A stretch of DNA of 36,969 nt. Source: Gemmatimonadota bacterium. GTDB lineage: Bacteria; Gemmatimonadota; Gemmatimonadetes; Gemmatimonadales; Gemmatimonadaceae. The DNA is taken from the NCBI GenBank assembly GCA_016871855.1, contig VHBQ01000028.1:1-36969 (forward strand). Direction: 5' to 3'. Position numbers and translations under genes: made by a program. This document shows, piece by piece, positions 1-36,969 of this stretch. Each line of letters starts with the position of its first letter. The stretch's first letter is position 1. Under the pieces are notes generated by a model that searched no databases, was not told where the DNA came from, and was given only the letters and a program-made list of their open reading frames with translations.

Positions 1-527
1 CGCAGACCGCCGCGGGCGCCGCGGCTGCGCGCGCGCAGGGACGCGCGGCGACGTCGGGCTTCCTGCCGAGCGTGGCCGTGGCCGCCGACTACGGCGTGCA
101 GGGGGCGGAGTATCACTTCGACCGCGAGCACGACGTGGCGATGGCGAGCTTCGTCCTGCAGTGGAACCTGTTTAACGGCGGGCAAGACGCCGCACGCCGC
201 GAGCAGGCGGCGGCGCAGCAACGTGCGATGCAGTTCAAGGCGCGCGAGGCGGATCGGCTTATCACACTCGACGTGCGGACGGCCTTTGACGCCGTCGCCG
301 TCGCGCGCGAAGGGCTCGCCGCCGCCACCGCGCGCGTCGAAGCGGCGCGCCGCGCCTTCCAGATGGTGGATCGCCGGTTCAATGAAGGGCTCGCCCCGCA
401 CCTCGAGTGGGCGGACGCCCGCAGTCAGCTCACGGCGGCCGAACTCAACCTGGTGATGAGCAGATATGCGCTGGTCGCGCGATACGTCGATCTCGAACGC
501 GCGGCGGCGCTGAGGAGGGTACCGTGA
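1..527 (+). CDS. TolC-family outer membrane efflux protein, C-terminal part
   Basis: The reading frame (codons from base 3) is open from the window edge to TGA at 525-527, so the 5' end of the gene lies outside. About 174 residues are visible. The segment LQWNLFNGGQDAARREQA is the W-x-LF-x-GG motif typical of outer membrane factors, where the second beta-hairpin meets the periplasmic helical barrel. The rest is Ala/Arg-rich coiled helix, also typical. Such proteins form trimeric exit ducts for RND or ABC exporters. The downstream adaptor and RND pump on the same strand make this the outer membrane part of a tripartite efflux operon. The substrate cannot be told. The gap to the adaptor (528-682) holds an inverted repeat. 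Confidence 0.85.
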   Translation, partial: QTAAGAAAARAQGRAATSGFLPSVAVAADYGVQGAEYHFDREHDVAMASFVLQWNLFNGGQDAARREQAAAQQRAMQFKAREADRLITLDVRTAFDAVAVAREGLAAATARVEAARRAFQMVDRRFNEGLAPHLEWADARSQLTAAELNLVMSRYALVARYVDLERAAALRRVP

Positions 528-537
528 AGAGGGACGC

Positions 538-664
538 GGGCGGGGTGCGGCGGCATAGTGAGGAGGGAGGAGCGAAGTGCGGAGGGAGGAGGGACGCGGC
601 CTCCTCGTTCCACCTCCCCCCTCCCTCCACCCCTCCCTCCTCACCAAACCCCCGCACCCCGCCC
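538..664. repeat. Long imperfect inverted repeat between tolC-like and adaptor genes
   Basis: A 13-bp perfect arm GGGCGGGGTGCGG at 538-550 is matched by its complement at 652-664. Inside it, 559-570 (TGAGGAGGGAGG) pairs with 632-643. The left half is purine-rich and the right half pyrimidine-rich, as in the GGAACGGGG (class B) elements elsewhere in the window, though the module itself is degenerate here. The element begins 10 bp after the upstream stop and ends 18 bp before the adaptor ATG. It may act as an intra-operon attenuator or RNA stability element; this is inference. Confidence 0.6.
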
Positions 665-682
665 CCTTCACTCCGCCGAACC

Positions 683-1759
683 ATGACCAGTCGAATCTTC
701 CTCCCACTCATCTTCACCGTCGCCTGCGGCTCTCCAGAGTCCAGCACGCCGACGCCTGACCGCGCGGTTCCCGTGCAAGTCGCTCCCGTCGTCGCCGCCA
801 GCCAGGCTGGCGCGATCTCCGTCTCGGGCGTCCTCGGCGCGAAGGATGAGATCACGCTCTCGTTCAAGATCGGCGGCATCGTGGCGCGCGTGATGGTGGA
901 CGACGGCGCGACGGCGCGGCGCGGGCAGGTGCTCGCCACGCTCGACCAGCGCGAGATCGACGCCCTGCTGAGCAAGGCGACGGCCGGCGCGGAAAAGGCG
1001 CGGCGCGACGCGCAGCGCGTGGAGCGGCTCTATCGCGACTCCGTCGCGACCATCGCGCAGCTGCAGGACGCGCAGACGGCGCGCGACGCCGCCGAGGCCG
1101 ACCTGCGCGCGGCGCGCGTGAACAAGGAGTACGCGACGATCGTCGCACCGAACGACGGCGTGGTGCTGATGCGCATCGCCAGCGCCGGGCAGATGGTCGG
1201 CGCGGGAACGCCGGTGATCCAGTTCGGCTCCAAGGGGCGCGGAATGGTGCTGCGCGCCGGCCTGCCGGATCGCGACGCGGTGCGCGTGCGCGTCGGCGAC
1301 GCGGCCACCGTAACGTTCGAGGCGCTGCCAGGGAAGACCTTCAACGGACGCGTGTCGCAGGTGGGCGCGGCGGCGGATCCGCGGACGGGGCTGATCACGA
1401 TTGAGATCGCAATGCGGGATGTCGCGGGGCTGCCGTCGGGGTTGGTTGGGCGGGCGGCGATCAAGACGAAGGGCACGGGAACGGGCACGGTGGGGTGCAA
1501 GGGCACGGACACGGTGGGGTGCAAAGGAGTGGGGGTGATCTACTCAGTTCCGGCTGAGGCGCTCGTCGAGGGGAATGGCGAGCGTGGGACGGTGTTCACG
1601 GTGGATTCCGCGGGGACGCGCGCGCGGCGGCTTGCCGTGCAGCTCGTGGGACTCGACCGAGACCGCGTGCTGGTGCGTGGACTCGACGGCGTGACGCGCG
1701 TGGTGCGCAGCGGCGCGGCGTGGCTCAGCGACAGCGCGCGCGTGGAGATCAAGCCGTGA
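683..1759 (+). CDS. RND efflux periplasmic adaptor (HlyD/MFP family), probable lipoprotein
   Basis: A 358-residue membrane fusion protein that would link the inner membrane RND pump to the outer membrane channel. I chose the ATG at 683 because it gives a short hydrophobic leader ending TVAC (Cys15), a weak lipobox; the frame is open further upstream only through the repeat. The barrel-sandwich half-motifs are visible (IGGIVARVMVDDGATARRGQ near residue 70 and APNDGVVLMRIASAGQ near 155), separated by a coiled hairpin, and a beta-barrel domain follows. An odd stretch at 1469-1533 encodes a tandem repeat, TVGCKGTDTVGCKG, between the barrel and the C-terminal VPAEALV strand, where the family has no such insert. 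The stop overlaps the GTG start of the pump (GTGA). Confidence 0.9.
   Translation: MTSRIFLPLIFTVACGSPESSTPTPDRAVPVQVAPVVAASQAGAISVSGVLGAKDEITLSFKIGGIVARVMVDDGATARRGQVLATLDQREIDALLSKATAGAEKARRDAQRVERLYRDSVATIAQLQDAQTARDAAEADLRAARVNKEYATIVAPNDGVVLMRIASAGQMVGAGTPVIQFGSKGRGMVLRAGLPDRDAVRVRVGDAATVTFEALPGKTFNGRVSQVGAAADPRTGLITIEIAMRDVAGLPSGLVGRAAIKTKGTGTGTVGCKGTDTVGCKGVGVIYSVPAEALVEGNGERGTVFTVDSAGTRARRLAVQLVGLDRDRVLVRGLDGVTRVVRSGAAWLSDSARVEIKP
1469..1533 (+). repeat. In-frame tandem repeat inside adaptor gene
   Basis: Two repeat units (30 bp at 1469-1498 and 24 bp at 1499-1522) are followed by a partial third. Both begin AAGGGCACGG and end ACGGTGGGGTGC. They are in frame and encode KGT...TVGC twice, adding two cysteines to a region where related adaptors have a short linker. 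Local slippage, or an invading G-rich repeat, is the likely origin. Confidence 0.8.
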
Positions 1760-4700
1760 AACTCGCTGAGTTTTCCGTCCGACGGTGGCAGTTCACCATC
1801 CTGATGTTCCTGATGCTCGTCGCCATTGGCGCGGTGAGCTGGAAGCGCATCCCCCGCGGCGAAGATCCGGTCTTCCCGATCCCGACCTTCATGATCGTGG
1901 TCGTCTATCCGGGGGCGAGCCCGGCCGACATGGAGCAGCTTGTCGTCGACAAGATCGAGGACAAGCTCGGCGCGCTCGAAAACGTCTGGAAGCTCTATGG
2001 GGCCGCCGAGGACGGGCTGGCCACCATTCGCGTTGAGTTCGAGCCGCAGGTGGATGCCGACCGCAAGGAAGATGAGGTCCTGCGCGAGATGAACGCGCTG
2101 CGCGCCGAACTCCCCGCAGGGATCGCGCGCCTGCAGATCATCCGCGCGTCGGCAACGAACGTGAACATCCTCCAGGCCGCGCTGGTGAGCGCGGACGCGC
2201 CGTACGCGCAGCTCGATTCCATCGCCAAGCAGTTTGAGCAGCGGCTCGAGCGGCTGCCGAGCCTGAAGAGAGCCGAGCGGTGGGCAGCGCCGGGACGCGA
2301 AGTGCAGGTCTCGCTCAACCTCGACAAGCTCGCGCGCGCCGGCATTCCGCCGCTGCAGGTGATGCAGGCGATCGGCAGCGACAACATCACGATTCCCGGC
2401 GGGAGCGTGGACGTGGGGCCGCGGCGGTTCAACCTCGTCCCGCAGGGGCGCTATCGCACGCTTGACGAGGTGCGGCAGACCGTCGTCGGCGGGTCGAAGG
2501 CGGGGATCGTGCGCTTGCAGGACGTGGCCGACGTGCAGTGGGGCGACGGCGACCCGAACCACATCGGCCGGTGGAACGGCCAGCGCGCGGTATTCGTAAC
2601 GGCGGCGATGAAGGAAGACGCGAACATCGCCGTGGCCAAGGACGAGATGTGGCCGCTGCTCGACGAACTCGAGCGCGCCCTCCCCAACGGCGTGACGCTG
2701 GTGCGCGGTTTCGACCAGGCGGCGAACGTGGATCACCGCCTGTCGCGACTGGCCGTGGACTTCGCCATCGCCCTAGGCCTCGTCCTGCTCACGCTCCTTC
2801 CGCTGGGCCCGCGCGCGTCGGCGATCGTGATGACGAGCATTCCGCTCTCGCTCTCCATCGCCGTCGCCCTGCTCGACGTGACGGGCTACAGCATCAACCA
2901 GCTTTCCATCGTCGGCTTCGTCATCGCCCTCGGCCTGCTGGTGGACGACTCCATCGTCGTGGTCGAGAACATCTCGCGCTTCCTGCGCGCCGGGCACTCG
3001 CGGCGCGAGGCGGCGGTGCAGGCGACGCGGCAGATCGCCGTGGCGGTGATGGGAGCGACGGCGACGCTGATCTTCGCCTTCTTGCCGCTCATTTTCCTGC
3101 CGGGCCTCCCCGGCCGGTACATGCGGTCGTTGCCGCTCGCCGTGGTGTACGCGGTGCTCGCCTCGCTCTTCGTGAGCTTTACCATCGTGCCGTGGCTGGC
3201 GAGTCGCATCATGCCGCGGACGAGCGAGAAGCACGGCAACCGCTGGCTGCAGCTGCTCGAGGGCGGCATCCAGAAGACGTACGCTCCCCTGCTCCACCGC
3301 GCGCTCGGCAACCCGTACCGCACGCTGATCGCATCGGGCGTGCTGATCGTCAGCTCGCTCGCGCTGGTGCCGGTGGTCGGGTTCTCGCTCTTCCCCAAGG
3401 CGGGGACGCCGCAGTTCCTGGTGAACATCGAGACGGGCGAGGGGACGGCGATCACGGCGACCGATTCCGTGACGCGGATCGCCGAGCGTTTGATCCTGGA
3501 GCACCCCAACACGCGGGGCGTCTTCACGAACGTCGGCAAGGACAACCCGTTCATCTACTACAACGTCGTGCCGCGCGCCGAGGCCGGGAACATCGCCCAG
3601 CTCCTTGTGCTGCTGCACGAGTACCGCCCGACGGAAACACCGCAGGTGATCGACAGCCTGCGCACCGCGCTCGCCGCGGTGCCTGGGGCGCGCATCGAGG
3701 TGCGCGAGTTCGAGAACGGCCCGCCGATTGACGCGCCGATCGCGATGCGCATTGAGGGACCCGACCTGGACACGCTGCGCGCACTCTCCGCGCGCGTGAA
3801 GCGCGTGGTCGAGCAGACGCCGGGGACGCAGTACGCGCGCGATCCGCTGGCCGTCTCGCGCACCGACCTGGCCCTGCGCGTGGACCGCCTGAAGGCGGGG
3901 ATGCTCGGCGTCGCCACGGTCGAGCTCGACCGCACCGTGCGACTCGGCGTGGCCGGCCTCGAGGCGGGCAAGTTCCGCGCGGCCGACGGCGAGGAGTATC
4001 CCATTGTGGTGCGCGTCCCGCGTGACGGGCGCCCGACAGCCGAGATTCTCGACCGCATCCACGTCCCGTCCACCACGGGGGCGATGATCCCGCTCACCCA
4101 GCTTGCGCAGGTGGGCTTCAAGGGGTCGCCCAACGCCATCATGCACTACAACCAGGTGCGGGCGGCGACGGTGACGAGTTACGTGCGAACCGGATACAAC
4201 ACGGACCGCGTGACGAAGGCGGTGCTCGAGCAGCTGCAGACCATGAAGCTGCCGGATGGCTACCGCATCGTCGCCGCTGGGGAGATCGAGAGCCGCGAGG
4301 AGAGCTTTGGGGGGATCGGCAACGCGATCATCGTCGCCATCTTCGGCATCCTCGCCATTCTCGTGCTCGAGTTCCGCACGTTCAAGAGCACGCTGGTGGT
4401 GGCGAGCGTGATCCCGCTGGGCATTGTCGGCGGCATCGTGGCGCTGTGGCTGAGCGGCAACACGCTGAGCTTCGCGGCGATGATCGGCTTCGTGGCGCTC
4501 ATCGGCATCGAAATCAAGACGAGCATCCTGCTGGTGGACTTCACCGACGAGCTGCGCCGGCAGGGCTACTCGCTCGACGACGCGATCCAGCGCGCGGGCG
4601 AGGTGCGCTTCGTTCCGATCGTGCTGACATCGCTGACCGCGATCGGCGGCATGCTCCCGCTCGCCCTGCAGGGTTCGTCGCTGTACTCGCCGCTGGCGTG

Positions 4701-4821
4701 GGTGATCATCGGCGGACTGATCTCATCGACGCTGATCGCGCGGTTGGTGACGCCGGTGATGTACCGGCTGCTGGCGCCTCGGCTAGAGTTTACTGAGGAG
4801 CATCCGATTCCCGGTGTTTGA
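1756..4821 (+). CDS. RND-family efflux pump, inner membrane transporter
   Basis: A 1021-residue proton-driven transporter of the AcrB/MexF type, usual length 1020-1050. The GTG at 1756 overlaps the adaptor stop (GTGA), and the protein then begins with the standard first segment FSVRRWQFTILMF. An earlier ATG at 1720 would extend into the adaptor gene and is less likely. Twelve membrane segments are expected. TM4 carries LGLLVDDSIVVVENI with the adjacent Asp pair of the proton relay, and TM10 carries GIEIKTSILLVDF with the matching Lys, so it should be active. Substrate is unknown; the family spans drug, solvent and metal exporters. The stop codon is directly followed by a class B repeat. Confidence 0.95.
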   Translation: MKLAEFSVRRWQFTILMFLMLVAIGAVSWKRIPRGEDPVFPIPTFMIVVVYPGASPADMEQLVVDKIEDKLGALENVWKLYGAAEDGLATIRVEFEPQVDADRKEDEVLREMNALRAELPAGIARLQIIRASATNVNILQAALVSADAPYAQLDSIAKQFEQRLERLPSLKRAERWAAPGREVQVSLNLDKLARAGIPPLQVMQAIGSDNITIPGGSVDVGPRRFNLVPQGRYRTLDEVRQTVVGGSKAGIVRLQDVADVQWGDGDPNHIGRWNGQRAVFVTAAMKEDANIAVAKDEMWPLLDELERALPNGVTLVRGFDQAANVDHRLSRLAVDFAIALGLVLLTLLPLGPRASAIVMTSIPLSLSIAVALLDVTGYSINQLSIVGFVIALGLLVDDSIVVVENISRFLRAGHSRREAAVQATRQIAVAVMGATATLIFAFLPLIFLPGLPGRYMRSLPLAVVYAVLASLFVSFTIVPWLASRIMPRTSEKHGNRWLQLLEGGIQKTYAPLLHRALGNPYRTLIASGVLIVSSLALVPVVGFSLFPKAGTPQFLVNIETGEGTAITATDSVTRIAERLILEHPNTRGVFTNVGKDNPFIYYNVVPRAEAGNIAQLLVLLHEYRPTETPQVIDSLRTALAAVPGARIEVREFENGPPIDAPIAMRIEGPDLDTLRALSARVKRVVEQTPGTQYARDPLAVSRTDLALRVDRLKAGMLGVATVELDRTVRLGVAGLEAGKFRAADGEEYPIVVRVPRDGRPTAEILDRIHVPSTTGAMIPLTQLAQVGFKGSPNAIMHYNQVRAATVTSYVRTGYNTDRVTKAVLEQLQTMKLPDGYRIVAAGEIESREESFGGIGNAIIVAIFGILAILVLEFRTFKSTLVVASVIPLGIVGGIVALWLSGNTLSFAAMIGFVALIGIEIKTSILLVDFTDELRRQGYSLDDAIQRAGEVRFVPIVLTSLTAIGGMLPLALQGSSLYSPLAWVIIGGLISSTLIARLVTPVMYRLLAPRLEFTEEHPIPGV

Positions 4822-4822
4822 G

Positions 4823-5000
4823 GAACGGGGAGGGGGTAGAGGCTCTAGTTGACGGAACGGGGAGGAGGTAGAGGCTAAGGGACGAGGGCTGAGGACGGGA
4901 ACGAGAAGGAGGGGGCGCGGCTCGCAGAGCCGCGCCCCCACTCGTCCCTCCTCGACTGCCCTCCAACCCCGTCCCCCCGCCCCTACCTCCTCCTCGTTCC
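4823..5000. terminator. Class B repeat element with strong GC hairpin between convergent genes
   Basis: The element starts one base after the pump stop. The module GGAACGGGGAGG...TAGAGGCT occurs twice on the left (4823-4845 and 4854-4876), with one complementary copy on the right (4982-5000). In the middle, 4911-4939 is a perfect 13-bp stem, GGGGGCGCGGCTC, with a GCA loop. There is no T-tract. It lies between the pump (+) and gmhA (-), so it can serve as a bidirectional terminator; that function is inferred from position and structure. Confidence 0.75.
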
Positions 5001-5022
5001 GCGGAGCGTCAGTGGCCTCGTG

Positions 5023-5571
5023 TTACTCGTCTCTCTCCGCCTGCTCACAGATGTAATGCTGAATGCACAACTGAATCTCCTGCGCCCTGTCTGTCCGGTC
5101 GGTGGGGATCACGATGCAGTGATCCACGAGCACGGCGAGCGGTCCCCCGCCCTTGGCGCTGAGCGCCAGCGTGGCCACGCCCTTGGCGTCGGCAGCTTCG
5201 GCGGCGCGCAGCAGGTTCGGCGAGTTGCCGCTGGTGGTGTGCAGGATGAGCAGGTCGCCGAGCTTGCACAGCGCCTCGACCTGACGGGCGAAGATGGAGT
5301 CGAATCCGTAATCGTTGCCGGCCGCCGTCAGCAGTGACGTGTCCGTCGTGAGGGCGACCGCGGGGTACGCGCGCCGCTCCTTCTTGTAGCGCACCACGTA
5401 CTCGGTGGCCATATGCTGCGCGTCGGCCGCGCTGCCACCGTTCCCGCAGAAGAACAGCGTGCCGCCGCGCTTCAGCGTGTCGCGCACCATCCCGACCGCC
5501 GTCTCAATGGACGGGGCGAGGTCGGTGGCGCACTGGGCGGCGAGGGCGGAAAGCTCGGTGAGATGCTTCAT
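5023..5571 (-). CDS. gmhA: Phosphoheptose (sedoheptulose 7-phosphate) isomerase
   Basis: A 182-residue SIS-domain protein that converts sedoheptulose 7-phosphate to D-glycero-manno-heptose 7-phosphate, the first step towards LPS core heptose. The phosphosugar loop FFCGNGGSAADAQH is at residues 41-53. All four zinc ligands expected for GmhA rather than DiaA are in register: H53 and E57, then Q164 and H172 near the C-terminus (QEIQLCIQH). The GNDYGFDSIF segment also fits. The start at MKHLTEL is chosen because upstream codons only translate the 7-bp repeat array, which ends one base before the ATG. There is no Shine-Dalgarno sequence. It lies downstream of alaS and a small unknown gene. Confidence 0.92.
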   Translation of the reverse strand: MKHLTELSALAAQCATDLAPSIETAVGMVRDTLKRGGTLFFCGNGGSAADAQHMATEYVVRYKKERRAYPAVALTTDTSLLTAAGNDYGFDSIFARQVEALCKLGDLLILHTTSGNSPNLLRAAEAADAKGVATLALSAKGGGPLAVLVDHCIVIPTDRTDRAQEIQLCIQHYICEQAERDE

Positions 5572-5572
5572 T

Positions 5573-5600
5573 GACGGTGGACGGTGGACGGTGGACGGTA
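5573..5600. repeat. 7-bp tandem array (class C) abutting the gmhA start
   Basis: Four head-to-tail copies of GACGGTN lie on the plus strand (5573-5600). Read with gmhA, they become CACCGTC repeats ending one base before the ATG, where a ribosome binding site would normally be. The same 7-mer recurs upstream of accC and accB. Confidence 0.85.
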
Positions 5601-5623
5601 GATAACAGCCGAGACCATCTGCC

Positions 5624-5947
5624 CTACGCTCGCGTGGCCGCGAGTCTCGCGATGCGCTGCATCGCCTCGTCGGCGCGGGCCACGAAATCGGACGGCGCGT
5701 CGGCGGCGGCTTCAAAGGCATACGTCACACAGGCGTCGGCCGCCAGCAGGTCGAGCGCGGCCACGCGGTCCTTGGGCGCCGCAGCCAGCACGTCGCGCAT
5801 CAGGAGCTCGCCCGCCTGCAGCATCGCCTCGGCGCGCGAGAGCGCCTCCCATTCGGGATGCGACGCGATCAACTCCGCGATGCGCTGCCTGAGCGCTGTC
5901 GGAGCCGTCGGGTGTCGAGCTTCGAGCCAGGTCAGAAGGGAGGGCAT
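5624..5947 (-). CDS. Hypothetical protein, helical, 107 aa
   Basis: An unrecognised short open frame between alaS and gmhA on the same strand. It starts at an ATG (MPSLLTWLEARHP) 9 bases past the class B element and ends 23 bases before the class C array that precedes gmhA. The protein is Ala/Leu/Arg-rich and looks wholly alpha-helical, with no membrane segment or Cys motif. It has no better-supported competing frame, and gene spacing and composition fit a real gene. No function is proposed. Confidence 0.65.
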   Translation of the reverse strand: MPSLLTWLEARHPTAPTALRQRIAELIASHPEWEALSRAEAMLQAGELLMRDVLAAAPKDRVAALDLLAADACVTYAFEAAADAPSDFVARADEAMQRIARLAATRA

Positions 5948-5956
5948 GCGGGCTTC

Positions 5957-6080
5957 GGGGAACGGGGAGGAGGTAGAGGCGAAGGGACGGGGGTGGAGGT
6001 GCGGAACGGGGGGGAGGCTACGTTCCTCTTCAACTGCACTCGAGCCTCGTCCCCTCGCCTCTACCTCCTCCCCGTTCCCC
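5957..6080. terminator. Class B inverted repeat downstream of alaS
   Basis: A near-perfect 34-bp arm, containing GGAACGGGGAGGAGG and TAGAGGCGAAGGGACG, spans 5957-5990; its complement at 6047-6080 ends two bases from the alaS stop. An inner GAGGCT/AGCCTC pairing lies in the centre. On the minus strand it is directly 3' of alaS and before the next gene, fitting a terminator or attenuator without a T-tract. Confidence 0.75.
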
Positions 6081-6082
6081 CA

Positions 6083-8851
<2,769 letters not shown>

Positions 8852-8856
8852 AGAAA

Positions 8857-8862
8857 TCTATA
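8857..8862 (-). promoter_or_regulatory. Possible -10 element of alaS
   Basis: TATAGA on the minus strand ends five bases before the alaS ATG at 8851, inside the short palindrome ATAGA-TT-TCTAT. A weak -35 (GTGACC, 8878-8883) sits 15 bp upstream, which is short. This would make an almost leaderless transcript. Weak evidence. Confidence 0.35.
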
Positions 8863-8910
8863 GAGGGACTCTGGGCCGGTCACCTGTGCTCCCGGGGGAC
8901 GGCGCGGGTC

Positions 8911-8985
8911 GGGCCGGGGGACCTTTTCGCGAAATTCTCGGGCCCTTTGGGCCCTCGAGTATTCGCGAAGAAGGTCCCCCGGCCC
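8911..8985 (+). repeat. Class A hairpin 1 (conserved asymmetric loop)
   Basis: Outer stem 8911-8925 (GGGCCGGGGGACCTT) pairs perfectly with 8971-8985. TTCGCGAA arms follow, then the internal loop ATTCTC (8934-8939) opposite TCGAGTA (8955-8961), then the GGGCCC-TTT-GGGCCC terminal stem. It lies in the 369-bp gap between the divergent genes alaS and ctaA and faces hairpin 2 in opposite orientation. No gene is visible in this gap. Confidence 0.9.
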
Positions 8986-9101
8986 TCACCGCGCTAAGGG
9001 GGACGAGGAGGGCCTTGCACCGCCCCTCACCCTTTCCGCGCCGCACGCCGCGGCATCCGTGGTTGGAGGCAGGCGGAGGCGGTCGCAGTTCCCCTCCCCA
9101 A

Positions 9102-9193
9102 GAGGTGGAGGCTGGGGGGTCGCTCCGCGCGAATACTCGAGGGCCCAAAGGGCCCGAGAATTTCGCGCGGAGCGACCCCCCAGCCTCCACCTC
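9102..9193 (-). repeat. Class A hairpin 2, inverted partner of hairpin 1
   Basis: GAGGTGGAG at 9102-9110 and CTCCACCTC at 9185-9193 close a near-perfect stem that continues GCTGGGGGGTCGCTCCGCGCGAA. Read on the minus strand, the 40-bp core is identical to that of hairpin 1, with the same ATTCTC/TCGAGTA loop. The outer stem differs from hairpin 1 but is perfectly self-complementary, so differences in one arm are matched in the other. The element ends 27 bp before the ctaA ATG and would cover its -35 region. Confidence 0.9.
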
Positions 9194-9208
9194 GTCCCCC
9201 TCGCCGTG

Positions 9209-9214
9209 TACGTT
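9209..9214 (+). promoter_or_regulatory. Probable leaderless promoter -10 of ctaA
   Basis: TACGTT (TANNNT) lies exactly six bases before the ctaA ATG at 9221, and no Shine-Dalgarno sequence is present. This spacing is that of leaderless transcripts in other high-GC bacteria. The same arrangement precedes the four-helix-bundle gene, yraN and the radical SAM gene. Confidence 0.5.
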
Positions 9215-9220
9215 GAACTC

Positions 9221-10282
9221 ATGCCAGATCCGCACACGAAGCCGCTGATCCGATGGCTTGATGCCACGGTGGCCGCGGTCGCACTCGCCGTCGTCATCGG
9301 CGGAATCACCCGCCTCACCGAAAGCGGCCTCTCCATCACCGAGTGGAAGCCCGTGAGCGGCGTGCTGCCGCCGCTCACCGCGGCGGCTTGGGCCGAGGCG
9401 TACGCCAAGTTCCTCGCGATCCCGCAGGCGCAGACGATCCACGCGGGGATCACGCTCGCCGAGTTCAAGGGGATCTTCTGGTGGGAGTGGATCCACCGCA
9501 TCGCCGCGCGCGTCGTGGGGCTGGTGATCGCGGTGCCGTTCTTCTGGTTCTGGGCGAAGGGGCGACTCCCGAAGCCCCTCGTCGGCCGGCTGGCCATTCT
9601 CCCCGTGCTCACGCTGGCCCAGGGCGCGCTCGGCTGGTACATGGTCAGCTCAGGGCTCAGCGAACGCGTGAACGTCAGCCAGTACCGGCTGGCGGCGCAT
9701 CTCGGGCTGGCGCTGGTCATCATGGTGATCGCGCTCTGGACCTCGGCATCGCTGCGCGCGGCCGGACGCGCGGCGCAGGGGGGCGGTGACGGGAACGCCA
9801 GACATGCGGGCGCGTTCAACACGCTTCTCTGGACGCGTATCAGCGACGTCTTCGCGATCTGGACGCTCCTGGTCATCCTGAGCGGCGCGTTCGTTGCCGG
9901 CCTGCGCGCGGGGAAGATCTACAACACCTTCCCGCTGATGGGCGGGCAGATCGTGCCGCCCGGCTACAACATGCTCGATGGGTTCTTCAAGGACGCGTTC
10001 GAGAATCCCGCGGCGGCGCAGTTCCATCACCGCGTGCTGGCGATCCTGACGGTCGTCGTCGCCATTTCGCTCTGGGCCTGGGTGAGCGGGTCGACCACGG
10101 CGCCGGCGCGCGTGGTGCGGGCCTGGCAGAACGTGGCGATTCTGGCCGCCGTCCAGGTGACGCTAGGGATCGCGACGCTGCTCCTCGGCGTGCCGATCGC
10201 GCTCGCGGCGATTCATCAGCTCACTGCCGTAGCATTGTTGGGTGCGACCGTGCTCGCCGCGCATTCGGTTCGGGGTTTGTAG
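9221..10282 (+). CDS. ctaA: Heme A synthase (COX15/CtaA)
   Basis: A 353-residue integral membrane enzyme that oxidises the C8 methyl group of heme O to give heme A for aa3-type cytochrome oxidase. The N-terminus GGITRLTESGLSITEWKPVSG is the signature of the Cox15-like branch. The four conserved heme-ligand histidines are in the expected contexts: EWIHRIAAR, RLAAHLGLA, FHHRVLA and AAIHQLT. About eight membrane segments in two four-helix halves are visible, with the conserved loop LRAGKIYNTFPLMGG between them. The start is the ATG after hairpin 2; a longer open frame upstream only translates that hairpin. The TAG stop overlaps class A hairpin 3. Confidence 0.95.
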   Translation: MPDPHTKPLIRWLDATVAAVALAVVIGGITRLTESGLSITEWKPVSGVLPPLTAAAWAEAYAKFLAIPQAQTIHAGITLAEFKGIFWWEWIHRIAARVVGLVIAVPFFWFWAKGRLPKPLVGRLAILPVLTLAQGALGWYMVSSGLSERVNVSQYRLAAHLGLALVIMVIALWTSASLRAAGRAAQGGGDGNARHAGAFNTLLWTRISDVFAIWTLLVILSGAFVAGLRAGKIYNTFPLMGGQIVPPGYNMLDGFFKDAFENPAAAQFHHRVLAILTVVVAISLWAWVSGSTTAPARVVRAWQNVAILAAVQVTLGIATLLLGVPIALAAIHQLTAVALLGATVLAAHSVRGL

Positions 10283-10366
10283 CGGAGGCCGAGGGGGTCG
10301 TCTGCGCGAAATTCTCGCGGCGTTGCCGCTCGAGTATTCGCGCAGACGACCCCCTCGGCCTCCGCT
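10281..10366 (+). repeat. Class A hairpin 3 at the ctaA stop codon
   Basis: AGCGGAGGCCGAGGGGGTCG at 10281-10300 starts a 30-bp outer stem matched at 10337-10366. The loop ATTCTC/TCGAGTA is conserved, but the terminal stem is now GCGGC-GTT-GCCGC. The first bases are part of the ctaA stop codon, so it is the first thing transcribed after the gene; a terminator or 3'-end stabiliser role is plausible. The outer stem resembles that of hairpin 2, with compensating differences. Confidence 0.9.
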
Positions 10367-10470
10367 TGACACTCTTCCGGCGTGCGCGGCGGGCAGGGTC
10401 GGTGGTGGGGAGAGGGGCGAACGACACCGCGGGACGCCGCCCAAGCGTCGCCGTTCGCCCCGTCCCTCAA

Positions 10471-10559
10471 GCGGCCAGCGGCGCGTGGTGTTCCGCGCGA
10501 ATACTCGAGCGCCAACGGCGCGAGAATTTCGCGCGGAGCACCACGCGCCGCTGGGCCGC
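10471..10559 (-). repeat. Class A hairpin 4 after the recX stop
   Basis: GCGGCC (10471-10476) and AGCGGCGCGTGGTG (10477-10490) pair with 10554-10559 and 10539-10552. On the minus strand the core reads GAA-ATTCTC-GCGCC-GTT-GGCGC-TCGAGTA-TTC. It begins four bases after the recX stop and points towards hairpin 3 across a 104-bp spacer. It shares the GTT loop with hairpin 3 but has a different stem. Confidence 0.9.
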
Positions 10560-10563
10560 CCCC

Positions 10564-11280
10564 CTAGAGCAGTTTGGCCAAGACCGCGGCGATGTCAGTG
10601 GCGTCGTAGCCGCGGCGGGCGAGGTAGCCGTAGAGTCGGCGCTTCACCGTGTCCCGGTCCTGCCCGGCGAGCACCGCGAGCTTCTTCTTCGCCGCCTGCT
10701 CTAACAGCGCCCGCTCATCCACCGACTCCTCCTCGAGCACCTCGGCGATGGCCGCGTCGGCCATGCGGCGGTCCACACCGCGGCGAGAGAGCTCCTGGGC
10801 AAGGCGTCGACGAGACATGCCCTTTCCAAGCGCCCGGGAACGGGCAAACGCACGGGCAAACTGGCTGTCGTCGATCGCGCCGAGTTCGGTGAGGCGCTGC
10901 ACCGCGTCGGTGACGTCAGCGCGATCGAAGCCGCGCTGGAGCAGCCATCGCTCCAGTTCGTGCGCGCTGCGCGCGCGGCGGCCGAGCGCGGCGGCGGCCC
11001 GGTCAAACGCCTCGAGCCTGCGGGCGGCGAGGAGGAGCCGATCGCCGGCCGACTCGTCAACGACCTGCCCCACGGCCAGCCGTGCGTCGTGCAAGTACGC
11101 GGCATTGACGATGGCGACACTCTTCCCGTCCACGTGCACGGCGTACCGCCCCGGCTTGCGCGGATTCTCGCGCAGCGCCGTGATGGTGCCGGAGACACTG
11201 ACGGGGAGGTGCGGCGCGTCGGGTTCGACCGCGTCCACCGCACCACCCGGCGAGGATTTCGACTTGGACCAGCTGAACAT
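10564..11280 (-). CDS. recX: RecX, regulator of RecA
   Basis: A 238-residue protein, long for RecX (about 150-270), that binds in the RecA filament groove and limits filament growth. After a charged N-terminal stretch, three RecX three-helix repeats are visible, e.g. SAHELERWLLQRGFD...TELGAIDDSQFARAFAR and GMSRRRLAQELSRRGVD. It ends RRLYGYLARRGYDATDIAAVL. The ATG at 11280 has an AGGAG nine bases upstream; a TTG one codon earlier is in frame but less likely. It is downstream of recA on the same strand, separated by three hairpins, a layout known elsewhere to limit recX expression by partial termination. Confidence 0.9.
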   Translation of the reverse strand: MFSWSKSKSSPGGAVDAVEPDAPHLPVSVSGTITALRENPRKPGRYAVHVDGKSVAIVNAAYLHDARLAVGQVVDESAGDRLLLAARRLEAFDRAAAALGRRARSAHELERWLLQRGFDRADVTDAVQRLTELGAIDDSQFARAFARSRALGKGMSRRRLAQELSRRGVDRRMADAAIAEVLEEESVDERALLEQAAKKKLAVLAGQDRDTVKRRLYGYLARRGYDATDIAAVLAKLL

Positions 11281-11294
11281 CAAAGGGGACTCCT

Positions 11295-11307
11295 GAACTG
11301 CTAGTTC
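11295..11307. promoter_or_regulatory. Possible operator upstream of recX
   Basis: GAACT-GCT-AGTTC is a perfect inverted repeat 14 bases upstream of the recX ATG. It resembles the GAAC-N4-GTTC LexA box of Gram-positive bacteria but has a five-base spacer. The LexA consensus of this organism is not known, so the role is speculative. Confidence 0.3.
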
Positions 11308-11339
11308 CTAATTTGGCGCGAACCGGCTGGCTTCGTAAC

Positions 11340-11458
11340 GGAACGGGGACGGGGTTGAGGCGAAGGGACGGGGGTTGAGACACGGAACGAGGAGGATGCC
11401 TCGTCCCTCCTTGCTGCACTCCATTCTCGTCCCTTCGCCCCTACCTCCTCCCCGTTCC
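11340..11458. repeat. Class B inverted repeat in the recA-recX gap
   Basis: The 31-bp left arm at 11340-11370 (GGAACGGGGACGGGG then TTGAGGCGAAGGGACG) is matched by the right arm at 11428-11458 with few mismatches. The centre holds CGAGG-ATG-CCTCG. Together with two further hairpins at 11479-11572, it separates recA from recX. Confidence 0.75.
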
Positions 11459-11478
11459 TGTTGTTGCTCAAAGTGAAG

Positions 11479-11572
11479 CGCCGGGGGGCCACCCAGGTGC
11501 AGATCGGGGATTCCGGGCCCCGACCGTACACCAAGATCGACCCCCCGGCGCAGTTCGTCGGGGATGAACTGC
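11479..11572 (-). terminator. Two hairpins directly after recA
   Basis: Hairpin one: GCAGTTC/GAACTGC at 11550-11572, five bases after the recA stop. Hairpin two: CGCCGGGGGG (11479-11488) pairs with CCCCCCGGCG (11541-11550) and encloses TCGGGG (11504-11509) with CCCCGA (11518-11523). Read on the minus strand they follow recA at once. No T-tract follows. They probably act as a partial terminator; a structured small RNA cannot be ruled out. Confidence 0.6.
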
Positions 11573-11577
11573 CTCCC

Positions 11578-12621
<1,044 letters not shown>

Positions 12622-12703
12622 GAACTCCTCGAGCGAACTGGGGCCGGCGGCCCGTGAAGGAATCTACCAAGCGAATTTGGCGGTGCTATCCCCGAAGAGA
12701 CAG

Positions 12704-12717
12704 CGAACATCAGTCCC
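12704..12717. promoter_or_regulatory. Possible LexA-type operator of recA
   Basis: CGAACATCAGTCCC is close to the CGAAC-N4-GTTCG type of SOS box, with the right half imperfect. It lies at the predicted transcription start of recA, a few bases past the -10, where a repressor would block initiation. Function is inferred from position and partial match only. Confidence 0.3.
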
Positions 12718-12721
12718 GAAG

Positions 12722-12749
12722 AAAATACGAAGATGGACGAACTTCGCAA
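12722..12749 (-). promoter_or_regulatory. Predicted recA promoter
   Basis: On the minus strand, TTGCGA (12744-12749) and TATTTT (12722-12727) are separated by 16 bp in a locally AT-richer region. This predicts a leader of about 90 nt before the recA ATG at 12621. Confidence 0.45.
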
Positions 12750-12779
12750 GGGGGAGGAAGCGGCACTTCTGTGCTAACG

Positions 12780-12822
12780 TGTTTGCAAACAATGACTTAT
12801 CAACACATCTAATAAGGTGTTG
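12780..12822. promoter_or_regulatory. AT-rich palindromes between yraN and recA
   Basis: TGTTTGCAAACA (12780-12791) is a perfect 12-bp palindrome of operator type. CAACAC (12801-12806) and GTGTTG (12817-12822) form a second inverted repeat around an AT-rich loop. The region is strikingly AT-rich for this genome. It follows yraN and precedes the recA promoter, so it could hold a yraN terminator, a regulator site, or both. Confidence 0.4.
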
Positions 12823-12902
12823 TGAACCATCGGGTTAACCGACTCCAAGAACCACCGAAACCAGTTCGTGATCTCGCCAAGAGGCCAGACTGTACGAAAA
12901 CG

Positions 12903-13268
12903 TTACATCGAAAACGCCGATTCGACGTGCCGAACCCACGCGGTCCGGTCTTTCAGCAGCACGCCGATGACATCGAAGCGGAAGGTCTGCGCTTCCGCTC
13001 GATCACAGCGCGCCATCCACTCGCGCGCGCTGCGCGCCAGGGAGCGCTGCTTCTGAGCGTGCACCGCCTCGACGGGGTCGCCGAATTCTGTCCCGGCGCG
13101 CGTCTTCACCTCGACGAACGCCACGACGCCCTCGCGAGCGGCGATGAGGTCGATGTCGCGGTGGCCGCTGCGCCAGCGGCGGGCGAGGACGGTGTAGCCG
13201 TGCTGTTCGAGCCAGCGGGCGGCGATGCGCTCGCCGAGTTCGCCGAATTGGTTGGTGGCTTTTGTCAT
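12903..13268 (-). CDS. yraN: YraN family endonuclease-like protein (UPF0102)
   Basis: A 121-residue protein with the restriction-endonuclease-like fold of UPF0102: GERIAARWLEQHGYTVLARRWR, then the catalytic-type residues in GHRDIDLIA and VVAFVEVKTR (D...E-x-K). Its cellular role is not established; links to recombination or DNA repair have been proposed for the family. The start at MTKATNQFGELGE matches the family; an upstream in-frame ATG only adds a poor 13-residue tail. TACACT ends seven bases before this ATG, suggesting a leaderless start. Confidence 0.9.
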   Translation of the reverse strand: MTKATNQFGELGERIAARWLEQHGYTVLARRWRSGHRDIDLIAAREGVVAFVEVKTRAGTEFGDPVEAVHAQKQRSLARSAREWMARCDRAEAQTFRFDVIGVLLKDRTAWVRHVESAFSM

Positions 13269-13275
13269 GGCGACG

Positions 13276-13281
13276 AGTGTA
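13276..13281 (-). promoter_or_regulatory. Possible leaderless -10 of yraN
   Basis: TACACT on the minus strand, seven bases before the yraN ATG at 13268. It fits the TANNNT pattern seen before ctaA and two other genes. No good -35 is visible. Confidence 0.4.
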
Positions 13282-13349
13282 GCGGCGCGCGGCGCGGCGC
13301 GTGTCACCGATTCGACGCGGTTCGGATCGTTCTGTTGCGCAGGGGGGCG

Positions 13350-13459
13350 CGGCAGGCCCGCATCTCGCCCCGCACAGGCTCTCGGACCCTACGAGCGCGC
13401 TGCGCGCGCCGTTTATGGGTCCTGCGGCCGCCTGTGCGGGTCGAGATGCGGGCCTGCCG
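13350..13459 (+). repeat. Class A hairpin 6 with second loop motif
   Basis: A 30-position outer stem (13350-13379 with 13430-13459) has one mismatch. Inside, GGACCC (13384-13389) pairs with GGGTCC (13417-13422). The next internal loop is TACGAG (13390-13395) opposite CCGTTTAT (13409-13416), capped by CGCGC-TGC-GCGCG. The lower loop keeps only TCTC of the ATTCTC motif. It lies in the 388-bp gene-free gap between yraN and ftsK and faces hairpin 5. Confidence 0.85.
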
Positions 13460-13507
13460 TTCGGGCGAGGGGAAAGGCGGGCGCGACGATGGGCTCGTGC
13501 ACGCTCC

Positions 13508-13634
13508 GCGCGCGGCTCCGGGGGTGTGCGCAGGCGAATACTGGAGGGTCATAAACGGAGCGCGCGCCCCTTGGGGCGCGCGCTCTCGAAGACCCGAGAA
13601 TTTCGCCGAAGCACACCGCCGGAGCTGCGCGCGC
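13508..13634 (-). repeat. Class A hairpin 5, composite with both loop motifs
   Basis: Read on the minus strand, the outer arm (GCGCGC...CTCCGGCGGTGTGC) pairs imperfectly with GCACACCCCCGGAGCCGCGC. Then come GGCGAA, loop one (ATTCTC opposite TCCAGTA), stem GGGTC/GACCC, loop two (TTCGAG opposite CCGTTTAT), and a 12-bp GC stem. Both conserved loops are therefore stacked in one hairpin. It begins 22 bases after the ftsK stop, in ftsK orientation. Confidence 0.85.
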
Positions 13635-13656
13635 TTCAGCGGGGCGCGCCGCCCAT

Positions 13657-16047
13657 CTACTCCTCGTCCCGCCCGCCGCAGATCCGGTCGAGATCCTCGA
13701 GTCCGACGAGCACGTCGCGCGGCTTGGAGCCGTCGGGCGGACCAAGCACGCCGGCGAGATGGAGCTGGTCGATGACCCGCGCCGCGCGCCCATAGCCGAT
13801 CTTCAGGCGACGCTGCAGCAGCGACGTCGAGCCCCCCTGATTCTGGATGCACACCTCGGCGGCCTCGCGGAACAGCTTGTCGCGATCGCTGTCGTCGGTG
13901 TCGCCATCCTGCCCCGCGCCGGCCTCCAGCGCCTCCTGCTGACGTACGCGCTCCAGGATGTCCTGCTCGTCGGCGGCGTCCACGTGCATCAGCCCCTGCG
14001 CCTCGAGCGCGGCCTTCCGTGCCTCGCGGCGGTCGGCGTACCAGTGCATCAGGCGCTCGGTGTCCTCGTTGCTGAGGAACGCGCCCTGCAACCGCGCGGG
14101 TTCGCTCTTCCCCGGCGGAATGAAGAGCATATCGCCGTTGCCGAGCAGGGACTCGGCGCCCATCCCGTCGATGATCGTGCGGCTGTCCACCTGGCTCGCC
14201 ACGCGGAAGGCGATCCGGCTCGGGAAGTTCGCCTTGATGAGGCCGGTGATGACGTTCACGCTGGGGCGCTGCGTCGCGAGAATGAGATGGATGCCGATGG
14301 CGCGCGCCTTCTGCGCGAGCATCGCCAGCGGCGTCTCGACCTCGGCGGCGCAGGTCATCATCAGGTCGGCGAGCTCGTCGATGACGACCACGATGTACGG
14401 GAGCACATTGCCCTTGTACTCGCGGTCCTCGAACGCGACGTTCGGGTCCTTGGGCTTCAGCATCCGCTGCCCGTCGCGCACCTTCTGGTTGAAATCCTGA
14501 ATGTTGCGCGCGCCGTTGGCGGCGAGGAGCTGGTAGCGCTCCTGCATCTCGAGCACCGCCCACTTGAGCATTGAGGCGGCGTCGCGGTTGTCGGTGACGA
14601 CCTTGTGGCGCAGGTGCGGCAGCACGTTGTAGACGCTGAGCTCGACCATCTTGGGGTCGACCATCAGGAAGCGGAGCGTCTTGGGCGTGTGCCGGTAGAT
14701 GAGGCTCGTGATGATGGTGTTCACGCAGACCGACTTGCCGCTGCCGGTGGCGCCGGCGATGAGCAGGTGCGGCATCTTGGCGAGGTCGGCCACCACCGGA
14801 CGCCCCTCGAGATCCTTGCCGATGGCCATCGGCAGGGCGAAGGGCTTGCTGGTGTAGTCGCGGCTCTCAAGGAGCTCGCGGAAGATGACCATCTCCGAGA
14901 TGGGATTGGGCACTTCGATGCCCACCGCGCCCTTGCCCGGGATCGGCGCCACGACGCGAATGGACGGCGCGCGCATCGCGAGGGCGAGATCATTGGCGAG
15001 ATTCGCGAACTGCCGCACCTTCACGCCCGGCGCGGGCTCGATTTCGAACTGCGTGACCGTCGGACCGGTGGTGCGGCCGACGAGCTCGCCGTCCACGCGG
15101 AACGTGCGCAGGGCGTCCATCAGCTTCTGTCCGGCGGCATCGAGCTGCGCGCGGCCGGCGTCGGCGTTGCGCGCCGGCGGAAGGCTGAGCAGTTCGGGCG
15201 ACGGGAGCTCCTCGGCGAGCGGGTCGACGAGTTCACTGGCGTCGATCTCGTCGGCCACGGCTTCGTCGCGGGACTTCTTTTTCTTCTTCTCGGACTTGGC
15301 CGGCGACGCGTCGAGCAGCTCAAAGGCGGGATCCTCCGCCTTGGCCGGCTCGGGCGTGGCGAGCGCAGCGGTGAATCCTTCCATCAACGACAGGTCGAGC
15401 TGCGGCATCTCGTGCGCCGGCGGCTCCATCTGCTCGGCCTTCGTCATCGTCGCGTCCGCGGCCTTGGGCTTGGACGCCGAGCCGAGGAGGGCGCGAATCG
15501 GATTCCAGTTGAGGGCGACGGCGCAGAGCACGCTGAGCGCGATCGCGATGATCACCCATGCACCGCCGAGTCCGATGGCCTTCACCAGGTAGTACGCCGC
15601 GAAGGCGCCCCAGACGCCAGCGAGCGGATCGAGGTCGGCTGAGCCGTACAGGCCGCGGGCGAGCGAGGCGATCACCGGCACGACGACGGCGAGTCCGACA
15701 GTAAACGCGAGCCAGCGGCGATCATCTGTCTCGCCGATGCGTCCAAGCAGGCGCAGCGCGACAACGGCGGGAATCATCGGCACGATCACGGCGGAGAGTG
15801 CGCCGACGAGCGTCAGGACGGACCAGCGCAGGCAGGCGCCGACGGGGCCGAAGACCGACCCGGCATCCACGCAGGAGGCCGACGAATACGCGGGCGGCGC
15901 GATCAGCGCGCCGGCGACGAAAACGGCGCCGAGGAGGAGGGCAATGCCGCCGATCTCGCGCTTGAGGTGCTCGCGGCGCACCGCGCGGGCGAGATCATCG
16001 GCCGTGGGCTCGAGGTTGTCGTTCTTCGGGCGGCGCCGCTTGGGCAT
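13657..16047 (-). CDS. ftsK: FtsK/SpoIIIE DNA translocase
   Basis: A 796-residue septal DNA pump that moves the chromosome dimer-resolution region at division. After a basic N-terminus (MPKRRRPKND) there are about four membrane segments within residues 25-200. A short charged linker carrying a KKKKK run follows, then the RecA-like motor with Walker A GATGSGKS near residue 434 and Walker B VVVIDELADLMM near 557. The winged-helix gamma domain is at the C-terminus (QNQGGSTSLLQRRLKIGYGRAARVIDQL). An upstream ATG at 16269 is in frame, but those codons overlap comB and look like its shadow, so I prefer 16047; a GTG near 16087 is a third option. Class A hairpin 5 follows the stop. Confidence 0.93.
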   Translation of the reverse strand: MPKRRRPKNDNLEPTADDLARAVRREHLKREIGGIALLLGAVFVAGALIAPPAYSSASCVDAGSVFGPVGACLRWSVLTLVGALSAVIVPMIPAVVALRLLGRIGETDDRRWLAFTVGLAVVVPVIASLARGLYGSADLDPLAGVWGAFAAYYLVKAIGLGGAWVIIAIALSVLCAVALNWNPIRALLGSASKPKAADATMTKAEQMEPPAHEMPQLDLSLMEGFTAALATPEPAKAEDPAFELLDASPAKSEKKKKKSRDEAVADEIDASELVDPLAEELPSPELLSLPPARNADAGRAQLDAAGQKLMDALRTFRVDGELVGRTTGPTVTQFEIEPAPGVKVRQFANLANDLALAMRAPSIRVVAPIPGKGAVGIEVPNPISEMVIFRELLESRDYTSKPFALPMAIGKDLEGRPVVADLAKMPHLLIAGATGSGKSVCVNTIITSLIYRHTPKTLRFLMVDPKMVELSVYNVLPHLRHKVVTDNRDAASMLKWAVLEMQERYQLLAANGARNIQDFNQKVRDGQRMLKPKDPNVAFEDREYKGNVLPYIVVVIDELADLMMTCAAEVETPLAMLAQKARAIGIHLILATQRPSVNVITGLIKANFPSRIAFRVASQVDSRTIIDGMGAESLLGNGDMLFIPPGKSEPARLQGAFLSNEDTERLMHWYADRREARKAALEAQGLMHVDAADEQDILERVRQQEALEAGAGQDGDTDDSDRDKLFREAAEVCIQNQGGSTSLLQRRLKIGYGRAARVIDQLHLAGVLGPPDGSKPRDVLVGLEDLDRICGGRDEE

Positions 16048-16117
16048 CGTCTGCACGGGCTCGCCGATGTCCCGCTCGCTCACGGAGCCGGTGCGACGGG
16101 CGCGGGGCGGCGCGTAG

Positions 16118-16891
16118 TCATCCGGCGACGAAGCGGCCGTCGCGCCAGCGCGGGACGACCGCGACCGCGTCGATCGCGGCGCAGGCGTCGAGGTCGGCTC
16201 CGAATCCGCGGTCTCGGAGGAATCGTCCATGCTGAGCGTCGCGGAAGAGCCGCGAGAGATCTTCGCCATAGGCCTCGTCTAGGCACGCGCAGGCGCGTGC
16301 GCCGTCGTTCATCGGGAGCCGGCCGCCGCTGGCGGCCTGGAGGCGTCGCACGAGGGCCCCCGCACAGGCGGCATCCTCGAGCGCAAAGCCCCCATCGCGA
16401 CCGGCACAGGCGATGGCAACGGAGGCAGGCTCCTCCAGCCGTGGCCGGAGGAGCGCTACAACCGCCGAGAGATTGACGTATGAGGCTAGGATCAAGTCAC
16501 GACCATAGAGGGACGGGGAGGAGGTAGAGGCGAAGGGACGGGGTGGGAGGTGGGGAACGGGGAACGGGGATGGCGCGGTCAGGATCGCGTGGATGGCTCG
16601 CGTGCCGTTCGTCGTGGTCCAGGCGAGTTCCCTGCCCTGCACCGCTTCCGCCGTGAACTCAAGCGGCGAGTTGCCGAGATCGAAGCCGTCGGGCTTCACG
16701 GCGTGACGTTCACCGGCGAGGAGGGCGCGCGGGGCGTGGGCGCGTGCCTCCTCAATCGTGGCGCAGGGGATCAGCGAGCGCGCGCCATTTGCCAGCGCGT
16801 AGGCGGCGCTGGTCGTGAAGCGAAGCACGTCGATGACAATGGCGACTTCGCAGCGGACGGGGCGAGGGGAGAGGAGTACTTCAGTGCGCAC
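16118..16891 (-). CDS. comB: 2-phosphosulfolactate phosphatase (ComB family) with repeat-derived insertion
   Basis: A 257-residue ComB-type protein; characterised members hydrolyse 2-phosphosulfolactate to sulfolactate. Family signatures are clear: VIDVLRFTTSAAYAL, LLAGERHAVKPDGFDLGNSP, TTTNGTRAI, ASYVNLSAV and CAGRDGGFALEDAACAG. The start is GTG at 16891. Between TRAIHAILTA and RDLILASYVN, where relatives run straight through, 24 extra residues (PSPFPVPHLPPRPFASTSSP and SLYG) are encoded by 16502-16573, a copy of the intergenic class B arm. The frame is kept. Sulfolactate metabolism is otherwise not evident here, so the in vivo substrate is uncertain. A short gap then leads to ftsK on the same strand. 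Confidence 0.88.
   Translation of the reverse strand: MRTEVLLSPRPVRCEVAIVIDVLRFTTSAAYALANGARSLIPCATIEEARAHAPRALLAGERHAVKPDGFDLGNSPLEFTAEAVQGRELAWTTTNGTRAIHAILTAPSPFPVPHLPPRPFASTSSPSLYGRDLILASYVNLSAVVALLRPRLEEPASVAIACAGRDGGFALEDAACAGALVRRLQAASGGRLPMNDGARACACLDEAYGEDLSRLFRDAQHGRFLRDRGFGADLDACAAIDAVAVVPRWRDGRFVAG
16502..16573. repeat. Class B half-element inside comB
   Basis: The plus strand reads GGGACGGGGAGGAGG then TAGAGGCGAAGGGACG, then GGGGTGGGAGG and two GGAACGGGG-like units: the class B arm found in the intergenic regions. It is 72 bp (24 codons), in frame with comB on the minus strand and free of stops in that frame. The complementary arm is absent. Confidence 0.88.
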
Positions 16892-16897
16892 GAGTGT

Positions 16898-16980
16898 GGA
16901 ACGGGGAGGAGGGCTGAGGCGGAGGAACGGGGAGGAGGTGGGGACGAAGGGACGGGGGGTGGGTTGGGGGACGGGGGCGG
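16898..16980 (+). repeat. Class B half-element and G-quadruplex motif upstream of comB
   Basis: GGAACGGGGAGGAGG occurs at 16898-16912 and again at 16924-16938, without a complementary arm nearby. From 16949 to 16977 there are five G-runs of three or more separated by 1-2 bases, a strong G-quadruplex motif on the plus strand. The element begins seven bases upstream of the comB GTG, so the comB leader would be C-rich with no ribosome binding site. It fills most of the comB to 17054 divergent gap. Confidence 0.75.
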
Positions 16981-17041
16981 AGAAGGCAAGGAAGCGATAC
17001 GCGATGCGCGGTTTGGGTGATGCTCGCGATCGAGACGGCCC

Positions 17042-17047
17042 TACCCT
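17042..17047 (+). promoter_or_regulatory. Probable leaderless -10 of the four-helix-bundle gene
   Basis: TACCCT (TANNNT) lies exactly six bases before the ATG at 17054, the same spacing as at ctaA. There is no Shine-Dalgarno sequence and no clear -35. Confidence 0.45.
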
Positions 17048-17053
17048 TCGCGC

Positions 17054-17512
17054 ATGGACATCACTCTGCTCGCCGAACTGGCGAAATGGGAACTGACCGT
17101 CTCACCGGCCGAGACGGCAGACCCGTTGTGGAAGTTGCACGCATACCGCGTCTCCCGATACCTGCTCGATTGCTGCCTCGCCGACATCGGCGCGGCCAAG
17201 CCGCCCCTGCATGCCCAGACGAGTGAGCAGCTGCGCCGCGCCGTGGCGTCCATCGGCGCCAACCTCGCGGAAGGGTACTCCCGCCGAACGCCGAACGACC
17301 GCCTACGGTTCTATGCGTATGCGCTGGGCTCGCTGCGCGAGGCGTCGGTGTGGTATCTGACAGTGCGCGCGCACTTGCCGAGCAATGCGCTGCAGACGAG
17401 GCTCGAGGTGATCGGGCAGTTGCGGCGACTCGTGCTTGGGATGCACGCCAATGTGGCGAGGACAGGAGGGTGGGTGCCGAGACGCGAGAGAGGCGGAACG
17501 GGGAGGGGGTAG
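17054..17512 (+). CDS. Four-helix-bundle protein (23S rRNA intervening-sequence protein family)
   Basis: A 152-residue protein recognised by WKLHAYRVSRYLLD, then LRRAVASIGANLAEGYSRRTPNDRLRFYAYALGSLREASVWY, the helical signature of the family found in rRNA intervening sequences and as free-standing genes in many phyla. The fold is shared with the Avd protein of diversity-generating retroelements, but no reverse transcriptase or template repeat is seen here. Function is unknown. The last residues (RRERGGTGRG) and the TAG stop are encoded by the class B element that begins at 17494, so the C-terminus has been replaced or extended by repeat sequence. It is an isolated plus-strand gene between two minus-strand operons. 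Confidence 0.85.
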   Translation: MDITLLAELAKWELTVSPAETADPLWKLHAYRVSRYLLDCCLADIGAAKPPLHAQTSEQLRRAVASIGANLAEGYSRRTPNDRLRFYAYALGSLREASVWYLTVRAHLPSNALQTRLEVIGQLRRLVLGMHANVARTGGWVPRRERGGTGRG

Positions 17513-17715
17513 AGGCCTATGCGCGCAGGTGGAACGAGGAGGGGGTAGAGGCGAAGGGACGGGGCGTGGGATGGGGAACGAGGGAGGGGAACGACGAAGG
17601 GGGTCGGCGACGCACGCCGGCCCCCTCCTCGTTCCGCCCCTCTGTCCTCGTCCCTTCGCCTCTACCTCTTCCTCGTTCCACGAAGTGGAGTCGCCTCTAC
17701 CCCCTCCTCGTTCCA
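17494..17715. terminator. Class B element with doubled arms between convergent genes
   Basis: Two nested inverted repeats share one axis. The outer arms are 17494-17516 and 17693-17715; the inner arms are 17530-17561 and 17649-17680 (TGGAACGAGGAGGGGG then TAGAGGCGAAGGGACG). The centre is a GC hairpin, GGGGGTCGGCG-ACGCA-CGCCGGCCCCC (17599-17625). It ends two bases before the accC stop and supplies the stop codon of the facing gene, so it probably ends transcription in both directions. No T-tract. Confidence 0.8.
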
Positions 17716-17717
17716 CC

Positions 17718-19070
<1,353 letters not shown>

Positions 19071-19076
19071 GAGAGC

Positions 19077-19169
19077 GACGGTTGACGGTCGACGGTTGAC
19101 GGTCGACGGTTGACGGTCGACGAGTGACGACGGCGTTCATCCACCGTCCACCGTCCACCGTCCACCGTC
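19077..19169. repeat. Class C 7-bp arrays, inverted, between pilT and accC
   Basis: Six tandem units of GACGGT(T/C) span 19077-19118, next to the accC start. Four inverted units, CACCGTC, span 19142-19169, next to the pilT stop. The two arrays can pair imperfectly into a large stem. The array thus sits at the 3' end of one gene and directly 5' of the next. Confidence 0.85.
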
Positions 19170-19171
19170 TG

Positions 19172-20362
19172 TTATTGCGTAAACGAATCCCAGCTGGTAT
19201 CGCTCGTCCCCGCGATGCCCTGCACCTTCAGGGCGAACTCGCTGGGGTTGGTCGAATGGAACAGCGCGTCCTCGTACGAGATGATGCCCTTGGAATACCA
19301 GCTCATCAGCGACTGGTCGAAGCTCTGCATCCCGTACTGCACCGTCCCTTCCTTGATGAGATCGGGGATGTTGAGCGACTTGTTCATGTCGCGGATGTTG
19401 TCCTTGACGGCCGCGGTGTTGATGAGGATCTCGCAGGCGGGGACGCGGCCGGGGCGGTCGGAGCGCGGGACAAGGCGCAATGACACCACGGCCTGCAGCG
19501 CCGTGGAGAGCGAGAAGCGGACGTCGGCCTGCTGGTGCGGCGGGTAGAACGACAGCACGCGGTTGATGGTCTGCGTGGCGTCGGTGGTATGCAGGGTGCT
19601 GAACACCACGTGCCCCGTGTCGGCGGCCTTCAGCGCGATCTCGAGCGTCTCGAGGTCGCGGATCTCGCCGATGAGAATGATGTCGGGATCCTGGCGCAGC
19701 ACGCGGCGCAGCGCCGCGGCGAACGACCCGGTGTCGAGCCCCACCTCGCGCTGGTTGATGTTGCAGTTGATGTCGCGGTGCAGGAACTCGATGGGGTCTT
19801 CGATGGTGATGATGTTCGCGCGCCGCGTCTCGTTCACGTACTGGATCATCGACGCGAGCGCCGTGGACTTGCCGGAGCCGGTGATGCCGGTGACCAGGAC
19901 GAGCCCGCGCGGCTTCATCGCGATCTCCTCGAGCACCGGCGGGAGGTTGAGGTCGCGAATGGACGCGGCCTGGAAGGCGATGGCGCGGAAGACGAACGCA
20001 ATGGTCCCGCGCTGCTGGTACATGTTCACGCGGAAGCGGCCGATCCCCGGCACGCCGATGGCGAAATCCGCCTCCTTCTCGGCGTCGAACTCGCGCTTCT
20101 GCTTGGGCGGGCAGATCCGCTCGCCGATGGACTTGAGGTCTTCGGGCTTGAGCGGCGGCAGTTCGATCGGCGACAACTCGCCGTTGAGGCGCGCCATAGG
20201 CGGGCGGCCGATCTTGAGGTGCAGGTCGGACGCCCCCATCTGCACGGCGTGCTGGAGGACGGCCTTGTAGTTGTACGGCGGCGCGGGCGGCGCGCCCGCG
20301 GCCTGCTGGGCGCCGACCGCCGGCTGCGCCGTGGTCGGCCGCGGGCCGGTAGGGTCACTCAT
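19172..20362 (-). CDS. pilT: Type IV pilus retraction ATPase PilT
   Basis: A 396-residue secretion-family hexameric ATPase that retracts type IV pili. After a Pro/Ala-rich N-terminal extension of about 28 residues come the N2 domain (ASDLHLKIGRPPMARLNGEL), Walker A GITGSGKS near residue 163, the Asp box TIEDPIEFLHRD, Walker B IILIGEIRDLET and the His box VVFSTLHTTDA. The tail is longer than in E. coli-type PilT; a PilU-like paralogue role is possible. Its ATG overlaps the accB stop by eight bases, so the two are translationally coupled, and accC follows. No other pilus gene is in the window. Confidence 0.94.
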   Translation of the reverse strand: MSDPTGPRPTTAQPAVGAQQAAGAPPAPPYNYKAVLQHAVQMGASDLHLKIGRPPMARLNGELSPIELPPLKPEDLKSIGERICPPKQKREFDAEKEADFAIGVPGIGRFRVNMYQQRGTIAFVFRAIAFQAASIRDLNLPPVLEEIAMKPRGLVLVTGITGSGKSTALASMIQYVNETRRANIITIEDPIEFLHRDINCNINQREVGLDTGSFAAALRRVLRQDPDIILIGEIRDLETLEIALKAADTGHVVFSTLHTTDATQTINRVLSFYPPHQQADVRFSLSTALQAVVSLRLVPRSDRPGRVPACEILINTAAVKDNIRDMNKSLNIPDLIKEGTVQYGMQSFDQSLMSWYSKGIISYEDALFHSTNPSEFALKVQGIAGTSDTSWDSFTQ

Positions 20363-20846
20363 CGGGGTCGATGCGGAAGAGGACCTGGCCGAACTCGACC
20401 GGGTGCGAATCGCTGACGCAGACCTCGCGGATCGTTCCGGCGACCTCGCACTCGATCTCGTTCATGATCTTCATCGCCTCGACGATGCAGAGCACCTGCC
20501 CCTTGGCGACCTTGGACCCGACGTGCACGTACGCCTCGGCGCCCGGCTCAGGCTTCGCGTAATACGTCCCGACCATCGGTGACTTGATGTCGACCAGGCG
20601 GGAGGAGGACGCCTCGGCCTTGGGCGGTGTTGCGGCCGCGACCGGCGCGGGGTGCGGCATCGGCGGCGCCATCGGTGCGGCCGGCGCCGCATGAACGACC
20701 GGGGCCACCGCGTGCATGGCGGCGCGGGCGGACGGCGTCTTGCTGATCCGGATCTTCATCCCCTTGTCCGAGGAGATCTCGATCGAATCCACGCTCGACT
20801 CATCGAGCATGTCGACCAGCTTCTTCACGTATCTGAGGTCAATCAT
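20355..20846 (-). CDS. accB: Acetyl-CoA carboxylase, biotin carboxyl carrier protein
   Basis: A 163-residue BCCP. The N-terminal helix (MIDLRYVKKLVDMLDESSVDSIEI) is followed by an Ala/Pro-rich flexible linker (residues 40-80) and the biotinyl domain with the biotin site EAMKIMNEIE. The domain begins VDIKSPMVGTYY, and the acidic end FRIDPDE is usual. ATG at 20846; a class C array starts eight bases upstream and no ribosome binding site is evident. Its 3' end overlaps pilT by eight bases. Confidence 0.97.
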   Translation of the reverse strand: MIDLRYVKKLVDMLDESSVDSIEISSDKGMKIRISKTPSARAAMHAVAPVVHAAPAAPMAPPMPHPAPVAAATPPKAEASSSRLVDIKSPMVGTYYAKPEPGAEAYVHVGSKVAKGQVLCIVEAMKIMNEIECEVAGTIREVCVSDSHPVEFGQVLFRIDPDE

Positions 20847-20853
20847 TGAGGCG

Positions 20854-20888
20854 GACGGTTGACGGTGGACGGTGGACGGTGGACGGTC
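20854..20888. repeat. Class C 7-bp array upstream of accB
   Basis: Five tandem GACGGTN units (N = T, G, G, G, C) end seven bases from the accB start codon. Orientation relative to the gene is the same as at gmhA and in the accC-proximal array. Confidence 0.85.
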
Positions 20889-20942
20889 GTAAGACCACCG
20901 CCGTCACCACAGCGGCTTCTGGCGCCGCCGGTCCTTCTTGGC

Positions 20943-22034
20943 TCAACCCACGACCAGCAGTTCTCTCGGGAAACTCGTCAGGACGACCGGTCCATCCTCC
21001 GACAGGAAGACATCGTCCTCGATGCGCACCCCGCCCCAGCCGGGCTTGTATATGCCGGGTTCGATGGTCACGACCGCACCGGGGGGCAGCGGCGCTTCCG
21101 CGGTCCGGGCGAGCCGCGGCCCCTCGTGCACCTCGAGCCCGATACCGTGCCCAAGGGAGTGCCCGAAGAGCGCCCCGAAGCCGCGGGACTCAATGTAGTC
21201 TCTCGCGAGGGCGTCGGCATCCCTCCCCCGCATTCCGGCCCGAACACCGGCCGAAGCGCTCAGCGTTGCCTCCCGCACAATGTCGTGAACGTGCCGCATC
21301 TCCGGGTTCGCGCTCTGGACCGCGAACGTGCGGGTGATGTCGCTGCAGTACCCCTCGAAGGACGCGCCGAAGTCGATGAGCAGGAACTCCTCGGGTTGCA
21401 GCGCGCGATGGGACGCGCGGGCGTGCGGGAGCGCCGCGCGCTCACCGGACGCCACGATGGTCTCAAAGGGCGGCGCGTCCGACCCGAGGTCTCGCAGGTG
21501 GTGCTCGAGGAGTCCGGCTACCTGCCGCTCGGTCATCCCGACCCGTACCCCCGGCAGAGTGAGCTCAAGCGCCCGCTCGGCGATTCGCACGGCTTCGCGA
21601 ATCCGGCTGAGCTCCCCGGCGTCCTTGCGTTCCCGCAACGCCTCGACGATGCCGACACTCCCCCGCCACTGCCAGCGCCCCGCGACGTCGGGCAGCCGTT
21701 CGTAGTCGGCATAGAGCAGATGCGTCGACTCGAAGAGAAGCCGGGTGCCGTCTGCCGCGGTGGCCAGCACCTCGCGCACCCCGTTCCACAGGGACGACGG
21801 CTCGATGCGCACCGTCGCGTGGGCGCCCACCTCGTCCTGCACCTGCACCGCGTAGCGGAAGTCGGTGACGAGCACCGGCGGCGCCGCGGCGAAGACGACG
21901 AGGAGCGCCGCCGAGCCGGAGAAGCCGGTCAAGTACCGAATGCTGTGGAGCGACGTCACGAGCAGGGCGTCCGCCTCGCGCTCGCGCAGCGCGGCGCGAA
22001 GGGCCGCGAGACGGAGCGGACGACGTTCTTCCAT
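20943..22034 (-). CDS. pepP: Xaa-Pro aminopeptidase (M24 family)
   Basis: A 363-residue creatinase-fold metallopeptidase that removes N-terminal residues before proline. The N-terminal domain includes ADALLVTSLHSIRYLTGFSGSAA. The pita-bread domain has the two-metal ligands in LIDFGASFEGYCSDITRT (two Asp), GHSLGHGIGLEVHE (His), VTIEPGIY (Glu) and GVRIEDDV (Glu). The start at MEERRPLRL is 28 bases after aroQ; the longer frame upstream overlaps aroQ and is a shadow. The aroQ-pepP-accB order is widespread in bacteria, often with efp between pepP and accB; efp is not here. Confidence 0.93.
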   Translation of the reverse strand: MEERRPLRLAALRAALREREADALLVTSLHSIRYLTGFSGSAALLVVFAAAPPVLVTDFRYAVQVQDEVGAHATVRIEPSSLWNGVREVLATAADGTRLLFESTHLLYADYERLPDVAGRWQWRGSVGIVEALRERKDAGELSRIREAVRIAERALELTLPGVRVGMTERQVAGLLEHHLRDLGSDAPPFETIVASGERAALPHARASHRALQPEEFLLIDFGASFEGYCSDITRTFAVQSANPEMRHVHDIVREATLSASAGVRAGMRGRDADALARDYIESRGFGALFGHSLGHGIGLEVHEGPRLARTAEAPLPPGAVVTIEPGIYKPGWGGVRIEDDVFLSEDGPVVLTSFPRELLVVG

Positions 22035-22062
22035 GGGCTGGACGCGCGGCGCGCGGCCGAGC

Positions 22063-22497
22063 CTAGGCGCGCAGCGCGGCCACGAGGCCGCGCAGGGCCA
22101 GCGTGTACCCCGGCGCGCCGAAGCCGCACAGCAGTGCGCGCGCGCCCGCGGCCAGCGTGCTGTGGCGACGCTGGGGCTCCCTCGCGAAGATGTTCGAGAG
22201 ATGGACCTCGGCGTACGGAATGGCCACGGCCGCCAGCGCGTCGCGAATGGCGAGGCTGGTGTGCGAGTACGCGCCGGCATTGATCACAATGCCGTCAACG
22301 CTCCCCTTCGCCCCCTGAATCATGTCGATGATCGCGCCTTCGTGATTCGACTGGCGGCACTCCACCTGCACGCCCAGTTCGGCACCAACCACGGCGAGAT
22401 CGCGCTCGATTTCGGCCAGCGTCGTCGTGCCGTAGATGTGCGGCTCGCGCGTGCCGAGCAGGTTCAGGTTGGGACCGCTAATGACGAGGATCTTCAC
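22063..22497 (-). CDS. aroQ: 3-dehydroquinate dehydratase, type II
   Basis: A 144-residue dodecameric dehydratase of the shikimate pathway (3-dehydroquinate to 3-dehydroshikimate). Conserved: [18 protein letters not shown], with the catalytic Tyr22 and an active-site Arg17, then [26 protein letters not shown] and [11 protein letters not shown]. The C-terminal [11 protein letters not shown] also matches. The usual FRHHS loop reads QRRHS here. The start is GTG, overlapping the upstream TPR gene stop as GTGA, so translation is probably coupled. Confidence 0.97.
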
Positions 22498-24752
22498 GAG
22501 CCCTTGAGTCCCTTCAACCAGTCGGTGAACTGCGCGACGTCCTCCGCGGGGGCGGCCTGCGACGCGGGAGAGGGGGACGGTGCCGGAGGTTCCCCACCCT
22601 CGCCGCCGGAGAAGAACTGGTCGAAGCGCAAGCGCGTGGACTGCCGCTGGACGCCGGCCGCGCGCTGCGGCGTCTCGTCCTTGAAGACCGATTCAAGGGA
22701 CAACTCGTCGGTCACGCGACGCGTCGGTTCGCCGCGAATGGGAGCGGCGGGCGCGCCGCCGTACGCCGCCGAAAGGGCGAGCGCGGCCCCCTCATCCTCG
22801 GCCAGCACCCCCGCCATGCCGAACAACTGATCCAACTGGCCACCTGGAGCGATGCCCGTGGCTGCTGGCTGCAGCGCAACCGCTTCTGTAACGGGCGACG
22901 GCGGCGCGTCCACCGACGCCGCGGCAGGCGCCGCGCTTACGGGCGCGCTTGTGGACTCATCGGCGGCGACAGGGGCTTCCACTGCCGTGTCGGTCGCGAC
23001 TCCGGGGATCGCGCGGCGCGCAGCGATGCGGGCGAAGACCTCGCGTGCCGTCGGTCCGGTGGGTGCGGGCGGTAGCGCTGGCTGAGCGGGCGCCGCTGGC
23101 TCAGCGGACGCCGCTGGCTCGGCGAGCGCAGCCGCCTGAACGGGCGCGTCGGGCGCGGCCACCTCGGCGGGTTCCACCGGCGCCGCTGTATCGGCGGGCG
23201 CCGCGGGAACCGTCGGAATGCTCCCGGTGCGACGCACCTCCTCCGCGACCGCGTCCGCCTCGATCTGCTCGCTGACCGAATCGATCGCCAGGCTCGAGCG
23301 CGTCCCGTGCTCGAGGTGCTTCACGCGCTCGGCGAGCCCCGCGTCCTCGGGATTCTGCGCGAGCAACTGGCGATAGACGCCGAGTGCCTCCTCGCGGAAG
23401 CCCTGCTGGAGGTACAACTCGGCCATCGTCTCCGTGACGAACGGCGACGGCGGGGTCTCGATGCCCGGCGCAGATTCAAGCAGCTCGTCCGTTGGCTCGC
23501 GACCCACGAATGAGTCGGCGACGAACCCCGCCTCATCGGTGGGTGCGGTCGCCTCACCGCCCCCGATGACCGCATCGCTGATCGGCGCGTTGCCAAAGAG
23601 CGCGTCGAAGTCCGCAGGCGTCGCCGGGGCTGCCCCCACGGCTTCAGGCACCGCGTCGACGAGCGCTGGCGCCTCGGGTGCGGGCTCAGGCGGCGAAAGC
23701 GCCGATGGCGGCACGGGCCTGGGCTCCGTGATCGGTTCGCCGATCGCCACGACGTCGCCCGTGTCCACGAGCGGCAGCGAGTCGAGCAGACTGATGCGCG
23801 GGGGCGTCTCGTCCGTCACGCCCACGGTGGCGGTCACGTCCAACCCATCGCCGAATGCTGGTGGTTCGGCGAGTGTGCCGAACATCGAGGACTCGTCAGC
23901 AGGCGGCGCATCGAACGAGGTGTCCTGCACCTCGATCTCGGCCGGCGGCGTGGCGGCGAGCGGGCTCTCGTCGATTCCTTCGACAGACGCTTCCGCCAAC
24001 GACGGAGCCGGCTCGGCCCCGTCGGTCATTTCGAAGCCAGCCTCCATCGTGGGCGGCGGCTCGTGCACCTCTGGCGCGGGCGGTTCTGCGGCGGGTGGCG
24101 GCGCGGCGGGCGACGTGACGGCGCCGAGGAGATCCACCGCCGGGGCTGTCGAGTCGGCGAGATTGAGATCGAGATCCAGCAAGCCGATGCTGAGTCGAGG
24201 CGTCGCGAGAACGCTCGGCGTCGGCACGACCGGGGTGGGCGCACTTGCATCGACGACGGCCGGCTCGGTCAGAATGGTCGGCGCGACATCCTGCTCGGCG
24301 TAGTTTGGCGGAGGAGGCGGCGCAAGCGGCGCTTCGACAACCACGCTCGGTGCCGCCGTCGCCTCCAGTGACGCAATGAGCGCGGTCACTTCCTCATTGC
24401 GCGGGTCGGCCTCAAGCACCCGCTGATACCAGTGCTTCGCGGTGGCGGCATCGCTGTCGTGCCGCGCGATGTCGCCGAGATGGCGCAGCGCGATGAGGTT
24501 CTCGGGGTCGAGTTGGATCGCCGCCTCGAAGACGACCTTGGCCTCCGCGGGGCGCGACGACTCAAACAGCGCCTGCGCGTAGACGATGTGCCCGCTGAGG
24601 TGCCCCGGCTGCTCCTCCAAGTGCATGCGGCAGAGGTCGATGGCCGCATCGAGGTCGCCCGCCTTTCGATACTCGTTGGCGAGCGGCGCGAAGAAGCGCC
24701 GAGGGTTCTCCTCGTACCGGTGCTTCAGCTCGTCAACGCGAGAGGGAGCCAT
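22494..24752 (-). CDS. TPR protein with long low-complexity acidic linker
   Basis: A 752-residue protein without a recognised name. The N-terminal 130 residues are tetratricopeptide repeats ([58 protein letters not shown]). A Pro/Ala/Asp/Glu-rich disordered region of about 350 residues follows, with scattered LLDLDLNL-like motifs. A further TPR lies near residue 440 ([24 protein letters not shown]). The C-terminus has a small conserved-looking segment ([10 protein letters not shown]... and [10 protein letters not shown]). No signal peptide, so probably a cytoplasmic scaffold. It heads the aroQ-pepP-accB-pilT-accC run and has a good promoter upstream. A pilus or motility role is only a guess from the neighbouring pilT. 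Confidence 0.85.
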
Positions 24753-24816
24753 GCAAGGCCGAGGAGCGAGGGACGAAGGTCAGGAGCGGGGACATGCGGA
24801 AAGACGGCAGAACCAG

Positions 24817-24846
24817 AATGTACCATGCGACGCAAAGGGGCGTCAA
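24817..24846 (-). promoter_or_regulatory. Sigma-70-type promoter of the TPR-aroQ operon
   Basis: On the minus strand TTGACG (24841-24846), an 18-bp spacer, then TACATT (24817-24822). It predicts a start near 24810 and a leader of about 58 nt. It is back-to-back with the promoter of the foldase gene. Confidence 0.6.
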
Positions 24847-24865
24847 TCAGAAGTGCCGGACCGAC

Positions 24866-24895
24866 TTGATCTTAGCTGATCCTCACGGCTATTTT
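24866..24895 (+). promoter_or_regulatory. Predicted promoter of the foldase gene
   Basis: TTGATC (24866-24871), an 18-bp spacer, then TATTTT (24890-24895), in a local AT-rich patch. Transcription would start near 24902, about 118 nt before the chosen ATG. Confidence 0.5.
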
Positions 24896-24937
24896 TCTAG
24901 GCTAACAACGAGATGCGGTAGTTCGGTTGGTGGCGGT

Positions 24938-24953
24938 GGGCACCATGGTGCCC
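24938..24953. promoter_or_regulatory. Perfect 16-bp palindrome in the foldase leader
   Basis: GGGCACCATGGTGCCC is fully palindromic and lies about 35 bp past the predicted transcription start, 66 bp before the coding start. An operator or leader hairpin is possible. No family can be named. Confidence 0.35.
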
Positions 24954-25019
24954 GGCGTCCCGCGAGTCGCGTCGTCCTTTCACTTCGTTTCTGGGAGTTG
25001 CTGCGCCGTGCTGCAATCA

Positions 25020-26837
25020 ATGCGGAGCGCCGCGAAGTACATCTGGATCTTCATCTTTGTCGCCTTTGTGGGCGGCTTCCTGCTGGCGGAGACGTCTGGC
25101 CTCCTCGGCCGTGCGCCGGTGACGACCTCGACGATCGTGGCCAGCGTGAACGGTGAGGACATTCCGTACATGGTCTGGGCCAACTCGTCCGCGGCGCTCG
25201 CCCAGCAGCAGGAGCAGCAGCTCGGCCGCGGCCTGACGATGGACGAGCGTGCGGAGGTCGACCAGCAGGCGTTTGACCAGCTGGTCAACGACGTGCTCCT
25301 TCGTCAGGAATACGAGAAGCGGGGCATCCGCGTCACAGATGAGGAAGTCATCGAGACGGCCAAGTATGCCCCGCCGCCGCAGTTCCGGCAGAGCCCGGAT
25401 TTCCTGACGGACGGGCAGTTCGACATGGCGAAATACCGGCGGTTCCTGGCAAGCCCGGCGGCCCGGCAGCAGGGCATCCTCGCCCAGCTGGAGCAGTACT
25501 ACCGCTCGGAGATTCCCAAGGAGAAGCTCTTTTCGCAGGTCGCGGCCGACGCGTACGTGAGCGACGCCCGCCTGTGGCAGATGTACCAGGACCGGACGGA
25601 TTCGGCGCAAGTGTCCTTCGTCTCGTGGGTCCCGTCGGACGTGGACGAGGTGGCGAAGACGGTCACGGAGACGGAGCTGCAGCAGTTCTTCGCGGGCCAC
25701 GCGAAGGAGTTCGAGCGGTCAGGGCGCGCGGTGCTGTCGCTGGTGAGCATCCCTCGCCTTCCGACCGCGGCGGACAGCGCCGCCGCGCTGGCCCGCGCGC
25801 AGGGTCTGCGGGATGAGATCGTGAAGGGGGCGAAGTTCGACGACGTCGCCCGCCGCGCTTCGGACGACACGGTGAGCGGCGCGCTCGGCGGCGACCTGGG
25901 CAAGGGCGCGAAGGGGCGCTTCGTGGCGGAGTTCGACGACGCGGCGTACAAGCTCGCGCCGGGCCAGCTGTCGGCGCCGGTGCGCACCAGCTTCGGCTGG
26001 CACTTGATCAAGGTGGATAGCCGCAAGGGCGACACGCTGTCACTGCGGCACATCCTGGTGAAGATCTCACAGGGCGACTCCTCCGCGGTGCGCACGGACC
26101 GTCAGGCCGACGAACTGGCCCGGATGGCGGCGGGCGCGCTCGAGGCGCAGAAGTTCGACTCGGCCGCCAAGCAGATGGGTCTCCTGGTCACGCAGATCGA
26201 GGTCATCGAGGGCCAGCAGGCGCGGTATCTCGGCGGCCTCGCGCCGAGCGTGAGCGCGTGGGCGTTCGGCGGTTCACAGCCCGGCGAGTCGAGCGACCTC
26301 TTTGACGAGGAGCGCATGTACTATCTCGCCCGCCTTGACTCGCTGCAGCCGGGCGGCGAGCAGACGCTGGACGCGGTCAAGGACGAGGTGCGCCAGCGCG
26401 TGGCGGTGCGCAAGTCGCTGGACGCGAAGGTAGACGCCGCGAAGCAGGCGGCGACCGCAGCGGCGACGACCTCGCTGGAGGCCGCGGCGGCGGCGGCCGG
26501 CCGCTCGGTGCAGAAGTCGGAGCTATTCACCCGCGTCGGATTCGTGATGGGCATGGGCCAGCTGAACGAGGCGGTGGGCGCGGCGTTTGCGCTCCCGGTG
26601 GGCGGCATCAGCGCGCCCGTGCGCACGGAGAACGCGATCTTCGTGATGCGCGTGGACAAGCGCGTGCCGGCCGACAAGGCGAAGTTCGAGGCCGAGAAGG
26701 CCACCCAGCGCCAGCAGGCGATGGGCGCATTGCGCGAGGCGCGCGTGCAGGCGTTCGTCGGCGCGCTGCGCAAGGACGCGAAGATCGACGATCGGCGGAA
26801 GAAGATCCAAGCTTCACTACGGCGGCAGGCGAGCTAA
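25020..26837 (+). CDS. PpiD/SurA-type periplasmic peptidyl-prolyl isomerase
   Basis: A 605-residue membrane-anchored foldase. I start at MRSAAKYIWIFIFVAFVGGF, giving one N-terminal membrane anchor as in PpiD; the 31 codons upstream are open but not signal-like. The SurA N-terminal chaperone region follows (VASVNGEDIPYMVWANSS..., FDQLVNDVLLRQEYEKRGIRVTDEEV). A parvulin-type domain lies near residues 240-350 (KFDDVARRASDDTVSGALGGDLG, APVRTSFGWHLIKV), with a second HIL-containing segment (LRHILVKISQ) next and another parvulin-like remnant near the C-terminus. The family assists outer membrane protein folding. Single gene with its own promoter; the class D array follows the stop. Confidence 0.88.
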   Translation: MRSAAKYIWIFIFVAFVGGFLLAETSGLLGRAPVTTSTIVASVNGEDIPYMVWANSSAALAQQQEQQLGRGLTMDERAEVDQQAFDQLVNDVLLRQEYEKRGIRVTDEEVIETAKYAPPPQFRQSPDFLTDGQFDMAKYRRFLASPAARQQGILAQLEQYYRSEIPKEKLFSQVAADAYVSDARLWQMYQDRTDSAQVSFVSWVPSDVDEVAKTVTETELQQFFAGHAKEFERSGRAVLSLVSIPRLPTAADSAAALARAQGLRDEIVKGAKFDDVARRASDDTVSGALGGDLGKGAKGRFVAEFDDAAYKLAPGQLSAPVRTSFGWHLIKVDSRKGDTLSLRHILVKISQGDSSAVRTDRQADELARMAAGALEAQKFDSAAKQMGLLVTQIEVIEGQQARYLGGLAPSVSAWAFGGSQPGESSDLFDEERMYYLARLDSLQPGGEQTLDAVKDEVRQRVAVRKSLDAKVDAAKQAATAAATTSLEAAAAAAGRSVQKSELFTRVGFVMGMGQLNEAVGAAFALPVGGISAPVRTENAIFVMRVDKRVPADKAKFEAEKATQRQQAMGALREARVQAFVGALRKDAKIDDRRKKIQASLRRQAS

Positions 26838-26840
26838 GCG

Positions 26841-27107
26841 CAGAAGACGACAGAAGACGACAGAAGACGACAGAAGACGACAGAAGACGACAGAAGACGA
26901 CAGAAGACGACAGAAGACGACAGAAGACGACAGAAGACGACAGAAGACGACAGAAGACGACAGAAGACGACAGAGAACGACAGAATAGGACAGAGGGGCG
27001 CGGCGAAGATCTCGCGGCGCCCCTCTGTCGTTCTCTGTCGTTCTCTGTCGTTCTCTGTCGTTCTCTGTCGTTCTCTGTCGTTCTCTGTCGTTCTCTGTCG
27101 TTCTCTG
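26841..27107. repeat. Class D: facing 10-bp tandem arrays around a terminator hairpin
   Basis: Thirteen perfect tandem copies of CAGAAGACGA (26841-26970) are followed by CAGAGAACGA and two degenerate copies. A hairpin follows: ACAGAGGGGCGC (26990-27001) pairs with GCGCCCCTCTGT (27017-27028). After it come seven perfect copies of TTCTCTGTCG (27031-27100) plus a partial one. The right array is the complement of CAGAGAACGA, not of the left unit. It fills the gap between the convergent foldase gene and tatA. Confidence 0.95.
26990..27028. terminator. Bidirectional terminator hairpin between foldase and tatA
   Basis: A perfect 12-bp GC-rich stem at the centre of the class D arrays, extended on both sides by partly complementary repeat units. 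There is no T-tract. Convergent gene orientation supports termination in both directions. Confidence 0.65.
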
Positions 27108-27109
27108 CC

Positions 27110-27358
27110 CTAAATCAGCTTTTTCGGCTCCGGCCGATCATCGTCCGACCGCTCCGCGCGGTCGCCGGAGGCCGGCAACCGGTCCACGGGGCGCGCCTCG
27201 GGCGCCTCGATCTCCTTCTGCACATCCGTCATGTTCTTCTTGAACTCCCGGATGCCCTTGCCGAACGAGCCGGCAATTTCCGGGATGCGCTTGGCCCCGA
27301 ACAACAGAAGAATTGCCACCAGGGCCATCAGCATTTCGCCCGGGCCGAGTCCGAACAT
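27110..27358 (-). CDS. tatA: Sec-independent protein translocase subunit TatA/TatE
   Basis: An 82-residue twin-arginine translocase component that forms the membrane-weakening assembly for folded proteins. The start MFGLGPGEMLMALVAILLLFGAKRIPEIAGSFGKGIREFKK is classic: a short membrane helix, the FG hinge, then an amphipathic helix. The tail is charged. The ATG at 27358 has a strong AGGAGG seven bases upstream, one of the few good ribosome binding sites in the window. The longer frame upstream overlaps the DUF4321-like gene and is a shadow. tatB/tatC are not in the window. Confidence 0.96.
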   Translation of the reverse strand: MFGLGPGEMLMALVAILLLFGAKRIPEIAGSFGKGIREFKKNMTDVQKEIEAPEARPVDRLPASGDRAERSDDDRPEPKKLI

Positions 27359-27366
27359 GTTGCCTC

Positions 27367-27648
27367 CTAGAAGAGCGAGCGCGCGATGAGATAGGCGATG
27401 AGGACCCCGACGAGGCTCAGGAGCGAGACGTCGAGCGCGATTGGTCCCAATCCAATAGTAACGATGATCAGGTTGATAGTCAGCGGCCCGATGGACGGGG
27501 TGACCCCCGTGGTCAGGAACTCCTTGACCGCCCCGCCCGGCAACCACATCCGCGCAAACTGGGTCAGGAAGCCGCCGACGATGAATCCGACCGTCAGCAC
27601 GATGGCATGGAAGCCGGGGCGATGCTTGGACGAGCCAGTGGGCGCCAT
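27367..27648 (-). CDS. Small membrane protein, DUF4321-like
   Basis: A 93-residue protein with two hydrophobic segments (AIVLTVGFIVGGFLTQFA and LLSLVGVLIAYLIARSLF) and a conserved-looking centre (LTTGVTPSIGPLTINLIIVTIGLGPIALDVS). This pattern fits the DUF4321 family, whose function is unknown. Its ATG overlaps the stop of the polyprenyl synthase gene by one base (TGATG), and tatA follows after eight bases, so the three are almost certainly cotranscribed. The assignment is from memory of the family pattern, not a search. Confidence 0.75.
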   Translation of the reverse strand: MAPTGSSKHRPGFHAIVLTVGFIVGGFLTQFARMWLPGGAVKEFLTTGVTPSIGPLTINLIIVTIGLGPIALDVSLLSLVGVLIAYLIARSLF

Positions 27649-28655
27649 CAGGACCTCCGTTCCATCACGTAGCCCAGGGCGTCCACGAGCGACGTGCGCG
27701 CGTCGGATGGCGGCACCTCGGCCATCACGGCCTCCGCCTCGGAGAGGAACTCCTCACCCTTCCTCCGGGCGAAGTCGATGCCCCCGCACTCGTGGACGAT
27801 GGCTACGACGTCGGCGATCTCGGCGTCCGAGGGCGTCGCCGAGGCAAAGAGCGCCTCGACTCGCGCGCGCTGCGCGGGCGACATGTGCGGCAACGAGGCA
27901 ATGAGCGGGAGGGTGACCTTGTGCTCCTTGAGGTCGTTGCCGCTCGGCTTGCCGGTCACCGACTCCGTCTCGGTGTAGTCGAGCAAGTCGTCGGCGACCT
28001 GGAAGGCCATGCCCAGCAGGGTGCCGTACCGCGCGAGCTGGCGACGGAACCGCGGCGCTCCGCACAGGGCGCCAACTTCCGCCGCCGCGCCGAGCAGCGA
28101 GGCGGTCTTGGCCTGCACGAGCAGCCAGTAGTCGGCCTCGCTGAACTCGAGCGCATCGAACGAGGCAAGCTGGCGCAGTTCGCCGAGCGTCATCGCGCTG
28201 GCCGCGTCGGTGAAGACGCGCAGCAGTTCGAGGTCACCCACGGCGGCCAGCTCGGCGAGCGCGCGCGTGTACAGGTAGTCGCCGGCGATCACCGCGACTT
28301 GATGTGAGAAGAGCGCGTTGATGGTCGGCATGCCGCGGCGCAGCGGCGAGTGATCCACCGAGTCATCGTGCACAACGCTGGCGAGGTGGATAAGCTCGAC
28401 CACAGCCGCCATGCTCACCGCCCGCGCCTGCGGGGCCTGCTCCAGGGAGGACGCGAGCAGCAGGACGGTGGGGCGGAACAGCTTGCCCTTCATGCGCGTC
28501 AGATGCTCGTTCACCGCTTCGATGATCGGTGCATCGGCCCGCACGATGCGCCACATCTCGTCCGGCACGCGATCGAGGCGCGCGCGGACGGGCGCCTGAA
28601 TGTCGAGCAGCGCGGGCGCGAGTGGAAGCCGGACGGGGGGCGGAACCGATGTCAC
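27648..28655 (-). CDS. Polyprenyl diphosphate synthase (trans-isoprenyl)
   Basis: A 335-residue enzyme that extends allylic diphosphates with IPP to make the side chain of quinones or a similar polyprenyl product. Visible: GKLFRP at 57-62, the first Asp-rich motif HDDSVDHSPLRRG (D97, D98, D101) and the second motif FQVADDLLDYTETES followed by GKPSGNDLKEHKVTLPLI. Both Asp motifs are intact. The residues before DDxxD suggest a long-chain (octaprenyl/heptaprenyl type) product, but chain length cannot be fixed by eye. The start is GTG at 28655, overlapping the upstream TPR stop (GTGA). Confidence 0.93.
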   Translation of the reverse strand: MTSVPPPVRLPLAPALLDIQAPVRARLDRVPDEMWRIVRADAPIIEAVNEHLTRMKGKLFRPTVLLLASSLEQAPQARAVSMAAVVELIHLASVVHDDSVDHSPLRRGMPTINALFSHQVAVIAGDYLYTRALAELAAVGDLELLRVFTDAASAMTLGELRQLASFDALEFSEADYWLLVQAKTASLLGAAAEVGALCGAPRFRRQLARYGTLLGMAFQVADDLLDYTETESVTGKPSGNDLKEHKVTLPLIASLPHMSPAQRARVEALFASATPSDAEIADVVAIVHECGGIDFARRKGEEFLSEAEAVMAEVPPSDARTSLVDALGYVMERRS

Positions 28656-31180
28656 GAGCTGACCGCGTCCACCGCTCGCAGGCGGTCCCCGATGTCGCGG
28701 AACTGGATGTCCACCGCGAAGACGCGCTCATAGTACGCCTTGGCCTCGGGCGCCTTCTTGAGCCCCTCTGAGACGTAGCCGAGCAGATACAGCACCCCGA
28801 CGAGCTGATCGTCGCCGACGCCGGGTTCAACCAGCGCCCGCTGGAGGATGGTCAGGGCGACCGGGAGCTGCCCCTTCTCGAGGAAGCACTGGCCGAGTGC
28901 CTCGTACGTGCGCACGCGGAGCTGCGCGCCGCGCAGCGCCTTCTGGAACTCCGCGATCGCCTCGTCGAGCAATCCCATTTCCTTGTAAGCCACGCCGAGG
29001 TCGTAGTGCGACTCGTGGTCCCCTTCGTCGACGTTCTGCGCGACACCCTGCTTGAACTTGCGCAGCATGTCCTGGAAGTCGGCGTCCTCGTCTCCGGTGG
29101 GCTCCTTCTCCTCGACGACCATGCGCGTGGACTTCGGCTCCTCCTCGTCGCGCAACCAGTCACCGAGCGAGACGAAGTCCTCGTCCGCTTTGGCGGCGGG
29201 CGCTTCGGCGGCGGGCGGCGGCTCGGGGATGGCGGTGAGCATCCCCGTGTAGCGCCTGCCTGGCGACGCCACGGAGGGGCGCTTCTCCGGCGCCGGGGCG
29301 GCGGCGGGCGCCGTGGTGGAGAGCGATTCAAGCGCGGAACTAGCGCGCACGTCGTCGGCCGCGATCTCGAGGACGCGCAGGTAGACGGCCTTCGCCTTGT
29401 CCGTCTGGCCCTCGCGGAAGAGCGCATCGGCCAGATCGAGGTACGCCTGCGCGAGCCCCGGCTTGTCGTCGGCGCGGAATGCGAACTCGACGCGCTTCTG
29501 GTGGAAGCGCACCGAGGTCGGGTTCAGCCGGACGATCTCGTCGGCCACGGAGCGCGCGTCGTGGATCTGCCCCGCGCCCTCGAAGCCGGCCATGGACTCC
29601 TCGAGCATCGCGAGCCCTTCGTCGCGCTGGCCCTCGTCGAGCATCGCTTCGGCGAGCTGGCGGCGCAGGTTCCAGTTCTCTGGCTCGCGGGCCACCTGTT
29701 CGCGCAGGTCGTCGATGCTCGACGCGAGCATCGGGATCGCCATCGTCGTGGTGCGGCGCACCGGCGGCGTGGGCGCCTCGACGAACTCGACGTCCACCTC
29801 GCCGAAGCCCGTGGGCTCCTCCACCTCCGGAGCGGCGGCGGTTTCGGCCGGGGCGGCGTCGAGGTCGATGAAGCCAAGCTCATCAGCGGCCGACGGCGCG
29901 GCCGCAGCGGCCTCGGGCGCCTCGGTGAGGTCAAGCAGTTCGATGTCACCGGACGGCCTCGGCTCGGCCGCAGGCGGCGCCTCCGCCTCGAGGTCGAGCA
30001 AGGGGATATCCGCGACGAGACCAGACGCGGCCGCGACCACTTCCATCGACGTGTCGATGAGCGGGAGGTCGCCCGGCAGGGCCAGATCGCGCCCCGCCTC
30101 CCGCGCGGGCGCCTTGACCTCTTCGACCCCGGAGAGGTCGAGTTCGGCGAATTCGCTCGCGCTCAGCGGTGCCGCCTCGTCGGCGGCCTCCGGCACCAGG
30201 GAGGTGGTCTCAAGGCCCAGCAACGCCCCAGCGGCCTCCGGCGGCGCGCTGCCAGCGTCGACCGACGTGCTCTCGATTCCGGCGAGTGACGTGCTCTCGA
30301 TCCCCACCAGGGACGTGCGCTCGATCCCGGTCAGCGGCGTGGCCTCAAGGCCCTCGAGCACCGGCGGCGCGGGAGCTTCGGGCGGCGCCACTGGCGGCGG
30401 GGGCGGCGCTGGCGGCGGGGGTGGCTCCGGCTTGCGCTCGACCGTCGGCGCCGCCACGGAGAGCCGCGACTTGCGCGGCGTTGGCGCATCGAGGTCGATG
30501 AAGATCAGGTCGTCGTGGGCGGTCGCCTTCGACTCGACCGACTTGCGCGCCGCCGTGCGCGGTGTGGCGTCGGGATCAATGGCGCGAATGCGCTCCTGCG
30601 TCGCGTCGGCCTCAGTCGCGCGCCCGCTGGACTGATACAGCTCGAGCAGGGTCAGCAGCTGCTCCACGGCCTCGCCCTTGCGATCGGCCTTCAGGAGCTG
30701 GTCGGCCAGCATCAGCCGGACGTCGTCCTGATCCGGGCAGAGGTCGGCGAATTCCTTAAGCGCCCGAAACGCCTCGTCCTTCTTGCCGGCCTTCTGCATC
30801 CGGTCGGCGTACTCGAGGAAGTTCTGCTTGGCGTCGCCGTTGAAGCCCTTCGCGGCGGAGATCTTGCCGAGCTTGTAATAGACCGACGCGCGGCCGGGCG
30901 AAGACCGCAGCACCTTGTTGCACAGCGCGATGGCGTTGTTGAAGAAGCCGCCCTCGGCGTACAGGTCCACCGCGCGCTCGTACAACGTCACGGCTTCCCC
31001 GGTGTCGCCAGCCTTCATCAGCAGGTCGCCGACGCGGTTGTACAGCGCCACCTCGATGTCTGACTCGCCGCCCGCATCGTAGACGTCAAGGATCTCGCGG
31101 TACACCGCGATGGCCTTGTCCATCTTCTTGGCGGCTTCGAACTCGGCGGCCTTCTTCTTGAGCTTGGCGATGTCAGCCAT
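28652..31180 (-). CDS. TPR protein with repeated short linear motifs
   Basis: A large TPR protein of 842 residues. The N-terminus MADIAKLKKKAAEFEAAKKMDKAI opens four or five TPRs (to about residue 200). A disordered central region (about 205-490) contains a tandem octapeptide (GIESTSLA-like, five copies) and repeated FIDLD / LLDLE motifs. More TPRs follow (490-620) and a C-terminal TPR array (690-842; YDLGVAYKEMGLLDEAIAEFQKAL, YEALGQCFLEKGQLPVAL). I use the second Met (31180) because MADIAKL begins a typical helix; a Met six codons earlier is possible. No signal peptide. It heads an operon with the polyprenyl synthase, DUF4321-like and tatA genes. Function unknown; similar in design to the TPR protein at 22494-24752. 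Confidence 0.87.
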   Translation of the reverse strand: MADIAKLKKKAAEFEAAKKMDKAIAVYREILDVYDAGGESDIEVALYNRVGDLLMKAGDTGEAVTLYERAVDLYAEGGFFNNAIALCNKVLRSSPGRASVYYKLGKISAAKGFNGDAKQNFLEYADRMQKAGKKDEAFRALKEFADLCPDQDDVRLMLADQLLKADRKGEAVEQLLTLLELYQSSGRATEADATQERIRAIDPDATPRTAARKSVESKATAHDDLIFIDLDAPTPRKSRLSVAAPTVERKPEPPPPPAPPPPPVAPPEAPAPPVLEGLEATPLTGIERTSLVGIESTSLAGIESTSVDAGSAPPEAAGALLGLETTSLVPEAADEAAPLSASEFAELDLSGVEEVKAPAREAGRDLALPGDLPLIDTSMEVVAAASGLVADIPLLDLEAEAPPAAEPRPSGDIELLDLTEAPEAAAAAPSAADELGFIDLDAAPAETAAAPEVEEPTGFGEVDVEFVEAPTPPVRRTTTMAIPMLASSIDDLREQVAREPENWNLRRQLAEAMLDEGQRDEGLAMLEESMAGFEGAGQIHDARSVADEIVRLNPTSVRFHQKRVEFAFRADDKPGLAQAYLDLADALFREGQTDKAKAVYLRVLEIAADDVRASSALESLSTTAPAAAPAPEKRPSVASPGRRYTGMLTAIPEPPPAAEAPAAKADEDFVSLGDWLRDEEEPKSTRMVVEEKEPTGDEDADFQDMLRKFKQGVAQNVDEGDHESHYDLGVAYKEMGLLDEAIAEFQKALRGAQLRVRTYEALGQCFLEKGQLPVALTILQRALVEPGVGDDQLVGVLYLLGYVSEGLKKAPEAKAYYERVFAVDIQFRDIGDRLRAVDAVSS
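30260..30356 (-). repeat. 24-bp coding tandem repeat (octapeptide)
   Basis: About four adjacent 24-bp units encode GLEATPLT, GIERTSLV, GIESTSLA and GIESTSVD; a fifth related unit, GLETTSLV, lies some 20 residues further on. It is in frame within the disordered linker of the TPR protein. Confidence 0.8.
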
Positions 31181-31242
31181 AGGGGTGCGCGGGCACAAAA
31201 AACCGGAAAGACAACCTTAGATGGCGTGAGGGTCCGGCTGGA

Positions 31243-31272
31243 AAGGTACGCCGCTGCGGGGGAGGATGACAA
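31243..31272 (-). promoter_or_regulatory. Sigma-70-type promoter of the TPR-polyprenyl-tatA operon
   Basis: On the minus strand TTGTCA (31267-31272), 18 bp, TACCTT (31243-31248): close to consensus for this genome. It predicts a start near 31236 and a leader of about 56 nt. Confidence 0.6.
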
Positions 31273-31290
31273 CGGGGGCTAGCGGGCTGC

Positions 31291-31326
31291 GTTGGCCGTG
31301 CGCGTGGGGCAGTCGCACGGGCCAAC
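31291..31326 (-). terminator. Hairpin downstream of hutI
   Basis: GTTGGCCGTGCG (31291-31302) pairs with CGCACGGGCCAAC (31314-31326) with a one-base bulge. It lies 18 bases past the hutI stop and just upstream of the next promoter. No T-tract. Confidence 0.55.
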
Positions 31327-31344
31327 CAGCGGGCAGCGGATCCC

Positions 31345-32604
31345 TCAGGCGCCCGGACCGAATGCGGGCCGCCCGCGCACCCAACTGGCATGGCAGCGAT
31401 GGTCGCCGTACCAGTACGGGAGCTCTCGGATGTCCCCGATATCGAAGAGTGCGAGGTCAGCCGAGAAGCCGGGCGCCAGCTGCCCCGTCTCTGCGGCCAA
31501 GGCGACGGCGGCAGCCCCGTTGACCGTGGCGGCGAGGATGGCCTCGCTGACCGAGAGGCGCAGCTGGCTCACGGCCAGGGTGAGCACGAGCGGGAAGTTG
31601 ACCGTCGGTGACGTGCCCGGATTGAAATCCGACGCGAGCGCGACCGCGGCGCCGGCGTCAATCAGCGCTCGAGCCGGCGCCTGACGCGGTCGGCCGAGGA
31701 AGAGCATGGTGCCCGGAAGCAGGGTCGCCACGGTCCCGGCGGTACCGAGTGCCTTGATGCCTGCGTCGGACACGGCGGCAAGATGGTCGGCGCTCGTAGC
31801 GCCGATTTCGGCGGCGAGTTCGGCTGCCCCCGCGGTCTCAAGCTCGTCGGCATGGAGCTTGAGCTGGAGGCCGTGCCGGCGCGCGGCGCCGAGGATGACG
31901 CGTGCCTCGTCCGGCGTGTAGACGCCCGGTTCGCAGAAGATGTCGGCAAACGTGGCGAGCCCCTCGGCGGCGACGCGCGGAAGCATCTCCTCGACGATAA
32001 GCGCGATGTACTCCTCGCGCGTGCGTGGCGCCGCGCGGTACTCAAGGGGAATCTCGTGCGCCCCGAGGAAGGTCGGCACGAGGCGGATGGGGAGCGCCTG
32101 TTGGAGGCGGCGAATCACGCGGAGCGACTTGAGTTCGTCGTCCAGGGTGAGCCCATAGCCCGACTTCACCTCGAGCGTCGTGGTGCCGTGCGCCATCAGC
32201 CGCCGGAGCCGGGGGAGGGCGAGCGCGAGGAGTTCGTCCTCGGAACGTGCGCGCAGGTCGCGGACCGAGCTGTGGATTCCCCCGCCCCGCTTCGCAATCT
32301 CCATGTAGCCGACGCCGGCGGCGCGCAGCTCCTGCTCCTCGTGGCGCGGCTTGCCGAAGATGCCGTGCGTGTGGGAGTCCACGAGCCCGGGCATGAGGAC
32401 GCGGCCGCCACAATCCACGACCGCGGCGTCCGGCGCGGCGGCGCGCATCGCCTCGCGCGGCCCCACAGCGGCGATGCGCCCGTCGTCGACGATCAGCGCG
32501 GCGCCGGTGAGAACCTCCAGTGCGCGCAACTCATCGCCGCGTCGCGCGCGCGCGGGACCGGCAGCGGTGACAAGTTGGGCGGCGTTGTCGAAGAGGAGCT
32601 TCAT
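31345..32604 (-). CDS. hutI: Imidazolonepropionase
   Basis: A 419-residue amidohydrolase that opens 4-imidazolone-5-propionate to N-formimino-glutamate, the third step of histidine degradation. The metal-binding motif is LMPGLVDSHTHGIFGKPRHEE, followed by EVKSGYGL, FLGAHEIP, LHADE, ATSADHLAAV and ASDFNPGT with the late Asp. Length is typical (about 405-420). ATG at 32604; no convincing ribosome binding site. It is separated from hutU by a radical SAM gene and a 168-bp gap that contains GGATCGC-N5-GCGATCC (32661-32679). Confidence 0.96.
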   Translation of the reverse strand: MKLLFDNAAQLVTAAGPARARRGDELRALEVLTGAALIVDDGRIAAVGPREAMRAAAPDAAVVDCGGRVLMPGLVDSHTHGIFGKPRHEEQELRAAGVGYMEIAKRGGGIHSSVRDLRARSEDELLALALPRLRRLMAHGTTTLEVKSGYGLTLDDELKSLRVIRRLQQALPIRLVPTFLGAHEIPLEYRAAPRTREEYIALIVEEMLPRVAAEGLATFADIFCEPGVYTPDEARVILGAARRHGLQLKLHADELETAGAAELAAEIGATSADHLAAVSDAGIKALGTAGTVATLLPGTMLFLGRPRQAPARALIDAGAAVALASDFNPGTSPTVNFPLVLTLAVSQLRLSVSEAILAATVNGAAAVALAAETGQLAPGFSADLALFDIGDIRELPYWYGDHRCHASWVRGRPAFGPGA

Positions 32605-32660
32605 CGGGGCGAGACGATTGAGGATGGCGAATGCGGATAGCGATCTCGGACTCCGACTGA

Positions 32661-32679
32661 GGATCGCGATTGGCGATCC
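32661..32679. repeat. Short hairpin between the radical SAM gene and hutI
   Basis: A perfect 7-bp inverted repeat, GGATCGC/GCGATCC, with a five-base spacer. The surrounding 32620-32680 is rich in GCGAT/ATCGC words. A terminator or operator role is possible; nothing more can be said. Confidence 0.35.
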
Positions 32680-32772
32680 GCGGCATGCCAGTGTACGCGT
32701 GCGGACACGACCATCGTGTACAGAAACTACGGCGAGGCGCCACCGGCGCGCGAGCGGCGCGGACGGCGCACG

Positions 32773-33741
32773 CTACGCGATCAAATCCTGGAATCGCGAG
32801 AGCGTGAGCGGGGCCTGGGCCTCGCCGCGGCAGGCGTAGTAGCAGGCATTGCAGTCGATCGGCGCGTAGCCGCGATACTCGGCCCAGTGCGCGTCGGCCG
32901 GGAAGTCAGGACAGCGGCGCACAAGGCCCTGCGGATTGATGTGGATCGTCGTCTCGCCCGACCGGCACGGCTCCGGCATCTCGTCGCGCAAGTAGCGCGG
33001 CAGCTGCTGGAGGTACCAGTCGGAGTTGGTGATGACGCCGCGATGGCGGCGCTTGAACGCCAGCAGGTCCTCGACGAGCCGCTCGACGCGTTCGCGCTGG
33101 TCCGCGCGGATCAGGTGCACCTTGCTGCCGTTCTTCATGTCGGTGTAGACCGACAGATTCACCCCGGCGCGCTGGGCGTGCGCGTGACCGACGATGGCCA
33201 GGATGTCATCGAGGTTGTCGTCGCGGATCACGGTGTTGAATCGCACCGCCATCCCGCGTCGGCGCAGCTCGGGGACGAGGGCGAGAATCTTGGCCGCGAG
33301 CCCTGGAATTCCGCGCTCCGCGTCATGCCGTTCGTCGAGGTAGTCGAGCGAGATGTTGAACGAGTCCAGCCCGGCGTCCCACAGCCGCTGCGCGCGCTCC
33401 ACGGACAGCATCCCGCCATGAGTCAGGAGAGTCATGTAGCAGTACGGCACGGCGCGCGCGACCTCGGCGATGATGTCCTCCAGATCGCGGCGGAGCGTGG
33501 GCTCGCCGCCGGTGAAGTTGATCATCATCGGGTCGAAGGTGCGCGCCGCCTCGACGAACGAGGCCAGCTCAGTCGCCTTCTCCGACACGGGCGTCTTCCA
33601 GTAGTCGCAGCCGCCGCAGGCCGCGTTGCAGCGCATCGTGACCTCGAAGTTCACGAGCACCGGGCGGCGGGTGAGCCGCAGGCGCGCGTACTTCACGGCG
33701 AAGGGAAGGAGGTGCCAGAACTTGTACTTGGGGCTGAGCAT
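32773..33741 (-). CDS. Radical SAM protein with SPASM/twitch-like C-terminal cysteines
   Basis: A 322-residue radical SAM enzyme. The CxxxCxxC motif CNAACGGC (C38, C42, C45) holds the 4Fe-4S cluster, and FTGGEP (76-81) binds SAM. The C-terminus has C259, INPQGLVRRC with C277, and DCNACYYAC (C297, C300, C304), resembling the auxiliary cluster motif of SPASM/twitch enzymes (C-x12-G-x4-C, then C-x2-C). The substrate is unknown; relatives include peptide-modifying and HpnH-like enzymes. The start at MLSPKYKFWHLLPF excludes upstream codons that only translate a class B repeat; TAGCTT lies seven bases before the ATG. It sits between hutU and hutI but is not a known Hut enzyme. Confidence 0.85.
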   Translation of the reverse strand: MLSPKYKFWHLLPFAVKYARLRLTRRPVLVNFEVTMRCNAACGGCDYWKTPVSEKATELASFVEAARTFDPMMINFTGGEPTLRRDLEDIIAEVARAVPYCYMTLLTHGGMLSVERAQRLWDAGLDSFNISLDYLDERHDAERGIPGLAAKILALVPELRRRGMAVRFNTVIRDDNLDDILAIVGHAHAQRAGVNLSVYTDMKNGSKVHLIRADQRERVERLVEDLLAFKRRHRGVITNSDWYLQQLPRYLRDEMPEPCRSGETTIHINPQGLVRRCPDFPADAHWAEYRGYAPIDCNACYYACRGEAQAPLTLSRFQDLIA

Positions 33742-33748
33742 CACGCGA

Positions 33749-33754
33749 AAGCTA
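33749..33754 (-). promoter_or_regulatory. Possible leaderless -10 of the radical SAM gene
   Basis: TAGCTT on the minus strand ends seven bases before the ATG at 33741. It fits TANNNT spacing seen at ctaA, yraN and 17054. It would let this gene be transcribed separately from hutU. Confidence 0.4.
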
Positions 33755-33788
33755 TGGGACGGGACGAGCGTGACGAAGTGGGACGACA

Positions 33789-33927
33789 GGGGAACGGGGA
33801 GGGGGTAGAGGCAAAGCGAGGAGGGCTGGGGAGCGGAACGAGAAGGGGGCATCCAGCGCGTGGACGCCCCCTCGCTCGTTTCCCCACCTCGCGTCTCCTC
33901 GCCCAGCCTCTACCCGCTCCCCGTTCC
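33789..33927. terminator. Class B element downstream of hutU
   Basis: The left arm GGGGAACGGGGAGGGGG plus TAGAGGC (33789-33812) is matched at 33906-33927. The centre is a GC hairpin, GGGGGC-ATCCA-GCGCG-TGGAC-GCCCCC (33845-33871), with one unpaired base on each side. It lies nine bases after the hutU stop on the minus strand and separates hutHU from the radical SAM gene. Confidence 0.75.
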
Positions 33928-33935
33928 GTCGCCGT

Positions 33936-35590
<1,655 letters not shown>

Positions 35591-35594
<4 letters not shown>

Positions 35595-36969
35595 GACACG
35601 ACTCCTTCAACGGGCACGAACTCGCGCCGCGCGATGGCGGCGGCGAGCGCCTGAATGTCGGGCGAGAGCATGCGATCGTCGCCGAGCGGCGGCACCGCGC
35701 GGCGCACGGCGGCGTGCACCTGCTCGACCGGCGCACTGCTGCGCAGCGGGCGGCGGTAGTCGAGCCCCTGCGCGCCGCACATCAGCTCGATGGCGAGCAC
35801 GTGGCGCACGTTGCCGACGATGCGACGCAGCTTCCACGCCGCCCCCATGGCCATCGGGACGACGTCTTCCTTGCTGCCGTCCGTCGGAATGGTGTCCACG
35901 CTCGCCGGGTGGGCCAGCACCTTGCACTCGGAGGCGAGCGAGGCGGCGGTCACCTGCGCCATCATGAAGCCGCTGTTCAGCCCCGCGTGACTGGCAAGGA
36001 ACGGCGGCAGCCCCTCGTTGAGGTCGGGGTGGACGAGGCGGTCGATGCGACGCTCGGCCATCACCGCGACGTTGCTCATCGCGATGGCGAGCACGTCCAG
36101 CGCCATCGCGACGGCCTGCCCGTGAAAGTTGCCGCCGCTCAGCATCTCGCCGTTGTCGAAGACGAGCGGGTTGTCGGTGGCGGCGTTGAGTTCGCGCGCG
36201 ATCAGCCCCTCGCAGAACCGGATCGCGTCGAGCACGGGGCCGTGGACCTGCGGCATGCAGCGGAGGGCGTAGGCATCCTGCACGCGCGGATCACCGTCGC
36301 GGTGCGACTCGCGCAGCGGACTGCCATCGAGGAGGGCGCGCAGGAGGGCGGCGCTGTCCTTCTGCCCGACTTGCCCGCGCGCGTCGTGGATGCGGGCGTC
36401 GAAGGCGGTGGGCGTCCCCTTCAGCGCCTCGAGCGTCATCGCGCCGGCCGCGTGCGCCGTCTCCCACAGGGTGCGCGCCTCGAGGACGGCGAGCGCGGCC
36501 ACCGCTGTGTGGGCCTGCGTGCCGTTGATGAGAGAAATGCCTTCCTTCGGGTGAAGAGTGAGGGGGGCGAGGGCGGAGGCGGTCAGGGCGTCTCGGGCGG
36601 GCATTCGTGCGCCATCCTTCGTGTTTAGCTCGCCTTCGCCGATGAGCGTCACGGCGAGTTCGGCGAGGGGCGAGAGGTCGCCGCTCGCCCCCACCGAGCC
36701 CTGCTCGTGCACGACGGGCCAGAGCCCGGCGTTGAGCATCGCGCAGATGAGGTCGGGCACCTCGGGACGCGATCCCGAGAAGCCCTTGGCCATCACGTTG
36801 GCGCGCAGGAGCATCATCGCGCGCACCTCGGCTTCCGGCAGCTCGGGACCGACGCCGGCGACGTGGCTGCGCACGAGGTTCACCTGCAATTGGGCCAGCT
36901 GGTCGGCGGGGATGTGCACGTCGGAGAGCTTGCCAAAGCCGGTGGTGACGCCGTAGACGACCTCGTCGC
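35591..36969 (-). CDS. hutH: Histidine ammonia-lyase, C-terminal about 90%
   Basis: The frame runs off the window; the visible part starts [20 protein letters not shown], matching the region around residue 50 of known enzymes, so about 50 N-terminal residues are missing. The enzyme deaminates histidine to urocanate. The MIO cofactor forms from Ala-Ser-Gly in [14 protein letters not shown]. Other conserved blocks: [37 protein letters not shown] and [14 protein letters not shown]. The C-terminal [16 protein letters not shown] is usual. An ATGA overlap leads into hutU. The hut operon promoter and any regulator lie outside the window. Confidence 0.98.

Follow-up and report, generated by a model that had tools for sequence, protein, structure and literature searches.

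Intergenic DNA of a Gemmatimonadota draft genome carries a family of very long hairpins, each with stems of its own and a shared, mismatched internal loop, and the unit of this family is two such hairpins in inverted orientation, not a single hairpin. On balance, the best explanation, which we favour with some reserve, is that the unit is a mobile DNA element, non-autonomous and some 200-330 bp long, built of two inverted long hairpins and a free spacer on a REPIN-like plan. The hairpin family is real and genus-wide and, among the genomes searched, limited to one genus. The window, by which we mean the whole stretch of 36,969 nucleotides that was analysed, is contig C28 of a 2.99-Mb draft in 159 contigs (G000, referred to below as the own genome).

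The preliminary description placed five hairpins of one architecture, here called class A, in the window, and all five are there, the composite one at 13507-13634. Between the divergent genes alaS (6083-8851, minus strand) and ctaA (9221-10282, plus strand), which like the genes below were named from Pfam, lies pair 1 (8911-9193). It consists of a short-form hairpin on the plus strand at its left, alaS end (8911-8985), whose stem has a one-base bulge, and a second on the minus strand at its right, ctaA end (9102-9193), with 32-nt arms of full complementarity; the spacer is 116 bp. Pair 2 (10281-10559, about 280 bp) likewise has a short-form hairpin at each end, on the plus strand at the left (10281-10366) and on the minus strand at the right (10471-10559), the latter adjoining the 3' end of recX (10564-11283, minus strand). 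After recA (11578-12621, minus strand) and a UPF0102 gene (12903-13307, minus strand) comes unit 3, with approximate ends at 13343 and 13640. In this unit a hairpin of a sister class B, whose terminal domain is that of the long class A form, forms the left end (13350-13459, plus strand) and is followed by a spacer and, at the right end, by a class A hairpin of long (composite) form with a second internal loop (13507-13634, minus strand); ftsK follows at 13657-16269 (minus strand). Taken whole, the three units are assigned no strand. An inverted-repeat scan that is blind to the loop recovered three of the four simple hairpins as arms of 27-32 nt at 96-100%, and the one at 8911, with its one-base bulge, as a 39-nt arm at 74%.

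From the outside inwards, a class A hairpin comprises a variable stem, a CGAA/TTCG clamp, the loop, a variable inner stem and a tip. To illustrate, the conserved core of the left hairpin of pair 2 (10307-10340, plus strand) reads CGAA, ATTCTC (10311-10316), inner stem and tip, TCGAGTA (10330-10336) and TTCG. The exact core, CGAAATTCTC...GAGTATTCG, is identical in the four simple window copies (at 8930, 9130, 10307 and 10498), and the composite copy carries TCCAGTA, as was first described. In the long form a second internal loop, which in the window example is TTCGAG opposite CCGTTTAT, precedes the tip. This form is common in relatives, and the short form may well be derived from it by loss of that loop.

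Within the own genome the exact core gives 22 matches on seven of the 159 contigs, and a control pattern gives none. Once longer tips are permitted, there are 24 distinct copies of the core; the class A hairpins number 34, of which five are in the window, and class B adds four. Searched against 60 genomes, the own included, a covariance model made from the 24 copies (R1) matches 10 of the 11 that belong to the genus and none of the 49 from other genera. A long-form model (R2), searched against 41 genomes, again matches 10 of the 11 and none of 30 outside the genus; both searches ran under stricter filters, with which weak matches can be lost. G003 has a single model match, a weak one. When 84,980 species genomes were scanned with a pattern, 31 matches in 21 stretches were returned. 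Of these matches 24 fold, pairing 15-20 of their 20 outer positions, and they come from records named Gemmatimonadetes or Gemmatimonas and one named 'bacterium' (WY3.bin98). The other seven, all from other phyla, have only 3-12 of 20 outer positions paired and were dropped as chance. The exact core pattern has no match in viral contigs, and unit 3 has none in plasmid and phage records. The fetched stretches yielded 111 hairpins, namely 100 of class A, five of class B and six that are weak, doubtful or cut; the hairpins are often at contig ends, and such counts are lower bounds. In the literature searched, mostly outside subscription journals, we found neither palindromic intergenic repeats of Gemmatimonadota nor miniature inverted repeats of Gemmatimonas.

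The class A set of 100 copies was taken from covariance-model matches, in which the loop is scored but not required. Ninety-one of these copies could be parsed, and the other nine are excluded from all counts of loop, tip, strand and foot. ATTCTC stands opposite TCGAGTA or TCCAGTA in 71 of the 91 and TC/TC is retained in 83, conservation that is somewhat overstated since the parser demands part of the loop. Three copies are fully paired at the 2x2 loop (ATTGTC/GACAGTA in two, ATTCGC/GCGAGTA in one). The statement that the loop is neither perfected nor lost thus holds in the window but not across the family, and the persistence of the three perfected copies counts against recognition of the loop. 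An outer stem ending in CGCGAA, also described at first, reduces to CGAA, which is found in 32 of the 34 own copies, with CGCA in the other two; CTCA occurs in 16 of the 57 parsed copies of relatives. The outer variable stem has a median length of 29 bp, clamp included, by simple extension. Beyond the clamp its entropy is 1.1-1.9 bits at all positions but one, and that of the loop is below 0.5 bits at 11 of 13 positions, a value lowered by the parser.

How the loop itself pairs is suggested by its fourth position, which together with its partner is C-G in 37 copies, G-C in 10, T-A in five and C-C in 39 of the 91, so covarying but unpaired in 39. Because of this covariation, we prefer as the likely register an ATTC/GAGT helix that includes a T-G wobble and is accompanied by a bulged A and a TC/TC loop. 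Among the 91 parsed copies the four successive pairs of this helix are standard in 90, 91, 85 and 52; in the CTC/GAG register of the preliminary description the pairs are standard in 81, 85 and 37. The loop drawn there, with ATTCTC opposite TCGAGTA, is largely kept as sequence, but covariation favours the helix within it. With RNA folding parameters, the copies at 8911 and 10281 fold into the ATTC/GAGT register; with DNA parameters, the two short copies shown form CTCG/CGAG whichever strand is folded. Since the programs disagree, we call the register likely and not proved.

The stems change widely yet stay paired, and the loop varies much less, although the parser exaggerates the latter somewhat. 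In the alignment of the 24 exact-core copies, whose loop is invariant by construction and whose stems alone are an independent test, 96.0% of 744 stem cells pair, against 74.3% in shuffles, as would be expected from the earlier remark that changes in one arm are matched in the other. When the partner column is slid, pairing falls to 37-52%. No shuffle of 500 reaches four of the five measures and nine reach the fifth. Changes in this alignment are two-sided in 153 cases and one-sided in seven, and 30 cells are unpaired, which speaks against stems drifting freely as pairs in that one-sided damage exists too. Thirty long forms give a similar picture, with 91.1% of 1105 cells paired, 195 two-sided changes and no shuffle of 500 reaching any of the five measures; in 23 of these forms the bases at loop position 4 do not pair. 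Hairpins beside the same genes in different genomes can also be compared directly. Over 20 comparisons and 400 stem positions, 159 positions are unchanged, 138 have changed in both arms and are still Watson-Crick, and 103 are other, a class inflated by bulges as the comparison is ungapped; some hairpins were used more than once. For scale, the DNA identity between G000 and G001 is 89% for recA, 86% for alaS, 84% for obg and 73% for ctaA.

Ordinary compensation is expected to leave more one-sided G-U states than this. Because two-sided changes dominate and wobble intermediates are few, we infer that some of the changes arise when one arm is copied from the other. The same dominance of two-sided changes would be expected if the palindromes were purely mutational, kept perfect by template switching around a loop that nothing recognises, and the loop-perfected copies agree with this. 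Nevertheless, template-switch copying should erase the loop, and TC/TC is kept in 83 of the 91 parsed copies; moreover, C-G, G-C and T-A interchange at loop position 4, though with the 39 C-C copies noted above. We therefore regard a purely mutational origin as quite unlikely. Recognition of a folded single strand, proposed at the outset as the reason for the loop, is the likely one, given that the stems covary, the loop varies less and the family spans the genus, its stems rewritten next to the same genes. Of the three refuting outcomes named in the preliminary description none was observed: the loop occurs well beyond the window, it is better conserved than the stems, within the parser bias noted above, and the copies are not all recent identical duplicates.

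Orientation identifies the unit. All 19 pairs of class A neighbours less than 500 bp apart are arranged (+,-), as are all 22 close pairs when class B is included, so that the single hairpin, first taken as the unit, gives way to the inverted pair. Neighbours 500-1500 bp apart are mixed (13 (-,+), four (+,+) and two (-,-)). Whole units recur as well. Contig C76 of the own genome has near-copies of unit 3, two full and one cut by the contig end; over 296 bp the two full ones share 96.3% identity, and with the window unit they share 81-83%. Overall, G000 has three complete B-A units and one that is cut, and similarity ends near the outer edges of the hairpins. In G009 one unit is on C82 and the same unit is found in reverse on C28 of that assembly, and G010 has four near-identical hairpins within about 4 kb.

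Orthologous junctions differ in what they carry. The alaS-ctaA junction has a pair in G000 and G001 and a single hairpin in G004 and G008, and no hairpin was found there in G002, G005 and G006; it was not read in G007, G009 and G010, and ctaA is inverted in G003. The ctaA-recX junction, which carries pair 2 in the own genome, is without a hairpin in G002 (39 bp), G004 (-4 bp), G005 (-19 bp) and G008 (55 bp). At the same place G001 has 182 bp with another repeat and G006 has, by eye, remnant-like sequence; G003 is not comparable, as its ctaA is inverted. This pattern is that of a mobile unit with gains and losses, and mobility is well supported. It is because near-copies are dispersed and pairs are missing at some orthologous junctions that we read the unit as a non-autonomous mobile element. 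As in MITEs, the ends are terminal inverted repeats, here the hairpins themselves. No target duplication is readable, the relatives being too divergent at the junction. Against the mobile-element reading, many hairpins are single, most spacers are unlike one another, and junctions without a pair may be losses.

The copies are unevenly placed. A 118-kb contig of G006 has orthologues of the own contigs C28, C72, C76, C90 and C62 in order (for C76, two genes only). With the G006 order assumed, 33 of the 38 own hairpins (29 of 34 class A and all four class B) fall in about 50 kb between ftsK and hrcA, and the remaining five are outside this zone on C87 (four) and C26 (one). In relatives, copies occur both in the same zone and elsewhere. 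An element that jumps freely would not usually be so clustered. A reading of GC skew around the zone gave no clear result.

Several features bear on which strand folds. Seventy-eight of the 91 parsed copies have triloop tips, and these are GNA loops in 50 of 78 on the complementary strand and in none of 78 on the forward strand (41 and none, respectively, of 66 distinct cores). GNA loops form extraordinarily stable DNA mini-hairpins, as stated in a passage of PMC4686876. Outer-stem mismatches in 81 copies, read on the forward strand, comprise 78 A-C against 30 G-T, and 24 against nine after thinning to 28 dissimilar stems (P 0.014, an optimistic value since the copies share ancestry); this A-C excess favours the complementary strand, where A-C becomes G-T. 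Tandem GA in a CGAG context is a very stable motif, and TC/TC can be read as just this on the complementary strand, a reading that the folding programs do not draw in the short copies shown. The complementary strand is predicted to be the more stable in 63 of 90 copies with DNA parameters and in 58 of 90 with RNA parameters, a weak agreement. Against it, the conserved T-G pair wobbles only on the forward strand and is A·C on the complementary one. Taken together, the tip loops and the mismatch bias suggest that the complementary strand folds.

The folded strand might instead be RNA, in the form of a cis-acting structure whose loops are bound by a protein or nuclease in transcripts near gene ends. 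Covariation of the stems is RNA-like, the hairpins are intergenic, and the register drawn by RNA parameters on two window copies is the one that covariation favours. Gene ends that adjoin the hairpin's forward 5' side number 95, and 53 of them are 3' ends, at a median distance of 19 nt. Yet the other 42 are 5' ends (P 0.30, again optimistic), and orientation follows the pair and not the gene strand, so that the 3' RNA role suggested in the preliminary description finds little support. In addition, the one-sided G-U changes are few (seven), hairpin-free junctions lie beside the same genes, and the window has no match to any Rfam family at gathering score. An RNA element is accordingly unlikely in our view. 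DNA rather than RNA is preferred because there is no link to the direction of transcription, and recognition of single-stranded DNA is moderately supported.

As a candidate partner enzyme, the preliminary description named a RAYT-like or Y1 transposase. Among the 11 genus genomes, which are drafts 78-99% complete, Y1_Tnp (RAYT-type) was found in two and not in the other nine, and the own-genome copy has an internal stop codon. None was found in the copy-rich G001 (99% complete), G004, G008, G009 and G010, each of which gives 9-26 R2 matches over the two strands together. Over the same 11 genomes, RVT_1 occurs in one, Y2_Tnp in two, the TnpB zinc-ribbon in one and an integron integrase over the cut-off in four. 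None of the five tracks the hairpins, and these candidates (RAYT/Y1, reverse transcriptase, integron integrase with attC, Y2 and TnpB) are unsupported. The gene maps, in which part of the genes are annotated, show no autonomous parent with the same ends.

The hairpin foot was also inspected, up to 26 nt outside the first 20 stem positions. By side and strand, GTAG occurs there in 2-9 and CGTC in 10-17 of the 91 copies; nine copies have GTAG near the outer foot, and nine have it near the inner foot when the complementary strand is read. Neither motif ranks among the 14 4-mers that are most enriched at each foot. An element that itself ends in TAG was considered separately and dropped, TAG standing at the foot three times in the 40 copies that adjoin gene 5' ends. 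The GTAG counts weigh against the view that the hairpins are a true REPIN or BIME family, moved by a RAYT (HUH Y1) transposase since lost or missed in the drafts. The plan is the same in passages of PMC3116915 and PMC8266576, which describe imperfect palindromes that form inverted doublets between genes, lone copies as their remnants, compensatory changes in the intervening part and conserved mismatches that single-strand recognition requires. The REPs in those passages are, however, highly conserved, whereas the stems here vary, GTAG is near the outer foot in so few copies, and Y1_Tnp was not found in nine of 11 genomes, copy-rich ones included. We think a RAYT-driven family very unlikely.

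Integron-like attC sites bordering toxin-antitoxin cassettes are a further candidate. Contig C76 has many toxin-antitoxin-like genes interspersed with hairpins, G010 has a PemK module between two pairs, and a broken integrase piece on C87 accompanies the integrases over the cut-off in four genus genomes. Defence-system profiles run on ten of the toxin-antitoxin-like proteins matched two, all weakly. The strict attC pattern (RYYYAAC...GTTRRRY) has no match in six integrase loci, and seven hairpin stretches gave one, on both strands, within a gene of L029. The six integrase loci have no R2 match either; G004, G009 and G010 have many hairpins and no integrase over the cut-off, and G007 has an integrase and no hairpin match. 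Core genes are flanked by hairpins too, and a linked integrase with a same-direction array was not found. An attC origin is highly improbable.

In the mobile-element reading, the unit would be single-stranded at some step, when the complementary strand, 5'-CGAATACT[C/G]GA...GAGAATTTCG-3', would fold. An enzyme may read the imperfections of the loop and not the stem sequence, and the stems could drift freely while paired. Part of what keeps their arms complementary would be the copying of one arm from its partner, through template switching at the CGAA/TTCG clamp. A more specific version, which combines a single-stranded DNA element, a mismatched-loop code on one strand, stems rewritten arm-to-arm, an enzyme that is none of Y1, Y2, integron integrase, reverse transcriptase or TnpB, and movement largely within one zone of about 50 kb, is possible but doubtful as a whole. 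If the mobile-element reading is true, what defines this bacterial element would be a fold with its imperfections and not its sequence, and similarity-based repeat finders would miss elements of this kind. Two further questions would come within reach of experiment: by what means long palindromes change widely and still pair, and what protein recognises a mismatched hairpin where neither a RAYT nor an integron integrase follows its distribution.

Known systems share parts of this design. The integron attC site is a single strand that folds on itself, with some bases left unpaired and a terminal structure that varies, and the hairpins are alike in these respects; unlike attC sites, they are without RYYYAAC/GTTRRRY ends by the pattern tried, form inverted pairs and do not lie beside an integrase. 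Mitochondrial hairpin elements (double-hairpin elements and the sponge RHE) are also mobile intergenic hairpins, and the Allomyces double hairpins have compensated stems. In the sponge RHE, as a passage of PMC2800124 has it, stems are kept and loops vary, the opposite of the present family, which varies its stems and keeps its loop. Bacterial stem-loop repeat families described in PMC2267715 are likewise species-level and mostly intergenic, and include PU-BIME with its five-base internal loop, but they were clustered by sequence similarity, whereas stem sequence is hardly shared here. IntI is named in a passage of PMC8266576 among the proteins that act on folded single strands. For the E. coli REP and its transposase, passages of PMC8266576 and PMC3116915 show that the stem imperfection must not be repaired. 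REPIN/BIME-RAYT systems and the hairpin family have in common intergenic inverted doublets, imperfect hairpins with conserved mismatches, singles as remnants and a less conserved part between, as well as strand-specific recognition of a single strand, which for the hairpins is a proposal. They differ in size (75-128 nt for the window hairpins against REPs of 20-40 bp in PMC3733652), in the free stems and kept loop, and in the concentration in one zone and one genus. Because there is no conserved GTAG foot, no RAYT found in nine of 11 genomes and no conserved stem, we do not file the family as REPIN; by analogy, it is nonetheless the REPIN, among known systems, that it would most resemble in the way it works.

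Stop codons are unevenly used by the genes beside class A hairpins, the long hairpins with variable stems and a largely kept loop. In the stretches collected first, genes whose 3' ends lie at most 30 nt from a class A hairpin terminate with TAG in 34 cases, TAA in seven and TGA in five. By comparison, TAG is found at 154 of the 431 gene 3' ends elsewhere in the same stretches. This excess of TAG could reflect a target preference. In L089, a stretch of contig C2 of genome G010, the near-copies at 10022, 11923 and 12871 appear by eye to have the core reversed relative to the spacer when set against that at 9010, as if the palindromes were able to flip.

At 2699-4114, the same stretch contains a PemK toxin module flanked by two hairpin pairs; between the neighbours that flank this arrangement, the genome of the window carries a single pair. 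On contig C76 of the latter genome (L028), hairpins of class A and its sister class B are interspersed in an array of toxin-antitoxin-like genes, including PIN, addiction-module antidotes, HTH_37 and Uma2. On its contig C87 (L029, 128-340), an N-terminal piece of an integron integrase precedes a sequence that, judged by eye, resembles the beginning of a transposase gene.

Hairpins are also frequent stopping points of assemblies (for instance, G008:C42:3-96, G010:C2:12-106 and G004:C19:6315-6408). Because assemblies often break at them, the true number of copies is probably higher than counted, and the zone, the inferred region of about 50 kb with 33 of the 38 hairpins of the window's genome, is fragmented.

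Another dispersed inverted repeat, distinct from the hairpins, consists of GGAACGGGGAGG.GGTAGAGGCGAAGGGACG-like sequence and its complement and occupies several intergenic regions, both in the window (5957-6080, 11340-11458, 17528-17717 and 33791-33927) and in the collected stretch L026 (9407-9526 and 13115-13231). At 26891-27107 of the window, an imperfect array of decamer repeats (CAGAAGACGA / CAGAGAACGA) lies opposite its own complement.
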